The translations under genes were made by a program, and so were the position numbers. From an uncultured Eubacterium sp. (GTDB lineage: Bacteria; Bacillota; Clostridia; Lachnospirales; Lachnospiraceae): 64,000 nt of DNA. Positions 1 to 64,000 of this stretch are shown here, piece by piece. Numbering within the stretch: the stretch's first letter is position 1; each line of letters opens with the position of its first letter. The notes under the pieces are model-generated. The model saw only the letters and a program-made list of their open reading frames with translations, was not told the DNA's origin and made no database searches. The stretch is from positions 1 to 64,000 of the forward strand of contig CAMUHY010000015.1 in NCBI GenBank assembly GCA_947088865.1, read 5' to 3'.

Positions 1-265
1 TCATCAAACCCATTGTTCCAGTTTTTAACTTAGTTCCTTGTGTTGCTTCTGCTGCATCTCCTTTGTCCCAAATACTACTCGTCTTATCTTGAAAATCAAA
101 ATAGTACGTTTCCCCCATCTGAGGCGTATCAACTGTGGTTCCGTCTATTGGCACTGATGTTTCTTCTGCAAAAGCTTTAGCAGGCATAAACTGAATAGAC
201 GTAAGAACCATAAGCATTGACAAAAAAATGCACAACCCTTTTTTTGTCAGTCTTTTTAGATTCAT
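1..265 (-). CDS. Secreted protein, N-terminal part (runs off left edge)
   Basis: Open frame from ATG at 265 to the window edge, 88 residues visible. A good GGAGG site lies 8 bases upstream of the ATG. The start MNLKRLTKKG followed by a hydrophobic stretch and PAKAFAEE is a typical Sec signal peptide, with cleavage likely after AFA. The mature part (about residue 30 on) contains YYFDFQDK and is acidic and polar, as in extracellular carbohydrate-active proteins. No catalytic domain is visible, so the function is unknown. A link to pectin breakdown is only suggested by the pectate lyase at 6073-9753. Confidence 0.75.
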   Translation of the reverse strand, partial: MNLKRLTKKGLCIFLSMLMVLTSIQFMPAKAFAEETSVPIDGTTVDTPQMGETYYFDFQDKTSSIWDKGDAAEATQGTKLKTGTMGLM

Positions 266-680
266 TAATTAAATCAACCTCCTTTGCGTTAAAAAAAATC
301 CAATTATTTCTTTAGATAATTTTTTAACAAATTTTATAAAATAATTATAAAATGTACTTTTAACTTATGCAATCTCATTTTATAAAACTACTTTCTTTTC
401 TCCCTTTTCACTATTTAAAATACATTTTTTTATGCAATATGTATAATTTTTATCTTTACTTTTACAAAAAAGTAATACATTTTTTCTATTAGTACAAACA
501 ACTAATATAACAAAATATTTAACATAAATTTAATTTATCGAACAATTTTTTATCTTTAAGCTAAAAAAGACATTTATCTTTTTCAACAATTTATTTTGCG
601 ATATAAAGCAAAATTACAATTCCATAAAATAATGGGAAATAACAGAACAAAAATGGCTATTATACTTGAATGTTAAAATT
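266..680. other. A+T-rich gene-free stretch
   Basis: About 415 bases between the divergent secreted-protein and XRE genes. It is very A+T-rich with many T and A runs. I see no convincing open frame, no RNA gene and no clear repeat. It presumably holds the promoter of the leftward gene, but no single -35/-10 pair stands out. Confidence 0.5.
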
Positions 681-715
681 CGTTGCTTGTGGCAACGGAC
701 AATTCTTCATATAAT
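681..715 (+). promoter_or_regulatory. Promoter with palindrome over the -35, for the XRE gene
   Basis: TTGTGG (687-692), a 17-base spacer and TATAAT (710-715) form a sigma-A type promoter 40 bases before the XRE start codon. A perfect inverted repeat CGTTGC-TTGTG-GCAACG (681-697) covers the -35 box. That is where an autorepressor would bind. Regulation by the downstream XRE protein is inferred. Confidence 0.5.
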
Positions 716-755
716 TTAATTGTGACAAAGATTAAAAGAAAGGAGGTTGTCCCTA

Positions 756-1265
756 ATGCTAAACGAAAATATTAAAGCAATCAGAAAATCAAAGGGACTT
801 TCACAACAAGAACTTGCTATCAAGCTGAATGTAGTGCGACAAACCATTTCTAAATGGGAGCAAGGATTGTCCGTTCCTGATTCTGATATGTTGATTTCTA
901 TATCAGAAGAACTTGAAACACCCATAAGCACATTGCTTGGAGAAACGGTTATTGAAACGGAGATTGATAATATAAAAGCAATTTCTGAAAAATTGGAGGT
1001 TATAAACCTGCAGCTGGCGCAAAGGAAAATCACAAGAAAAAAATGTCTTCATTGGCTACTTATCTCATTGTGTGTAGTCATAACAGCAATTTTTGTGACC
1101 TTAGTAATATTAAATAGCCCTTATTTGGGGTGGGATTATAATGCCCCCGAAACCGCTGTTGTAGGAGTTGGTTTTCACGCATTGGAGTGGTTGTTTATCC
1201 GATTAGCACCGATTATCCTTATAGGGGCAATAATCGGAATTTTCTTGACACACAAGAATAAGTAG
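756..1265 (+). CDS. XRE-family regulator with C-terminal membrane segments
   Basis: 169 residues. Residues 2-57 are a Cro/C1-type helix-turn-helix with the hallmark TISKWEQG. Two hydrophobic segments (about 95-118 and 140-165) should tether it to the membrane. I chose ATG 756 over the upstream in-frame TTG at 747 because AGGAGGT at 741-747 is correctly spaced only for 756. The architecture (HTH plus membrane anchor) matches the regulator at 28625-29473, and both are followed directly by the same composite repeat. Target genes are unknown; autoregulation is suggested by the palindrome at its promoter. Confidence 0.85.
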   Translation: MLNENIKAIRKSKGLSQQELAIKLNVVRQTISKWEQGLSVPDSDMLISISEELETPISTLLGETVIETEIDNIKAISEKLEVINLQLAQRKITRKKCLHWLLISLCVVITAIFVTLVILNSPYLGWDYNAPETAVVGVGFHALEWLFIRLAPIILIGAIIGIFLTHKNK

Positions 1266-1299
1266 ATATTCGCAATCCGCTACGCTGCTTGCTTAAACC
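1262..1299 (+). repeat. Dispersed repeat R, copy 1
   Basis: A 38-base copy of a repeat also found at 2651-2710, 24691-24730, 29479-29516 and 37960-38000, always in the same orientation. Its core is GATATTCGCAATCCGC followed by a CGCTGCTTGCTTA-like tail. The complete form is an inverted repeat with arms AGCGGAT/ATCCGCT; the left arm is degraded here. It overlaps the stop codon of the XRE gene. Confidence 0.65.
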
Positions 1300-1318
1300 A
1301 CCTAGCTACTATCATGAC

Positions 1319-1375
1319 GCAAGTCCCCCACTTATGCCTTTGCAGCATTGAAGTGGGGGACTTCCTTGATGAGAT
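1319..1375 (+). repeat. Structured hairpin repeat H, copy 1
   Basis: Perfect 13-bp stem, AAGTCCCCCACTT (1321-1333) with AAGTGGGGGACTT (1351-1363). The loop holds a smaller ATGC/GCAT stem. Related copies are at 20341-20400 and 29541-29600. There is no clean T-run on either strand, so it is not an ordinary intrinsic terminator. It may be a leftover right end of an IS200/IS605-like element, or a structured 3' RNA. Confidence 0.6.
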
Positions 1376-1431
1376 TAAAAAAATTATTTATATATGTCAG
1401 TCGTGTTCAGCAATTCTATTTTTTTGTAACA

Positions 1432-2625
1432 TTACTTATCATTTGCTGCTACAACACCTGGCAATTCCTTGCCCTCAAGAAATTCAAGCGAAGCTCCGCC
1501 ACCCGTAGAGATATGTGTCATCTTATCGCCAAAGCCAAGATTATTAACAGCTGCAGCTGAATCGCCGCCGCCAATAATAGTTGTAGCGTCTTCTAACTTA
1601 GCCAACTCCTGTGCAACAGCAATTGTACCTTTAGCAAAATTATCAAACTCAAATACACCCATAGGACCATTCCATACTACGGTCTTTGCATCTTTTAATG
1701 CTTCTTGATAAAGCTCACTTGTCTTTGGTCCGATATCCATGCCCATATCATCATCTTCTTGGTGACCTGCAACAACAACACGGCTAGGTGTATCATTCTT
1801 AAACTCTTTTGTCACTACGGTATCAATAGGAATCAATAATTTTACACCTTTTGCCTCTGCTTTTTCCATCATTTCTTTTGCATAATCAACATAATCATCT
1901 TCAATTAATGATTTGCCAATCTTGCCGCCGCGAGCCTTCTGGAATGTATAAGACATACCGCCGCCAATAATAAGTGTATTGACTTTATCTAATAAGTTGT
2001 TAATAACCGATATTTTAGAAGAAACCTTTGAACCACCAAGAATAGCAACAAATGGTCTTACTGGATTATTGACTGCATTTCCAAGAAAATCAATCTCTTT
2101 TTGCATAAGATAACCAACAACAGATGTGTCAACAAACTGTGTAACACCTACATTTGAACAATGCGCTCTATGTGCTGTACCAAATGCATCATTGACAAAA
2201 ACATCACAAATAGAAGCAAGGTCTTTAGAAAATGCTTCTCCGTTTTTTGTCTCCTCTGTACGGAAACGTGTATTCTCAAGAAGAATAACATCGCCATTAT
2301 TCATAGCCTCAACAGCAGCTTTAGCATTATCGCCAACAACCGTGTCATCCGCAGCAAACTTTACTTCTTTGCCTAATAACTCTGATAATCTCTTTGCAAC
2401 AGGTGCAAGTGAAAATGATGCATCAGGTCCCTTTGGCTTGCCAAGATGAGAGCAAAGAATTACTTTTCCACCGTCAGCAATAAGCTTTTTAATTGTAGGA
2501 AGAGCTGCAACTAAACGTGTTTCATCTGTAATCTTATCACCATCCAATGGTACATTAAAATCACATCTGCAAAGTACTCTCTTGCCATTAACATTGATAT
2601 CATCTACGGATTTCTTATTAAGCAT
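1432..2625 (-). CDS. pgk: Phosphoglycerate kinase
   Basis: 397 residues, the normal length for bacterial PGK. It catalyses 1,3-bisphosphoglycerate + ADP to 3-phosphoglycerate + ATP in the cytoplasm. The N-terminal signature [13 protein letters not shown] and the C-terminal nucleotide-loop signature GGGDSAAA are both present, so both lobes are complete. ATG 2625 is preceded by a GGAGG site. The gene lies 170 bases downstream of gap on the same strand. The gap contains a stem-loop and two tandem R repeats, so co-transcription with altered mRNA stability is plausible. No tpi or pgm follows. Confidence 0.97.
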
Positions 2626-2650
2626 ATATTTTTTCCTCCATATTAATCAA

Positions 2651-2710
2651 ATGGATATTTATAATCCACTTTAATACTTACCAACTAGCGAATATTTATA
2701 ATCCGCTTTG
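2651..2710 (+). repeat. Dispersed repeat R, tandem copies 2 and 3
   Basis: Two direct copies (about 2651-2680 and 2686-2710) sharing GGATATTTATAATCC and GAATATTTATAATCCGC cores. They lie between gap and pgk and match the R repeat seen elsewhere, with TTTATA replacing TTCGCA in the centre. On the minus strand they would be transcribed as part of the gap-pgk mRNA. Confidence 0.5.
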
Positions 2711-2743
2711 TTATTTATCTATCTTTATTACTTCTTTGTAGCA

Positions 2744-2773
2744 CTTTGGCAGGAGCTTGCACTCCTGCCAAAG
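2744..2773 (-). terminator. Stem-loop after gap
   Basis: Perfect 12-bp stem CTTTGGCAGGAG / CTCCTGCCAAAG with a 6-base loop, 22 bases after the gap stop codon. No T-run follows on the minus strand. It is therefore better read as a partial terminator or an mRNA processing/stability hairpin that lets gap be expressed above pgk. Confidence 0.55.
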
Positions 2774-2795
2774 AATCAAGACCTATAATAAACAA

Positions 2796-3824
2796 TTAAC
2801 CTAATTCAGCAAAATACTTAATTGTTCTAACCATCTGGCTTGTGTAAGAGTTTTCATTATCATACCATGAAACAACCTCTACTTGTGTCTTGCCGTCAGG
2901 AAGCTTTGAAACCATTGTCTGAGTAGCGTCAAAGAGTGAACCATATCTCATGCCGATAATATCACTTGATACGATTTGGTCTTCATTGTAACCGTAACTC
3001 TCATTAGCAGCAGCCTTCATAGCAGCATTGATTTCATCAACAGTAACTTCCTTATTTACAACAGCAAAAAGAAGTGTTGTTGAACCAGTAGGAGTTGGTA
3101 CTCTCTGAGCAGCTCCGATAAGCTTTCCATTTAACTCAGGGATAACAAGACCGATAGCCTTAGCAGCGCCTGTTGAGTTTGGAACGATATTGCAAGCGCC
3201 TGCTCTTGACCTTCTAAGGTCGCCCTTTCTTTGAGGACCATCAAGAATCATCTGGTCACCTGTATAAGCATGGATTGTACACATAATACCAGACTCAATA
3301 GGAGCAAGGTCATTAAGAGCCTTTGCCATAGGTGCCAAGCAGTTTGTTGTGCAAGAAGCAGCTGAGATAATCTTGTCCTCTGCTGTCAATGTCTCATGGT
3401 TTACATTGTAAACGATTGTCTTAAGGTCATTGCCGGCTGGTGCAGAGATAACAACTTTCTTAGCGCCTGCATTGATATGAGCCTGAGCCTTTTCTTTTGA
3501 TGTATAGAAACCTGAACACTCAAGAACAACATCAACACCAATTTCACCCCAAGGACAGTTATTTGCATCTGGCTCCTTGTAAATCTTAATTGTCTTACCT
3601 TTAACAGTAATTGTACCAGCTTCATCATCAGCAGTAACAGAACCTTCATCACCTACTTCAACATATCTTCCCTGTGATGAATCATACTTTAAAAGATGAG
3701 CAAGCATCTTTGGGCTTGTCAAATCATTAATCGCTACTACTTCATAACCTTCTGCACCAAACATCTGTCTGAATGCAAGTCTACCAATACGTCCAAAACC
3801 ATTAATTGCAACTTTTACTGACAT
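2796..3824 (-). CDS. gap: Glyceraldehyde-3-phosphate dehydrogenase (NAD-type)
   Basis: 342 residues. It oxidises glyceraldehyde-3-phosphate to 1,3-bisphosphoglycerate in glycolysis, as a cytoplasmic tetramer. The Rossmann motif NGFGRIGR is at residues 8-15, Asp34 (AIND) points to NAD rather than NADP, and the catalytic Cys158 sits in [12 protein letters not shown]. It is full length. A TAGGAGG site precedes ATG 3824 and a strong promoter lies just upstream. First gene of a gap-pgk pair. Confidence 0.97.
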
Positions 3825-3877
3825 AAATTAATTCCTCCTAAATAAGATTGCTTGTGAAAAAAATCTAACCATAGTGT

Positions 3878-3923
3878 ATTTTACATAATAAGGAAAAAAA
3901 TATCAAGCATCAAAACGCGTTTT
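3878..3923 (-). promoter_or_regulatory. gap-pgk promoter with upstream palindrome
   Basis: On the minus strand TTGATA (3906-3901), exactly 17 bases, then TAAAAT (3883-3878), about 54 bases upstream of the gap start. The perfect 12-base palindrome AAAACGCGTTTT (3912-3923) lies just upstream of the -35, where an activator or a repressor could bind. Which protein binds is not known. Confidence 0.6.
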
Positions 3924-4063
3924 TGACATATTGTTAAAAAACCATGTCTTGAAATCTGTTACTTTCGTTAATTTCAACAAACTTTTAGTCCATGTCCTTA
4001 TGTCAACAAAATGGTTACAATCGCTTTTCATTGGCTATTATAACCATTTTCCCATATTTTATG

Positions 4064-5746
4064 CTAATTGGCATATATCTCTTCATGCACCGACTCCGCA
4101 ATATTCTTAGCATGGTCGGAAACTCTCTCCAAGTTTGTAAGAATATCCAAATAAGACACACTGCTCTCTGCTCTGCATTTACCTTCCGACAATCTTCGGA
4201 TATGTTTGTTTCTCAACTCTTCCTCAAGTGTATTGACATTATCTTCAAGCCTGTACACATCTTTAATTGCATTTTTTTCTTCCTGTTCCCTTGCAGCAAT
4301 AGCCCTATCTAAACACAATAAAACCATCGTCCACAAATCCATTAATTCATCGGAACCTTTTTCCGTAAATACAATATTGTTTTCAATTTTATATTTTGCT
4401 ATATCTGCAAGATTTTCTGCTCTATCGGAAACTCTTTCCAAGTCAATCACTGCATGAAATAAATTCGTTACTAACAAATGCTGTTTATCGGTAAGAGACA
4501 AATTGCTCACCTTAATAAGATAATCCGTCAAATACTTAGAATAATAATCAACGCGTTTTTCCAGCTCATATACTTTCTCCACAAGTTCGGAAGAATTTTC
4601 TCGGACCGCTCTGGAAGCATATTCCATATTGTCATAAGAAAGACGCGCCATAACAATGGTTTCTTTTTTGGCACGCTCTAATGCAACAGAAGGCTGTTCC
4701 ATTATTCTTACATCAAAATGCCTTGCAACTTCAAGCTCTACCTCGTCGCTGATATTATCCAATTCTGGCTGTTCTTGCTTTTCCTTAATAACCATACCTG
4801 AAATCTTAACAAGAAGCTTTGCAAATGGAAACATCACAACCGTACAAGTTATATTAAATAATGTATGAAAGATTGAAATTTCTACGGCTGAAATATTATG
4901 AACCGCAATATCAGGTCTAACACAAAACAAAATAAATCCAATCGTTCCAAATAATATCGCGCCTGCTATATTAAACAACAAGTGCATACAAGCTGCCCTC
5001 TTTGCCGTCCTTGTAGCTCCTGCACAAGACAAAAGTGCTGTGACACAAGAACCTATATTTTGTCCCAATGTAATAAACACAGCGGCATTTGTTGTCACAA
5101 TTCCATTGGCAGCAAGTGTCTGTAAAATACCTACGGAAGCCGATGAACTCTGTAATATTGCTGTTACAAGAATACCGATAATAATACCAAAAAATGGATT
5201 GCTTCCCACAAATTCAAAGGCAGCAGAAAAAATTGGTGCATCCGTATATGGCGAAATTGCCAAGCTCATAAACTCAAGCCCTTCAAATAACAATCCAATA
5301 CCAACCAACAACTCTCCAATATTCTTAAATCGGTCTTTTTTTGCAAAAAGGCTGATAAAGGCACCTATACCAATCAACAGTGGCGCATAAAAAGCTGGTT
5401 TTAACACTTGAGCCGCATCACCAATTTGTCCTAACGAGACTATCCAAGCTGTTATTGTTGTACCAATATTGGCACCCATAATAACACCGACAGCTTGTAC
5501 CAAATTCATAATGCCAGCATTCACAAATCCCACTACCATAACTGTGGTAGCGCCGCTGCTTTGTATAATAGCAGTAATCAATGCCCCCACAACAACCGCA
5601 AGAAATCTGTTTCTTGTAAGATAACCAAGCAGCGATTTCATCTTTCCGCCTGCTGATTTCTGCATACCATCAGCCATACGATTCATGCCATACAGAAACA
5701 TTCCTATTCCACCGGCGAAAATAAATAGATTTCCAACTAATTCCAT
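4064..5746 (-). CDS. Na/phosphate cotransporter (NptA/PNaS family) with PhoU-like tail
   Basis: 560 residues. The membrane half (about 1-310) carries the two inverted Na_Pi_cotrans repeats marked by QSSGATT (62-68) and QSSSASVG (about 198), which form the substrate path. The C-terminal half (about 340-555) is helical and charged like PhoU. The family imports phosphate driven by sodium. Full length for the class. ATG 5746 has only a weak GAGGT site. It is flanked by unrelated transcription units and probably monocistronic. Confidence 0.9.
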   Translation of the reverse strand: MELVGNLFIFAGGIGMFLYGMNRMADGMQKSAGGKMKSLLGYLTRNRFLAVVVGALITAIIQSSGATTVMVVGFVNAGIMNLVQAVGVIMGANIGTTITAWIVSLGQIGDAAQVLKPAFYAPLLIGIGAFISLFAKKDRFKNIGELLVGIGLLFEGLEFMSLAISPYTDAPIFSAAFEFVGSNPFFGIIIGILVTAILQSSSASVGILQTLAANGIVTTNAAVFITLGQNIGSCVTALLSCAGATRTAKRAACMHLLFNIAGAILFGTIGFILFCVRPDIAVHNISAVEISIFHTLFNITCTVVMFPFAKLLVKISGMVIKEKQEQPELDNISDEVELEVARHFDVRIMEQPSVALERAKKETIVMARLSYDNMEYASRAVRENSSELVEKVYELEKRVDYYSKYLTDYLIKVSNLSLTDKQHLLVTNLFHAVIDLERVSDRAENLADIAKYKIENNIVFTEKGSDELMDLWTMVLLCLDRAIAAREQEEKNAIKDVYRLEDNVNTLEEELRNKHIRRLSEGKCRAESSVSYLDILTNLERVSDHAKNIAESVHEEIYAN

Positions 5747-5968
5747 ATTTTACCTCAAATTTTCATTTTCTTTACGTTCTTCTCAGTCTTGCATCTTCAA
5801 TATAATACCAATAGATAAATCAATTTTCAAGCATTAAAAATCAAAACAAATGTTCTTATTTCTCTTCTAGCTGTACAAAAACAACGTATAATTAACATTT
5901 TTCCAAACAATAAACATGATTATAAATACTTCATATTATCATAATAAATTTTCATTCTTGCATAAAAA

Positions 5969-5997
5969 TGTCGGCAGATTTTATTCCTCTGCCGACA
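5969..5997 (-). terminator. Terminator after pectate lyase gene
   Basis: 10-bp stem TGTCGGCAGA / TCTGCCGACA with a 9-base loop. On the minus strand it is followed by ATTTTTATG; on the plus strand by AAAACCTTTTTTT. It lies 76 bases beyond the lyase stop codon. Confidence 0.75.
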
Positions 5998-6072
5998 AAA
6001 ACCTTTTTTTATAACTATTTTATTTATCTGTATCAATCACAAAAAGGAAAACTAATTTTTATTTACTCCATC

Positions 6073-9000
6073 TTATCCTTGTGTCTGGTTATACAATTGA
6101 TTTCCATTTGTATCATAAACAATCCAATCCGATATGGTTACATCTGCACCTGTTACTGCCAAACCAAATCTTGCTGCTTGTTCTGCTGTAAGATAAGCCT
6201 CTGATGTTCCAAATGTTTTACTTTGCTTTGTATCAAGTGTTCCATCTGCTTTCACTAATGCACAAGATATGGTATATAATCCCGATTTCTTTTCAACGGT
6301 TATCTCATATGTACTGCCAACCGTATATGTTGTTTTTGGACTTCCATTTCCAGATTGACCATCTCTGTCATCTGTTCTTTTCTTAATCCAAAACATTGAT
6401 GCCGCATTGCTGTCTCCAGTATTTCTAATTGAAAATGAATTAAACAAATAATCACCAGTCGTCTGGAATGCTCCTACAAAAATACCTGCATTGGTATTGC
6501 CATCCACAAACGAATTAACTTTTACTCTTAAAGTCATTTTATTAACAAGTTCTGATTCAGGAAATGCAACATATGATATATTCTTTCCTTCTGAACCTTT
6601 TGCTGAAACCATCTTTCCGCCTGTTGCAGATTGTTTGATATTCATTTCATTTCCATTATTGGTTACTGTCACATTGGCAACATCTCCTGTTGTTTCTGGC
6701 TTATACACAATTTCACCTGGGTCAATCTTTACACCTTCAGCCTTAATTGTTATTGCCGAAATACCTCTAATCACACCGCCTGGTATATTTAATTTTCCAG
6801 TAGCTGCATCATATGTAAAATAACCTTCATATAATGGATTGTTATCTACACTTACCACAACCGTTTCAGGAAGTTTATAGCCTGCTACATTCTTAAGCTG
6901 TACTTCATAATTTGTACCAGCAGGAATTTTCTTAGCGCCATCCGCATTTACATTTGTTAAATCTAAATTTACATTTACAAAATTAGTACCCAAACTAATA
7001 TTTGAAAACTTTGCTGTACTTAAATTAACAAGCTTATTGGCTACTTTATTGGCATCTACTGCAAAACCAACATAAACCTTCTCATTCATTGAAACAGTTT
7101 TTTTGCCAACATATGTCCAATTTGCTCCATCTTCCGAAACATATCCCATAAAGTCATTGCCAATCCTTGCAAGTTTAAACCAAACGCCATTATATGTCTG
7201 TGCTGTCTTAAACTTCAAGTTTTCAACAATTGGTATTCCTGCCTTATCTGCTGCACCTTTTGAATCAATGGTTTCTGATATTGTTGTAAGGTTACCATTT
7301 GTTGTTGCTCGGTTTACCATATAAGCAGACCATGTTGTATTTTCTTTAGCACTCTCATCCAGTTTTACTAAAGATAGACCTAATGCAACCGTCTTTGAAC
7401 CGACTTCAAGACTATCACGGAACATAATACCCGTAAACACATGGTTATCCACTATTGTTGCATAATCAAGCTTTGTCACAAGTTCTGTATCACCTGTCAC
7501 TTCCTGATAAGTAAACTGGAAGTTATCGGTACTGCCTTTACCCCACATACCGCTAGAAGATGATGTGCTTTCACTTAAACCAAGCTTACCAGCACCTTTT
7601 ACAGTGAGTACGCCGTCTGTCAAACTAGCGCTTCCGGCAGCTTCTGGAGCGCCAATATCTTTGCTAATCCAATCGCCAGAAGAAGCCGTGCTATTCATAT
7701 GAAGTTTTGAAACAGAGCTTTGCGTTTTATTACCATTGCTGTCATAAACTCTTGCTGTAATATTGTAAGTGCCGTCTTCAAGTCCTTTATATACATAGGT
7801 ATAAGGCGCTTCTGTCACTGTGCCTGCCAATTTGTCTCCATTATAAAACTCAACTTTTTCTATGGTACTTGTTGCACTTGTATCGCTGCTGCTATCTTCT
7901 ATATTAACATTCATTCCAGCCAAAAACTGTAAAAGAACAACTGCATCTCGGACGTTTACATCACCATTTCCATCCACATCACATGCCTTCTCGTCAACAA
8001 TAGGCAAATCTTTTATGCCTGCCAAACGTTTTTTCAAAAGCACAGCATCCGATGAAGTTCTTTCACCATCACCATTTAAATCACCACGTTTTACACCATT
8101 GCTGCTTGAACCGCTTGGTGCAACGTTTGCTGTAACAGCAACATCACTTCCCACTTTATATTGAGCATTATCTTTTAAGTCCAATGTAATCGTTGGATTT
8201 GGCGCCTTATAATCCGTCTTTTCAACTTCCTCAACCAATCCATTAAAATATTCTTCAATATAAGCATATCCTGTATTTGGATTAATTTTTGCTGAATCGG
8301 TAACATCGTTTGGATTTAATCCATGTGCAATCTCCCAAGCATCTGGTATACCATCTTTATCTTTGTCAAAATCCGCTTCTCTTGTCACTGTTGCAGCAGG
8401 ATAACCGCCAACTTCATCTTCTGTATTAATATATCTGCCTGTATCTGTTTTTGTCTCATAAACAACTCTTGCATCAATAGCATCTCTGTAAGGATATGTA
8501 GCGCCCGCTCTGTTTAAAATTGGCTCATAACAATCCTGTGCCTGAACAAGCGTGATATTCTTAAAACCTTCTGCCTCATATGGAGTTGTTACATAATCCG
8601 TTTTCTTATCGCCACTCGTATCACCAGACTTTTTAAGTCCCTTAGAATTATCTTGTGATATGGCATCATTCCCCTCAAGATAATTGCCGTTTACATAAAA
8701 ACCACCACGTTTGCCTTTTTCACCGGCATCGATTACTTGATTTCTAACCTTATCTCTTGTTCCTACGCCTGCCTTTAAGTAATTATTAATATAGTTTGAC
8801 CATGTATAACCGCCGCCATAACAGGTGTTATATCCCCAGTTATACAATATACTGTTACTTATCTGAACTCTTGCAATATTCGGATTTCCTGTCTCTTTGT
8901 CCTGGTCTGCTGGATTTCCCATAAAACCGCCGCCAATTCTTGGATTACGCGACGTGTGATTTGCCATTAGATTATACTGAAAAACAACATTATCTCCGCC

Positions 9001-9753
9001 AAATATACCACCATATCCATGTCTGCCTTTAGAATGTCCTGAAACAGTAAGACTTTCTGATATAATACACCACTGCACGGTTCCGTCTTGACCGCGATAT
9101 GTAGATAAGGTCTCATCGGTATTCCAGCTAAATGAACAATGGTCAATAATAAATGTCTTATTATCTCTGCCCCACAGCGCATCCATCGAATCACCGCCGT
9201 TAAACACGTTCTCTGCACCTGGTCTAAAACGCATATATCGTATAATTAAATTTTCAGAACCACTTATATCCGTATCATACCCTGCAATTGTGACGCCATC
9301 ACCTGGCGCCGTTTGTCCAGCTATCGTGATATTTTTGTTATTAATAATTAATTTATGTTTTAAATGAATCGTACCACCCACATTAAAAACAATAATAGCG
9401 CCGCCATGTCCGCCATTTTCTTTTGGCTTGGCAAACTCCTCCAATCCATAACGCAATGTACCCTCAACAGGCTTGGCATCTCTTGCGTAGTCTTCCAGTG
9501 AAGTCACAATATAAACATCATAATTTCTTCCTCCAGAAGCAAATCTGCCGCCGCCTTCCGCCGTAGAAAATGCCAATAACTTTGAAGTATCATCCGCTGC
9601 CAATACTCCATTTAAACTAGGAACAGCCAAAGACGACAACGCCAACAGCCCTGTCAATGATAAAGCAGTCAGCTTTTTAAACATTCCTTTTTTCTTAAAA
9701 TGTTTCATTTGCCTTCTTTTTGCTCTTCCCTGTGATGTCTCTAAAACATACAT
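6073..9753 (-). CDS. Secreted pectate lyase (PL1-like) with an internal dockerin
   Basis: 1226 residues. A long basic leader and signal peptide (1-52, cut near LAADDTS) precede a right-handed beta-helix lyase domain (about 55-440) with PL1 features such as GGTIHLKHKLIINNKNITI and IRYMRFRPG. A calcium motif DKDKDGIPDAWE (463-474) follows. A type I dockerin with two calcium loops (about 557-617) lies mid-chain, splitting what looks like one Ig-like fold (520-548 plus 630-687). The rest (690-1226) is beta-rich modules, probably carbohydrate-binding. I kept ATG 9753 because GGAGGG sits 6 bases upstream; the more usual-looking MKHFKK start at 9708 has a poor site. It cleaves polygalacturonate outside the cell by beta-elimination. 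Cell-surface docking through a cohesin is inferred. Confidence 0.9.
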   Translation of the reverse strand: MYVLETSQGRAKRRQMKHFKKKGMFKKLTALSLTGLLALSSLAVPSLNGVLAADDTSKLLAFSTAEGGGRFASGGRNYDVYIVTSLEDYARDAKPVEGTLRYGLEEFAKPKENGGHGGAIIVFNVGGTIHLKHKLIINNKNITIAGQTAPGDGVTIAGYDTDISGSENLIIRYMRFRPGAENVFNGGDSMDALWGRDNKTFIIDHCSFSWNTDETLSTYRGQDGTVQWCIISESLTVSGHSKGRHGYGGIFGGDNVVFQYNLMANHTSRNPRIGGGFMGNPADQDKETGNPNIARVQISNSILYNWGYNTCYGGGYTWSNYINNYLKAGVGTRDKVRNQVIDAGEKGKRGGFYVNGNYLEGNDAISQDNSKGLKKSGDTSGDKKTDYVTTPYEAEGFKNITLVQAQDCYEPILNRAGATYPYRDAIDARVVYETKTDTGRYINTEDEVGGYPAATVTREADFDKDKDGIPDAWEIAHGLNPNDVTDSAKINPNTGYAYIEEYFNGLVEEVEKTDYKAPNPTITLDLKDNAQYKVGSDVAVTANVAPSGSSSNGVKRGDLNGDGERTSSDAVLLKKRLAGIKDLPIVDEKACDVDGNGDVNVRDAVVLLQFLAGMNVNIEDSSSDTSATSTIEKVEFYNGDKLAGTVTEAPYTYVYKGLEDGTYNITARVYDSNGNKTQSSVSKLHMNSTASSGDWISKDIGAPEAAGSASLTDGVLTVKGAGKLGLSESTSSSSGMWGKGSTDNFQFTYQEVTGDTELVTKLDYATIVDNHVFTGIMFRDSLEVGSKTVALGLSLVKLDESAKENTTWSAYMVNRATTNGNLTTISETIDSKGAADKAGIPIVENLKFKTAQTYNGVWFKLARIGNDFMGYVSEDGANWTYVGKKTVSMNEKVYVGFAVDANKVANKLVNLSTAKFSNISLGTNFVNVNLDLTNVNADGAKKIPAGTNYEVQLKNVAGYKLPETVVVSVDNNPLYEGYFTYDAATGKLNIPGGVIRGISAITIKAEGVKIDPGEIVYKPETTGDVANVTVTNNGNEMNIKQSATGGKMVSAKGSEGKNISYVAFPESELVNKMTLRVKVNSFVDGNTNAGIFVGAFQTTGDYLFNSFSIRNTGDSNAASMFWIKKRTDDRDGQSGNGSPKTTYTVGSTYEITVEKKSGLYTISCALVKADGTLDTKQSKTFGTSEAYLTAEQAARFGLAVTGADVTISDWIVYDTNGNQLYNQTQG

Positions 9754-9823
9754 AAGTTACCCTCCATTCTTTCATAACATTTGCAATTATATTTTGCTAA
9801 AGTACTTTATAAAAGTTATTATT

Positions 9824-9852
9824 ATAATATTATTGCTGTAAAGAATTGTCAA
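9824..9852 (-). promoter_or_regulatory. Pectate lyase promoter
   Basis: Minus strand TTGACA (9852-9847), 17-base spacer, TATTAT (9829-9824), about 70 bases upstream of the start codon. It is a consensus-grade housekeeping promoter in an otherwise A+T-rich gap. Confidence 0.6.
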
Positions 9853-9937
9853 GCTACCAGCGGCAAAATTGAACAATTATTTGCAGTATTTCATAGCATA
9901 AATAGGTGATACTTTATAATTGCTTCATCTATTTTAA

Positions 9938-10207
9938 TTAAAGAGCTTTTATCAAAAATAGTTCTATTGGCTGCTCATACCCTTGAATATCAACAACTAA
10001 ACCGCCACAATCAAAAAGCATAGTACAAAAAGGGACATTATCCCAAAATAAATTATATCGTAACAGTCCAATGGGTTTATTATTTTCTAGTAAAACATAT
10101 CCCTGTTTATTATATACTTTATTTTCAAATTCCGTTTCTGGCAAATGTCTATCCAGACTATACCAAAATTTTTTATCACTTATTTCCATATATCGGATTA
10201 CTTCCAT
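9938..10207 (-). pseudogene. GNAT acetyltransferase remnant with internal deletion
   Basis: 89 residues in one open frame. Residues 1-65 look like the N-terminal half of a small GNAT acetyltransferase (GYVLLENNKPIGLLRYNLFW, then PFCTMLF). The last 24 (CGGLVVDIQGYEQPIELF) look like the family's extreme C-terminus. The middle part, with the acetyl-CoA loop (Q/R-x-x-G-x-G/A), is absent. An in-frame deletion of very roughly 45-55 codons would explain this. It probably no longer binds acetyl-CoA. The alignment is from memory of the family. Start could also be the ATG at 10189. Confidence 0.6.
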
Positions 10208-10303
10208 CCCCTTATCCCCTTGCTTTTTTATGTACTTCTGTTATACTAAACATCTATATACTATTTTATCATCAAATAACTATCATTTAAAGGATTTATA
10301 CTT

Positions 10304-11110
10304 ATGAATATTTTACCAGACTGTCATTTGCACAGCTTTTATTCCAGTGATTCAGACTGCTCTCCAAAAGATATTATTCAAACGGCAATCAAACTTGGAC
10401 TTTCAGCTATCTGTTTCACAGACCACAACGACTTTTTATTTCCGCCAGAAAATGACATAACGGAATTTCAGCTCGATTTTAATACATACTATAACGATAT
10501 TGCAGCAATACGGGAACAATATCAAAACTATCCTATTTATATTGGGGTTGAACAAGGTCTGCTTCCTGCTGCCGCTGAAATGATTAATGCTTATGATTCA
10601 ACTCATCTATTAGATTTTATTATCGGCTCATCACATCTTGTATATGGACAAGACCCTTACTATCCTAAATTTTGGGATGGCAAAAATATAACCGACACTA
10701 TCAAAGCATACTATCAAAGCATTATTGACAATATAAATCTATGTTCTAATTTTGATGTATATGGTCATATTGACTACATTGCAAGATATATTCCTGATAA
10801 AAATTTTCATTATGATGTAGGGAATTATATGGATTATCTCGATATCATTCTAAAAAATTTAATTGAAAAGGGCAAAGGAATTGAAATCAACACTGGAGGC
10901 ATTCGATATGGCACTAATACCAACCCTGAACCAGCCATCTTAAAAAGATACCGTCAACTTGGCGGAGAACTTATAACAATTGGCTCTGACGCTCACAAAC
11001 TTTCAGATATTGGAAGTCATATCAATATTGCCAATGATATTTTAAACGATTGCGGTTTTCGTTATTACACTATTTTCATTCAAAGAAAACCCCATTTTTT
11101 TAAGTTATAA
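10304..11110 (+). CDS. PHP-domain phosphatase, histidinol-phosphatase (HisJ) type
   Basis: 268 residues. The PHP metal motifs are in order: DCHLHSFYSSD near the N-terminus, CFTDHND, a central GSSH, and GSDAH near residue 225. Members hydrolyse phosphate esters with two or three metal ions; the HisJ/HisK branch makes histidinol from histidinol phosphate. No other his gene is nearby, so the substrate is not certain. AAAGGA precedes ATG 10304. It converges on the small secreted protein gene across a hairpin element. Confidence 0.85.
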   Translation: MNILPDCHLHSFYSSDSDCSPKDIIQTAIKLGLSAICFTDHNDFLFPPENDITEFQLDFNTYYNDIAAIREQYQNYPIYIGVEQGLLPAAAEMINAYDSTHLLDFIIGSSHLVYGQDPYYPKFWDGKNITDTIKAYYQSIIDNINLCSNFDVYGHIDYIARYIPDKNFHYDVGNYMDYLDIILKNLIEKGKGIEINTGGIRYGTNTNPEPAILKRYRQLGGELITIGSDAHKLSDIGSHINIANDILNDCGFRYYTIFIQRKPHFFKL

Positions 11111-11143
11111 TATTTCTTGTTAAAAAATAAATAATTAATAAAA

Positions 11144-11247
11144 TTAAAAAGGGTTATTGTAAAATTGAAATATTATACTAAATATATCATTTTTAAAAAT
11201 AAATGACATCTAATATTCATATTTCTTTTTGCAATAACCCTTTAAAA
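11144..11247. mobile_element. MITE-like palindromic element with target duplication
   Basis: A 92-base element (11150-11241) begins AGGGTTATTG and ends CAATAACCCT. Both arms continue to match imperfectly almost to the centre, so the whole element folds into one long hairpin. It is flanked by identical TTAAAA hexamers (11144-11149 and 11242-11247), as expected for a target-site duplication. It has no coding capacity. It lies between convergent genes and may also act as their terminator. Confidence 0.65.
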
Positions 11248-11276
11248 ATACAGCAATCTGTTTTATTTTATCTTTA

Positions 11277-11735
11277 TTATTTGCTGTTAGACCCACACGT
11301 ATAAAATGTAATAATATCTTTTTCTAATAATTCATCTAAATAATCCTCAACAACTTGTGCATTTTGACTGCTTAATTGATTTAATATTTCTTTGTATTCA
11401 GACACATATGTTATAATATCTTCTCGATTTGCCTCGCTTTTTACTCTAAACCGACAAACATATTTACTGTCTCCACAATTGAATGCTACTGGCTGTAACT
11501 TATGTCCCTTATCATCTGTTCTAGTTCCTCCTCCACGCTCATCATTATATACAGACATATACTTTGCATAAGCAGAATCACTAATTTGATACGTATATAC
11601 ATATCCTCTTGATTTATCTACATTTAAGATAGGCGCTGCCTTATCTGTTACATCTGTTGCATACACGTTATCACCAATGGCTAATGGACTGACAATAAAC
11701 AAAACAGCCATTGCACACGCTATACCTTTTTTCAT
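11277..11735 (-). CDS. Small secreted protein, unknown function
   Basis: 152 residues. Signal peptide about 1-28 (MKKGIACAMAVLFIV to VYATD). The mature part contains Cys pairs (CGDSKYVC, and a Cys near the end in TCGSNSK) that could form disulfides. I recognise no domain. Start chosen at ATG 11735 because GGAGG lies 7 bases before it. It is the first of three small minus-strand secreted-protein genes, each with its own spacing, so not clearly an operon. Confidence 0.7.
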   Translation of the reverse strand: MKKGIACAMAVLFIVSPLAIGDNVYATDVTDKAAPILNVDKSRGYVYTYQISDSAYAKYMSVYNDERGGGTRTDDKGHKLQPVAFNCGDSKYVCRFRVKSEANREDIITYVSEYKEILNQLSSQNAQVVEDYLDELLEKDIITFYTCGSNSK

Positions 11736-11903
11736 AAAAATCCTCCATTCTACGCCATTTTTATATAAACAATTTGCGTTAAACAAGAAAGTTAAATAAT
11801 AGACTGCTTTAAAATTAAACGATAAATTTTAAAACAGTCTATAAAAAACTTAGCAACCTATAAGAAAACCTAAAGAAACTATTTTTTATATTAAAAATAT
11901 GTA

Positions 11904-12182
11904 TTAAGGACGTGCATTAGGATTTACTTCTGTATATGTTTGTCCTAAAACAGGCTCTTTGTTCTCTTCACTTTCATTTGGAGTGGTAGCACTTCCTGGA
12001 AGCACTGCACTTCTTATAATTGATGGTGTACCATTAGAATTTACTTCTGTACAATTTTGTACAGGTTGTGGCTCGCTATTTACATTTTTTTCTGAAGAAG
12101 ATTGCATTGCCAAAGCCGTAACTGTAATTAAAAGAAAAGATAACAACATTGCAGCAACTATAACTATTTTTTTCATTTTCAT
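11904..12182 (-). CDS. Short signal-anchored peptide with duplicated TEVN motif
   Basis: 92 residues. MKMKKIVIVAAMLLSFLLI is a signal peptide or anchor. The short outer part is hydrophilic and contains two related motifs, CTEVNSNGTP and YTEVNPNARP, the second at the extreme C-terminus. Start ATG 12182 follows AGGAG by 8 bases. The layout is compatible with a processed secreted peptide or a small surface protein. Function unknown. Confidence 0.6.
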   Translation of the reverse strand: MKMKKIVIVAAMLLSFLLITVTALAMQSSSEKNVNSEPQPVQNCTEVNSNGTPSIIRSAVLPGSATTPNESEENKEPVLGQTYTEVNPNARP

Positions 12183-12368
12183 AGCTTTTTCTCCTTTCTG
12201 AAAACTGCTATATGGAACAAAAACATATAAAATGCAATACATATTAATATTATAAAAAATGTATCTTATATTAATTTGCTCCACAAAAGCATTTCAATTT
12301 TTTAATTATATTACTCTTTGAAAATACATGTTTTACTATTAATTAATATACATCCAAATCAACATTAA

Positions 12369-12842
12369 TTACATTTCTGTAATACTCATCCAGCCATCAA
12401 TTTCACCATAAATGCTACATGAAACTGTAAATCTGCATTTATACATTCTGCCAGTACTAAGTTCAGTTACATTAACATAATACGTATAATATCCACCTTC
12501 TGAATCACTATAAAATTTTTTATCGTAAACTGAACTTATTTCATAACCATTGTAACGATATGTTTGAACACTAACTTTATCAATCCACGCCCATGAACCG
12601 TCTGCATAGGAATAATTAAAAGTGATTGTTGTATATGCACAAATATTTCCATCTCCATTCAATATATCAAATCTAGCACTATCTGTTCCTGAATAACTGC
12701 ACAACATAATGCCCTCATTGAATTTATTGGATTGGCTTTCCTGAAATTCTTGAACTAATTGTGATTCATTTTCCATTGAAGTTTCTATAACTTCTTCTGC
12801 TTTTGCACTTCCTGTATAAAGTAAGAACGTTCCCATAATCAT
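12369..12842 (-). CDS. Secreted protein of unknown function, start uncertain
   Basis: 157 residues from the first ATG. That start gives a truncated signal peptide lacking a basic N-region. The same frame stays open upstream and encodes KKIITKLFIFVG just before it, which would complete a perfect signal peptide ending GSAKA. The only start-like codons there are ATT at 12884 and 12881, with GGAG 8-11 bases upstream. Initiation at ATT is possible, as is a mutated ATG. The mature part is Tyr- and Ser-rich with two Cys and no domain I recognise. Confidence 0.65.
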   Translation of the reverse strand: MIMGTFLLYTGSAKAEEVIETSMENESQLVQEFQESQSNKFNEGIMLCSYSGTDSARFDILNGDGNICAYTTITFNYSYADGSWAWIDKVSVQTYRYNGYEISSVYDKKFYSDSEGGYYTYYVNVTELSTGRMYKCRFTVSCSIYGEIDGWMSITEM

Positions 12843-13063
12843 ACCGACAAAAATAAAAAGTTTGGTAATTATTTTCTTAATAATATTATCATCTCCTTTA
12901 TCTTTATAAATAATTTTATTTTCAAAGAGTGATAATATTATACCATTGTAAATAATTTTTTACAACATACATATTTATTAAATTTACAACACCTTATATA
13001 TTGTCCATGTTTTTTTATTCAACTTTATTTTTGTCACAAAATTTTTAAAATATTTTAATAATC

Positions 13064-13097
13064 GTCGCACAAAATCATTCATATTATTTTGTGCGAC
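13064..13097 (-). terminator. Hairpin after cysteine desulfurase gene
   Basis: Perfect 12-bp stem GTCGCACAAAAT / ATTTTGTGCGAC, loop 10 bases, immediately after the desulfurase stop codon. The T-run on the minus strand is weak (GATTATTAAAATATTTT). Confidence 0.6.
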
Positions 13098-13104
13098 AGC
13101 TTCT

Positions 13105-14238
13105 TTACATTTCTTTTCTTGCCCGCTCTACATTGCTTTTTATACAGCGCACTACATAATCTATATCTTGATACGTAATTTCCTCATTAATCGTTAATCG
13201 TAACGTGCTTCGCGCATCATCATCACTCATGCCAATTGCTTTTAACACATGGGATGGTTTTGCTGAAGCGGAGGTACATGCGGAACCTGCGGAGGCGCAT
13301 ATTCCTTGCTGGTCAAGCATAAGTACCATAGAAGCGCCATTTACCCCTTTAATCGTAAAATTCGCATTGTTTGGAAGTCTCTTGCTTCGATGTCCATTTA
13401 ATGTAACACCATCAATATTGGTAAGAATCTTATCAATCATATAATCTCTTTTACGAATCTCATTGTTTGTTCTTGCCTTCATATTATTATACGAAATCTC
13501 TGCTGCTTTCGCCAACCCAATAATACCTGCAACATTTTCCGTTCCAGCTCGCATACCCATCTCTTGACTTCCGCCGTTAATAAAAGGTGTTCTTACACAG
13601 CCCTTTCTAATATATAAAAATCCAACACCTTTTGGACCTCGAATCTTATGCGCACTGACACTGAGCATATCAATATTCATTGAGTTTACATTAATTGGTA
13701 TATTGGTATATGCCTGCACTGCATCGGTGTGAAACAATATCTTTCTTGACCTTGCAATACGACCTATCTGTGCAAATGGCATAATCGTGCCAATCTCGTT
13801 ATTGGCTGCCATAACAGATATTAAAAACGTATCCGAGCGCAGCAGTTTTTGTAGACGGTCTAGCTCAACCATTCCATACTTATCAACAGGCATTTTTGTT
13901 GTTCGTATTCCATTATTTTCCAAATCGTTTAACGACTCTAAAATTGCTTTATGTTCTACTTGAGTGGATATCACATTGCCGCCATCATGTTCTCTGGCAG
14001 CAGCTTTTAACGCCCAGTTATCAGCTTCTGTTCCACCTGAAGTAAAATAAATTTCCTCCGGCATGGCTCCTATCGTAGATGCAATTATATATCTTGCCCG
14101 CTCTACATCTTTTCTTACCCCTTTAGCAAATGTATATATACCTGATGGGTTTGCAAACTTTGCTCCCAAATATGGAAGCATCGCATTAACCACTTCCGGA
14201 TGAATTTTTGTTGTTGCAGCATTGTCCATGTATATCAT
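13105..14238 (-). CDS. Cysteine desulfurase (NifS/IscS type)
   Basis: 377 residues. A PLP enzyme that takes sulfur from cysteine as a persulfide for Fe-S clusters or tRNA thiolation. Visible: N-terminal MIYMDNAATT, SGGTEADN, His97 in QVEHKAIL, the PLP lysine 198 in SAHKIRGPKG, and the catalytic Cys322 in ASAGSACTSASAKPSHVL. Start ATG 14238 follows GAGGTG by 8 bases; the GTG at 14247 is less likely. No iscU or thiI adjoins, so the acceptor is not known. Confidence 0.93.
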   Translation of the reverse strand: MIYMDNAATTKIHPEVVNAMLPYLGAKFANPSGIYTFAKGVRKDVERARYIIASTIGAMPEEIYFTSGGTEADNWALKAAAREHDGGNVISTQVEHKAILESLNDLENNGIRTTKMPVDKYGMVELDRLQKLLRSDTFLISVMAANNEIGTIMPFAQIGRIARSRKILFHTDAVQAYTNIPINVNSMNIDMLSVSAHKIRGPKGVGFLYIRKGCVRTPFINGGSQEMGMRAGTENVAGIIGLAKAAEISYNNMKARTNNEIRKRDYMIDKILTNIDGVTLNGHRSKRLPNNANFTIKGVNGASMVLMLDQQGICASAGSACTSASAKPSHVLKAIGMSDDDARSTLRLTINEEITYQDIDYVVRCIKSNVERARKEM

Positions 14239-14337
14239 TAAAAACACACCTCAAAAAGGATTCTATCTATCATTAATAATATATTCAACAGGCACATACA
14301 ATGATATTAAATTATTATATTTTCTAAAAGGTTTATC

Positions 14338-15867
14338 GTGAAAAATATAAAAAACAACGTTTTAATCAAAGGAACATTAATTCTTACGATGGCTGGCATT
14401 ATCAGCCGTGTTTTGGGATTTTTTTACCGAATTTACCTCACAAGAGTTGTTGGTTCAGAAGGTATTGGTCTTATGCAGATTGTGATGCCTGTTATGGGGC
14501 TTGTCTATGCAATATGTTCTGCCTCGATTCAGACCGCTATCTCAAAATATGTATCTGGCGCCCATTTTCATCTTAAAGACAGTAAACATGAAGCCGCAGA
14601 CAACAATTCTACAAACAGTATATCCACATCCCAGCTTTACTGGCTCAAATGCGGATTAACTATCAGCATTCCATTAACAATCATACTGTCTATACTAACA
14701 TACATCAAGGCAGATTTTATATCAGCAAGACTTTTGCTGACGCCAGAATGTGAACCGTTATTAAAAATACTTTCTATATCATTTATATTTTCTACTATAC
14801 ATAATTGTACGGTGGGCTACTATTATGGAATGAAAAAATCAGTAATACCTGCCGCATCACAATTAATTGAACAAATTGTGCGCATAGTAACTGTATTTTT
14901 GTACATATCCTACTGTCAAAGCAATCATATACCTGTAACCATTATCTGTGCTATCATAGGAAATTTAACTGGAGAAATTGCAGCAGCTTTATACTGCTGT
15001 CTATCCATCGCTCTATCGAACCGCCATACAGAAAAAACTGCCGTTTCAATGATGGGCATTAAAAAAATATTTGTTTATTCGCTTCCTTTAACTGCCAACC
15101 GAATTTTAATGCATCTGTTACAAAGCGGTGAAGCAATCCTTGTACCAGCGCAGCTTATTATATATGGTTACAGCAGAAGTGAGTCTCTCTCTCATTTTGG
15201 CGTATTAACAGGAATGGCGCTGCCATTTATTATGTTTCCTACTGCCATTACAAACTCACTGTCTGTTTTACTGCTGCCAACAGTCTCATCCGACTGTGAT
15301 TCGCAAAATAAACAAGGCTTGATAAATACCATTTCAAAATGTATTGCTCTATGTATTGCAATGGGTATCATCAGCACCTTTTTATTTATATTTTATGGAG
15401 CAGACTTAGGTGCAATCATCTTTAAAGAACCCGATGTATATGGCTATATCACTGTTCTTGCATGGCTGTGTCCGTTCATATACCTCACGGCCACACTTGG
15501 CAGCACTTTAAATGGAATGGGAAAAACCTCAACAACCTGCATACAAAATATTATTGGCATACTGATAAGACTGGCATGTCTTATCCTGCTGGTGCCAAAA
15601 TATGGCATTCCCGCCTACTTAATCGGAATACTAATATCACAAATTTTTGTATGTATCAGCCATTATATTTCCATCAGCCGCGCACTTCACATTAAATCCG
15701 ATGTATACGACTGGATTGTGAAACCATTGGCAATAGGGATTATTTCTATAACATTATCCCTTATCCTTAAAAGCATTATGAATAATGCCGCCGACTCTAT
15801 GATTTCTTCCATTGTCAGTGCGGCTGTGGCCGGAGTACTATTTTTAATCATGTACTTTAAATATTAA
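14338..15867 (+). CDS. MOP-superfamily flippase, SpoVB/polysaccharide exporter type
   Basis: 509 residues with about 14 hydrophobic segments. The N-terminal KGTLILTMAGIISRVLGFFYR is characteristic of the SpoVB/MurJ/YtgP branch, which flips lipid-linked sugars. The start is GTG 14338 with a modest AAAGG site. It is divergent from the desulfurase gene and overlaps the convergent 15857-16183 gene by 11 bases. A role in spore cortex or capsule cannot be told apart. Confidence 0.85.
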   Translation: MKNIKNNVLIKGTLILTMAGIISRVLGFFYRIYLTRVVGSEGIGLMQIVMPVMGLVYAICSASIQTAISKYVSGAHFHLKDSKHEAADNNSTNSISTSQLYWLKCGLTISIPLTIILSILTYIKADFISARLLLTPECEPLLKILSISFIFSTIHNCTVGYYYGMKKSVIPAASQLIEQIVRIVTVFLYISYCQSNHIPVTIICAIIGNLTGEIAAALYCCLSIALSNRHTEKTAVSMMGIKKIFVYSLPLTANRILMHLLQSGEAILVPAQLIIYGYSRSESLSHFGVLTGMALPFIMFPTAITNSLSVLLLPTVSSDCDSQNKQGLINTISKCIALCIAMGIISTFLFIFYGADLGAIIFKEPDVYGYITVLAWLCPFIYLTATLGSTLNGMGKTSTTCIQNIIGILIRLACLILLVPKYGIPAYLIGILISQIFVCISHYISISRALHIKSDVYDWIVKPLAIGIISITLSLILKSIMNNAADSMISSIVSAAVAGVLFLIMYFKY

Positions 15868-16183
15868 TTGAAACATCTGTTAAGGCAGGTTTTGCAAGCC
15901 AGTATGCTTTGCGTGTCTCAAACTGTAAGAGCAGCCAATCAATTGCGCAAATCCTGCCTTCTTCACTAAATTCAAACGTGGAAGTCTCAATTAATGAATC
16001 ATGGTCCTTTTGTCTTGACACATAATCATATGCAAATGGCGCGCGCCATACATATACTTTTAATTGATAGTCTGGCTTGTCTCCTTCCCGAATGATTCGA
16101 TATCGCATTCCCTCGTGTTCTCCCGTATATATACCGCCATAAGCAAAAAAATTTAAAGGCATTATCTGTGCTGCATCAATCAT
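15857..16183 (-). CDS. Conserved-looking hypothetical protein
   Basis: 108 residues, hydrophilic, no signal or membrane segment. Features include FFAYGGIYTGEHEGMRYRI and an aromatic YVWRAPFAYDYV stretch. I recognise no family. ATG 16183 has a GGGGTGA site. Its 3' end overlaps the convergent flippase gene by 11 bases, so it is a tightly packed gene rather than a shadow frame. Confidence 0.6.
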   Translation of the reverse strand: MIDAAQIMPLNFFAYGGIYTGEHEGMRYRIIREGDKPDYQLKVYVWRAPFAYDYVSRQKDHDSLIETSTFEFSEEGRICAIDWLLLQFETRKAYWLAKPALTDVSINI

Positions 16184-16245
16184 ATATGTTCACCCCACAT
16201 TCATTTTCCTTGCATTTTCTGTAAAATACATCACCCTTATATCTT

Positions 16246-16755
16246 TTATTCATTTTTTATTTTAGCATACATTTTCATATCCAATATTTGTCCATTTTTC
16301 ACTGCATTTTTTTGCAAAATGCCTTCCAACTGAAAACCTGCTTTTTCAAGCACACGACACGACGCCATATTGTAAGCAAATGGTTCTGCAAATATGCGGA
16401 TAATATCCGTATTGGTAAATACATAATTGCAAACCTGTTCTACTGCACTGGTTGCAAATCCTTGTCCCCAGTAAGGCTCGCCAATATAATACCCCATTTC
16501 AGCCGTTCTAAAATGAATATTCTCACATCGAAATACACCAATACTTCCAATCACTTGATTCTTTACTGTAATGGCAAATGGAAATGTTTTTGTCTTATCA
16601 CAATGAATCATGGCACAGATATACTCTTTTGCAGCATCTATTGTATAAGGGTATGGCAGTCCATCACGCAAATTATCTAATACTTTTTTATTATTTAACA
16701 TCGATGCCAAATGATTGGCATCGGATATATTCCATTCTCTAATAACACATTCCAT
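16246..16755 (-). CDS. GNAT acetyltransferase, RimJ/RimL-like
   Basis: 169 residues (Acetyltransf_3 type). Seen: GYYIGEPYWGQGFATSAV, which contains the acetyl-CoA loop (W-G-x-G-x-A), and the family's late motif NMASCRVLEKAGFQLEG. It probably acetylates an amino group of a protein or small molecule. ATG 16755 follows TAGAATGGAGGATTTTT, a leader shared with other genes here; the upstream ATG at 16785 lacks a site. Confidence 0.88.
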   Translation of the reverse strand: MECVIREWNISDANHLASMLNNKKVLDNLRDGLPYPYTIDAAKEYICAMIHCDKTKTFPFAITVKNQVIGSIGVFRCENIHFRTAEMGYYIGEPYWGQGFATSAVEQVCNYVFTNTDIIRIFAEPFAYNMASCRVLEKAGFQLEGILQKNAVKNGQILDMKMYAKIKNE

Positions 16756-16865
16756 AAAAATCCTCCATTCTAAAGTACAGCACAAAAATCATATCAAATT
16801 GTATTATAATCCAAAGAAACTGCCGCCATAAAGACTACATCCATATGCGACAGCTCCATTGAACT

Positions 16866-17372
16866 TTATTTTTTATGATTGGAATTTTGAATTTGTACTA
16901 TAATTTCATCAAACGATATCGGCGTATAATTGATTCGTTCAACAGAAACACAATAATGTTGATTGCTGTATGTTTTAATTATAGGCGAATTGTGTACATG
17001 TCCAAATAAATTGGCATAGGGCATATTCGTATTGACATATAACGGCTCATGGGACAATATCCAAAAATTCTCAAGTATAATAGGACAGTCATAAACTTCC
17101 TCAAATCCACAATCACGATAATATGAATTGGATTTTGTATCATGATTTCCTTTTACAAGAAATTTTCTTCCTTTTAATTGATTTACTATAAAAGATTCCT
17201 TATCCTGCGCTCCAAAATCACCTAACACATAAATTTTATCATCTTGATGTACGACTTGATTCCATCGTTCTAAGAGAACGCTGTCCATCTGTGCAACATT
17301 TTCAAACGGTCTATTTTCATACAATCTTATATTTTCTTCCGAAAAATGTGTATCTGCAATAAAGTATATCAA
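16866..17372 (-). CDS. Calcineurin-like metallophosphoesterase
   Basis: 168 residues. Metal motifs in order: FIADTHF (residues 4-10), GDFG, GNHD and GHVH. The enzyme hydrolyses phosphomonoesters or diesters; the substrate is not evident. I place the start at TTG 17372 because GGAG lies 8 bases before it and the protein then begins MIYFIADTHF as usual in the family. The ATG at 17399 has no site. Confidence 0.85.
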   Translation of the reverse strand: MIYFIADTHFSEENIRLYENRPFENVAQMDSVLLERWNQVVHQDDKIYVLGDFGAQDKESFIVNQLKGRKFLVKGNHDTKSNSYYRDCGFEEVYDCPIILENFWILSHEPLYVNTNMPYANLFGHVHNSPIIKTYSNQHYCVSVERINYTPISFDEIIVQIQNSNHKK

Positions 17373-17414
17373 AATTTTTTCTCCTAAACTTATAAACAAA
17401 AAAGTTCTTATTTT

Positions 17415-18314
17415 TTATGACCCTACTATGGTTCCCCCATTAGGGTGAAGCACTTGACCGGTCATATAACTTGAATCATCGGAGGCTAAAAATACATAAC
17501 AAGGCGAAACCTCACACGGCTGCCCTGCTCTGTCCATCGGTACATGGGACGTCTTTTGTCCAAATGTGGCAACTTCTTTTGCAGAATACGAAGCAGGAAT
17601 TAATGGCGTCCATATTGGACCTGGCGCAACACCATTTACCCGAATCCCCTTTTCTGCAAGCGACAACGAAAGCGACCTTGTCAGTGCTACAATAGCGCCT
17701 TTTGTTGAACTGTAATCAATTAAATCCTTGTTTCCCTCATAAGCTGTTACGGACGTTGTATTAATAATGCTGCCTCCCCTTTTCATACAAGGCAAAGCAT
17801 ACTGTATCAAATAAAAAAAGGAAAATACATTATTCTTAAATGTAAATTCCAATTGTTCATGGGATATATCCATAATACTGCGCTGAATAAATTGGACTGC
17901 ATGATTATTGACCAATATATCCAATGTTCCAAAACACTCTACGGTTTTATCCACACAGTATTTTGCAAACGCAGGGTCTTTTAAATCACCACATAAAAGC
18001 AAAGACTTGCCGCCTAATTGTTCTATCCTTTTGGCAGTCTCCATTGCATCTTTTTCTTCATCATAATAGACAAGAGCAACATTTGCCCCTTCTTTTACAA
18101 AATCATATGCAACTGCTCGACCTATTCCACTGTCGCCCCCTGTAATTAATGCCGTTTTATCCTGCAGTTTACGGTGGGTCTTTCCACATTCTGATATCGG
18201 TCTAGGATTCATGATATATTCCAATCCGGGCTGCCTATCTTGATGCTGTGGTGGAAAAGCAGTATTGTCCTTATCACAATTTATCCTTTTATCACAAGAA
18301 TGATATTGACTCAT
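17415..18314 (-). CDS. Short-chain dehydrogenase, YhdF/YghA type
   Basis: 299 residues. The N-terminal extension with PPQHQDRQPG and MNPRP is typical of the stress-related SDR group. The cofactor loop TGGDSGIGRA, NNHAVQ and the YSSTK catalytic pair are present. It probably reduces or oxidises an alcohol or aldehyde with NAD(P). The start has a GGGAAG site. The gap to the phosphoesterase is 42 bases; co-transcription is possible. Confidence 0.9.
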   Translation of the reverse strand: MSQYHSCDKRINCDKDNTAFPPQHQDRQPGLEYIMNPRPISECGKTHRKLQDKTALITGGDSGIGRAVAYDFVKEGANVALVYYDEEKDAMETAKRIEQLGGKSLLLCGDLKDPAFAKYCVDKTVECFGTLDILVNNHAVQFIQRSIMDISHEQLEFTFKNNVFSFFYLIQYALPCMKRGGSIINTTSVTAYEGNKDLIDYSSTKGAIVALTRSLSLSLAEKGIRVNGVAPGPIWTPLIPASYSAKEVATFGQKTSHVPMDRAGQPCEVSPCYVFLASDDSSYMTGQVLHPNGGTIVGS

Positions 18315-18395
18315 ATTAAAAACTTCCCAATATAATTTGTTATATAATATGATTCAATATCAATATGGTTATCAAAACAGTATCACACCAGATAT

Positions 18396-18974
18396 TTATT
18401 GCGGCTTTAAATCAAAAAGCTTTGCACCAATCCCATTGCCAATCAGCATAGCTAAAATGTAACCCAGCGATTTGAAATCATATTGTCCAGCCAGATTAAA
18501 ATAAAACATATTGGCAATAGAATGTTCAAAACCGGATAATATAAATATCATTACAGGTGCTATAATAAATACAATATTTTTTGCTTTATTATAATTATCA
18601 ATCGCCAAATACATCATAACACCACAAAACATCGACAAAATAAAAATATGTACGATATGGTTGTCCAGCTTTTTAACAACCAACTCTGCACTGCTGATAT
18701 TAAGACGAGAAGCCTTGCATAGCAATGCCATAATCAGCGTACCTGCAAAATTCCCCAAAATCGTAATTGCCATATCTAAAAATTCATCTATTTTTTTCAC
18801 AAAACCAATTTTGCCTGTATAGAGCCAAAAACCTTGTGTCACTATGGTCAATAACCCAAAGGAAAACAACAATGACCCCAAAAATTTATTTTCTACGGAC
18901 AAATAAACAATGCCACCCACACCAATCATGCAGCCTGCATAAATGGATTTTATAAATATTTGTATTTTATTCAT
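18396..18974 (-). CDS. Formate/nitrite transporter (FNT) family, short form
   Basis: 192 residues, shorter than the usual 250-285. Six hydrophobic segments. The FNT signature GFEHSIANMFYF is present, including the pore His at 151. The first half-helix region AGCMIGVGG also fits. The N- and C-terminal extensions of typical members are missing. The family conducts small monovalent anions with protons. It is preceded and overlapped by a 29-codon reading frame with a perfect Shine-Dalgarno site. Confidence 0.8.
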   Translation of the reverse strand: MNKIQIFIKSIYAGCMIGVGGIVYLSVENKFLGSLLFSFGLLTIVTQGFWLYTGKIGFVKKIDEFLDMAITILGNFAGTLIMALLCKASRLNISSAELVVKKLDNHIVHIFILSMFCGVMMYLAIDNYNKAKNIVFIIAPVMIFILSGFEHSIANMFYFNLAGQYDFKSLGYILAMLIGNGIGAKLFDLKPQ

Positions 18975-19056
18975 ATCTTTTATAGAACCTCATCTTTAAT
19001 TTAAAATCGTTATTTCTTGTATTTTTTCTTTTGTCTACATACTCAATATACAACAA
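18967..19056 (-). CDS. Possible 29-residue leader peptide upstream of the FNT gene
   Basis: GGAGGTGA (19068-19061), a full match to the 16S rRNA tail, is followed 7 bases later by TTG, then 28 further sense codons and TAA. The stop overlaps the FNT start codon out of frame (ATGAATAA). The peptide is very basic (MLYIEYVDKRKN...FYKRYE). Translation of it would control access to the FNT start. No homologue is recognised. Confidence 0.4.
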   Translation of the reverse strand: MLYIEYVDKRKNTRNNDFKLKMRFYKRYE

Positions 19057-19114
19057 GCCTTCACCTCCACCATTTCTTTTGCATATACTATATTAAAAAG
19101 TAAATGGTACATCT

Positions 19115-19273
19115 ATGAATAAGAACTGCTCCAATCTTTATTTATTATCAACGCTAGCCTGTCAACTGGCAGAATGTCTTGATGAGAAAGAACTTGAAAT
19201 GCTTGCCATCAATTTAACAACACTTGGAGATATGATTGAATCCCAATTAATACAACGTTCTTTATGCAAGTAA
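19115..19273 (+). CDS. DUF6774-like small protein
   Basis: 52 residues, MNKNCSNLYLLSTLACQLAE then an acidic helix and LTTLGDMIESQL. It resembles a family of very small cytoplasmic proteins common in Lachnospiraceae (assignment from memory). The ribosome site is weak, but the frame ends just before a clear intrinsic terminator, which supports a real short gene. Confidence 0.6.
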   Translation: MNKNCSNLYLLSTLACQLAECLDEKELEMLAINLTTLGDMIESQLIQRSLCK

Positions 19274-19282
19274 TCCTTTGAT

Positions 19283-19305
19283 ACCACAGCTTTGCTGTGG
19301 TTATT
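19283..19305 (+). terminator. Intrinsic terminator after the small gene
   Basis: 8-bp stem ACCACAGC-TTT-GCTGTGGT followed by TATTTTA, 10 bases after the stop codon of the 52-residue gene. Confidence 0.75.
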
Positions 19306-19426
19306 TTACCATAAATTTTTATATAATGAAACTAAAAATTTAATAGAAATCAAACTTTAATTATCAATCTATTTATGTTATAATATATTTTATTTTTCTG
19401 TAAAGGCAACAAAGAAGTGAGGTAAA

Positions 19427-19810
19427 ATGGATTGGACAAAACTAAATATGAAAGAAGTAACCTACTTTTGCAAATCACATAACAGGTCTTATGAAATTGA
19501 TTTTGATAATCTTACCTTTAGTCTTCAATTGGACTGTCTACTTATGTGTTTTTATTATTATAAAATTGATACATTTACTATTAAAGATATCCAAGAATTT
19601 TATAAAAAAATGGAGATATCAAAATGGCAAAGCAAAGGCATTATCAAGCCATCACCAAGCAAAATACGAAAAGCACTGAATTACAATTTTTTTAATATCG
19701 AAAAAAATATCCAATCACTAGGTGACGATTGTTATAAAATTATTTTTATCGACACCAAATTATATGAAGATGATATTACAAAAGGGTATCAACACAATAA
19801 AATTACATAA
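19427..19810 (+). CDS. Hypothetical protein
   Basis: 127 residues, lysine- and tyrosine-rich, no signal or membrane segment, no family recognised. It has a TATAAT box at 19379-19384 and a GTGAGG site. Its leader GGCAACAAAGAAGTGAGG resembles the SD-proximal part of the pseudoknot leaders at 22444 and 23329, but no partner strand is found upstream. Confidence 0.6.
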   Translation: MDWTKLNMKEVTYFCKSHNRSYEIDFDNLTFSLQLDCLLMCFYYYKIDTFTIKDIQEFYKKMEISKWQSKGIIKPSPSKIRKALNYNFFNIEKNIQSLGDDCYKIIFIDTKLYEDDITKGYQHNKIT

Positions 19811-19889
19811 AAAATAGTACGCAAAATTCATGTTACATCGTTTTTTCTATTGCGCAATTTCTACGCTACGCTTCGGAATGGGGGATTTT

Positions 19890-20324
19890 ATGGATATTGA
19901 CATCAGCAAAATTAATGAAATCGTTGGAAACCATCATCGCTTTATCTCTCCATTTGCCGAACCATACGGTTATTACATCTTTACAATAAATCCTCAGGAA
20001 GAAGCTTTGATTGATGAAAAATTAATTTCTTTTTATTTAAAAAAATTAGAATATGCCGTTTTAAATGCTGATTTTTTGATTGAACAAGCATTTCAGATAT
20101 CGTATTATGAATTTATTAAAAATCATTTATTTCCCGAAAAAGATTCCATTATTCCTTTAACGCCTAACGAAATGTGTCAACAGCTACTATTTGACTCCTT
20201 CGTTTTATGTCCCTCACAAAGACAAATTGGATGTGCATTGTCTAATACTCATTTTATGTTTGGTCATTATATCGACTGCCAATGGGATTATGACTGGAAT
20301 TTTATCTCCTCTTTTATTTGCTAA
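19890..20324 (+). CDS. Hypothetical protein
   Basis: 144 residues. Start ATG 19890 is set by GGGGGA 5 bases upstream; the longer frame from 19830 lacks a site. A soluble acidic protein ending GHYIDCQWDYDWNF. The fold may belong to the small immunity-like or DUF proteins frequent in Clostridia, but I cannot assign it. It is followed directly by a degraded H hairpin repeat. Confidence 0.6.
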   Translation: MDIDISKINEIVGNHHRFISPFAEPYGYYIFTINPQEEALIDEKLISFYLKKLEYAVLNADFLIEQAFQISYYEFIKNHLFPEKDSIIPLTPNEMCQQLLFDSFVLCPSQRQIGCALSNTHFMFGHYIDCQWDYDWNFISSFIC

Positions 20325-20340
20325 AATATTTTTTGCATTA

Positions 20341-20400
20341 ACTTGCCCCCACTTATGCCTTTGCAGCATTGAAGTGAGGGACTTCCTTAATAAGATTAAA
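20341..20400 (+). repeat. Structured hairpin repeat H, copy 3 (degraded)
   Basis: It shares the loop ATGCCTTTGCAGCATTG exactly with copy 1 (1319-1375), as well as the 3' flank ACTTCCTTAATAAGATTAAA-like sequence. The outer left arm is altered and one stem pair is a C-A mismatch. No R repeat precedes it. Confidence 0.55.
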
Positions 20401-21145
20401 CACCAAAAATCATCCTTCTAATTATATACAAACAGATTAAATGGAGCGGATAAAAACCATAAAAGAAATATTTGGCAATACTCCCCTTAATAAATCCTCT
20501 TTTTCCATTATAAAAATTTATTGGAATAAATGCCGCCCCTCCTATCCATTTGCTTGGTAAAAAACAAATTCCCAATACCGTTTGAAGAATACCCTTATCT
20601 CTTAACACATAGATAAGCAGTACATAGCCAAAACCTACAAGCCCATAATCTGCTTTTAACAATATTGACAACAATAACAATATCAAAAGAATTGCTGTCT
20701 GTTTTATTTTGTATAAAACAATTGTTGTATCTTGATACTTTTCAATAACAACCATTCCTATATAACCTAACAGCAGTGTAAAAAACACATTTTGTTTATC
20801 ATAAAAATAGGTTCCTGAATGTAATAGATTCCAGGGAATTTCTGAAATAATTGCAAATATTAATAAATTTCTGCCATATTTCTTTTTATTGTGAGTATGG
20901 CAAAAGCCTTCCACCAACAAAAAAACAAATATCGGAAAAGCTGTTCTGCCAATATACCTCATTATTTTATACAAGGAAAGTTCATGGCTTCCTAACAACA
21001 AAATAGGCTGTGTTGCTGGCTTATATAAATATAGTATAAATGCCGCTGTATGGTCTATTAACATCACAATAACCGCCAATAATTTTAATAAACTTCCGCT
21101 TAAAAAACAATATTTTTCTGGTATTACTCTTGTATCTTTACTCAA
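20396..21145 (-). CDS. TraX family membrane protein
   Basis: 249 residues with 7-8 hydrophobic segments. TraX hallmarks: LLKLLAVIVMLIDHTAA near the N-terminus, RYIGRTAFPIFVFLLVEGF, and an IPWNLL segment. TraX of the F plasmid acetylates pilin; chromosomal versions in Firmicutes are probably acyltransferases of unknown target. The start is TTG 21145 with an AAAGGG site. It is not linked to the conjugative element at 40.7 kb. Confidence 0.9.
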   Translation of the reverse strand: MSKDTRVIPEKYCFLSGSLLKLLAVIVMLIDHTAAFILYLYKPATQPILLLGSHELSLYKIMRYIGRTAFPIFVFLLVEGFCHTHNKKKYGRNLLIFAIISEIPWNLLHSGTYFYDKQNVFFTLLLGYIGMVVIEKYQDTTIVLYKIKQTAILLILLLLSILLKADYGLVGFGYVLLIYVLRDKGILQTVLGICFLPSKWIGGAAFIPINFYNGKRGFIKGSIAKYFFYGFYPLHLICLYIIRRMIFGV

Positions 21146-21181
21146 CTTTTTCCCTTTCTTGCTCTAAAAACAGCATATCTA

Positions 21182-22438
21182 TTATCTAAACAATTCAGGA
21201 TTTAAAAAAATAACAATTAATTCACAGACGACTCCTGTTTCATCCACTCCCCAGAAGTCTGTATAATAGCCATCACCTAAACCAGAAGCAAACATTGCTA
21301 TCTGCGAATTATCAAGCGGATTATTCCACATTAGTAAATCGCCGCCTTTTCTTTGATATGTAGGCTCTTTTTGATAACTTTCCTCAAAGAGTTGTTCAAA
21401 ATAGTCATTATAAATATTTCCATCTTTATGTTCTTGATACCATTTTGATAAAAATTCACGATAACTTTGTGCAGCTTGTTCGTCACAAAAACAGCCCATG
21501 CCACATTCGACAGGAAATCCTGCATATGTCGTCATAAGCGTTCCATTCTTTTCAGCAAGACATTTTGCAAGTTCATATTGTACCGCTTCCTTTTCCGTTA
21601 CTTTCAATCTAGCCCCTACAATCCTACGTCCTGCTATATCAGAATCCATAACAGCAACTTGTACAGGATATTTTCCTGGTGCAATGGATTTTTCTTTAAC
21701 AAAAACTTCTTTTAAATTTTTCAAATAATACAAAGGGTCTGCCGCGATAACTTTACCCGTCTTAAATTCACATGTTCCCATTGTAAATTGTTTTAAGTCA
21801 CTGAAATTTCCAAAAATACTGTTCACCAAATCAACATCCATTGTATCCTTGCTAATAAATTTCAAATTTTTCTCAAAGGCTGTCTGCAAATCATCTTTTT
21901 CACCTTCCTGATTTGCTTCTTTTCTTTTTTGTTCTTCTTCCAGTTCATCTTTCTTTTTTTGCTCCTCTGCCTGCTGTCGCCAATATGCTGATAATTCTTC
22001 ACTTTGTTCCACACCAACTCCATCGCGGTACATTTCCGATACCTGCTGCATCGCTAAAGGATGTCCGCCTTTGGCGGCTTTCATAAAATACTCAAATCCC
22101 TTTTTCACATCTTTTTCAACACCAAATCCCTGACAGTATGACATACCTAAATTGCCAAGTGCTGTTGTATTGCCAAGCGCTGCTGCACGCTCATAATATG
22201 TAATCCCTTTTTTATAATCGGGCTCCATATATTGACCAGAACAGTAAATAAAGCCTAAGTCCATCAACGCATCTTCCATTCCTCCATCCGAAGCTTTTTC
22301 ATAATATGCAATCGCCTTATCAATATTGGGTTCAATATTATTTTCCTCATATCCATTCAAATAAATATCTCCCAAAAACTTTAATGCTGGCAATACACCA
22401 TTTTCTGCATCATTTAATAAACGCTCAAAATCTAACAT
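21182..22438 (-). CDS. Sel1-repeat protein with C-terminal DUF4241
   Basis: 418 residues. Residues 20-165 hold about four Sel1/TPR helical repeats (for example ALGNLGMSYCQGFGVEKDVK), then a charged coiled linker (165-195). Residues 200-418 match DUF4241 (GKVIAADPLYYL, GKYPVQVAV, YAGFPVECGMGCFCD). Such proteins are probably adaptors or polymorphic-toxin immunity-like factors. The mRNA leader carries a predicted pseudoknot just before the GAGG site. Confidence 0.85.
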   Translation of the reverse strand: MLDFERLLNDAENGVLPALKFLGDIYLNGYEENNIEPNIDKAIAYYEKASDGGMEDALMDLGFIYCSGQYMEPDYKKGITYYERAAALGNTTALGNLGMSYCQGFGVEKDVKKGFEYFMKAAKGGHPLAMQQVSEMYRDGVGVEQSEELSAYWRQQAEEQKKKDELEEEQKRKEANQEGEKDDLQTAFEKNLKFISKDTMDVDLVNSIFGNFSDLKQFTMGTCEFKTGKVIAADPLYYLKNLKEVFVKEKSIAPGKYPVQVAVMDSDIAGRRIVGARLKVTEKEAVQYELAKCLAEKNGTLMTTYAGFPVECGMGCFCDEQAAQSYREFLSKWYQEHKDGNIYNDYFEQLFEESYQKEPTYQRKGGDLLMWNNPLDNSQIAMFASGLGDGYYTDFWGVDETGVVCELIVIFLNPELFR

Positions 22439-22443
22439 TTTTT

Positions 22444-22524
22444 CCTCATTTCTGCGCTGCCTTTACATAAAAAATAAAACCATTTTACGGGTTTGTGACA
22501 AACAGCACACAGACACAAATCCCG
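22444..22524 (-). ncRNA. Predicted pseudoknot leader, copy 1 (Sel1-DUF4241 gene)
   Basis: On the minus strand a hairpin CGGGATTTGTG (22524-22514) / CACAAACCCG (22497-22488) has a 16-base loop. Loop bases TGTGCTG (22509-22503) can pair with CAGCGCA (22459-22453). GAAATGAGG with the Shine-Dalgarno follows at once (22452-22444). The same plan is found at 23329-23419 with different stem sequences, and at 36857-36943. Confidence 0.55.
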
Positions 22525-22550
22525 CAAATATTCTTGACACACCTCATAAA

Positions 22551-23321
22551 TTATAGTTCTGATGAAGTTACTTGTTTTGCAAAAATATCATCCAATACCT
22601 TCCAATCGGCAATGCGGTCATCTTCCATCGACTTTGACAACTGCTCATACCGAACAAGCTCTTCTTCAATATATTGTTGTATTATGGGCAGTTTTGGATT
22701 TAAGTTTTTTTCATCACTCGCCGCTTTTATAACAAGCATGGTTTCAATCTCATTTAATAATTCATTTGATGGAACCCAACACAATAAATCCTCAAAATGA
22801 ACAGGTGGAATGGCATGTTGCTGCTCAATAAAACGACAAGCTAAAAGCGGTCTTAAAGCATAAATATATTTTTTATACCGAACCTTATCTTCTTGTAAAT
22901 ATTGTTTAAATGTGCTGTTGGCTGTTCCATAATAGTGATACAATGCTATTTTTTCTGAAAAATACGGCTTACAATGTTTATAAATATCATTCCATGCATC
23001 GGTTGTCTTATAGACAATCGGTGAATTTGCCCACTCAAACAACGTTGCATTTCCCTTGTGAAACTGTATAAGCGTCTTTTTTAAGTCCCACCCATTCATA
23101 TCAAACACTTCGTCAAGCTGCCATTCAATAACATCTCTTTGCTCCTGAAGTTTTAAATAATCCTTCATTGGTCTTACATATACAAATCGCACATCATAAT
23201 CACTGTCGGGCGATTCCACACCCCATGCCCTGCTGCCGGACTCCACCGCGTACAAAATCTTTACATGCTCTTGTTGTTCTATCTGTGCAAGCTTGTCTGT
23301 AATTTCTTTTCTCCTTTTCAA
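22551..23321 (-). CDS. RlaP-type nucleotidyltransferase
   Basis: 256 residues, DNA polymerase beta superfamily (RlaP, PF10127). Active-site motif GSRAWGVESPDSDYD at residues 29-43 with metal Asp41 and Asp43. RlaP proteins are linked to RNA repair; no RNA ligase is nearby, so the substrate is unknown. The start is TTG 23321, 7 bases after GAGG. A second family member lies upstream at 23451-24467. The leader carries a predicted pseudoknot. Confidence 0.88.
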   Translation of the reverse strand: MKRRKEITDKLAQIEQQEHVKILYAVESGSRAWGVESPDSDYDVRFVYVRPMKDYLKLQEQRDVIEWQLDEVFDMNGWDLKKTLIQFHKGNATLFEWANSPIVYKTTDAWNDIYKHCKPYFSEKIALYHYYGTANSTFKQYLQEDKVRYKKYIYALRPLLACRFIEQQHAIPPVHFEDLLCWVPSNELLNEIETMLVIKAASDEKNLNPKLPIIQQYIEEELVRYEQLSKSMEDDRIADWKVLDDIFAKQVTSSEL

Positions 23322-23328
23322 TAAGAAT

Positions 23329-23419
23329 CCTCATTTCTGCGTTGCCTTCTTTTACGAAACACAAAATTTTTTCAATGTTATTTTTACAGCTTTATGCCAA
23401 GCAACGCACAGACACAAAG
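23329..23419 (-). ncRNA. Predicted pseudoknot leader, copy 2 (RlaP gene)
   Basis: Minus strand hairpin CTTTGTG (23419-23413) / CATAAAG (23396-23390) with a 16-base loop starting TCTGTG, as in copy 1. Loop bases TGCGTTGC (23408-23401) are a perfect 8-bp complement of GCAACGCA (23345-23338). GAAATGAGG follows immediately (23337-23329). Confidence 0.6.
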
Positions 23420-23450
23420 TACAAAACAATTTATTTTTCACATAAATCCT

Positions 23451-24467
23451 TTATTTCATTTCAATTGCTTTTCTATTTACATACTCGACAAATGCCTCAA
23501 CCTTTTCCATATCGGGATTATCTGGCAAGATAGTATTTTTTGTTGCCCTTTCAAGTCTGTTTTCATAATCCGATAAGATAGCATAAAATTCATCTGAAAA
23601 GTTTTTGTCTTCCTTTTGAAAATCTCCGCGTCTTATGCTTCTAAGAAGTTCTAAATCATCCATTCTATGAGTCTTTATCTGTCCTTTTTCCAAAATATCA
23701 ATCGCCATCATAAACAGACGAATCAGATGCATAGCATGTTTGTTTAAATGATTATCATCTTTTTTCTTATTGCGTTTCCCAATTTTATCATAATCTCTGA
23801 CAACATTATTCATAGCGCCTAACATATTTTCATAATCGCGCAACGGCAAATGTGTATACTGTGCATCAATAAATAGTTCTGTCTCCCGTTCTGGGTTGTC
23901 GGACTTATCAATATAAATATGAATAGTTCCTTTGTCAAACATATCATTTTTTCGCGCAAAATCCTCCAAAGCATTTTTTACGGAACGATAAATATGCTGT
24001 TCTCGTTCTTGCTGCGGCATGGAATCCCTTGCAATCGCATTTTGCAACCTTCTAAGCTGAGCGCCTGCATATCCGCCAAAAGACTTTGCAGCTCTTTTTG
24101 ATAAAAATAAATGTCTGTTATCTAACAATATTTGACCTAATTCGGTCTTTATCAGATATTGACTGTCATCCAATCCCAACAGTTCTATAATATTCGGATT
24201 GCACTCAAGCAATAACTTTATCATCTTATTAAACGAATAGATAACCGTATCGGTATGGACATCTTCATACTGTTCAAATTCTGTTAATCCCAACAAGTCT
24301 GACGGCAAATTTAATGTCACTCCCCGAAAATCAATATCACTGTTTTCATTGTTTGTCCCATAGGCATAACTTCCCCCAAGTCCCATTAAAATTATACGAT
24401 TTCCAAGCCTTTTATTCGTCCTCAAAAAATCATATTGTTGCGAATGAATCTGTTTTATAAAATCCAT
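23451..24467 (-). CDS. Second RlaP-type nucleotidyltransferase
   Basis: 338 residues. Active-site motif GGSYAYGTNNENSDIDFRG with metal Asp44 and Asp46, so the catalytic pair is intact. It is longer than its neighbour and only distantly similar. A GGAGG site lies before ATG 24467. Adjacency on one strand, 129 bases apart, suggests a joint role. The nucleic-acid or other substrate is not known. Confidence 0.88.
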   Translation of the reverse strand: MDFIKQIHSQQYDFLRTNKRLGNRIILMGLGGSYAYGTNNENSDIDFRGVTLNLPSDLLGLTEFEQYEDVHTDTVIYSFNKMIKLLLECNPNIIELLGLDDSQYLIKTELGQILLDNRHLFLSKRAAKSFGGYAGAQLRRLQNAIARDSMPQQEREQHIYRSVKNALEDFARKNDMFDKGTIHIYIDKSDNPERETELFIDAQYTHLPLRDYENMLGAMNNVVRDYDKIGKRNKKKDDNHLNKHAMHLIRLFMMAIDILEKGQIKTHRMDDLELLRSIRRGDFQKEDKNFSDEFYAILSDYENRLERATKNTILPDNPDMEKVEAFVEYVNRKAIEMK

Positions 24468-24656
24468 ATTTAACCTCCATACTGCAATTGGTTTTTAGGG
24501 GCAGCAAATGCTTTTTTTCACTTACGCCTCCTTGTCTGTTTTCTTTAATCACTATAACATAAATCCATATCAATTTACACTAAAAGTTTATAAATAACCT
24601 TATTTCATTGGTAATGATTTCCCTTTTCATAAAAACATTTCTCACTAAATATTTTA
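24468..24656. other. Gene-poor gap with a possible 8-codon leader
   Basis: Divergent gap between the RlaP-type gene and the gene at 24778. On the minus strand GGAGG is followed by GTG (24521) and a frame MKKSICCP then stop (24495). Downstream TTTGCTGC can pair with GCAGTA just before the SD of the 24467 gene. Nothing else is visible in this stretch. Confidence 0.3.
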
Positions 24657-24685
24657 TTGACATTATATTTTATATTTTATAAAAT
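24657..24685 (+). promoter_or_regulatory. Promoter for the 24778 gene
   Basis: TTGACA (24657-24662), 17-base spacer, TAAAAT (24680-24685). Transcription would start near 24692, inside repeat R copy 4, giving an 85-base leader. Confidence 0.6.
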
Positions 24686-24690
24686 AATAG

Positions 24691-24730
24691 TTAAGCGAAT
24701 AGTTGCAATCGGCTTTACTATTTGCTTACA
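24691..24730 (+). repeat. Dispersed repeat R, copy 4
   Basis: TTAAGCGAATAGTTGCAATC followed by GGCTTTACTATTTGCTTACA; same orientation and plan as the other R copies. It lies in the predicted 5' leader of the gene at 24778. Confidence 0.5.
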
Positions 24731-24777
24731 ATCTTATCTAATAAGATTCAATAATAATAAAAGAAAGGATAGATATC

Positions 24778-25380
24778 ATGGACACTCCCGTTGGTAAATC
24801 TACTTTAGGAGAAATGCTGCCAATTTTAATCATTATAGGCGTTTTGCTTGTTTTTATTATCTTTTGTATTAAAATGGTACGTATCACCTCTCAATCAAGA
24901 AAGAGAGAAAAACAACAATTAGATAATCTTAGGCAACAAGGACTAACGATACATGCTGAATTTCCACATGTCAATGGACTTCCCATTGCAGAAAATCTTT
25001 TATGTAAAGTATTTTCATTTCCTAATCGAATTGAATTTAAGTCTGGCACAACAAATGTCACTTTAATGCGAGAAAAAATAACGTATATGTGTATTAAAAC
25101 CGATACTGAAATTCAGCAGCAACTCGTTTCCAGCATTGGCGGAACTATTGCCGGTGGTGCTATGTTTGGAACACTTGGCGCTGTTATTGGAGGAAGAGCT
25201 AAAACAAAGCAAATTAAAACGGTTACAAAGTATTTAATTATTACTTATATGAACAATCAAAATCAATTAGCTTACATTGGATTTGAAATATCAAATGGTT
25301 TTGCCCTTTCTTCTGCTTATTCATTAATAGAAGAATTTAATCGATTAAACACAAACACAGACGTTCATATTGACCTTTAA
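24778..25380 (+). CDS. Membrane-anchored protein with glycine-rich segment
   Basis: 200 residues. One transmembrane helix at about 12-34, then a basic charged linker and a soluble domain. Residues 118-139 form a glycine-rich, moderately hydrophobic segment (GGTIAGGAMFGTLGAVIGG), resembling a glycine zipper that could insert in the membrane. No family recognised. A GAAAGGA site precedes ATG 24778. Confidence 0.7.
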   Translation: MDTPVGKSTLGEMLPILIIIGVLLVFIIFCIKMVRITSQSRKREKQQLDNLRQQGLTIHAEFPHVNGLPIAENLLCKVFSFPNRIEFKSGTTNVTLMREKITYMCIKTDTEIQQQLVSSIGGTIAGGAMFGTLGAVIGGRAKTKQIKTVTKYLIITYMNNQNQLAYIGFEISNGFALSSAYSLIEEFNRLNTNTDVHIDL

Positions 25381-25412
25381 CATATACATAGGATATTTTT
25401 ACAAATAAAATA

Positions 25413-25441
25413 TTTACAATTTTTATAAAAAATGATATTCT
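25413..25441 (+). promoter_or_regulatory. Possible carbonic anhydrase promoter
   Basis: TTTACA (25413-25418), 17 bases, TATTCT (25436-25441), 26 bases before the start codon. It fits, but is close to the ribosome site and of medium match. Confidence 0.35.
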
Positions 25442-25466
25442 TTTTACAAAAAGGGGGTTCTCAATT

Positions 25467-26021
25467 ATGATTTCTGCAAAAGAAGCATTACAAAAACTTC
25501 AAGATGGAAATGCAAACTATTTAAATGCAACAACCAGTTTAGGTGATGTCTCACCTGCAATCCGTAAAGACACTTGTGAGAATGGACAGCATCCTTATGC
25601 TATTATTATTACTTGTTCCGATTCTCGTGTCATACCTGAAAGCATTTTTTCAGCAGGAATTGGCGAATTATTTGTTATACGTGTAGCTGGAAATGTCATT
25701 GATAATCATCAACTAGGCAGTATTGAGTATGCAGCAGACCATCTTGGCTGTAATCTTGTTGTTGTTCTTGGTCATACAAACTGTGGTGCAGTTGGCGCTG
25801 CAATAGAAGGCGGAGCAAAAGGTTACATAAAATCTATTACAAAAGAAATTCAATCCGCTATTGGAACGGAAACAAATCCTTACAAAGCTTGTTGCCTAAA
25901 TCTTAATCACAGTGTTGCACAGATTAAAGAAAGCCTCAATATTCAAAATACAGAAGAAGGCTTGAATGTAATCGGCGCTGTTTACCATATTGATGATGGG
26001 CATGTAGAATTTTTATCATAA
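25467..26021 (+). CDS. Beta-class carbonic anhydrase
   Basis: 184 residues, the normal length. Interconverts CO2 and bicarbonate with a zinc ion. Zinc ligands and the Asp-Arg dyad are visible: Cys50-x-Asp52-x-Arg54 in CSDSRVIPE, then His103 and Cys106 in GHTNCGAVG. A strong AAGGGGG site precedes the ATG and a strong terminator follows. It probably supplies bicarbonate for carboxylations. Confidence 0.95.
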   Translation: MISAKEALQKLQDGNANYLNATTSLGDVSPAIRKDTCENGQHPYAIIITCSDSRVIPESIFSAGIGELFVIRVAGNVIDNHQLGSIEYAADHLGCNLVVVLGHTNCGAVGAAIEGGAKGYIKSITKEIQSAIGTETNPYKACCLNLNHSVAQIKESLNIQNTEEGLNVIGAVYHIDDGHVEFLS

Positions 26022-26081
26022 TTAAAGAATGTTTATTTGGCAATTTAAAACACCAATGATACATTTTTATCAAATTTAAAC

Positions 26082-26146
26082 AAGCTGTCATAAATAAAAC
26101 AGAAACTGCACAGCAGAAAATTTTATTTATGACAGCTTTATTTTTT
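26082..26146 (+). terminator. Strong intrinsic terminator after carbonic anhydrase
   Basis: 18-bp perfect stem AAGCTGTCATAAATAAAA (26082-26099) / its complement (26121-26138), then TATTTTTTT. Confidence 0.85.
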
Positions 26147-26168
26147 TAGACAACTATTTTTATGATAA

Positions 26169-27512
26169 TCATTTCTTCTTTTTAAAATAATCATCTATGT
26201 TTTTCTTAATTTCTATTGGCTTCAGCGTTTTTAAGAGATAACCTTCAGGATTTAAAGGCATAATCTTCATTACGCTTTCTTTATCCACTCTTCCCGTTAG
26301 GAAAAACACAGGAATATTTGCAAAGTCTTCCTCTGAACGAATCATCTCTAACACTTGTTTTCCATTACAAACAGGCATATTATAATCCAACAAAATCAAA
26401 TCTGGTCGGTTTAAAGAAATACATTGAATAGCAGAAACGCCAGACTTTGCCAACTCAACCTCATAATCTTGCTTTAGCAGTTCTTTCATAGACTGCCTTA
26501 CCATCTTAGAATCATCTACTACCAGTATTTTCTTTTTTCTAGTTGTTTTATTTGCTTTAAGATATTGTTCTACCTCCATCATCTCATTGTCGGTCTCCAT
26601 TAAATTTTTAATTTTATCTTGAAGACCATGTGATGCAACAACACAATAAGCTAAATATCCTTCTCCTGTATCAAACAACAAACTGCACTGCATATGATTT
26701 TCATCAAAAATATTTTTAAATTGATTGTATGTCAATAAATTTTCTTTTTTCACTTCAAAAAAATTAGCCTCTGCAAAATATTTTCCAATTCGATTCATAA
26801 ACTGTTTTGCCATATATCGGGTAATATTTAACATCATAACATCAACTTTGCCAGATTGGTCGCCAATAATCTTACCAACTGTACCTGTCAAAAGTTTTTC
26901 TTCAAATGCTAAAAGAACTTCCAATTTTTCATTTTTGTTTTTACCATAAACCAAACGGTAATATATAGCTTTTCCAAACCGCTCTCCACCATAAGATTCA
27001 CTGATTACTTTTGTTTCTAACTGGAATAATTCATACAAAAGCTGCACAATTATCTGTATCAACGCATCCTGCTTTTCATCAGACAAAAGTTCATCCCATT
27101 TACTTATCACACCTTTTCTAGTTATTGCTTGGTCTTCTGTCAAGGTGTGTCCAAGAAGCCAGCCAGCACAAACGCCCAAAAAATGGTTAATGGATTCCGT
27201 ACAATAATCCGTTTGTTCCAATTCTTTCTCAAGTGCTGGAAGTATCTTTTTGCGAAAATCATTATGAATACGCTTGTGCGTCTCTAAACCTTCATAATAA
27301 ATGGATTCCATATAAGCCTCTTCCTCTGTAAAATGCTTTAAAGCATGGTCTTTAAAATATTTAATCACTTCTTGGCAAGCCCATTGACTTTTTAATTCTT
27401 GATTTGTGAACGCAAACAACTTGTTTATAATACTAAAAAGTTTCCTGTGTTCCTTATCGATGAGCTCTACACCAATATTAAACCGTTCATGCCATATTAA
27501 CTGATTGCCCAT
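26169..27512 (-). CDS. Hemerythrin - CheX-like - response regulator fusion
   Basis: 447 residues in three parts. Residues 1-140 are a bacteriohemerythrin: His22, His56/His60, Glu64, His79 and His83 form the usual diiron ligand pattern, which senses or binds O2. Residues about 160-310 resemble CheX/chemotaxis phosphatase folds. Residues 329-447 are a REC receiver with VVDDSK and phospho-acceptor Asp near 376 (LLDYNMP) and the late Lys in LLKTLKP. It has no output domain, so it probably signals by protein contact, linking oxygen to motility or stress. The middle domain is the least certain. Confidence 0.82.
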   Translation of the reverse strand: MGNQLIWHERFNIGVELIDKEHRKLFSIINKLFAFTNQELKSQWACQEVIKYFKDHALKHFTEEEAYMESIYYEGLETHKRIHNDFRKKILPALEKELEQTDYCTESINHFLGVCAGWLLGHTLTEDQAITRKGVISKWDELLSDEKQDALIQIIVQLLYELFQLETKVISESYGGERFGKAIYYRLVYGKNKNEKLEVLLAFEEKLLTGTVGKIIGDQSGKVDVMMLNITRYMAKQFMNRIGKYFAEANFFEVKKENLLTYNQFKNIFDENHMQCSLLFDTGEGYLAYCVVASHGLQDKIKNLMETDNEMMEVEQYLKANKTTRKKKILVVDDSKMVRQSMKELLKQDYEVELAKSGVSAIQCISLNRPDLILLDYNMPVCNGKQVLEMIRSEEDFANIPVFFLTGRVDKESVMKIMPLNPEGYLLKTLKPIEIKKNIDDYFKKKK

Positions 27513-27690
27513 TTTATCGCTCCTTTGCTATTTAAAACAAATTTCACACAGCTATAACGTTCTTTTATTTCTATCTTTGTATTGTAAAATTCTTTTTAAC
27601 CTCTGCTTTCCTACCTTTTTATTTTATTTTATACATAAACCTGCAATGATGTGATAAAATTAAGACATGTAATAGGAATGGGGGATTTTT

Positions 27691-28458
27691 ATGATATATG
27701 AAATTACAGAAACAAACAATGTTGCTTTTCTGTTTGATAAATGGGACGAAACTCTTATTTGGTCTTGCCTGCAAAAAATCATGGGGAAAATTTATGCCAA
27801 TCATTTGACTTGTCCTACCTCTGCAATGGCCATTATTGGTGACTTTATCTTTTTTGCAGGAAATCCTTGTGCTGAGTTAATAACCTATAAACCAGACTGG
27901 TGTACTCAAGATTTTATGATTATGGTTCCTCAAAACAAAGAATGGGAAACCATGATTGTACAGCTTTATGGCAATAAAGCAAAAATTGTTTCACGCTATG
28001 CAACAAAAAAAGAACCTGATATTTTTAATGTGCAACATTTAAAAACTATCGCCGAATCTTTATCAAATGAATATACAATCCATAAAATGGATGAATCTTT
28101 TTATCATATGTGCAAATCGGAAAAATGGAGTGCTGATTTAGTATCTCTATTTAAAAACGATAAAGAGTATTGTAAATGGGGATTGGGCATAATTATTCTA
28201 AAAGACCATACCATTGTATCTGGAGCTTCCTCTTATTCCAGATATCAAGAAGGTATCGAAATCGAAATTGACACCAAAAAAGAATACCGTCAAAAAGGCT
28301 TAGCTTCTGTATGCGGCGCACAATTAATATTAGAATGTCTAAAACAGCATTTATATCCAAGCTGGGATGCACAAAATGAAATCTCTCTTGCTCTGGCAAA
28401 AAAACTAGGCTACCATTACAGTCACACTTACACAGCCATTGAAATATGGGGATATTAA
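27691..28458 (+). CDS. GNAT acetyltransferase (PF12746 type)
   Basis: 255 residues. The C-terminal third carries the acetyl-CoA site (IEIDTKKEYRQKGLASVCGA) and the closing SLALAKKLGYHYSHTYTAIE of the GNAT_acetyltran group. The N-terminal half is the family's extra domain. Substrate unknown. ATG 27691 follows GGAATGGGGGATTTTT, the same leader type as several genes here. Confidence 0.85.
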   Translation: MIYEITETNNVAFLFDKWDETLIWSCLQKIMGKIYANHLTCPTSAMAIIGDFIFFAGNPCAELITYKPDWCTQDFMIMVPQNKEWETMIVQLYGNKAKIVSRYATKKEPDIFNVQHLKTIAESLSNEYTIHKMDESFYHMCKSEKWSADLVSLFKNDKEYCKWGLGIIILKDHTIVSGASSYSRYQEGIEIEIDTKKEYRQKGLASVCGAQLILECLKQHLYPSWDAQNEISLALAKKLGYHYSHTYTAIEIWGY

Positions 28459-28624
28459 GATTTTATGCTTGTAAACCAACAGTTTACTTTGGTATTGTAA
28501 ACGGTTCGTCGGTTGTGCATCTTATAAAAACGATGGCAAAATAATTCTATAATAAAAATTTATAAATCACAAAAAAGGAATTTTATAATTCCTATACCAC
28601 ACTTTAGAATGGAGGATTTTTATA

Positions 28625-29473
28625 ATGGATGCAAATGAACAAGAAACAAATATTGGTAAATTTATTGCACAATTACGAAAAGAAAAAAAGATGACACAAA
28701 AAGAATTGGCGAATCAATTACATATCACAGACAAAGCTGTCTCAAAATGGGAGCGGGGATTAAGCTGTCCTGATATTTCTCTTTTAAACCCCATTGCAGA
28801 TATTCTTGGTATCACTACCAGCGAACTGCTTAACGGTCAAAAAAATGAACAGACTTCCAATGAACAGCTTTCTAATGACATTAAAAAAAATGTTGATAAA
28901 GCCCTTATTTATGCAGAAAAATCAGCACAAAAAAAAATGATATCGTTGCAAAATATAGTAACTCTATCTTTTTCTTTGGTATTATTGCTTAGCATTATTA
29001 TATGTGCTATCTGTGATATTGCTATATCAGGCGCTTTTACTTGGTCACTCTATCCAATTAGCTCCATTATTTTCGCATGGTTTCTCTTTATACCTGTAAT
29101 ACAGTATAAAGAGAAAGGAATTAAGGGTTCTTTAATTATATTTAGCCTTTTAATTATTCCATTTTTATATATACTTCATACTATCATTGGAGGCGATACG
29201 TTTATTATGCGCATAGGGATTCCTATTTCCTTCTTTTCAATCCTTTATTTATGGTGCATTTATTTTATCTTTAAAAAATTAAAAACAAAAAAAATAAGAG
29301 CAATATCCCTTTCTTTACTCTTAATAATACCTCTAAATATTGCCATTAATGGATTCCTTGCCTCCATTTTGTCCGAACCACTGTTTGATGCATGGGATAT
29401 GTTATCTTTTGGAATCATTCTTATCAGCGCACTGACTTTATGGATTGTCGATTGTACAAAAAAGAAAAACTGA
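28625..29473 (+). CDS. XRE-family regulator with multi-pass membrane domain
   Basis: 282 residues. HTH at 10-65 (MTQKELANQLHITDKAVSKWERG), short linker, then about six hydrophobic helices (110-275). A membrane-embedded one-component regulator, larger than but built like the one at 756. A TATAAT box is at 28548-28553. The GGAGGATTTTTATA leader sets ATG 28625. The composite repeat R+H follows its stop by 5 bases. Confidence 0.85.
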   Translation: MDANEQETNIGKFIAQLRKEKKMTQKELANQLHITDKAVSKWERGLSCPDISLLNPIADILGITTSELLNGQKNEQTSNEQLSNDIKKNVDKALIYAEKSAQKKMISLQNIVTLSFSLVLLLSIIICAICDIAISGAFTWSLYPISSIIFAWFLFIPVIQYKEKGIKGSLIIFSLLIIPFLYILHTIIGGDTFIMRIGIPISFFSILYLWCIYFIFKKLKTKKIRAISLSLLLIIPLNIAINGFLASILSEPLFDAWDMLSFGIILISALTLWIVDCTKKKN

Positions 29474-29478
29474 TTTGT

Positions 29479-29516
29479 TAAAGGATATTCACCATCTGCT
29501 TGACTACTTGCTTAAA
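29479..29516 (+). repeat. Dispersed repeat R, copy 5
   Basis: AAAGGATATTCACCATCTGC followed by TTGACTACTTGCTTAAA. It lies 5 bases after the XRE stop codon and is followed by H copy 2 at the same spacing as R1-H1. Confidence 0.6.
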
Positions 29517-29540
29517 GCGCTTATCTACTACCATAGCACA

Positions 29541-29600
29541 CAAGTCCCTCTCGCTTATATCTCTATGATTACAAGCAAGAGGGACTTACTTGACAAAGTT
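29541..29600 (+). repeat. Structured hairpin repeat H, copy 2
   Basis: Stem AAGTCCCTCT (29542-29551) / AGAGGGACTT (29578-29587), plus GCTT/AAGC inside. The bases differ from copy 1 (AAGTCCCCCACTT) on both arms, keeping the pairing. The flank TACTTGACAAAGTT matches the flank of copy 1. Confidence 0.6.
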
Positions 29601-29708
29601 CAATTCCATTTTTACATAGCCATTTTTTATATTGTACTGTTCTTATCACTCATATATGCAGCACAACGCTGACGGGTTACCACCATTTTTTGTATTATAT
29701 TACTTTTA

Positions 29709-30167
29709 TCATTCTTTTGTTTTATGCAAATTTTCATTCATTTTTTTGACAGTGTGCTTGCCAATAACAAATTGGATAATCCAGATAAAAATAAAAATAA
29801 ATACAAAAATTCCAAAATACATTAAAAATCCTTTTATGGTATGTTCCATCCAATACATTAAATAAGCCATTGGCATCATTATAATAGACGCAATTATAAA
29901 ATAAATTCCGGTCTGTTTAAGAATACTCCAATGCTCTATTTCCCATATCACAGAGCTTGCACCAAAACCTGCGCCCAACAATCCGCAAAGCAGCGCCTGC
30001 AAAATAACGGCATTGATTTCATTTCCCATTACAGTAATTAATTCAGGCACACAAGCAGCATAATATCCATTTGCCCACTTAAGTGAAATGAATATTGTAA
30101 TTAGATAGCCAATTGTGATGCCAAGAGGAACACCTAACGCACCACGCAATAAAATTTGTTTTTTCAT
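29709..30167 (-). CDS. DUF3021 membrane protein
   Basis: 152 residues, four transmembrane helices. Residues 6-30 (LRGALGVPLGITIGYLITIF) and the overall plan match DUF3021, which is regularly paired with LytTR regulators. It starts 11 bases after the LytTR stop with a TGAGGTGA site, so the two are one operon. It probably holds the regulator inactive at the membrane. Confidence 0.9.
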   Translation of the reverse strand: MKKQILLRGALGVPLGITIGYLITIFISLKWANGYYAACVPELITVMGNEINAVILQALLCGLLGAGFGASSVIWEIEHWSILKQTGIYFIIASIIMMPMAYLMYWMEHTIKGFLMYFGIFVFIFIFIWIIQFVIGKHTVKKMNENLHKTKE

Positions 30168-30178
30168 TATTCACCTCA

Positions 30179-30619
30179 TTATATTCCTAATATTTTCTTT
30201 ATTTTGGGAACATAACGCCTTGATACATACGTTATTGTTCCATTTGACAACCGAACACAAATGGTGCCTGTAAAACTTAAATCAAAATGTTGTACCTGTT
30301 TTAAATTAATAATTTCTGAATTTGAAATGCGGACAAATTGATAAGGATTCAATCTTTTTTCTATCTCATACAACCGAAGACGCAATATATATTCGCCTTT
30401 CTTTGTAACTGCAAAAATCTTTCCTGCATTTGCATAAACTCTTATCAATTGTGCTTCTTCTATCACTTCAATTTTTTCATCCTTACTGCCAGAAATCACT
30501 TGCGGCACATCTTCTGATAATTTTTTTACAATATTATTTACATCTTCTGTCACCGAATCGGTTAATATAATGACTTTTGGTTCGGTACAAGAACTGTCGA
30601 TTTTAATTTCGACCTGCAC
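30179..30619 (-). CDS. LytTR-type DNA-binding regulator
   Basis: 146 residues, no receiver domain. The LytTR domain lies at about 45-146 (LYEIEKRLNPYQFVRISNSEIINL, RRYVPKIKKILG). I prefer GTG 30619, 8 bases after GAGG, giving MQVEIKIDSSCTEP, like other members of this class; GTG 30628 is the alternative. An inverted repeat CAACC/GGTTG at about 30673-30696 upstream may be its operator. Confidence 0.88.
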   Translation of the reverse strand: MQVEIKIDSSCTEPKVIILTDSVTEDVNNIVKKLSEDVPQVISGSKDEKIEVIEEAQLIRVYANAGKIFAVTKKGEYILRLRLYEIEKRLNPYQFVRISNSEIINLKQVQHFDLSFTGTICVRLSNGTITYVSRRYVPKIKKILGI

Positions 30620-30718
30620 TCTAGTCACCTCTCTTTCCTGTTTTTATTATAAGAAAAGCAACTACTGCTTTCAACCGATTCACAATAGATGGTTGATTTT
30701 GGAATATAAGTGGTCTTT

Positions 30719-31765
30719 CTACATTCCTATCATCTTTTTTACAATAGGTATCTGTCGAATTACATGATATGCTAATATGGTCAATAGAAAACTGCCAATA
30801 CCGATACACAATACTTGCACAGGCAAACTATTTATTGATTGTACAATATAATACGCCAATGCCACCAAAATAGACTGATGTAAAATATAAATTGGATAAG
30901 AAGCATGATTCAAATAGTGGGTAAATTTCGTTTTTTTATTTAAAAATTTCTTTCCAAAAGGCAGAAGAAATAAAATAGAACACCAGCCAATACAATGAAC
31001 ACCCCAGTCTCCATAATAAGAAAAACGATAATATAGATATACTAAAATTGCTGTTCCTGCAAACCATAATACAGCCAATCCTTTTATATTATTTTCTAGT
31101 TTATCCATTATCATATCACTGCTTAAAACATAGTATCCTATCAAAAATAACGCCCAATCTTTCCCTAAACTAAAGCCGCCAAAATTGCCCAAATAATACA
31201 TCAATCCTACTGGAATAAAAAGCAATAAAATGCCCCATAAAGGACATTTTTCAACCTTTTTTATTACTTTTGAATAGGGAATCTTGCGAAAGAGCAATAA
31301 AGAACCTATTGAAATAATAAATAAAAATAAAATAAACCACAATTGTCCTGGTGAAAATGCTCCATCATATCCACTAAAATCCGTACAATGTGAGAAAAAA
31401 TAAGCCCAATGTTCAAAAAGCCCTCCCTCATACTGATAAAAAAACTTTCTTGCAAATAAGGTTTGAAATGGCACTAAAAAAATCATACCACAAACAAACG
31501 GAATCCATAATTTATAGATACGCTGTATAACAAATTCCTTATTAGACCGCTTCTCTAAAGAGTATCTTGCACTGATACCAGCTATTACAAATAATATTGG
31601 CATAAACCATGTGTTGACGGATACAATTAATGTACTTAACAGTTTATTTTCCGTCTGCCATATATAAAATGTTGTGCCAAAATCATTCCAAATCATAAAC
31701 GTATGTACTGGAAATAATAATAAAATCACAAAGTTGCGCAAATTATCAATATAATGTTTTCGCAT
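30719..31765 (-). CDS. Acyltransferase 3 family membrane protein
   Basis: 348 residues, about ten transmembrane helices. N-terminal YIDNLRNFVILLLFPVHTFM is the acyltransferase 3 start with the catalytic-type His in PVHT. Such enzymes O-acylate surface sugars or peptidoglycan. Start ATG 31765 has GGAGG 7 bases upstream; the longer frame to 31831 has none. Confidence 0.87.
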   Translation of the reverse strand: MRKHYIDNLRNFVILLLFPVHTFMIWNDFGTTFYIWQTENKLLSTLIVSVNTWFMPILFVIAGISARYSLEKRSNKEFVIQRIYKLWIPFVCGMIFLVPFQTLFARKFFYQYEGGLFEHWAYFFSHCTDFSGYDGAFSPGQLWFILFLFIISIGSLLLFRKIPYSKVIKKVEKCPLWGILLLFIPVGLMYYLGNFGGFSLGKDWALFLIGYYVLSSDMIMDKLENNIKGLAVLWFAGTAILVYLYYRFSYYGDWGVHCIGWCSILFLLPFGKKFLNKKTKFTHYLNHASYPIYILHQSILVALAYYIVQSINSLPVQVLCIGIGSFLLTILAYHVIRQIPIVKKMIGM

Positions 31766-31820
31766 TTGTTGTTCCTCCATTCTGTCTACATCAATTGCTA
31801 CACCATTTTTAATAGATGTT

Positions 31821-31922
31821 CTACATTTCATTGCAGCGCTGTAAGTTTTCCAATTCTTCCCTCTGTCTGCAAAATAAAAAATATTGATTATAAAAACTCC
31901 TTTCTCTTAAATCTTTACCCAT
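31821..31922 (-). CDS. Possible 33-residue protein
   Basis: MGKDLRERSFYNQYFLFCRQ and 13 more residues; GGAG lies 9 bases before ATG 31922. Strongly charged and helical-looking. It lies 55 bases upstream of the acyltransferase start on the same strand. Function unknown; it may be a fragment of a longer gene. The rest of the 32126-31923 gap shows only a TAGTATATATACTA palindrome. Confidence 0.35.
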   Translation of the reverse strand: MGKDLRERSFYNQYFLFCRQREELENLQRCNEM

Positions 31923-32125
31923 TTATAAAGTCTCCTTTCCCTTTCTTTTTGGGAAGAAAAAAGCCTCCATATAGTATATATACTACCATAAAAAGACTCA
32001 TAATTACATCTTATAATTCTATTGCCGTCGCAATATCATTTTTAAATAGGTCTTCAACACAAATGGATTGATAAAAATTTACTTACCTTACATAAGTTTG
32101 ACACAACAAATTATGAAACGGAACA

Positions 32126-33124
32126 CTATTTTGATGAGTTATCTTCAAGCTTTTCCTCTATTTGTTCTTTGATAAAATCAATTCGGTCAAACACTGTTGG
32201 TTTAAAGTAGCTGGAAATCGCTACTACCAATTCCTTTTGGGGATTGATATAAATAACATTTCCGCTATTGCCAATAGCCGCATAACTTCCCTTATTTTCA
32301 TCAATAATCCACCACAAATAGCCATACTTCATATCACGAAATTTTTTATCACAACACAATCTAACCATTGTGCTTTCTTTAAGCCATTTTTCAGAAACAA
32401 TGCGCTTATTATTAAAAACACCTTTTTTCAGACAGAGCAACCCTATCTTAGACATTTCTTCAGCGGACAAACAAAGACCATATCCAGCAGCCCCAACCCC
32501 CTTATTGTCAGAAAACCAAATTTTTCCTTTGGGTGCCTTTCCTACTGTAAATGCCTTGTGCGCTTTGGCATCGGGAGCAACATATATTTTACGTGGTGCA
32601 ATCGTCAACGGCTCAAATAGATATTTATTTGCAAAATCTACCGTTGTCATTTTGCTTGTTACTGCAATCATACCTGTGAGAATATGAATACCTAATGTAG
32701 AATATTGAAATTCCCCTACCATGCCACGCCTACCACCTAAAAAATCCAAAGCGGCAATGCTCCAATCTTCCTGCACACATATTTTTGACCAAGGCTCTGA
32801 TTTATACTTATAAGGGGCGGTCATTGTCAGCAGATTTTTCAATGTAACTTTTTGAATTGTCTTTTCCCCTCGTTTAATTTTATAATTAGGAAAATAATCC
32901 AACACATAATCATCTATACTGCCAATCAATCCTTGTTCAATGGCAATGCCAACCAACAAAGAAACAATGCTTTTCGTAACAGACATTGTATGTACTGTAT
33001 CATCTGCTTTGTAGCCATTCCATACATCGTTAATAATTGTCTTGCTGTTTTTTATAACTGTTACTTGACAGATATTTGACTGGTTATCTGCAACATAACT
33101 GTGAAATTCAAATAAATTTATCAT
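32126..33124 (-). CDS. Serine hydrolase, beta-lactamase class C fold
   Basis: 332 residues, no signal peptide, so cytoplasmic. The catalytic SxxK is Ser48-Val-Thr-Lys51 (SVTKSIVSLL), and the Tyr motif is YST near 142. The family includes esterases and peptidases. A GGAG site precedes the ATG. The gap to the MerR gene is 63 bases on the same strand, so the two may form an operon. Confidence 0.87.
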   Translation of the reverse strand: MINLFEFHSYVADNQSNICQVTVIKNSKTIINDVWNGYKADDTVHTMSVTKSIVSLLVGIAIEQGLIGSIDDYVLDYFPNYKIKRGEKTIQKVTLKNLLTMTAPYKYKSEPWSKICVQEDWSIAALDFLGGRRGMVGEFQYSTLGIHILTGMIAVTSKMTTVDFANKYLFEPLTIAPRKIYVAPDAKAHKAFTVGKAPKGKIWFSDNKGVGAAGYGLCLSAEEMSKIGLLCLKKGVFNNKRIVSEKWLKESTMVRLCCDKKFRDMKYGYLWWIIDENKGSYAAIGNSGNVIYINPQKELVVAISSYFKPTVFDRIDFIKEQIEEKLEDNSSK

Positions 33125-33187
33125 TTTTACTCCTTATCTGATTTTCTATTATAAATCTTTGTTTTTCCTTTAAAGTATAGTTTCCAC

Positions 33188-34021
33188 TTAATTCTTAGGC
33201 GTTATCTTTTTCACAGGATAATAGACTTCCGTTATATTATCTTTTACATCTGCAATCTGTGATGGGTCTGTTATATAGACTTCAAACAGCGCATTTGTAT
33301 TTTGATACCCCTCTTTTTTTGCCCATTCTACTTGTTTGGCATAAACTGAAGGAAGTTCAGAGTACGCTCCTCGTACAACCGTTTTTAAGCATAATCCAGG
33401 ACAAAAATCTCTTGTGCCTGTGACATATTCTTGTACCGGGATAGCAAACTCTGTATCTAAACCTGAAGGAGAATATTGTGCACTATGAAAAAGTATCATT
33501 GGTGAACCACTCATTGTCAGTTTGTCGACTGCAATCTTTTTGAATAGCTTTCCATAACACTTAATATATTCGGTGGGATAATCTTTTACTTGCACCATTT
33601 TTCTAATAGACAACAGATACATTTTAGGCACGTCTACAAGCCGAACATCTATTTCATCCATATATGACATAATGGATTTACCCTGTTCAATAACCAATAT
33701 GTCGTCCTCTAATTGCGTTAAAAGTTGTCTGTAATTATGCATCTGTTTTTCGATTTCTTTTTTCTTTTGAACAAAAGCAAGGTATAAATTATCATCTTGT
33801 ATTTCTTCCGACTGCATAATCACCTTAATCTCATCTAACGAAAAAGAATACGCCTTTAACCGATTGATAAACAACATCTTTTCAAGCTGTTCAATCGCAT
33901 AATAACGATACCCATTTTCAGGATTGACTTCACTTGGCTCAAGCAAACCGATTTCAGCATAATAGCGAAGCGTCTTTGTTGATACTTTACATATATTTGA
34001 AAACTCACCAATGGATAACAT
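33188..34021 (-). CDS. MerR regulator with GyrI-like effector domain
   Basis: 277 residues. MerR winged helix at 1-70 (LSIGEFSNICKVSTKTLRYY), coiled linker 75-125, and a GyrI-like ligand domain 130-277, as in BmrR/TipA-type multidrug sensors. An AAGGAGG site precedes the ATG. Its own promoter has the 19-bp spacer typical of MerR targets, indicating autoregulation. The downstream serine hydrolase may be co-regulated. Confidence 0.92.
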   Translation of the reverse strand: MLSIGEFSNICKVSTKTLRYYAEIGLLEPSEVNPENGYRYYAIEQLEKMLFINRLKAYSFSLDEIKVIMQSEEIQDDNLYLAFVQKKKEIEKQMHNYRQLLTQLEDDILVIEQGKSIMSYMDEIDVRLVDVPKMYLLSIRKMVQVKDYPTEYIKCYGKLFKKIAVDKLTMSGSPMILFHSAQYSPSGLDTEFAIPVQEYVTGTRDFCPGLCLKTVVRGAYSELPSVYAKQVEWAKKEGYQNTNALFEVYITDPSQIADVKDNITEVYYPVKKITPKN

Positions 34022-34045
34022 GATATTCCTCCTTAATCATTATAC

Positions 34046-34076
34046 AGTATAAACCTTGCCCTAAGGAAAAGGTCAA
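34046..34076 (-). promoter_or_regulatory. MerR-type promoter with 19-bp spacer
   Basis: Minus strand TTGACC (34076-34071), a 19-base spacer, TATACT (34051-34046). The spacer contains the dyad CCTT-AGGGC-AAGG. Overlong spacers with a central dyad are the standard MerR target design, where the protein twists DNA to bring -35 and -10 into register. Confidence 0.7.
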
Positions 34077-34204
34077 TAGAATTTTTGCTCTCGTTGTGTA
34101 CTGTATAGTACAATCACTAAAACAAACAATATCAAACACACAAATATTCATATTCCCTATCAAAAATTTAAGCCATCCAATCAAAATTTTCCGAAAAAAG
34201 AAAA

Positions 34205-34229
34205 GCGATAAAAGTTTAACTTCTATCGC
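34205..34229 (-). terminator. Terminator after FRG gene
   Basis: 11-bp stem (one G-T pair) GCGATAGAAGT / ACTTTTATCGC on the minus strand, then TTTTCTTTTTTC. The remaining 34230-34340 gap shows nothing. Confidence 0.8.
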
Positions 34230-34340
34230 CAATTCTTACTTATATTGGTAGAACAACACATATTTTAATATTATTCTACATTTTTCTGCTTTGTTACTTT
34301 TGATTCAATCTCTATTTACTCTCTAAAAATATAGGATATG

Positions 34341-35243
34341 CTATTTTACTCTTTTCATCGCATGATGTCTAATTTCATCACAAATCATATCTACATTTTC
34401 TGGAAATAAATTAGATTTAGTTATTCCTAATGTTTCCAAATTGCTAAGAATTTCCCCTTTATTCTCTTTTGATATAATGATTCTTTTGCAGATATGTTTC
34501 TTATCTTTTGGTATTTCTGAAATAACCTTAACAAAATATTTGCCCTTTTCATCCTGTTCAATATCGTTATTAAATAATATATAGCTTCCTTTCTGCGCAT
34601 GTTGTCTTTCTGTATATACGCCTGCATTGACATATAAAATTCTGTCACAGCAATCCGATATCCAATTTTCTTTTTCTTCCTTTGATATATAACAGATATC
34701 ACATGTATTTTTTTGCTCTAAAAAATATGGCTGCAATACCATATCATCATAAAAAAAACTTAAATATTGTTTTGTTGTCCGAGCAAATTTATAGGTCTCC
34801 GCCACTGCATTATAAATGGGATATTGCGCAATCTCCCTGTCATGCCGAATAAAAATAAGAACTTCCCCATCTTTATCTTCATTTCTGCTCACTGCAAAAT
34901 ATAAAGCAACCAATGGATTAATTGTTATATCCATCAATCGCGTCGGAATCCCCCAATGCTGCAATAACGCCAACAAATTGATTGGCTGAAGTGTATTATC
35001 AAAAATATGAGGCATCTTAAACTTACATTCTTCAATCATATTTCTTTCTTGATTTAAAATAGACATATCACAATATGACATTCGGTTTCTTGCCAATGAT
35101 GGCAAAAGTCTATATTCCTTATTGGAATGACCTCTAAAATACATCGTTTCATATTTCATTGGAGTCTTTACAAGCTCTTTCTCTTGATTCAAAATGAAAT
35201 CGATATAATCGGTTATACATGCAATACGAACTTCAAATTCCAC
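34341..35243 (-). CDS. FRG-domain protein
   Basis: 300 residues. FRG domain motifs: YFRGHSNKEYRLLPSLARN (from residue 29) and ALLQHWGIPTRLMDITINPL (about 90-110). The domain occurs in phage-defence and accessory genes; its biochemical role is unsettled. Start GTG 35243 is 4 bases after GGAGG. It stands alone between strong terminator and gap, as accessory genes often do. Confidence 0.88.
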   Translation of the reverse strand: MEFEVRIACITDYIDFILNQEKELVKTPMKYETMYFRGHSNKEYRLLPSLARNRMSYCDMSILNQERNMIEECKFKMPHIFDNTLQPINLLALLQHWGIPTRLMDITINPLVALYFAVSRNEDKDGEVLIFIRHDREIAQYPIYNAVAETYKFARTTKQYLSFFYDDMVLQPYFLEQKNTCDICYISKEEKENWISDCCDRILYVNAGVYTERQHAQKGSYILFNNDIEQDEKGKYFVKVISEIPKDKKHICKRIIISKENKGEILSNLETLGITKSNLFPENVDMICDEIRHHAMKRVK

Positions 35244-35387
35244 TGTTCCTCCTATATTATCAATTTTTGAAAATATGTTTATTATTATATTTGTCCAAAT
35301 TTCAAATAAAATATTTATAATTAGATAATATACATGTAAAAAAATGCAAATTGTTACGGATTAAAACTAAAATAGAATGATATTTTT

Positions 35388-35999
35388 TCACCAGAAACAC
35401 TTTATAAAAATCACAACGCCAAACAAAATTAAAAAAATTCCAAATATCTTATTTATCTTTTGAAAATCATAAGCTGTTGTTTTCTTTTTTATAAAATGAA
35501 CAAACATAGACAATAAACTCCACCAAATATAAGTGCCTATAAAGACGCCAAAAACCAGCAACATTCCTTGAATCACGCCCGTTTGCCCTGCAACTTCAAA
35601 ATAAGAAAAAGCAAACAAAAAGGTTATAATTGCCGCTGGATTGGTAATGCCAATCACAAACGATGACAAAAACATTTTTATGCCACCGATACTTTGTTTT
35701 TGTGATATTGCTGCTTCTTTTTCAAAAAATATCAACTTTGTACCCATCATTAAAATAAAGGCTCCGCCAATCATATGAATACATAATTGATATTTTAATA
35801 AAAAATCCGAAATCCATGTTAAACTAAAAACGCCAACAAAGGCGTAGAAACAATCGGCAATTGATGAGCCAAGCCCTGTCATAAGCCCTGCACGAAAACC
35901 ATTATTTAATGTTCTATGTACAGTCATTGTTCCTACTGCCCCCACTGGCGCACCAAAAAGCAGTCCGATTAAAATTCCTTTTATCAAATAGTGTATCAT
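35388..35999 (-). CDS. LysE/RhtB-family exporter
   Basis: 203 residues, six transmembrane helices. GAPVGAVGTMTVHRTLNNGFRAG and GITNPAAIITFLFAF are LysE-family signatures. It exports amino acids or related metabolites. The ATG overlaps the stop of the DUF3737 gene as TAATG, so translation is coupled. The longer frame (to 36041) lies inside that gene and has no site. Confidence 0.9.
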   Translation of the reverse strand: MIHYLIKGILIGLLFGAPVGAVGTMTVHRTLNNGFRAGLMTGLGSSIADCFYAFVGVFSLTWISDFLLKYQLCIHMIGGAFILMMGTKLIFFEKEAAISQKQSIGGIKMFLSSFVIGITNPAAIITFLFAFSYFEVAGQTGVIQGMLLVFGVFIGTYIWWSLLSMFVHFIKKKTTAYDFQKINKIFGIFLILFGVVIFIKCFW

Positions 36000-36850
36000 T
36001 ATGCACAACAACACTTTCCTGTGACAATGACTTCTCCACAAGCACCCTTATCATCACAAATAATCTCCTTTACACAAGGCACATAGATATGTCCGCATGA
36101 TGGATTTTTAATGCTGATAACAGGTGTTGTAATACTTGCTTCCACTTCTGATTTTTCAAAGCAAAGGTCTGTATCTATCATTTCACAGTCGATTAATTTT
36201 AATCCTTTACAATAACAAAGCGGTTGTGTTCCAATAATTTTGCAACGCTCAAAAGTTACATTTTCACAGTACCAAGCAAGGTATTCTCCCTTTACAACAC
36301 TATCTCGCACTGTCACATTTTTTGCATGCCAAAAGGCATCTTTTGTATCAAAAACACAATGTTCAAATATCGAATCTGTAATATACTGAAAGGAGTATTT
36401 TCCTTTCATCTGCACATTTTCAAAATTCAAATGGTCTGAGCGCATCATAAAATATTCACTTTCAACGGTACAATTTTTCATTGCAATATCTTGTACAGAC
36501 CAGCCAAATTCTGGGGAAATAATATCACAATCGCTTATTTTAACTTTACTGCACTCTCTTAATGCTTTAATGCCATGCAATTTTGTATCTGTAATTTCAA
36601 TATCATGTGAATACCAAAGTGCTGCCCTGCAATTGGATGTCATTTCAGATTTACAAATATTTAATTCCTTATCATGCCAAAATGGATAACGAAGGTTAAA
36701 GAAACAATTTTCAACGAAAATATGCTTTCCTTCTTTAAAAGCACTTTCTCCGTCCGCCGGACCATCAAATATACAATCTTTTACAGTAAGGTTTTGCGCG
36801 CCATATAACGCTCTTTCTTCATCAAATGTTTTATTATTAACCATATTCAT
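35999..36850 (-). CDS. DUF3737 beta-helix protein
   Basis: 283 residues. Starts MNMVNNKTFDEERALYGAQN and continues as tandem beta-helix turns rich in CxF/CxI steps (VKDCIFDGP, FENCFFNLR...), the DUF3737 pattern; it ends in CGEVIVTGKCCCA. Function unknown. Start ATG 36850 is fixed by GAGG; the 36898 frame has no site. It shares a transcript with the LysE exporter. The leader is a third predicted pseudoknot. Confidence 0.88.
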   Translation of the reverse strand: MNMVNNKTFDEERALYGAQNLTVKDCIFDGPADGESAFKEGKHIFVENCFFNLRYPFWHDKELNICKSEMTSNCRAALWYSHDIEITDTKLHGIKALRECSKVKISDCDIISPEFGWSVQDIAMKNCTVESEYFMMRSDHLNFENVQMKGKYSFQYITDSIFEHCVFDTKDAFWHAKNVTVRDSVVKGEYLAWYCENVTFERCKIIGTQPLCYCKGLKLIDCEMIDTDLCFEKSEVEASITTPVISIKNPSCGHIYVPCVKEIICDDKGACGEVIVTGKCCCA

Positions 36851-36856
36851 ATCGAC

Positions 36857-36943
36857 CCTCATTTCTGTACTGCTTCTTATATTTATTGACCAAACCATTA
36901 AAAATTTTTACAAATTTGCAGCAAGCAGTACACTGCTGCAAAT
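36857..36943 (-). ncRNA. Predicted pseudoknot leader, copy 3 (DUF3737 gene)
   Basis: Minus strand hairpin with a perfect 10-bp stem ATTTGCAGCA (36943-36934) / TGCTGCAAAT (36923-36914) and a 10-base loop. Nine loop bases TGTACTGCT (36932-36924) pair perfectly with AGCAGTACA (36874-36866). GAAATGAGG follows (36865-36857), as in copies 1 and 2. Confidence 0.55.
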
Positions 36944-36973
36944 CTTGCGGTGAACTATTTTTCACCTTTTATT

Positions 36974-37213
36974 TTATATCTTTGCCTTTTTCGTTTTTTC
37001 CATTTTATAAACCAGATAATCCAAACAATCAATTTGCTTTTGTTCTCTGTGCAATTCTTCTAAAAGTAAACGTCTATGTGCCGCTAAAAGCCTCATTCCA
37101 TCATCAATACTACCCTCTTTTAAATCCTTTATAAAAGCAGTAATGATATCCTGATTACAGCCTGCATCTTTGAGATTTTGAATAATGGCGTCTTCATTAC
37201 TTTTACTGTTCAT
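36974..37213 (-). CDS. Small helical protein, unknown
   Basis: 79 residues, mostly charged helices (DGMRLLAAHRRLLLEELHRE, DYLVYKMEK). No family named with confidence; it looks like a small cytoplasmic partner protein. The site AAAGAGAT before ATG 37213 is weak. It is 27 bases from the lipoprotein gene on the same strand. Confidence 0.6.
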   Translation of the reverse strand: MNSKSNEDAIIQNLKDAGCNQDIITAFIKDLKEGSIDDGMRLLAAHRRLLLEELHREQKQIDCLDYLVYKMEKTKKAKI

Positions 37214-37240
37214 TATAACATCTCTTTTCTTTTTATCAAA

Positions 37241-37852
37241 CTAATTTATATGGTTAATTAACACAATTTTATTTCCCCAGCCTTCCAACACTGGATTATT
37301 TTCAACGGCTGTCTTAAATTCTTCTGTATAATCAAAATAGCCTACTTTTGTGTATTCACCTTGAACCTGCGCATCACCAAAAAAGAGTACAATACGGTTT
37401 GGCGCTGAATAATAAACTTCGCCAGCCTTTTCCGATGTAATCGTTTCTGGATTTGATGGAATATCATATCTGGATGGAATATCATAATATTGCATCACTT
37501 CCCAATTTTCATAATCATTATAGTGATAAATTGGAAGTCTCCAATTTGCTGTTCCTACATGCCTTGCTATCGCTGCTGCCGTATCATTATCATACAGATG
37601 CATGGTAAATGGCTTGCCATCATCTCCAAAACAAACTTCCAATTCGGTCACTTTTGCAGCAGCATTTGAATTTGAAGGATTGTTGCTTAAATCATTGCTT
37701 ACTGTACTTCCTGTGTTATTAAGTGTGTTACTTAAATTATTGCTATTTTGATTGTTATTTGATTGACTACATCCTGTCAAAGCTACTATCCATGTAATAG
37801 CAACTATAAATAAAAGAGACCTTGTTTTTAACCTATTTTTTTTCATATTCAT
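37241..37852 (-). CDS. Lipoprotein with cyclophilin-like fold domain
   Basis: 203 residues. Lipobox VALTGC gives an anchored Cys near 28. An Asn/Ser-rich linker follows (30-65). Residues 70-203 match the cyclophilin-like family (TELEVCFGDDGKPFTMHLYDN, NRIVLFFGDAQVQGEYTKVG). No isomerase function is shown for this group. AAGGA sets ATG 37852. The SD region can pair with TGCGCTT at 37948-37942. Confidence 0.85.
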   Translation of the reverse strand: MNMKKNRLKTRSLLFIVAITWIVALTGCSQSNNNQNSNNLSNTLNNTGSTVSNDLSNNPSNSNAAAKVTELEVCFGDDGKPFTMHLYDNDTAAAIARHVGTANWRLPIYHYNDYENWEVMQYYDIPSRYDIPSNPETITSEKAGEVYYSAPNRIVLFFGDAQVQGEYTKVGYFDYTEEFKTAVENNPVLEGWGNKIVLINHIN

Positions 37853-37959
37853 TCCTTTCCTGCGCTTCTATCTTTATGAATAATTGACTACCAATAATTT
37901 TATAGACCATATATTTTTTTGACAGTCACGTCTCATTTTTTAAGCGCAAATCCATTTTG

Positions 37960-38000
37960 TTAAGCGGATATTCGCAATCCGCTGCGCTACTTGTTCATAA
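37960..38000 (+). repeat. Dispersed repeat R, copy 6 (most complete)
   Basis: TTAAGCGGATATTCGCAATC followed by CGCTGCGCTACTTGTTCATAA. Here both arms of the inverted repeat AGCGGAT/ATCCGCT are intact. No H hairpin follows. It lies between the ABC permease and lipoprotein genes. Confidence 0.6.
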
Positions 38001-38087
38001 CTTCTATGCCTATTATATAATCGTTTTATTTATATAACAAATACTTATATTTAATAGATATATATAGTTTTAAAGCATAATTATTTT

Positions 38088-40427
38088 TTATTCTCGAATC
38101 AACTGAATGAATTTCATTTTCTTAATTTTACCTGCTGCAAAATAGGAAAAAAGAAAAAACAATACTGTTACAACGCTTGCTGGTAAAAGAATATTTCCCA
38201 CAGAAGGCACTGACGCAAAATTACTGATACCCGCCAATTTCATTACAGATGAAACAAATGGATTTGTAAAAATAGCGGCAAGAATCGTTCCAATAATGGA
38301 GCCAAGAACAGCTATCATTCCAAAACGAAGCGCAAATGTAACGCGCAAATGAGCTGCTGGAAAACCAATTGCCTTATAAATCCCAAAATCACTTTGTTCT
38401 GCCACAAGAATTTTACTGCCAGTCATTACGGTTACAATTAAAATAAATATAGTTACCATAATATACATAAATACAACAAGCGTTCTCATCGCATAAATAA
38501 TTCCAAAAAGTCCTGGCCATGTATTTTCATGTACATGAACATCTCCGCCATAGGCATTTTCTAAGGCATCTGCAATAACTGTTTTTTGTGAAGAATCGGC
38601 TAAAAAATAATGCCAACACCAAATATGTGGATTATCATTTGCAATTTTTAGATAACCTTCCCTGCTCATCCCCACATTATCCCCCATATCATTGGCACAA
38701 GAATAAATGCCAGAAACAATATATTCACTGCTGCCTCGCTCGCCTTGAACAGTCACAATATCACCAATTGCAACACCAAAATGGGCAGCGACAAACTCGG
38801 TCAAAACAATTTCATTATCCTTTATACATGTTTTTCCTTCTAATATATGGAAACGCTCTGGCTGGTCGATTACGTTTGCCGTATAATCCACGCCATTAAC
38901 CGCTACACTTGGCATTGCAAGCAAATATGTATCTGTAATATCTGAATATGAACGAATAATTGCTTCTGCCTGTGTGTTATCTAGCGTTCCAAATGTCTGA
39001 ACACCAATATCATGGTCTGCTGGATTAAACGCATCCATCATCCCTTTGCCATCTGCGCCAAGCCAAGCATCTATATAGCCAATCAGAGAGGCAAAAAACA
39101 CAAGTAAAATAGCCACTATAAATGCGCTGATATAACGGCGTTTCTCTGTAAGAAGCTGACGAAAAGCCAACCGTAAATAAATGTTTTTTCCAACAGCAGA
39201 AATCACTTTATATGCCCTTATAGATGTTTTTGTTGTACCTAAAATTGCCTGTATTGGTTTAATTTGGACAATTTTTCTTGTTCGTAGCATGATAAATGCC
39301 AGCATTAAAAGCAATATAATGCCAAAAGAAAATAAAGTCCATATAACAGGCAAAGAAATGGGTATACGCACTCCTGTCGTTGTCAACGTCATACTGCGAA
39401 CCAGATTGCTAAATGGAACACTTAAAAAGATTCCTAAAACCATTCCCATAATAATAGGAATACTATATTGCAGCAGTTGAGTCTCTCTAATCTTAGCAGA
39501 AGTAAAACCAATCGTTTTTAAAATTCCCATATTGACGCTATCTGTTTCAATTACACTGTCCATACTATGGCTGATTGCCACTAAAACAACAATCAATAAA
39601 ACAAGCGTAAATGCAAATAATAAACCACTGAACGCATTTTGCAAAATAATCATAAATCCTGCAATTGCATCTTTACTGTGAACAAACTCTGTATACTGAG
39701 CAAGCATTGTATGTTCATTGATAACACCATTTAATTCCGAAGTTGTAAGAGATGGTTCCTTAGAAAAAATATGAAGCATATATCCATCTCGTGCCAATGC
39801 ATCAATCCCTGCATGTTGCAACATATCACAAGCTGTATGATAATCCTCTTCACTTATCAAAAAACCTTTCATTCCAATCATGGAACTTCCCATAAAGAGA
39901 TCTTCATAAAATCCTTTTACAGTAAATGTCATATTTTTTCCCGCTCTCGCTATCGGAAATACAATTTCATCGCCAATTTGAATATTAAACATGGACATCA
40001 TAGAAGGCGACACATACACTTCATTTTTAGCAATCTTGCTAGGCGCTTCTTTATAACCTGACAAATTTTCTGTAAAAAAACGATATCTTTTTTCCTCTGG
40101 CTGATAGACTATCAGTTGACCTTCACTATCAGACTCTTGATTATCCATTATATAATTGGAAAAAATCAACTGTTGTACTTCCACTTTTTCCATTTCCTCT
40201 AATGATTCTATATCATCTGCTAATTGGGATATCTGCGAAACGCCAGAAACCCATGCAGTTAAATCGCCAAAACCAGAACGCTGTATTTGCTCTTTGATAT
40301 ACGTACTTGAATTTGCCCATACAGTCAACACCGTTCCAAAAGCTGTTGATAAGAGCAGCATCAATAAAAAAATGCCTATCAAACTGCCCTTATGTTTTTT
40401 TAAGTTGGACAATAACACTATTTTCAT
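38088..40427 (-). CDS. ABC transporter permease, FtsX/MacB type
   Basis: 779 residues with two FtsX permease units (membrane clusters near 15-40 plus 250-400 and 440-470 plus 640-770) and two extracellular domains, as in peptide/bacitracin-type exporters. Start ATG 40427 has AAAGGAGGG 5 bases upstream; a small hairpin CTGTGC/GCACAG sits just before it. Its ATPase gene, immediately upstream, is cut by the conjugative element, so the transporter is probably non-functional or expressed from element sequences. Confidence 0.9.
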   Translation of the reverse strand: MKIVLLSNLKKHKGSLIGIFLLMLLLSTAFGTVLTVWANSSTYIKEQIQRSGFGDLTAWVSGVSQISQLADDIESLEEMEKVEVQQLIFSNYIMDNQESDSEGQLIVYQPEEKRYRFFTENLSGYKEAPSKIAKNEVYVSPSMMSMFNIQIGDEIVFPIARAGKNMTFTVKGFYEDLFMGSSMIGMKGFLISEEDYHTACDMLQHAGIDALARDGYMLHIFSKEPSLTTSELNGVINEHTMLAQYTEFVHSKDAIAGFMIILQNAFSGLLFAFTLVLLIVVLVAISHSMDSVIETDSVNMGILKTIGFTSAKIRETQLLQYSIPIIMGMVLGIFLSVPFSNLVRSMTLTTTGVRIPISLPVIWTLFSFGIILLLMLAFIMLRTRKIVQIKPIQAILGTTKTSIRAYKVISAVGKNIYLRLAFRQLLTEKRRYISAFIVAILLVFFASLIGYIDAWLGADGKGMMDAFNPADHDIGVQTFGTLDNTQAEAIIRSYSDITDTYLLAMPSVAVNGVDYTANVIDQPERFHILEGKTCIKDNEIVLTEFVAAHFGVAIGDIVTVQGERGSSEYIVSGIYSCANDMGDNVGMSREGYLKIANDNPHIWCWHYFLADSSQKTVIADALENAYGGDVHVHENTWPGLFGIIYAMRTLVVFMYIMVTIFILIVTVMTGSKILVAEQSDFGIYKAIGFPAAHLRVTFALRFGMIAVLGSIIGTILAAIFTNPFVSSVMKLAGISNFASVPSVGNILLPASVVTVLFFLFSYFAAGKIKKMKFIQLIRE

Positions 40428-40465
40428 TTTTCCCTCCTTTCTGTGCTGTTTTTTGCACAGAATAA

Positions 40466-40711
40466 TTACCATTGTAAAGCGGTAAGCCAATCATTTACTT
40501 TCGCTTCCCTTGTCTTTGCATCATCTTTTTGATAGGCTATCAAATTAAGTTCATCAAGAATTGTTCCATCTTCTAAATATAAAATTCGATTTCCACGAAT
40601 GGCGGCTTTGATATCGTGTGTTACCATCAAAATGCTTTGCCCATTTTTATTTAATGCTGTCAATAAATTTAATACGTCTTCACTGTTGGATTTATTTAAT
40701 GCGCCTGTTGG
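40466..40711 (-). pseudogene. ABC ATPase, C-terminal remnant cut by the element
   Basis: About 81 residues remain in frame: PTGALNKSNSEDVLNLL, then the H-loop MVTHD and the C-terminal helices. A normal ATPase reads ADEPTGALD here, so the gene is broken within the Walker B/D-loop codons; upstream sequence changes to VTL and stops at 40736-40738. Walker A and the signature motif are missing. The rest should lie beyond the far end of the element. Confidence 0.85.
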
Positions 40712-40756
40712 TAATGTTACATTAGTACAATATTTTTATTTATGTTTATTATTAAA

Positions 40757-40788
40757 AAACAGCCAAACTTTTAAAAGTTTGGCTGTTT
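40757..40788 (-). terminator. Terminator at the element's left end
   Basis: Perfect 32-base palindrome with arms AAACAGCCAAACTTTT / AAAAGTTTGGCTGTTT. On the minus strand it is followed by TTTAAT after a T-run, so element transcripts stop before entering the ABC genes. Confidence 0.85.
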
Positions 40789-40967
40789 CCTATAAAAATT
40801 ATATGTATATTTTATACATAGTTACTGCTTCCTCAACAGAAACCGTCACCCCAGTAAATACTAGGCTTAACAAGGATATTGTTAGTTACTCGTTTGTTAC
40901 CCATATGTTTTGGTCTTGTCTGATACTATCCTATCTTATACTAATAAAAGCAAATTTATTATTTCTC

Positions 40968-41378
40968 TTATTTTTTTATTTCTTTTTCAATCTGACAAAA
41001 ATCAATCATATTGGCTATTACTTCTAATATCATATCAACCGATTCACGCGATTGATTGCGAACCATATAACTAAACTTTTCCCCTACTTTTTCCTCCTGC
41101 TGATTGATATTGATAGAAATAACTTTAGAAATATCTAATTTTAGTGCCAAAGCAATTTTAATAAACACTGGAAAACTAATCTGATTTGTACCTTTTTCAT
41201 AACGATATATCACACCCTCGCTTACACCAGCTAAGGATGACAACGTAGAAACCCCCATATCTTGACGACATCGTTCCTCCCTTAGCTTTCTAGCAATATC
41301 TTTAAAAAAGGATTGCATTAACTCGTCACTTGTACATATACTATACAAAATCCGTTCATCCGTAAGCGTTTTTTCCAT
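40968..41378 (-). CDS. XRE regulator, element-borne
   Basis: 136 residues. HTH at about 30-85 (MGVSTLSSLAGVSEGVIYRY) and a helical C-terminal tail. Start ATG 41378 has GGAGG 6 bases upstream. It has the same size and plan as the XRE gene at 48334 in the element, suggesting paralogues. It probably controls transfer or maintenance functions. Confidence 0.85.
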   Translation of the reverse strand: MEKTLTDERILYSICTSDELMQSFFKDIARKLREERCRQDMGVSTLSSLAGVSEGVIYRYEKGTNQISFPVFIKIALALKLDISKVISININQQEEKVGEKFSYMVRNQSRESVDMILEVIANMIDFCQIEKEIKK

Positions 41379-41519
41379 AGCAACCTCCACATTTAAAATC
41401 AATCATTTGTTTAATTATATCACTCATAAAATGATTTTACAATGAATCAATCCCCTTATTTTACTGCATGTTTACTACATGATTGGTTATCTTCTATGGA
41501 TTCACTTATTTATTATGTA

Positions 41520-44500
41520 TTATCTTTTGTTTGTATAGACTTTTTCATTTTCATAAACTACATCTTGTTCCTTATCGGGTTCTTGTTCTTGGTTATCAAG
41601 ATTTAATAATTTATCCAGTTCTGCTTGCCGTTCTAATTTTTCTCTTAATTCCTCTTCCTGTACAAATGGCTTTTGATATTCCTCTTGTGCGTGCTTTTTA
41701 TCGTTTTCGTATTGTTCTAATCGATTCTGATAAAAATCAATATTTTCGTGCATACCTTTAAGAGCATTCTCTAATCGAACGATAACACCAACAGGGCTGG
41801 TTGAAAATTCCGTTTTATATTCGGTGCTGCCGATAAGTACAAATTTCTTTTCGCCCATAAGAGACTTTTCTACAAACAAATCAAATCCTTTATACTGCCC
41901 TAATAAGCAACGCTCACCGATTTTACATGCACTCGCTTCTTCCAACAATTTCATTCCTGCTTCTTTACGTTCATCATATAAATGGTTATGAATGAAAATT
42001 TCAAATTTAGGATTGTTCTGTAATTGAATATCCCTACGTTTTACATCTTCTTTGATAGCATTTAATGTTTTTGTTGTTGAAGCAATCTGTTTTGGATAGT
42101 CCATCATAAACTTATCTTGTAAGGCAAATCGCTGTCTGTCATAAGACGATTTTAATAATTGAAGCTTGTGTATTTCATTGTCCAATTCCATTTTTTCACG
42201 AATCAATGGATTACCTGTTGCTATCGCTTTAATCTCAGCATAATTTAGCGTTGCCTCATCGATATCATCACAAACTCTTGAAACGGTTTTTCCAGTCATT
42301 ACTTGGCTTATAAATCGTTGTTTATTTTCAATAATGCTCCAATTATAAGCATCAAATGTCCCTTTGGTCACATAACGATAAATCGCAATCTCTTTATTTT
42401 CATTACCTTGCCGTATACCTCTGCCTTCGCGCTGCTCAATACTAGAAGGCTTCCAAGAACAATCCACGTGATGAATGGCTGTAAGATGTGTTTGAACATT
42501 AACACCCGTACCGCATTTATCGGTTGAACCAATTAATATTTTCTTTTTACCTGTTCTTACCTCTTTAAATAAAGCACTTCGTTGTGCTTCTGTACCAGCG
42601 TCATGAATAAATGCAATCTCATCAGCCGCAATCCCTTTGTTTACTAAACCATCCTTAATATACTGATAAACCGTAAAATCCTTTGTTTTATCAGGTACTC
42701 CTATATCTGAAAAAATGAGTTGGCAAGCTATTTTATCACCCTGATTGCCTTCTACATACTCTTTATAAACATATTCAATGACTTTGTTTAATTTTCCATC
42801 GGGATTATTGGGTGCATCCTTATCCAGTAATCTTGCGTCCGTTCCTAAAAGTCTTGCCTCATGTGTAATTTTAAGAAAATTATCTTCATTGGGAGGAACC
42901 TTCCCTTGACGTATTCTCTCTGCACGTTTTACAAATTCATCCATTACCATCTTAACATACCAATCCGCTTCGGATTCTATAATAATGGGTTTTCCTCCAC
43001 GCAAACTAGGCGTATCTAGGGAAAGCATATCTTGTGTTTGAATATCGGCTACTTTTTTAAATGTATTCATTAATTCAGGCAAGTTACAAAATTTATTAAA
43101 GCGTGTTTTTTCTCGAAACCCTTTACCTTCTACCGTTAATTCTAAGGCAGTTGTCACTTCACCGAAATTCGTTGCCCATGAATCAAAGTAACGTATGCCC
43201 ATTTCTTCTAATAATGGTTTTTGCAAATAAAGCTGCATAACATATAACTCGCACATGGAATTGCTGACAGGCGTTCCTGTTGCAAATACAATGCCTCTGC
43301 CCTCATTGATTTCCGTTAAATATTGTGTTTTTAAATACATATCCATCGCTTTTTGCGAACCAAATGAACTAATCCCAGCGACATTATTCATTTTAGAAAA
43401 GATAGCCAAATTTTTAAACGCATGTGCCTCATCAACCATTATCGAATCAATCCCTAATTCTTCAAAGGTGATTAAATCATCTTTTCGCCCTTCATTGGTA
43501 AGCGTTTGTAATTGCTGCTCTAACTTTTTCTTTTGGCTTTCCATTTGCTTCACCGACCATTTTTGCCCGGATTCATCTTTTATTTCACCAATAGCTTGTG
43601 TAATATCGTCTATTTGTGCTTGTAAAAGCCGTTGTTGCCGCTCAGGTGATATAGGGATTTTTTCAAATTGAGAATGAGACATAATAATACAATCATAGTC
43701 TCCTGTTGCTATCCTAGAAATAAATCGCTTTCGATTATTTTTTTCAAAATCATGTTCAGAAGCAACTAAGATATTGGCAGCTGGATATAACCGTAAAAAC
43801 TCACTAGCCGTTTGACCAATCAATGGCTTTGGCACAATCATTACCGTTTTATGCGCAAGTCCTAGTCGTTTTTGTTCCATACAAGCTGCTATCATTTCAA
43901 ACGACTTCCCAGCGCCCACACAATGCGCAAGCAAGGTATTTCCACCTAATAAAATTCTTGCAATCGCATTTTTTTGATGCGGTCGCAAAGCAATCGCTGG
44001 ATTCATACCTGGAAATTGAAGAAAGCTTCCATCATATTCACGCAGTCTCGTGTTATTAAACAGTTCATTATAATAAGAAACATACTTATTTCTTCGCTCA
44101 GGTTCACGAAATATCCATTCCTTAAAGGCTTCCTTGATTAATTTTTGTTTTTCCCTTGCAAGTGTGGTTTCATCTTGATTGATAACATGTGTTACGCTTT
44201 TATCTGCATTTTCTACACGGTCTCTTATGGTAACTGTTCGTAAATTGAGTGTTTCTTCCAAGATAGAATAGGCATCGATTCTTTTTGTTCCATAGGTTTG
44301 TGTTGCCATAACAGAATCTTTATCGAGGGATTTATTTTCAATACACCAATTCATACTATATCGATTAAATAAAAGGTCAATACCTGTATAATATCGGCTC
44401 TTTTCTCCTTCTATCCTAAAGCGATTGGGCGTATTGAACAATTCATACATAAACTGTTTATAATCTTGGACATCAATCCATACAGCGCCAAGTTTAACAT

Positions 44501-47500
44501 CAATATCAGCGGCAGATAGCCACTCTGGCTGCACTTTTTCTAAAGCTTCCACATTGATTTGATACATCGGATTGTTATCTGCAGCTTCTTTTGCCTGACG
44601 CAATTTTTGTCGGACATTACCAGATAAATATTCATCGGCTGTTTCCCATCCTTTATTAAGATTAGTTTCATCTGCTTTTGAAGGATTACAATAGATAACG
44701 CCTTTTAATTCATCAATTAATGCTTGTCTTTGCATACTTTCCAGATTTTCGGACAACTCATTCGGCATATTAGAAAGTAATTCATTCGATGTATTAGAAA
44801 TTGCTGGCTTATATAAACATAACATATATGGAATATCCACCTGGCCAAATTCATGAATGGACAACCGTAGAGCTTCTACCGCATTTTCAGCCTTTTCTAT
44901 CACCTGTTTTGGTTGAATGGTTTGTTTAAAAAAGATAGCTGCTTTTTTAACGTCTCCATCTTCGGATACTTCCTCAAGCGAGCATAACAATGGATAATCC
45001 CCATCTTGTTTAAATGCCGATTTATTTGACCTTGCTGTAAGAAAACCATATTTTTTTACAAAATCATCATACACTTGGTTTAAAACATGCTGTTTTTGCT
45101 TTAATTCGCCCTCTGTGCAGCCTTCCATCTGCAAATCAATTAATTCTCTGGTAATGGTTCGTATTTGATGCAACCCAATTATACGTTTCTTTGTTGTGTC
45201 AGATACTTCTATCTTTTTCATCAATGAATTGTCTCTAAAATAGACTTCATTCTTATAAATTGTATAGGTAAAGTTTTTTACATCTGGATTTGCAGGGATA
45301 CTTTCATTTTCTACTGTATTGTCTAACAACGATGGAATTTCTTGATTATTTGTTATGGTAGCATGAATATTTTTTATCGCTTGGTTTAATGCCATTGATA
45401 AATTGAAATCTTTATCATGATTTACACAAACCGTATAATGGCTATTTTCTCCAAATGTATGATGGTCAATTTCCATCGTTCCAAGCAGCATCTCTGGGTG
45501 TGTAATAAAATAGCTATTGATGGCAATCCCATTTTCGGTTGTATCCAGATGCACCCAATCGGGTTCCATATCCATTTTACGCTCACGCTTTTGTAAAAAT
45601 AAAATATCTGTTGAAACCTCTGTACCTGCTTCTTTAAATGCAATGTTTGGCAATCGGATTGCGCCAACCAGTTCTGCTCTTTGGGCAATATATTTTCTTA
45701 TCGTTGGATTTTTCTTATCCAGCGTTCCACAAGAGGTGACAACCGCAACCATACCTCCTGGTTTTACCTGGTCCAACGACTTTGCTATAAAATAATCATG
45801 AATACGAAAGTTATATTGATTATACCTTCTATCATTAACTTTATAATCACCAAAGGGTACATTGCCAATAACGGCATCAAAAAAATTATCTGGATAGTTT
45901 GTTTTTTCAAATCCCATAATCTGTATGGTGGCATTGGGATATAACTGTTTGGCTATTCTTCCTGATAAACAATCTACTTCTACCCCATATAGATTGCTTT
46001 GGAATAATTCTTGTGGCATATTACCAAAAAAGTTGCCAATTCCCATTGATGGCTCTAAGATATTGCCACGTCTTAAACCAAACTGTACCAAAGCTTGATT
46101 AATAGCAAGTGCTATTTCTGGTGCTGTATAAAAAGCATTATTAACGGTTGCTCTTGCAGCCTCATATTCTTCTTTAGTAAGCAAACTCTTTAATTCGTTA
46201 TATTCTTTATTCCAACGCTCATTAGAAGAATCAAACACTTGTGATAAGCCACCCCAGCCAACATATTTGGATAAAACTTTTTGTTCTTCAAAGGTTGCTG
46301 TCCTATTTTCATTTTCAAGCTGCTTTAAAGTTTGAATCGCAGCCATATTCCAGCTATATCTTGTTTTGGCACCACCTTTTTCTATTGCAGCAAGGTCATA
46401 ATGAAAATTGGCAGGTAAAGTTGCATTAATAGGTTGTATTTGTTCTTCAGAAATAATGGACTGTGGTTGTTTTTCGTGTTGTGGTTGCTCTTTGGATTGT
46501 ATTTGTTCCTTATGTTTTGTCTCCTCTTTATCTTTACGATTAAAAGAAAAATTATCTTTATCAGTAGCTCTCGTTATACTAATTGCTCTTGTTTTACATT
46601 CTTGTATATATTCTGTAATTGCTGGATTGTTTTTAAAATCCTTTGCAAGAGAGTCCATATTTGACACTCTATCTTCGACTTTGCAAAATCGCTCGTCGAA
46701 AACAACCTTTTCAAGAACATGGTAAAAATCAGAATAAGGGATACGTTTTGCAGTCCGTTCTCCTTTTTTATTGATATAGCTTATTTGAATGTTATCCGAT
46801 TCAAATACAATATTAGACATACCACTATTGGTATTATAAAAGATAGATGGGTTTAATCCCTTTAAAATAGTACTTGTATACGTTATCTTTTCATTGGCAG
46901 TAAATGCCTTATTACATACCATATGATGTAGAATCGCATGAAATGGTATAAAAGATTGATAATGATATAAAAATGGAACAAGCACTTCTTGTAGTTCTAT
47001 TTCTGTATCATTGGCAGCCGATTGTTCTTTTTCTTGTTTCAAATCAGACAATGAACTAGTCACAGGTTTATCATCTATATTTTGCAGTCCATTGTCTATT
47101 TGAAATAAACTTAATTGTGTTCCTTCAGGTTGTTTTAGCTGATTTCCTCTGTTGTATAAGGTCTCATCAGGATTTCTTCCCGCACGATTTCCATTGCTAT
47201 ATCCCTTGCTTGCTGGTGCATTTGATAATCCTCCAGCCAGCTTGGATTGGGATTTTCTTTCTTCAGTGCCTTGTAATGGTTCTCCTCCAACGTGTCCATC
47301 ATCTCCCAAGCCTCGTCTACTCTGTGTTGTACGAATGGAAGAAGTGTCCCCATACATTCCATGCTGTGTAGTAACGCTGGCTGTTCCGCCCTCATGTATT
47401 CTAAAACTGGCGTTGCCATCATTCCCAGTTTGGCGTGTATCTGTTCTTGCGTTGGCGGATAAATGACTTCCTCGTCCGGTGTCAACTCCTTCCATTCCTC

Positions 47501-48302
47501 TGGTGTTGGCTGTGATACTACGGGCAGTTCGTCTGGTGTCATGTTGTATATTTTCAACGCCACTTCGTCCGCTGGTAGCTCGTCCAATGTTTTCCCGTAC
47601 ATCTCTAACATGACTTTGTCCATCTGTTCCATTATATCGTTCATACTGAATCTCCTTTTTATACTTACTTGATACCATATTAACATATCGTATCGCCTTA
47701 TGGGAAAGGAATTGAATATATTGTTGATTTTTTACAAGAAATTCTTTTCGTTCTTCTGATGAAAGTCCATTATAAAAATCAACCACCTTATCACTAAAAT
47801 GATACAATATATCAAATCTTGTATATATCGTATATAATGTCGCTTCATAAATAAAAGTTTTATCAATATCCTTTTCTACTATACTATTATCCCAAATATA
47901 ATGATAGGTTTTCTGTGCAATGGTTTCTTGATAACTATCTTTATGATTATCGAACGTATGATTAATATAGATAAGTTCTTTTTCACTAATTTCATCGGGT
48001 ATAAATTCTTCTCCATAGGTATCTTCTAAGCAAAAAACACAGTCCTTAGTGATTGTATATTCATCCTCAAATAAATGGATACCTGTATGTCGTTTCGGTT
48101 TTCTTCTTACTAATCCCCAATCATTATAAGAAGCAACAACTTTCGTTTTTGGATACTTGGAATAAATAAGCATTTGATTTTCATATTGGAATCGGTGTAT
48201 ATTCCCTTTTGCCGTAAACTTTAAAAATCCAAGATAGGTATGAAAATCGCCTGTTGCAATCTCTTCTAGTTTTGTATTGATTTGTGTCTCTAATATAGCC
48301 AT
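41520..48302 (-). CDS. Giant N6-methylase / SNF2-DEAD helicase protein
   Basis: 2260 residues. N-terminal domain (1-215), a low-complexity Arg/Gly/Ser/Thr linker (about 220-390), and a conserved helper region (430-560). The methylase domain has motif [14 protein letters not shown] (about 749) and a motif IV variant NVPF (about 813). The helicase has CVGAGKS (about 1463), DEAH (about 1624) and motif [12 protein letters not shown]. Such proteins are hallmark cargo of Firmicute conjugative elements, probably protecting incoming DNA and aiding replication or transfer. AGGAG precedes the ATG. The linker also encodes a TnpV-like gene in another frame. Confidence 0.9.
47135..47644 (-). CDS. TnpV-like protein overprinted inside the helicase gene
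   Basis: 169 residues in the +1 frame relative to the giant gene. ATG 47644 follows GGAG by 8 bases. The product is acidic, ordered and helical ([53 protein letters not shown]), like transposon-encoded TnpV proteins. The overlapped part of the helicase is disordered and biased to R, G, S, T and N. The stretch is visibly richer in G+C than its surroundings. This looks like true dual coding. Family assignment is by pattern, not alignment. Confidence 0.7.
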
Positions 48303-48333
48303 CGCTTATGCTCCTTTTATGTACTCTAAATCG

Positions 48334-48765
48334 TTAATTTGCTATCTGTCGCAATGCGTTTATAGATTCTTCATTCTTCCTTGCTGCCCTTTTTAACCTT
48401 TCATTAGACACCAATTTATTATTATTCTTTTCATTATGCGCTACCATTATTGCAACGGTATTAAAAATATAATGAATGGATTTTGCATTAAGGTCTTTTA
48501 CTAAATGTTCAAATCGTTCACTGGCATAATCATTTGGTTTATCATAAGGAAATAGGTCACTGATTTTAATTTGCAAAACAAAGCATACTTTAATGAATGT
48601 TTCAAAGTTTATCTCTCGAACCCCTTGCTCATACTGACATATTGCTGCATAACGAACGCCCGAAATCAACGCTAATTGTCCTATACTTATACCTTGTTTT
48701 ATTCGTTCTTCTTTTAGTTGTAATCCAATCTCTTTTAAATTATACATATCCACATCCATATCCAT
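48334..48765 (-). CDS. XRE regulator, second element-borne copy
   Basis: 143 residues. HTH at about 12-66 (GISIGQLALISGVRYAAICQ). The N-terminus MDMDVDMYN arises from three near-identical ATGGATATGGAT-type codon pairs, so the precise start is ambiguous (48765, 48759 or 48747). It lies 31 bases upstream of the giant gene on the same strand. Confidence 0.83.
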   Translation of the reverse strand: MDMDVDMYNLKEIGLQLKEERIKQGISIGQLALISGVRYAAICQYEQGVREINFETFIKVCFVLQIKISDLFPYDKPNDYASERFEHLVKDLNAKSIHYIFNTVAIMVAHNEKNNNKLVSNERLKRAARKNEESINALRQIAN

Positions 48766-48813
48766 ATCTATCCCCTACCTTTCTATTATCTACAAATTAA
48801 ATAAACAGCTCCT

Positions 48814-51105
48814 TTATACTTTCTTTTTCGGAAAATCCACTTTAAACTTTATTCGTTTACCTTGTATCATTTGTCCTTCTTTATTTTTATACGAACATTC
48901 TTCTATTCCATCAAATGATACATAAGCTGCATAGGTTGTCCCCTTATTTTTACTAACCAAATCGTTTAATAAAACCTTTTTACCATCCAGTATGCTTTTT
49001 ACCTGTTCCATTGTCAGTAATTTTCTTAATGCGTAAACATTACTTAAAGAAAGACCACATTTATTTTTACAGTATAAGCCAAACTTTCCTATCAATACAT
49101 CACCTTTACAATTCGGACAGGTTTCTATTGGTTTATTTTCATCTGAAATTTCTCCACCAATAGCAAAAGCGCTTATTTTTTCTCTCACATCAGGCTTTGT
49201 TTGAATGATTCGTTGTACATTTTCACGAATATAGGCATCCATTTTCATTTTATAGGTACCAAACCCTATTTTTCCTTGACTAATTTCTTCTAGTTCTCTA
49301 TCCCACAATGCCGATAGTTTGGGATTAAGTAATTCTGAAAGATTACATTTGACAACCTCATAAATCATCTCACCTAAGTTTTTTGGTTCTAATACTTGCG
49401 TTTTTTTATTCAAACCAATATAACCATTGTTTATTAACTTATAAAGAATATCGCCTCTTGTTGCACTTGTACCAATACCTGTGCCTTTTATCTGGCTTCT
49501 AAGCTCCTCATCTTCTATTAATTGTCCTGCATTTTCCATCGCAAGAATAATAGACCCCGATGTATACCGTACAGGAGGCGTTGTTTTTCCTTCTTTTATA
49601 AACAGTTGCTTTAATGCCACAATATCGCCTTTTTTAAATACTTTATCCAGGTCCCTTACAGTATCATTGCTGTTATTCTCTTCATTCTCCTTTTCTTCCT
49701 CTTGGTCATTGATTACACGAAGATAACCTTGCTCTATAAGTGTTTTTGCTGATGTATAAAAATGTTCTTTTTCCATTCTAAAATCTATTTTTGTTGTTTT
49801 ATAAACGGCTGGCGGAAAAAAGATAGCAAGAAAACGTCGGACAATACATTCATATATCTTTTTTTCCAATTCATTTAAACCCTCATATCCGGATACATCG
49901 CCTGTTGGTATAATCGCATAGTGGTCTGTTACCTTAGAATCATCCGTATATCTTGTTTTTCCAATCGTTTTAAAGCTGCCTTCTTCTAATATCATTGATG
50001 TAACATCCTTTAAAGAATACCCCTTATCCAATCCTTTCAAATTGTTTTCAATCTCCACAGCAATAGCGGAGCTTAACACTCTTGCGTCCGTTCTTGGGTA
50101 AGTGGTTAATTTCTTTTCATATAAACTTTGTGCAACAGCCAGCGTTTCATTCGGTGATATTTTAAACTTCTTACTGCAATAGCTTTGTAATTCCGCAAGA
50201 TTAAATAAGTAGGGTGGATTCTTTTTACTGGTGGTGCTGGTTATATCTTCTACATAAGCGGATTTGCCTGTAAGATATTCTATCAGTTTATGGGCTTCTT
50301 TTCTTTCGATAAAGCCAATATCCTTATATAACATGGGGCTTTGATGATATATCGAATGTTCACTATCTTTCCATTCCGCATGGATTGATACACCGCCAAA
50401 TTCACCAACGACCTTATAAAAGAACGTTTCCTTAAAATCTCTTATACTGCGTTCCTTATCAACAATCATTCCAAGTACACAAGTCATTACCCTGCCTACC
50501 GATATAGGAATATATTTTGTACTTCCAACAGCCCGATTTACCATATTTCCATAAAGTAAGGTAAGTACTCTTGAAAAATTAATGCCCATTGCATAATCTT
50601 CTATCGCTCTCATCGTACCGCTTGCTGCCAAATTTTCATAAGCACTCATCGGCTTGGCTTCTTTGATACCTTGTAAAATTGCCTTATCGGTTTGTGAATC
50701 AATCCATACACGAAGCTCCTTTATGCCTTGCCTTACACCGCCAAAACGTCTTATATTTTCCTCAATAACTTGTCCTTCTCTACCAGAATCCCCCGCCCAA
50801 TAAACCACATCAATATCGGCTCTATGCAAGAAGTTACAAACTATCTTATACTGATTTTCAACGCTAGAAATAACGCCATATTGATAGTCGTCTGGTAAAA
50901 ATGGCAAGTCCTCTAAATTCCACTTTTTATATTTTTCATCGTAGTTTTCTGGATAAACCAACGCTACCAGATGTCCAATACACCATGTAATCACCCAGTT
51001 TTCATCTTCTATAAAGCCATCTTGCTTTTCATGACAAGAAAGCTTTAAAGCATTTTTAAACTGTACAGCGACCGAAGGTTTTTCTGTTATAATAAGTTTT
51101 TTCAT
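48814..51105 (-). CDS. topB: DNA topoisomerase III
   Basis: 763 residues, type IA topoisomerase. Toprim region with EKPSVA at the start and VVYWAGDSGREGQ; catalytic Tyr in LTTYPRTDARVLS (about 340); a Cys4 zinc motif near residue 670 (CPNCKG, CKNKCG). Element-borne TopB resolves DNA links during conjugative replication. It lies 5 bases from the DUF5688 gene, in one operon. Confidence 0.95.
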   Translation of the reverse strand: MKKLIITEKPSVAVQFKNALKLSCHEKQDGFIEDENWVITWCIGHLVALVYPENYDEKYKKWNLEDLPFLPDDYQYGVISSVENQYKIVCNFLHRADIDVVYWAGDSGREGQVIEENIRRFGGVRQGIKELRVWIDSQTDKAILQGIKEAKPMSAYENLAASGTMRAIEDYAMGINFSRVLTLLYGNMVNRAVGSTKYIPISVGRVMTCVLGMIVDKERSIRDFKETFFYKVVGEFGGVSIHAEWKDSEHSIYHQSPMLYKDIGFIERKEAHKLIEYLTGKSAYVEDITSTTSKKNPPYLFNLAELQSYCSKKFKISPNETLAVAQSLYEKKLTTYPRTDARVLSSAIAVEIENNLKGLDKGYSLKDVTSMILEEGSFKTIGKTRYTDDSKVTDHYAIIPTGDVSGYEGLNELEKKIYECIVRRFLAIFFPPAVYKTTKIDFRMEKEHFYTSAKTLIEQGYLRVINDQEEEKENEENNSNDTVRDLDKVFKKGDIVALKQLFIKEGKTTPPVRYTSGSIILAMENAGQLIEDEELRSQIKGTGIGTSATRGDILYKLINNGYIGLNKKTQVLEPKNLGEMIYEVVKCNLSELLNPKLSALWDRELEEISQGKIGFGTYKMKMDAYIRENVQRIIQTKPDVREKISAFAIGGEISDENKPIETCPNCKGDVLIGKFGLYCKNKCGLSLSNVYALRKLLTMEQVKSILDGKKVLLNDLVSKNKGTTYAAYVSFDGIEECSYKNKEGQMIQGKRIKFKVDFPKKKV

Positions 51106-51110
51106 TGTTT

Positions 51111-52163
51111 TTATAAATTCCTTCCTTTTATGTTATAATTAATGTTATATTTTACATTCTCATCATTGTTATAAATATCATTACCTAAACCATTTTTTTC
51201 TTCTATGTCTGGTATATCCTTTAAAATATCACGTTCATTTATCAACAATTGTTGTCTACTATCATAGACAAATGGATAAGACGATAAGGCACTTTCTCCA
51301 TATTCTTTTACATAGGTTTTAATAGCACGATGATATTGCCTATATACCTCTTTATCTGCTATGGCAGGTGTCTTTGCAGCAAATGCTATACAAAAATCAT
51401 TGCTGCAAGGAATTACAATGAGGTTATCTGATGTATCTTTATCATCATTACTTATAATAGACTGAAAAGGACTTTCTGGATAAAAGAGTGTGGATGCACC
51501 AAATAAATAACTTTCATTACTGATAACATACAATTCATCATCCATCTTACTTACTTGTGCAGGAAAAAGCTGCGGCGTATTATTAACTGCATAAGAAAGA
51601 AGGGTATTAAAATCCATTCCTTTCTCTTCTATTTGATGAAGTACATTCCTATCAATAATAATACTATTGAGTTGTTCTCCATCATCGGATACAAGCAGCC
51701 TTAAATACATCGACAGATTCCCTTTATCCTGATGTGGAATATCGCTCATATAAGCCTCATTACTTTCTTTATTAACAACACAAAAAAACACTTTACGTAT
51801 ATCAAACAATATATCAACATCATTCTTTTTATCATCTTTTGTCGTTACTGTAAAAATATCATTTACAGTCTGTTCAGATTGTTTTTCATATAATTCGGAT
51901 TGTTCTTCATACAGCAAAGAAACCTTTTTCATAGTTTTCTCAAAGTCCCCATAACAACTATTTTTATAAATCTTATCATAAACCGGCTCAAGCAACATAA
52001 AAAGACCTTCTTCATTATCCTGTCTTTTAATGTAAAATCCTTCCTTTTGTACACCATTTCCTTCTTTCACTGCAAATACAACCTCTCCATCTGCAAATGG
52101 TAATGACATATAATGTATTAATTGTCCTTTTAATTGTTCCTTAAATTTGTCATATTCAAGCAT
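51111..52163 (-). CDS. DUF5688 protein
   Basis: 350 residues, soluble. Starts MLEYDKFKEQLKGQLIHYM and contains NVLHQIEEKGMDFNTLLSYA and LYVISNESYLFGASTL, the plan of DUF5688, a family frequent on Firmicute mobile elements, role unknown. An AGGGAGGGG site precedes the ATG. Operon with topB and the M23 gene. Confidence 0.8.
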   Translation of the reverse strand: MLEYDKFKEQLKGQLIHYMSLPFADGEVVFAVKEGNGVQKEGFYIKRQDNEEGLFMLLEPVYDKIYKNSCYGDFEKTMKKVSLLYEEQSELYEKQSEQTVNDIFTVTTKDDKKNDVDILFDIRKVFFCVVNKESNEAYMSDIPHQDKGNLSMYLRLLVSDDGEQLNSIIIDRNVLHQIEEKGMDFNTLLSYAVNNTPQLFPAQVSKMDDELYVISNESYLFGASTLFYPESPFQSIISNDDKDTSDNLIVIPCSNDFCIAFAAKTPAIADKEVYRQYHRAIKTYVKEYGESALSSYPFVYDSRQQLLINERDILKDIPDIEEKNGLGNDIYNNDENVKYNINYNIKGRNL

Positions 52164-52201
52164 ATCGCCCCTCCCTCTTTATTTCTTATACAATTCTATT
52201 T

Positions 52202-54658
52202 TTAATAATCATAGCTATAATCAAAGTCCTTTACCCATACACAAGACACATAATCGTTAAAATCATACCGACTGCTCTCTCCAGTCCCATAGGCATCGGT
52301 TGATAATACAAGATGTAAATGAGCGCCGAAACTATCCCCTGTATTCCCCATATGTCCAATCAGGTCACCTGCCTGTACATGGTCTCCTTCATGCAAATAT
52401 TCTTCATCTGTCGCTGGACGAAGCATATATCCATCTTCATCATATTCTGCATTCGTTCCATATGCTGTTATAAAATCATTCATATGGGCATATAACGCAT
52501 ATGTCCCATCATTAAATCGTAAAATAAGATGATTGCCGTATCCTGTTCCATCTTCTTCTACATGAACGATTTTATAAACGCTTGCTTCGGCTATTGCTAC
52601 AAGATTTGCACCTATTCCTTTCCCGCTGGTAAAATCCACCCCATAGTGTGTTGTATGGTTTTCATCAATATCCGTTCTTGCAAGGGTATATTGTGATGTT
52701 ACATAGCGCACACCACCATCATCAATAGGATAGACATTATCTTCATTCATCCATGTAAATATTTCTTTTAACTCATCATAAGACATGGGTAATGTTCCCT
52801 GCGGCGAATTTTCAAGCGCTTTTTTTGCACTATTTTCTCGAATAACTCTTTTATCAATAATATACCCCTCTTCTGCTCCTATATTAGACGCCTCCAAAGC
52901 AATCATATAATAATCTTTTTGCGTATCGCTTAATGTGTCTGCTACTTCCTCATATGTTTGTTTTACAACATGAAGCGTTTTATCTTCATCTGTTATATAG
53001 GTATAATTCAATAATGCAAAGGCTTTATTTAATCGTTCCTCTTCTTCATTGGTATCTATAAACAAGTAATCCTCCCTTGCTGCCTGTGCTTCAATAGAAT
53101 AGACAAGGTACAGATTCAACACTTCATTGAAATTATCTATATTGGAACAGTCCTGTTCATAAATTACGTTATATCCGGATACACCTTGCTTATTCTTTCG
53201 TTCCCACCTAGCTATCCTATCCTCAAATGCATCGTATGTATCATTTAATTTTACAGCCACATAACTTGGATTTGTAGAATCAACTTCTGCGCCGCCAAAA
53301 AAATAAGAAAATAGCCCCACAATAACGACAATAATCAATATGGGCAATAAAAACAAAGGGGCAAGGGATACAATAAAGGTTATTGCCTGCACAATCATGG
53401 TAATAGCAAATTTTAATAACATCAAAATAAACTTACCTGTATATATAAAAGCTGTTTTTCCTGCTTTTGCTGCCCATTCACGCATTTTACTTTGTGCATA
53501 TTTTTCTGCTTGCCCTTTTACAAAATCACTAACACCTGTCTTCATGTTATTTTCAGTAGCCGATTCTGGTGTTGTGACAACTTGAATCGTTTTTCTACGT
53601 ATATCCTGTATAATTCCATGATTCTTTTTATCCGTAGTATTTTCTTTTTTATTCTTCTTGGCATTTTTTGATGTATTTCTTAACCGATTATGAGAAGTTT
53701 TATGTTTTTCAACGATTTTTTGTGAATCCTGTTTTTTTGATTGATGTACACCATAAGACTGTTTATGTTTTATCAATCCATTCACTTTATTGGCAAAAAC
53801 TTTGGCATCGGATACTGATTTTTTAATGTCTACTGCCGTTTTATAAACTGTATGAACTGTTCCTGTTGCTATTAAAACCGTTTTATCTTTTACTTGACCT
53901 GCTGTTTGTGGAATGATTACGGTTAAATCTTTTGCCTTAGCAACTGAATCCATAATTGCATTGGCTTCATTTTCCTTATCAATGCTGCCATCACCTGTAC
54001 GCTTGTTTTTAAACTTTTCTAAGAGTTGTCTCTTTTTCTTTTTGGATATGCGATATGTGCGTTTTTTAGATTCTGCTTTATCGGACGATTTAGGTTGCTG
54101 TTTTCTTTGTATTCCTCTTTGATTTTCATCAATAATATTTTCTTTTAATGGCTGTTTTCCTGATTCATTATGCTCATATATTTCTAAAGCTTCATCTTCC
54201 GTAAAAATATTTTCATTCGATGTGGTTTCTTTTTCATTAGATTCTCCATTTTCTACGGACTCTTTTTCTGTAAATGATTCTTCATTTCCTTCTTCTTCAT
54301 TATTATGCAAATGCTGTTCTTTATAGTCAGAAGCGCCTACCTCTTTTCCCTTTTTCTTTCGTTTATATTGATGACCAGAACGAATAACCCATCTTCTTTT
54401 ACTGCTTATTTGCTCTGGATAAGCTTTTTTAACGATATCCTCATCAACATGATTCTCATCTTGATATGAATTTACATTCTTATTTATAACTTTTGGTTTT
54501 TCCTTGATAACAAAGGACTGAATCTTTTGCTTTTGATAATCTTTTATTGCATTTGTAACCCTCTTTTTATCTATAAAAGAATGGGGATTTCGATTTTCTG
54601 TATTATCTGCAACATCTTGTTCTTTTCTTGTATGATGTAATGGATTCCTTTCTGTCAA
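52202..54658 (-). CDS. Membrane-anchored M23 peptidase of the conjugation apparatus
   Basis: 818 residues. A long charged cytoplasmic N-terminal part (1-400), a hydrophobic anchor at 410-458, then an outer part. The C-terminal M23 domain has HYGVDF (about 674) and HLHL (about 782), the zinc ligands. It should cut peptidoglycan to let the transfer channel through. There is no lysozyme-like domain, unlike many CwlT-type proteins. Start placed at TTG 54658 (GGAGG 7 bases before); GTG 54664 is too close to the site. Confidence 0.87.
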   Translation of the reverse strand: MTERNPLHHTRKEQDVADNTENRNPHSFIDKKRVTNAIKDYQKQKIQSFVIKEKPKVINKNVNSYQDENHVDEDIVKKAYPEQISSKRRWVIRSGHQYKRKKKGKEVGASDYKEQHLHNNEEEGNEESFTEKESVENGESNEKETTSNENIFTEDEALEIYEHNESGKQPLKENIIDENQRGIQRKQQPKSSDKAESKKRTYRISKKKKRQLLEKFKNKRTGDGSIDKENEANAIMDSVAKAKDLTVIIPQTAGQVKDKTVLIATGTVHTVYKTAVDIKKSVSDAKVFANKVNGLIKHKQSYGVHQSKKQDSQKIVEKHKTSHNRLRNTSKNAKKNKKENTTDKKNHGIIQDIRRKTIQVVTTPESATENNMKTGVSDFVKGQAEKYAQSKMREWAAKAGKTAFIYTGKFILMLLKFAITMIVQAITFIVSLAPLFLLPILIIVVIVGLFSYFFGGAEVDSTNPSYVAVKLNDTYDAFEDRIARWERKNKQGVSGYNVIYEQDCSNIDNFNEVLNLYLVYSIEAQAAREDYLFIDTNEEEERLNKAFALLNYTYITDEDKTLHVVKQTYEEVADTLSDTQKDYYMIALEASNIGAEEGYIIDKRVIRENSAKKALENSPQGTLPMSYDELKEIFTWMNEDNVYPIDDGGVRYVTSQYTLARTDIDENHTTHYGVDFTSGKGIGANLVAIAEASVYKIVHVEEDGTGYGNHLILRFNDGTYALYAHMNDFITAYGTNAEYDEDGYMLRPATDEEYLHEGDHVQAGDLIGHMGNTGDSFGAHLHLVLSTDAYGTGESSRYDFNDYVSCVWVKDFDYSYDY

Positions 54659-54675
54659 TGCCACCCCTCCAGTAT

Positions 54676-57240
54676 TTACCCTATTTTACTAGCCATTGCT
54701 GCCTTTATCGCCTGTTTTTCATAAAAGTTTGTATTAAACACATCATAAATAGGATTATCCTTATTAATGGTATTATCTAGTGGAATAATTGTATTGGCAA
54801 ATCGTATCAAGCCACAACCTGGACTTGGATTTTCAATATAAGCCAGATGTGCGCTACTAATTTTCCCCTCAAAGGTATCTAATATTAGTTTGGCATCACC
54901 TGGTCCCATCTTTAAAAACATCGTATACTCTGAATTAGAAATAAGCTTCATCGAATCCTTGTCCAGAATAACATCGCTGACATTTTGTGTAATTCCTGTA
55001 CAAATCCCACCTAATTTACGAACCTTTTTCCATAAGGATATAAAAAAGGCTTTACTATATTTTTTATTCATTAGTTCGTGAAATTCATCGACATATAACC
55101 ATGTAGCACGACCAATCGAAGTATTTTGAATAATGCGCTGGCGGATATTCGATAATGTAATTAACATACCAACCGACATCAGCTGCTCGCCTATATCTCT
55201 AATTCCATACACCGTTACTCGGTTCTTGACATCAATGCTTGTTGGATGATTAAACGTATTAAATGAACCATCAATAAAGCGTTCCATTGAAAGAACAATA
55301 TCGTGTGCTTCTTCGTCTTTTTGCTGTTTTAGTATTTCATAGAAATCACTCATAATAGGCACTTTTCTTTCTTTTATGGGTTGACTGGCAATATTTGTAA
55401 ATAAAATCTTAATGCAGCGGTCAATAATGGACGCGTGTTGCGGCTTAAATTCTTTTTCCATTGAATGCTCTGCAATTCCGCACATAATCTGACTTTTTTG
55501 TGCAATGATATGAATCAAGTCTGTACCATCTTCTAATTCGTTTGCTTCCTGTCCTTCATTAATGAAAGAATTTTTATAAAAATTGTTCTCTTTCAATAAA
55601 GACACATCACAGTCCAATGGATTCACCCAATTGGTAGAATGAGGACTGATTTCTATAAAAGAACCTTTAAAGGCTTTGGCTACATCCATATATTCATGGG
55701 TGGGGTCAACAATAATAATGTCATCATTCGTATTTAAAAATACCGAACCAATCTCTAACTTTGCTCCAGTAAACGATTTGCCACCTCCTGTTACACCAAA
55801 AACAAAACCATTTCCATTAATTAATTGTTTTCGATTGCACAAAATAACATTCTTGGATTCTTTATTACAGCCATAATAAAATGGCTGTTTTTTCATCTGC
55901 ATTTCCATTACCTTAAATGGGATAAGTATCGCTGCCATTCTGGTAAACATCGAACGCATACTGTCAACATGTCTTGTTCCATAGGGCAAAATCGTTGCTA
56001 ATGCCTCTCGTTGTCTTAATAGTAAATCATTGGAATAACAGCCATGATTTTCAATAATCAAGTCGATATTATCACTTGCTTCTTCCACTTCTTCTAAACA
56101 TTCTCCAAGCAGCACAAAATGAATCCCTACCCAAAACATTTTTTGACCATTTTGAGTGATGTCCTCAAGCATTTCTTCAATATTTTCATTTTCCATTCGC
56201 ACAGGATACGATATATCCAGCGAAAAATCATTATTTTTATTGCGCTTTTGCTGCTGTTTTTGAATCTTACTTTGCACAGCCATATACCTGCCTTCAATAA
56301 AATCCTTTGTAGCTGCTTTTGCAATGGGAATGATATCAATGGAAAACATGGAGCGTTGACTAATATTAATAAGCTCGTCAAAAAAGTCGTCGGAAAGCTC
56401 ATCATCGGGGTAGCTATCTGGGTCAATACACATACACTTTCCATACATCGTATTGGTTTTAAAATAAGCAGGATTTTCACAAAAATCAATCCTATCGCAA
56501 ACAATGTCATTTCTAAAATCTCTCATTTGAGACAAGCAATTTTGTATATCAAAATTATAAGCACTTTCTTCACCCATACAGTAAAAATCATGGAAAATAC
56601 GCAGCCGCTCTTTGGCATTTAAAGGAAGCAGCAAACAGCCAATCGAGGCAAACTCTTTGACAAGGTTGGATGTAATGGAGTTAAATGCCAGTTTGGCATC
56701 GTCATAATTTGTTCTTGTAATCGTAATAGTTAGATACTTTACCTGCTCAATTCCCCTTTTACTATGAATAATTTTCGATTCCATAATGTCATTGTAACAA
56801 TCTCTTGCAAAATCAAATCCATCTTGTTTATAAAGATACAATACATTGGCTCTAAACGCTTCCATATTTCGATTCTTATTAAATACTGTAATCTTACATA
56901 AATGAACATCCAGCGCGTTTAAAATCCGACACCACTCTCCAAAAAATAACTCTTGTTCTTCATATGTTTTGGTAACATAGTTTAAATCATTCATTTGATA
57001 GGTTATCGAATATAAATTTTCACCCACTTCAAAAATTCCTTCAGGTGATATTTTTCGTATTTCAATCGTATCTTGAATACATGAAGCATTGCTTACTCTA
57101 AATTTTTCTGGTTTTTTTAACTGCAAAAACTGCTTTTTTTGTTTCTCTCGTTGCCTTTTTTTCTCTCTTGCTCGTTTTTCATAATGATTATTGTTCTTCT
57201 TTTTCATATTCGCAACCAGCCTTCTACATAAAAAATTCAT
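54676..57240 (-). CDS. VirB4-family conjugation ATPase
   Basis: 854 residues. A basic N-terminus, a VirB4 N-terminal domain, then the ATPase with Walker A GVTGGGKSF (about 483) and Walker B WLYVDEFHEL (about 717). It powers type IV secretion assembly and DNA export at the membrane. No clear ribosome site is seen for ATG 57240, which overlaps the upstream gene by 17 bases; ATG 57207 (MKKKNNNHYEKRAR) is an equally good start. It is the best evidence that the element is conjugative. Confidence 0.93.
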   Translation of the reverse strand: MNFLCRRLVANMKKKNNNHYEKRAREKKRQREKQKKQFLQLKKPEKFRVSNASCIQDTIEIRKISPEGIFEVGENLYSITYQMNDLNYVTKTYEEQELFFGEWCRILNALDVHLCKITVFNKNRNMEAFRANVLYLYKQDGFDFARDCYNDIMESKIIHSKRGIEQVKYLTITITRTNYDDAKLAFNSITSNLVKEFASIGCLLLPLNAKERLRIFHDFYCMGEESAYNFDIQNCLSQMRDFRNDIVCDRIDFCENPAYFKTNTMYGKCMCIDPDSYPDDELSDDFFDELINISQRSMFSIDIIPIAKAATKDFIEGRYMAVQSKIQKQQQKRNKNNDFSLDISYPVRMENENIEEMLEDITQNGQKMFWVGIHFVLLGECLEEVEEASDNIDLIIENHGCYSNDLLLRQREALATILPYGTRHVDSMRSMFTRMAAILIPFKVMEMQMKKQPFYYGCNKESKNVILCNRKQLINGNGFVFGVTGGGKSFTGAKLEIGSVFLNTNDDIIIVDPTHEYMDVAKAFKGSFIEISPHSTNWVNPLDCDVSLLKENNFYKNSFINEGQEANELEDGTDLIHIIAQKSQIMCGIAEHSMEKEFKPQHASIIDRCIKILFTNIASQPIKERKVPIMSDFYEILKQQKDEEAHDIVLSMERFIDGSFNTFNHPTSIDVKNRVTVYGIRDIGEQLMSVGMLITLSNIRQRIIQNTSIGRATWLYVDEFHELMNKKYSKAFFISLWKKVRKLGGICTGITQNVSDVILDKDSMKLISNSEYTMFLKMGPGDAKLILDTFEGKISSAHLAYIENPSPGCGLIRFANTIIPLDNTINKDNPIYDVFNTNFYEKQAIKAAMASKIG

Positions 57241-58327
57241 TCCGATTATCTGTACTGCTCCAATCTTCTCTATTTAAAGAGCTTTGATTTGCCACAGGTA
57301 CCGTATTTTTAATATCCTCATTTAAAAACAGCCTGCACTGGTGATAGTTCCACTCTCCAAGTGGGATAAATTCTTTCAAGGTATTCAATGGATTCGTTTG
57401 ATAATCGCTTATTTTTATATGAAATGTATCCATCATAACATCTATCTTTTTTTGTATCTCTTGCATACGTTCTTTTGAAGTGAACGCATAAAAAATATGA
57501 ATCCCCATAAAACAATACGCTCTTGTATCCGATAATGTATTTCCAGATAAAATCTTATAAAGTATAGGATTTTTTGCTTGCAGTTTCCTCAGTTCATTAT
57601 CACACCCCATGTAATGACTATTAAAAAAAGCTTTTAAAGTCTCATCTTTAACAGGGGAATACTGTATCATTACACACTCCATATCTTCTATTGATAAAAG
57701 ATGTTGGACACATTCTTTGATAGAAGTTTGTGGAAATTCTCTAACAAAAGCCATCTTTATTTGATAATCCCCTATTCGTAAGGTATTTTCATCGGATATA
57801 TACGACTTTAGTTCAACATCGTCTTTCCATGCTTCTACATGATTTTGATAATTCATCACATTTTTATCTGCAGCATCATCATATTGACATATCCTTTTAT
57901 GTATTAGCCTTAACCGTTCATCTAAGCACACAACCTTTAAGGTTATCCCACAGTCGGATAGCTTAAAAAGCATATCTTGTTCCATTTGTTCAATACGTTC
58001 TATATTGATGGATTTGCTTTGATTTTCTGATTTTATTAACACTTCCAGATAAATATCCTCTATTCCATAATAAAAGAAACGATATTCAAAGTCATAGCTT
58101 CTAAGGACTTCAAAAAATGGAATTTCAACACCAGCATTACAACCACTATCTTGAATAATTTTATAAAGTATGGTACAAGAATGGTCTTTTAAGATAAATA
58201 ACCCATTTTCTGTTACCATGCAGACATGATACTGCTTTTCTAAAAAATGAGGTGTCTTAAAAATTGGTGTAGTATTTTCTTTCTGTTCTTTTCCTTTTGC
58301 TTTTATCTTTTTAAATCGTTCTTTCAA
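57224..58327 (-). CDS. Hypothetical element protein next to VirB4
   Basis: 367 residues, soluble. It contains FFEVLRSYDFEYRFFYYGIE and MECVMIQYSPVKDETLKAFF. The latter recalls the N-terminal domain of VirB4-like proteins, but it has no ATPase motifs. TTG 58327 follows GGAGG by 5 bases and is preferred; the ATGs at 58357/58339 have no site. It overlaps both neighbours (17 bases each), so the genes are translationally coupled to VirB4. Confidence 0.65.
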   Translation of the reverse strand: MKERFKKIKAKGKEQKENTTPIFKTPHFLEKQYHVCMVTENGLFILKDHSCTILYKIIQDSGCNAGVEIPFFEVLRSYDFEYRFFYYGIEDIYLEVLIKSENQSKSINIERIEQMEQDMLFKLSDCGITLKVVCLDERLRLIHKRICQYDDAADKNVMNYQNHVEAWKDDVELKSYISDENTLRIGDYQIKMAFVREFPQTSIKECVQHLLSIEDMECVMIQYSPVKDETLKAFFNSHYMGCDNELRKLQAKNPILYKILSGNTLSDTRAYCFMGIHIFYAFTSKERMQEIQKKIDVMMDTFHIKISDYQTNPLNTLKEFIPLGEWNYHQCRLFLNEDIKNTVPVANQSSLNREDWSSTDNRNEFFM

Positions 58328-59189
58328 CCTTGCCTCCATATTCTTTATACACATCAACTAAAGGTTTCCATTCTCCTTTTATCTGAAAAGAATTATTGAG
58401 TGCTGCTCCTAAATAAACCGCTCCTTTTAAATCACAATTGACAAATAATGCATCACACAAATTTACATGTGCAAAATTGGCATTACATAGCACACAATGA
58501 ATAAAAATAGCACCACTTAAATCCACTCTTCTAAAATCAAAACCTTCCATTCGCTGATTGATAAATATCTTTTTATTTTGTTCCATTCGTTTTTTAATTT
58601 GTCTTTCATAATCTATTGGCGATTGTTTCGGCGATAGATTGCTGGTTGCTTTATGAATAATGTTTTGTGTTTCTTCTATAAGGAATTGTTCCTTGAACTG
58701 TACATACCAAGCAAACCATTCACATCGGTAATGTTCCAATTCTTTTAATTGTTTATCGCTTAATCCATCAAAAGGAAGGGGAAGGTCAATAAAGGTAGGA
58801 TATTCCTTTTTGCTATCTCCAAAAAGAAGGTATATCGGTTCCATTCCTTGATACTGCACCCCTACTCGTTTTATGCGTCTTTTACTGGTGAAAAATTGTT
58901 GTATCATTTCATAAGCATTGTCCATGCTATATGTACCTATATCTTTCATGTTGTGTTCAAGAGTGATTTCTAATAATCCCACTTTATCTGCATTTTTCTT
59001 TTTATCCTCTTGTACTTGCTCTAAAGCTTCCTCATATCGTTTTTGAATAAATTGCTCTGATATACCAAGTTTTACTATATAACAATCCTGTTCTGCTTGA
59101 TATTCGGTATAACGGATTACTTCTGGAAGATTCCGCTTATTTTCATAGGCAGCAATTGTCTCTGCTCGGTCTATACTATCAAGTGACAT
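58311..59189 (-). CDS. Pentapeptide-repeat protein, element-borne
   Basis: 292 residues. Residues about 215-270 form pentapeptide turns (FDFRRVDLSGAIFIHCVLCN, ANFAHVNLCDALFVN). The N-terminal 200 residues are an unassigned helical domain. Pentapeptide helices mimic DNA; in an element this could shield against gyrase or act as a scaffold. AAGGAG precedes the ATG. Confidence 0.78.
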   Translation of the reverse strand: MSLDSIDRAETIAAYENKRNLPEVIRYTEYQAEQDCYIVKLGISEQFIQKRYEEALEQVQEDKKKNADKVGLLEITLEHNMKDIGTYSMDNAYEMIQQFFTSKRRIKRVGVQYQGMEPIYLLFGDSKKEYPTFIDLPLPFDGLSDKQLKELEHYRCEWFAWYVQFKEQFLIEETQNIIHKATSNLSPKQSPIDYERQIKKRMEQNKKIFINQRMEGFDFRRVDLSGAIFIHCVLCNANFAHVNLCDALFVNCDLKGAVYLGAALNNSFQIKGEWKPLVDVYKEYGGKVERTI

Positions 59190-59254
59190 ATATTCTCCTT
59201 TATTTTTATTTCTTAGATTTGAAAATTTAATTTTCGATGGAATTGAAAATTTTA

Positions 59255-59650
59255 TTATCGTTTTAGCGATGTTTGTTCATATTTTTTATATTCTTTATAT
59301 TGTTCTTGAAAATAATCCGAAAGGCTTACCATGATATTGGATACACTTTTCTTTTGATTTTCTGGAACACTATCACATAATTTGTCCATATCTTGTAACA
59401 AAGCTTCCCAATCTTCATTATTTCCAAGTGTACTGATGTTCCAATAGGTTGACATCACTTTATAAAATCCATTTAAAGGCTGTTGTAACTCTTTAAAATC
59501 ATTCTCTTTTAATAACTCAATGATGTGTCCTGCTATCTCTAAGTACAATTTCCCATGCTCACAAGTACTGGCATACTTACCAAACTCCCATAACCTCTGA
59601 AAAAACTGATATTGTTCCGATTCTTTTGCAAAGTTGTTGGTTTCTAACAC
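59255..59650 (-). CDS. Hypothetical element protein
   Basis: 131 residues, acidic, helical, no family known. It starts at GTG 59650, 9 bases after GGGAGG. It is separated from the nuclease gene by a strong two-way terminator, so it begins the accessory-VirB4 operon going left. Confidence 0.6.
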   Translation of the reverse strand: MLETNNFAKESEQYQFFQRLWEFGKYASTCEHGKLYLEIAGHIIELLKENDFKELQQPLNGFYKVMSTYWNISTLGNNEDWEALLQDMDKLCDSVPENQKKSVSNIMVSLSDYFQEQYKEYKKYEQTSLKR

Positions 59651-59767
59651 GGAAAGGTACCTCCCATTCTCTAAAATTTTTATAACATCTCTTTTTATTT
59701 TACATGGTCTTTATCAAATTTTGTTCCCAATACGACACTACTTTTATCTTTTTCTGTCAAAAATGGC

Positions 59768-59811
59768 AAAAAAAGCAGTTATTAGGAAACTTTCCTAATA
59801 ACTGCTTTTTT
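59768..59811. terminator. Bidirectional terminator
   Basis: About 20-bp stem from GCAGTTATTAGGAAA to TTTCCTAATAACTGC, with A7 before and T7 after. It separates the nuclease gene from the next operon on the minus strand. Confidence 0.88.
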
Positions 59812-59857
59812 GCATTGATATAAATTAAATAATGGATAACACCATAAAAGAAAAAAT

Positions 59858-60673
59858 TTATCTTCCTCTTGTATTTATTCTTTCATCCATTTGTAATTGT
59901 CCGTTTTCTATCATATCCTGTTGTATTTCTAAAATACGTTCTACATCCATCTTGGCACACCGAGCAATAACATTGATAGATATATCTTGTAATAACATTT
60001 CTTGTATCATTTCTTTTTTAGCTTCTTCAACATATTCTTCCATTATTTCACACATTTTCCTCTGCCCCCTCTCTGAATGCTTAATTTCATTCATCCTTTT
60101 GGTAAATATCGGAAATTTTGGTTCATTGATTTCTGTTTGTGTAAATAGCTGCATAAGTTCTGCTATTTTGCTTCCATCCTTTGCTTTGGTATTTACACAT
60201 ATCGTTTTCATTCCATCTTCTAGTATCTTTCCTGTTTCTCTTACCACACTATCTATATGATAAGCAGCCCGTTGTCCTTTTAATATATCAAACTCCGATA
60301 TATATACAACTATAACAGATGGAACATTCTCAAATAAAGTACCTGGCTCTGTTTCACTGGCTGTTATACAAGACGCATTATATCGAATACGTTTAAAATG
60401 ATTGTCGTTATTTGACCTTTGTACTTCCACATTGCAAAATGTTCCATCACCTAATGTACACAAAGCATCTAACCTTACCGAACGCCCTACTAAATTGCGT
60501 ACATCTTTTTGCATTTTCACTTCCAGTATTGTCAATTTATCATCTTCCAATATAACCCTTAATATTTCTTGACAAAAAGCGGCATCATCTGCCAGCACTT
60601 CAAAAAACACATCATCAATTGGTCTAAATTGTTTGATTCTTTCTAACTTTTTATCATCTATTGTATGTTCCAT
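59858..60673 (-). CDS. Rpn-family PD-(D/E)XK nuclease / putative transposase
   Basis: 271 residues. N-terminal IDDVFFEVLADDAAFCQEIL and core LDALCTLGDGTFCNVEVQRS give the D...E-x-Q active site of the Rpn/PD-(D/E)XK group; NDNHFKRIRYNASCI is a family motif. Rpn proteins promote recombination or act in defence. It sits as a separate unit between the Tad-like module and the VirB4 operon and is probably cargo. Confidence 0.88.
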   Translation of the reverse strand: MEHTIDDKKLERIKQFRPIDDVFFEVLADDAAFCQEILRVILEDDKLTILEVKMQKDVRNLVGRSVRLDALCTLGDGTFCNVEVQRSNNDNHFKRIRYNASCITASETEPGTLFENVPSVIVVYISEFDILKGQRAAYHIDSVVRETGKILEDGMKTICVNTKAKDGSKIAELMQLFTQTEINEPKFPIFTKRMNEIKHSERGQRKMCEIMEEYVEEAKKEMIQEMLLQDISINVIARCAKMDVERILEIQQDMIENGQLQMDERINTRGR

Positions 60674-60746
60674 AACACCGCCTTCAGCCTTTTATGGCTT
60701 TTCTTTATTTTTACATATTTTTTTATTTTTTTCAACTCTTTTCTTA

Positions 60747-61385
60747 TCACAATTCTTTCTTTGTTACAATAAGGGTTGAATTTTTAATCATTTCATATAA
60801 CGCTTTCTCTTCATCCGATTCCAATATAATGGTAAAATTCGTTGCAATCGCTGTGGTATCCGAAACACTGATTTGTACACCTGCACTATCATAAGCTTTA
60901 AAAATATAGGCATTTTCGATAATACGTTTCCCCTGATTCATGTCCACTCCAAAAATGTCTATATAATCGCCTGCTCTTAATCGTCCACATACAGCGTCGG
61001 ATAAATCGTTTACATGAAAAGAAGCTTGTACTGGCTTTTTATAAGCTGCAAAAATATCCAACTGTGATTGAAACATATCCTGATTAACAGGTGCTTTATC
61101 CCAGATTCCATTTAAAGCATATTGACCTATTAATTCATGGGGGTTTGTTACTGCATTGGACGTTTTAAAAATGCTTTGTGCTTGAATCGTTGTAAAATAT
61201 TCACTTACATTATCCTCTGTTATCAGCGTATTTTTGGGTATCGTCTTTGCTGCTATAACTAAATCAACCTTATTGTTATCTCCACTCATTTTATTATTTA
61301 ATACAATAAGACAAATAAATGCAATCAGTGCAAAAAAGATTGCAAGTACGATTCCTCTTACCTTTGTTTTTACATCTCGCTTCAT
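60747..61385 (-). CDS. CpaB-like SAF-domain protein
   Basis: 212 residues. One membrane helix (about 10-30), then a SAF domain (about 42-110: AAKTIPKNTLITEDNVSEYF) and a CpaB-type domain with LRAGDYIDIFGVD. CpaB/RcpC belongs to Tad pilus machines in the envelope. AAGGATGAT precedes ATG 61385. It is the last gene of the Tad-like group here. Confidence 0.85.
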   Translation of the reverse strand: MKRDVKTKVRGIVLAIFFALIAFICLIVLNNKMSGDNNKVDLVIAAKTIPKNTLITEDNVSEYFTTIQAQSIFKTSNAVTNPHELIGQYALNGIWDKAPVNQDMFQSQLDIFAAYKKPVQASFHVNDLSDAVCGRLRAGDYIDIFGVDMNQGKRIIENAYIFKAYDSAGVQISVSDTTAIATNFTIILESDEEKALYEMIKNSTLIVTKKEL

Positions 61386-61429
61386 ATCATCCTTCTTTCT
61401 TTTATTCCTGCGAACAACGAGCTAAGCGG

Positions 61430-61505
61430 ACATGTTTGTGACATGCTTGCCTTTCCATTTGACGACTGCCGCGTCCTTTGGACGCATTGCAGCCCTGCTA
61501 CGGGG
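61430..61505 (-). other. GC-rich spacer with three stem-loops
   Basis: Between the TadE-like and CpaB genes. GCGTCC-TTT-GGACGC (61471-61485) with an outer CTGC/GCAG pair, ACATGT-TTGTG-ACATGC (61430-61446) and CCC/GGG (61493-61504). It is visibly richer in G+C than the A+T-rich genes around it. It could be a structured RNA, a processing site or a recombination site. Confidence 0.4.
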
Positions 61506-61513
61506 TATTTGAC

Positions 61514-62170
61514 TTAATGAGAATAGACATCAATATACGAATGTAAACTCATTTCATTATAAACACCTGCTCCTATTCCATTGAGTGTTACTTTGATATT
61601 GGCATATACACCAGATGCAGCTACGGTTGCTCCATTAGGTGTGACAAAAGAACCTTTCCCATTTTCATAACAATTGACCAAAAGGTCTCCTCCACTGCTT
61701 TCCATCACTTCATATACATTCTCTCCCAATACGTTATAGATAACAAACTGTTGTATTTGTATCTCTTTTACCATTGGTAAATTCGATTCTAAAGAATCAT
61801 TTAATTTCATATAACTTTTAAGCGCATTGGTAAAATTCTTTTTTGCACACCTATATGCCGATTTACAGGCATACGTAAAGGATTCTGTTATGGTAAAGTC
61901 GCTTTGAATATCAAATGATTTTATATCATAGGATATAAACTCATTTTCTGTCTGCAATAAGTGTTCCTCGTATGTAAACATACTGGTTTTATCGCATATA
62001 TTGACAGATAAAACCGACAGCGTTAAAGCATTATCATAATGTTTTCTAATACTTTGCGCTTCTCGCATATACATATTGGCAAACATATATAAAACAACCA
62101 TGCTCATAAAAAATAAGGTAAATACACTATATGTAATAGAACCCTCTTCTTTTTTACGTAATACTTTCAT
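61514..62170 (-). CDS. TadE-like pseudopilin/assembly protein
   Basis: 218 residues. N-terminal KVLRKKEEGSITYSVFTLFF is the basic tail plus membrane helix (with E at +5-like position) typical of TadE/TadF pseudopilins. The outer domain is about 180 residues with no named fold. Start ATG 62170 has GGAG 7 bases upstream; the longer frame overlaps the preceding gene and lacks a site. Confidence 0.7.
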   Translation of the reverse strand: MKVLRKKEEGSITYSVFTLFFMSMVVLYMFANMYMREAQSIRKHYDNALTLSVLSVNICDKTSMFTYEEHLLQTENEFISYDIKSFDIQSDFTITESFTYACKSAYRCAKKNFTNALKSYMKLNDSLESNLPMVKEIQIQQFVIYNVLGENVYEVMESSGGDLLVNCYENGKGSFVTPNGATVAASGVYANIKVTLNGIGAGVYNEMSLHSYIDVYSH

Positions 62171-62219
62171 AAAGAATCTCCATACCATAACAAAACCCTT
62201 TTCACTTTTACCTATTCCC

Positions 62220-62702
62220 TTAAACTTTACTGGTTCCCTTAAAGGTGTGATTGACATAATCCAATGTTCCAAAATTATTTAATCCAAAGGTATTGCGAAA
62301 ATATAAAATAACAGGTGCAATTACATCAAAGCTATCCATGTCTGCTAAATCCACCAAGCCACTAATACGAATTTGTACCGGCTTGCCATACTCCTGAAGT
62401 GTACTTGTAGAACCTGTTATATCGACATCCCGAAATCCAGCTTCCTCTAATTCATGGATTAAACTGATTTTATCGGTTTCTGTAAGATAACCTGTCGCTT
62501 CCATTCGCTTCATATAGGCAGTTTGAATTAAATCAATCTTATCATTTAAATTCATTTGTGTTTGCCAAACGGCATAGCCTAATCCTAATGTAATTAGCAT
62601 AATCAGTGTTGCAAACATACAAAAAGTGGCTTCAACAAATTCACTTCCTTCTTGTTTGCGGATAATAATCCTTTTTAGAAACTCTTTTTTTATTCTCATC
62701 AT
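62220..62702 (-). CDS. DUF4320-like TadE-type protein
   Basis: 160 residues. RKQEGSEFVEATFCMFATLIM is a TadE-type N-terminus (EGS, Glu, then a helix). The rest matches the plan of DUF4320 proteins of Firmicute conjugative elements (assignment from memory). It starts 4 bases after the small gene before it, so it is translationally coupled. Confidence 0.75.
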   Translation of the reverse strand: MMRIKKEFLKRIIIRKQEGSEFVEATFCMFATLIMLITLGLGYAVWQTQMNLNDKIDLIQTAYMKRMEATGYLTETDKISLIHELEEAGFRDVDITGSTSTLQEYGKPVQIRISGLVDLADMDSFDVIAPVILYFRNTFGLNNFGTLDYVNHTFKGTSKV

Positions 62703-62706
62703 TTTA

Positions 62707-62961
62707 TTACCATGTAAAGCTATTCATAAATTCGGTGATTTTACCATCAAATGTTGTAAAAATATTCGTTATTGTCTCTTTGCTTAATGCTAAAAATACG
62801 ACGCCCACTCCAAGAGCTGCAACGATTAATATCCCTTTTGCAATATATTGGTCTCCTGCTTTTTTAGTACACAAACATGGAATTAATTTAGCTTTTCCTT
62901 TGCGATACCATTGACTTATCTTACCTGTTATCATTCCTTTTGCATTGTTTACTGTTCTCAT
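62707..62961 (-). CDS. DUF6133-like small membrane protein
   Basis: 84 residues: a basic N-terminal tail, one helix (ILIVAALGVGVVFLALS) and a short outer end. It fits small Flp-pilin-like proteins found beside TadC/DUF4320 genes in such elements. A perfect GGAGGT site precedes ATG 62961. It could be the major pseudopilin. Confidence 0.72.
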   Translation of the reverse strand: MRTVNNAKGMITGKISQWYRKGKAKLIPCLCTKKAGDQYIAKGILIVAALGVGVVFLALSKETITNIFTTFDGKITEFMNSFTW

Positions 62962-62972
62962 TGTTTTACCTC

Positions 62973-63857
62973 CTAAAAAATATTAAAATCAGACATACTT
63001 GTTATGATGCCATATATAACAACCACCATAATGGACAGAAGGATGACCATCTGTACCTTTGTGATGTTATTATCTAATTTTTGATTACATCTTAGTTCTA
63101 CTGCCTTTTGAATATCACTTAAATGCTTGGTAACATTCGCTATGGCATTTGTTACACTTCCTGTTTCATAGCCTTGTCTTATCACGCTGCATAATTCATT
63201 GATATGAACATTTTTAAATTTTAACTGAAACTTTGATAAAGCCTCTGTAACATTGTTTTGAGCTGTAATTTCCATCATTAGATGGTACAATTCTTTTTTT
63301 AATCGTTTATTTTCAACGCTTTTATAACAAGTTTTTAATGAATCCGTAAGAAAGATTCCCGCTTCCGTTTTTATCATAATCGTTTCATAGATGGAAACAA
63401 AATCTTCTAGCATACACTCATTATCTTTTTTATTATTGACTTCCAGAAGCACTTTCAATATCATATAGCCAAAAGCTGCACCAATTACCAACCCCATCAA
63501 ACCCAAAAATACAAAACCACAAAATCCAAAAACAGCAGCTAAAACAAGCTTTACTAGGATATATTCGATTGGGTCTACCATTCGTTTCATCAAATAATTG
63601 ACACCCATTTGACTTAAGTAAACTTGTGTCTTGTTATAATGTTTTAAGTAATTGCTTTTATAAAAACCTGCTAGTCCCTTTTTTGGTGTCACATCTTTTA
63701 AAAGTTCCTGCCTTGCTTTCCATACCTTTTCTTCATCTTCTTGTTGATTTTTTCTATAAATAAAAATACCAATTAGAACTGGTATCATAAGCATAAGCAA
63801 TCGACTAAGCCATTTTATGATTTCACTGAATATCATCATGTTTTCGTTTTTTCTCAC
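62973..63857 (-). CDS. TadC-like type II/Tad secretion membrane protein
   Basis: 294 residues. Membrane helices at about 10-30, 100-130 and 270-292. The cytoplasmic stretch EDFVSIYETIMIKTEAGIF...MMEITAQNNVTEAL is a T2SSF domain. It is the inner-membrane platform of Tad-type pili. Start uncertain: GTG 63857, or ATG 63839 with GAGGTG 15 bases upstream. Confidence 0.82.
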   Translation of the reverse strand: MRKNENMMIFSEIIKWLSRLLMLMIPVLIGIFIYRKNQQEDEEKVWKARQELLKDVTPKKGLAGFYKSNYLKHYNKTQVYLSQMGVNYLMKRMVDPIEYILVKLVLAAVFGFCGFVFLGLMGLVIGAAFGYMILKVLLEVNNKKDNECMLEDFVSIYETIMIKTEAGIFLTDSLKTCYKSVENKRLKKELYHLMMEITAQNNVTEALSKFQLKFKNVHINELCSVIRQGYETGSVTNAIANVTKHLSDIQKAVELRCNQKLDNNITKVQMVILLSIMVVVIYGIITSMSDFNIF

Positions 63858-63883
63858 CTCGTTTCTTCTATCTTTATGAATGG

Positions 63884-64000
63884 TTATTTATTCATCGTTA
63901 TCCATTTCCATGAAGTATATAAAAAGATAATCATGCAATAAATAAACATTATTTTTCCGCTAAAAGAACAAAAGAAAAACTCATAAAAAGTCATTTGCGT
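63884..64000 (-). CDS. Membrane protein C-terminus (partial at right edge), possibly TadB-like
   Basis: An open frame enters from the right edge and ends TAA at 63884. The 38 visible residues are hydrophobic (GKIMFIYCMIIFLYTSW) and end in a charged tail, like the last helix of a TadB-type platform protein, which would be the expected neighbour of TadC. An internal ATG at 63994 means a 36-residue peptide is also possible. Confidence 0.45.
   Translation of the reverse strand, partial: TQMTFYEFFFCSFSGKIMFIYCMIIFLYTSWKWITMNK

Follow-up and report, generated by a model that had tools for sequence, protein, structure and literature searches.

In the window, i.e. the whole 64-kb stretch of DNA from an uncultured Eubacterium sp. 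(Lachnospiraceae) analysed here, the minus strand encodes a 418-aa protein with Sel1 repeats and a DUF4241 domain (21182..22438) and a 256-aa RlaP protein (22551..23321). Reading of this strand confirmed what the first-pass annotation had described, namely that the leaders of both genes can be folded as a hairpin (P1), the loop of which is able to pair with a strand that stops directly before GAAATGAGG, the Shine-Dalgarno (SD) block built into the leader (SD2). In the leader of the Sel1-DUF4241 gene (copy 1), P1 (22488..22524) pairs CGGGATTTGTG (22524-22514) with CACAAACCCG (22497-22488), leaving one bulged A, and encloses a 16-nt loop (22513-22498) that begins with TCTGTG; the pseudoknot helix (22453..22509) joins the loop strand TGTGCTGTTT (22509-22500) to AGGCAGCGCA (22462-22453), and SD2 (22444..22452) is followed by the ATG start at 22438-22436. 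In the leader of the RlaP gene (copy 2), P1 (23390..23419) is formed by CTTTGTG(TC) (23419-23411) and GGCATAAAG (23398-23390), with a core stem in which CTTTGTG (23419-23413) pairs with CATAAAG (23396-23390); the pseudoknot helix (23338..23408) joins TGCGTTGCTT (23408-23399) to AGGCAACGCA (23347-23338), SD2 lies at 23329..23337 and the gene starts with TTG at 23321. Farther upstream, GGATTTATGTGAAAAATAAATT (23428..23449) is a possible relic which, by eye only, resembles the older SD (SD1) and the 5' arm of the upstream hairpin (P0) found in other copies and described below.

These leaders had been presented as twins; they are not peculiar to these two genes and actually belong to a family with about 100 matches in the genome, one more of which lies in the window. 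This copy 3 spans 36848-36970 of the minus strand and precedes a DUF3737 gene. It consists of P0 (36949..36970, GGTGAAAAATAGTTCACC inside AAAAGGTGAAAAATAGTTCACC), P1 (36912..36945, AGATTTGCAGC 36945-36935 with GCTGCAAATTT 36922-36912), the pseudoknot helix (36866..36932, TGTACTGCTT 36932-36923 with AAGCAGTACA 36875-36866), SD2 (36857..36865, again GAAATGAGG) and the ATG start (36850-36848). All three copies are matched by cmsearch with a covariance model of which they are themselves building members (copy 1, 22440-22533, E 1.4e-19; copy 2, 23325-23432, E 3.0e-13; copy 3, 36853-36956, E 3.8e-14). In the region 22551-24467 (minus strand), two genes of RlaP-family nucleotidyltransferases adjoin, with an element between them, and elsewhere an rtcB-like gene is also preceded by a copy; a link with RNA repair is not supported, the element being matched about 100 times in the genome, before unrelated genes.

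The first-pass annotation had proposed a covariance search for further homologues, and many were found. The pattern TCTGTGNNNTNN{20,50}GCAGAAATGAGG, derived from the two leaders, occurs at 9 places in the source genome versus 0 in a backwards control. A first covariance model, built from 11 leaders and including the P1 structure only, gave 136 matches at E<=0.1 in the 3.29 Mb of this genome, 150 of 7102 candidates being scored; counted from the match list, 97 of the 136 reach E<=1e-4. Under stricter filters and at E<=0.01, the source genome retains 101 matches. When 40 relatives were searched in the same way, five members of its genus gave 44, 22, 15, 12 and 5 matches, eight further genomes gave 1 or 2 and the remaining 27 gave none; within one genus, matches vary from 101 to 0. 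An exact-pattern scan of named genomes returned at least 114 stretches, and among the 80 matches listed most carry the label of the Lachnospiraceae or its genera and some carry broader or other labels. With a second covariance model built from 104 rows, the element was detected in 54 of the 397 Lachnospiraceae genomes sampled, representing 50 of 334 genera (11 candidates scored per genome), and a recount in 12 genomes chosen among the positives gave 68, 45, 34, 28, 24, 23, 19, 13, 11, 9, 8 and 6 copies. In a sample of the class (15 candidates scored each), 3 of 291 genomes matched: the source genome, one other of the same family and one, more weakly, outside the family. This last match (L311 in G605, E 1.4e-6) shows a knot-like strand and GAAAAGAGG and no clear P1.

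The copies share a simple anatomy. P1 mostly comprises 6-12 contiguous pairs in the aligned copies, commonly (G)ATTTGTG/CACAAAYY and often bulged. In a set of 180 copies that, like a larger set of 216, was selected by anchor, P1 and knot score, the P1 loop measures 10-17 nt in 168 and frequently begins with TCTG, the pseudoknot helix has 6-10 pairs in 172, and the distance from P1 to GAAATG, which includes the 3' knot strand, ranges from 16 to 98 nt. At the 3' end, the knot strand leads to AGAAATGAGG (SD2), about 6 nt and the start codon; a start codon follows 176 of the 180 copies (ATG in 171), with a spacing of exactly 6 nt in 120 of the 176. The motif AGAAATGAGG is one base off the complement of the usual 3' end of 16S rRNA (anti-SD); the source assembly did not yield the corresponding 16S end of this genome. 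Among GAAATGAGG anchors, 175 of 225 reach the score in the loci collected by that stage, most of which were fetched by a model or pattern that itself includes P1 or the anchor, versus 120 of 6000 random positions. Many copies also carry P0 upstream, with arms such as GTGTGAAAAA/TTTTTCACAC, GAGTGAAAGATTT/AAATCTTTCACTC, GGTTGAATCAATTGCT/GGCAATTGATTCAACC and others, preceded by an SD-like GGAGG. A P0 score of at least 18 is reached by 84 of 180 copies versus 10 of 179 control stretches taken 250 nt upstream, and an SD1-like motif is present in 56 of 92 copies with P0 versus 6 of 91 controls; many copies have neither SD1 nor P0. Directly 5' of P0, a repeat close to CGCTACGCTTCGGAATGGAGG was seen in six loci of the source genome (L003, L026, L028, L032, L033 and L236) and in L174, a locus recovered by the genome scan; in the relative G006, a similar TTCGGAATGGAGG stands before trpB, where no element was seen.

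The claim that both helices vary while staying paired through selection was examined with rows gathered by fixed geometry, pseudoknot pairing not being required (73 rows of type A and 44 of type B; types C and D, with 40 and 3 rows collected, lie outside the test). As a null, the substitutions of each column were re-placed on random branches of FastTree trees in 1000 simulations; this is the only test of the knot that is free of selection by anchor, P1 and knot score. Omitting two poorly pairing end pairs of the knot (27/73 in type A, 14/44 in type B), 621 of 657 cells are paired in type A (9 pairs; null 560, sd 31) and 339 of 352 in type B (8 pairs; null 192, sd 39), values reached by 0 of 1000 simulations in both cases. 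Registers slid along the type A knot show 30-54% pairing and no excess. The outer pairs of P1 exceed the null in type B (152/176, reached by 1 of 1000 simulations) and show no excess in type A (166/292, reached by 402 of 1000); the values of the inner pairs are reached by 4 and 14 of 1000 simulations. Furthermore, in 150 unique copies of the selected set, the knot score is 21.95 for own pairs versus 18.26 for permuted ones.

The fold is real enough for selection to keep it: the 9 versus 0 occurrences of the pattern, together with the tree-based test, place it beyond chance. A stricter pairwise test gave hardly any signal: in a G-test with a substitution-shuffling null, similar to the R-scape analysis that had been recommended, significance was reached by only one of 39 pairs, which belongs to the type B pseudoknot; the letters of the inner stem, set by the regular expression used to gather the rows, had no room to vary. 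In the strongly diverged copies L205, L206, L210 and L218, which were selected for pairing, both helices seem by eye to be rewritten, as they do in the diverged copy L310, with one knot mismatch. Minimum-energy folding of the leaders of copies 1 and 2, by a method that cannot form pseudoknots, was unremarkable (z -1.35 and -0.79), which is expected if the pseudoknot matters, though it gives no support either.

The copies display the hallmarks of a dispersed intergenic repeat with an RNA fold, i.e. multiple copies, sharp ends and a conserved structure. Among 60 copies analysed in the source genome, 12 have another copy in that genome that is at least 95% identical over 74 nt. When the 49 pairs that they form are compared in 5-nt bins counted from GAAATG, the bins between -85 and +9 have an identity of 0.84-1.0; the two that follow, which cover the spacer and the start codon, drop to 0.79 and 0.57, and those farther away are mostly at 0.23-0.44; near-identical copies are thus alike over about 95 nt and random beyond. 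For example, identical cores precede genes of a metalloenzyme superfamily, of a cytidylate-kinase-like protein and of a LysR-type protein (L027, L028 and L029). More generally, the genes downstream of the 60 copies match 81 Pfam families, L20 and RecA included, with at most three members each; metK, glmS and the trp genes were named from sequence by eye and from the homologues found, metK from its N-terminus. Comparison of these 60 genes with a sample of 147 genes bearing the element in other genomes revealed four orthologue-like pairs with 68-88% identity (rplT, DUF3737, L210/L250 and L031/L092), the remaining pairs being below 43%. With so few orthologous pairs, the set of genes bearing the element looks largely lineage-specific within the sample. 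In G006, two related genes 2 kb apart (L042 and L054) carry identical elements, so that element and gene were probably duplicated together.

No transposase was found for the element, and inspection by eye of the spacers flanking near-identical copies revealed neither a constant target-site duplication nor inverted terminal repeats, the P0 hairpin being present at the 5' end only. No link with Y1 transposases (PF01797) was seen, their presence failing to follow copy number: this family is absent from the copy-rich genomes G004, G232 and G200 (the assemblies of G004 and G200 being 72% and 86% complete) and present in G003 and G013, which gave no match in the search of relatives. A phage vehicle was also tested; a single IMG/VR stretch fits the pattern and lies before a frame that by eye resembles a cellular gene.

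The position of the insertions can be read at two loci, rplT and glmS, the only ones that provide clear empty and filled pairs; both are filled in the source genome and empty in other species, so that the comparison is made at the species level. Among 30 rplT loci from relatives, 28 of which have a readable start, GGAGG lies 7-10 nt before ATG in 25 of the 26 displayed that are devoid of the element, and a weaker motif is found in the last one. The rplT leader of the source genome retains AAAAGGAGG, followed by the element, GAGG, 6 nt and ATG; that of G004 also carries a diverged copy, before which no ancestral SD is clearly recognizable. In 6 of 13 genus-level relatives, the ATG of glmS comes immediately after AGGAG(G) or CGGAGG (e.g. 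AACAGGAGAAATAGTTTATG in G004 and AGGAGGATTTTTTATG in G001), AAAGG-like motifs are found in six others and the stretch of G006 is ambiguous, while the source genome displays ATAACAGGAGGATTAG, the element and then GAGGATTTTTATG. At trpB, GGAGG directly precedes the start in G004 and G006, the start or SD being ambiguous in other relatives. In addition, one copy (L065) begins directly after GAGGATTA, the end of an earlier element. From these loci, we infer that the element probably entered the gap that separates the ancestral SD from the start codon, bringing a new SD. In the trp region of the source genome (L034), trpF and trpB each have a copy before them, and trpC has a weaker match in which P1 is not clear; at trpF, the frame upstream of the gene is in frame with it and the listed frame is extended through the element.

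In the reading that we consider rather probable from the sequences compared, each of these leaders is therefore a copy of an RNA element about 95 nt long that is dispersed in genomes of Lachnospiraceae and would have inserted into ribosome-binding sites and replaced the SD present there. By landing between SD1 and the start codon, the element would make the gene dependent on SD2. P1 and the pseudoknot would then sequester the GC-rich strands that adjoin SD2, while SD2 itself would stay single-stranded, so that the gene could still be translated while being uncoupled from the sequence upstream. Where SD1 is present, a short upstream frame that ends near SD2 could also be read by ribosomes loading on SD1. 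Folding predictions for 150 copies gave a mean probability of being unpaired for GAGG of 0.575 when P1 was formed and the strands of the knot were reserved, versus 0.475 without the knot and 0.479 in shuffled leaders; under the first condition, the probability exceeds that of shuffled leaders in 98 of the 150 copies. In such models, the fold does not appear to hide SD2, as these values indicate, and may perhaps hold it open; the predicted gain in accessibility is modest with the knot and nil without it. A point against the insertion reading in its purely selfish form is that diverged copies keep their pairs whereas such an insertion would decay, which suggests a function at each gene. A broader proposal can only be made tentatively: a mobile RNA element could have specifically invaded the gap between SD and start codon of up to about 100 unrelated genes of one cell, including ribosomal protein genes, cutting them off from their own SD, substituting an SD presented by a pseudoknot and perhaps placing them under one shared translational control.

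Other explanations assign a regulatory role to the fold itself. A control of translation on a global scale, in which one common regulator (a protein, a small RNA or a metabolite reporting the general state of the cell) would open or lock the knot of a regulon of about 100 genes, would account for the preservation of knot pairing across copies, visible even in strongly diverged ones, for the pseudoknot immediately adjoining SD2 and for the wide recurrence of AGAAATGAGG and of the loop start TCTG. It seems somewhat unlikely, however, given the lack of any theme among the downstream genes and their Pfam families, the four orthologue-like pairs only in the genes sampled, and the range of copy matches within the genus. 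A classical riboswitch specific to one pathway, of H-type like SAM-II, SAM-V or preQ1, would fit an H-type pseudoknot at the SD and the copy found before metK (named by eye), yet we regard it as hardly credible: neither the window nor the element stretches of six loci have an Rfam match, the downstream genes are unrelated and the metK leader already possesses an S-box. Indeed, in this leader (L004:1497-1868, minus strand), a complete S-box riboswitch is followed by the element just before the start codon; this copy has a P1 mismatch and lies outside the selected list, and the element looks there like merely the ribosome-binding part of an already regulated leader. The S-box at metK and the mixed genes downstream make a gene-specific ligand unlikely, and this reading was dropped. 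A ribosomal protein L20 leader, which would be tied to rplT, was also dismissed, rplT being just one of many bearers and 26 of the 28 rplT leaders displayed being without the element.

The upstream part of the copies might instead point to a leader peptide or translational coupling, in which ribosomes loaded on SD1 would start on an NTG inside P0 and steer P1, the knot and SD2 by their progress. The frequency of SD1 in copies with P0 is in favour of such a mechanism, as are the ends of the upstream frames, 27 of 70 stopping in the interval between -15 and +25 nt around the main start and 14 continuing into the gene. However, 22 of the 92 copies have no such start, 17 of the 70 frames stop before -40, and for rplT and glmS the ancestral SD already accounts for SD1; in addition, P1 is by eye read in frames that differ among copies, with no conserved peptide, so that we find this mechanism very unlikely. 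The stricter form of a leader-peptide attenuator was rejected, a conserved peptide or codon run being absent by eye and the frames through P1 differing. Finally, the element might act as an mRNA stabilizer, the knot and the SD-like block halting 5'-to-3' decay and setting a processed 5' end within operons. SD2-type blocks resemble stabilizing SDs, and 177 of 207 copies have, within 400 nt upstream, the end of a frame of 60 aa or more on the same strand, a proportion given with no background rate alongside; such a role appears quite unlikely. Insertion of an SD-bearing element into existing ribosome-binding sites remains the preferred reading.

Should this reading be right, some Lachnospiraceae would translate an appreciable fraction of their genes from a ribosome-binding site that is repeated, folded, carried by an element and absent from Rfam, and repeats would have a new route to rewire translation. 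Gene callers may also set start codons wrongly at copies of the element, for example too early at trpF. Furthermore, the many copies would constitute natural replicate experiments on the effect of a structure beside the SD on initiation.

The first-pass annotation knew no named riboswitch with this outline, and comparison with Rfam agreed: release 15 gave zero matches in the window at the gathering score, and the element stretches of six loci were unmatched at E<=5, S-box, TwoAYGGAY and tRNA being detected nearby. In the H-type translational riboswitches SAM-II, SAM-V, preQ1 and guanidine-III, the loop of a hairpin binds a strand that includes the SD or adjoins it. The element shares with them the pairing of the loop with a strand beside the SD but differs from them by the absence of an Rfam match or gene theme, by its about 100 matches per genome and by an SD that lies outside the knot. 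REP/RAYT elements and MITEs are short, non-autonomous and present in high copy number, as the element is; unlike them, it shows no link with Y1 transposases, and inspection by eye revealed neither inverted terminal repeats nor a constant duplication of the target.

The element behaves like the structured dispersed intergenic repeats, to which ERIC also belongs. Those considered in the part of the literature covered, i.e. bcr1 and Bant-1 of Bacillus and BOX, are short, occur in tens to about 100 copies and are in some cases folded (PMC2267715). The element resembles them in being short, intergenic, high-copy and endowed with a conserved fold, but differs, as far as that description goes, in ending at an SD before the start codon in nearly all copies examined, in having one orientation and in forming an H-type pseudoknot (PMC2267715). 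Within the texts covered, which include PMC8632094, PMC6429828, PMC4679880, PMC2267715 and PMC8040213, their supplements being outside this scope, the element is not described, nor is the combination of a pseudoknot, a built-in SD and a location in the gap between SD and ATG; the 3161 candidates reported in PMC8040213 may include it. A parallel in placement is provided by the TAACTGA repeats of Beggiatoaceae, 169 sets of which occur in one genome, most of them just before start codons; the genes concerned share no functional theme and include some for ribosomal proteins, and the distribution of the repeats is patchy by lineage (PMC4679880). The element is similar to these repeats in its placement before start codons, its mixed genes and its patchy spread; however, according to the sections covered, the TAACTGA repeats are direct repeats of a heptamer for which no RNA fold is predicted and which mostly lack an SD (PMC4679880), whereas the element described here is folded and carries its own SD.
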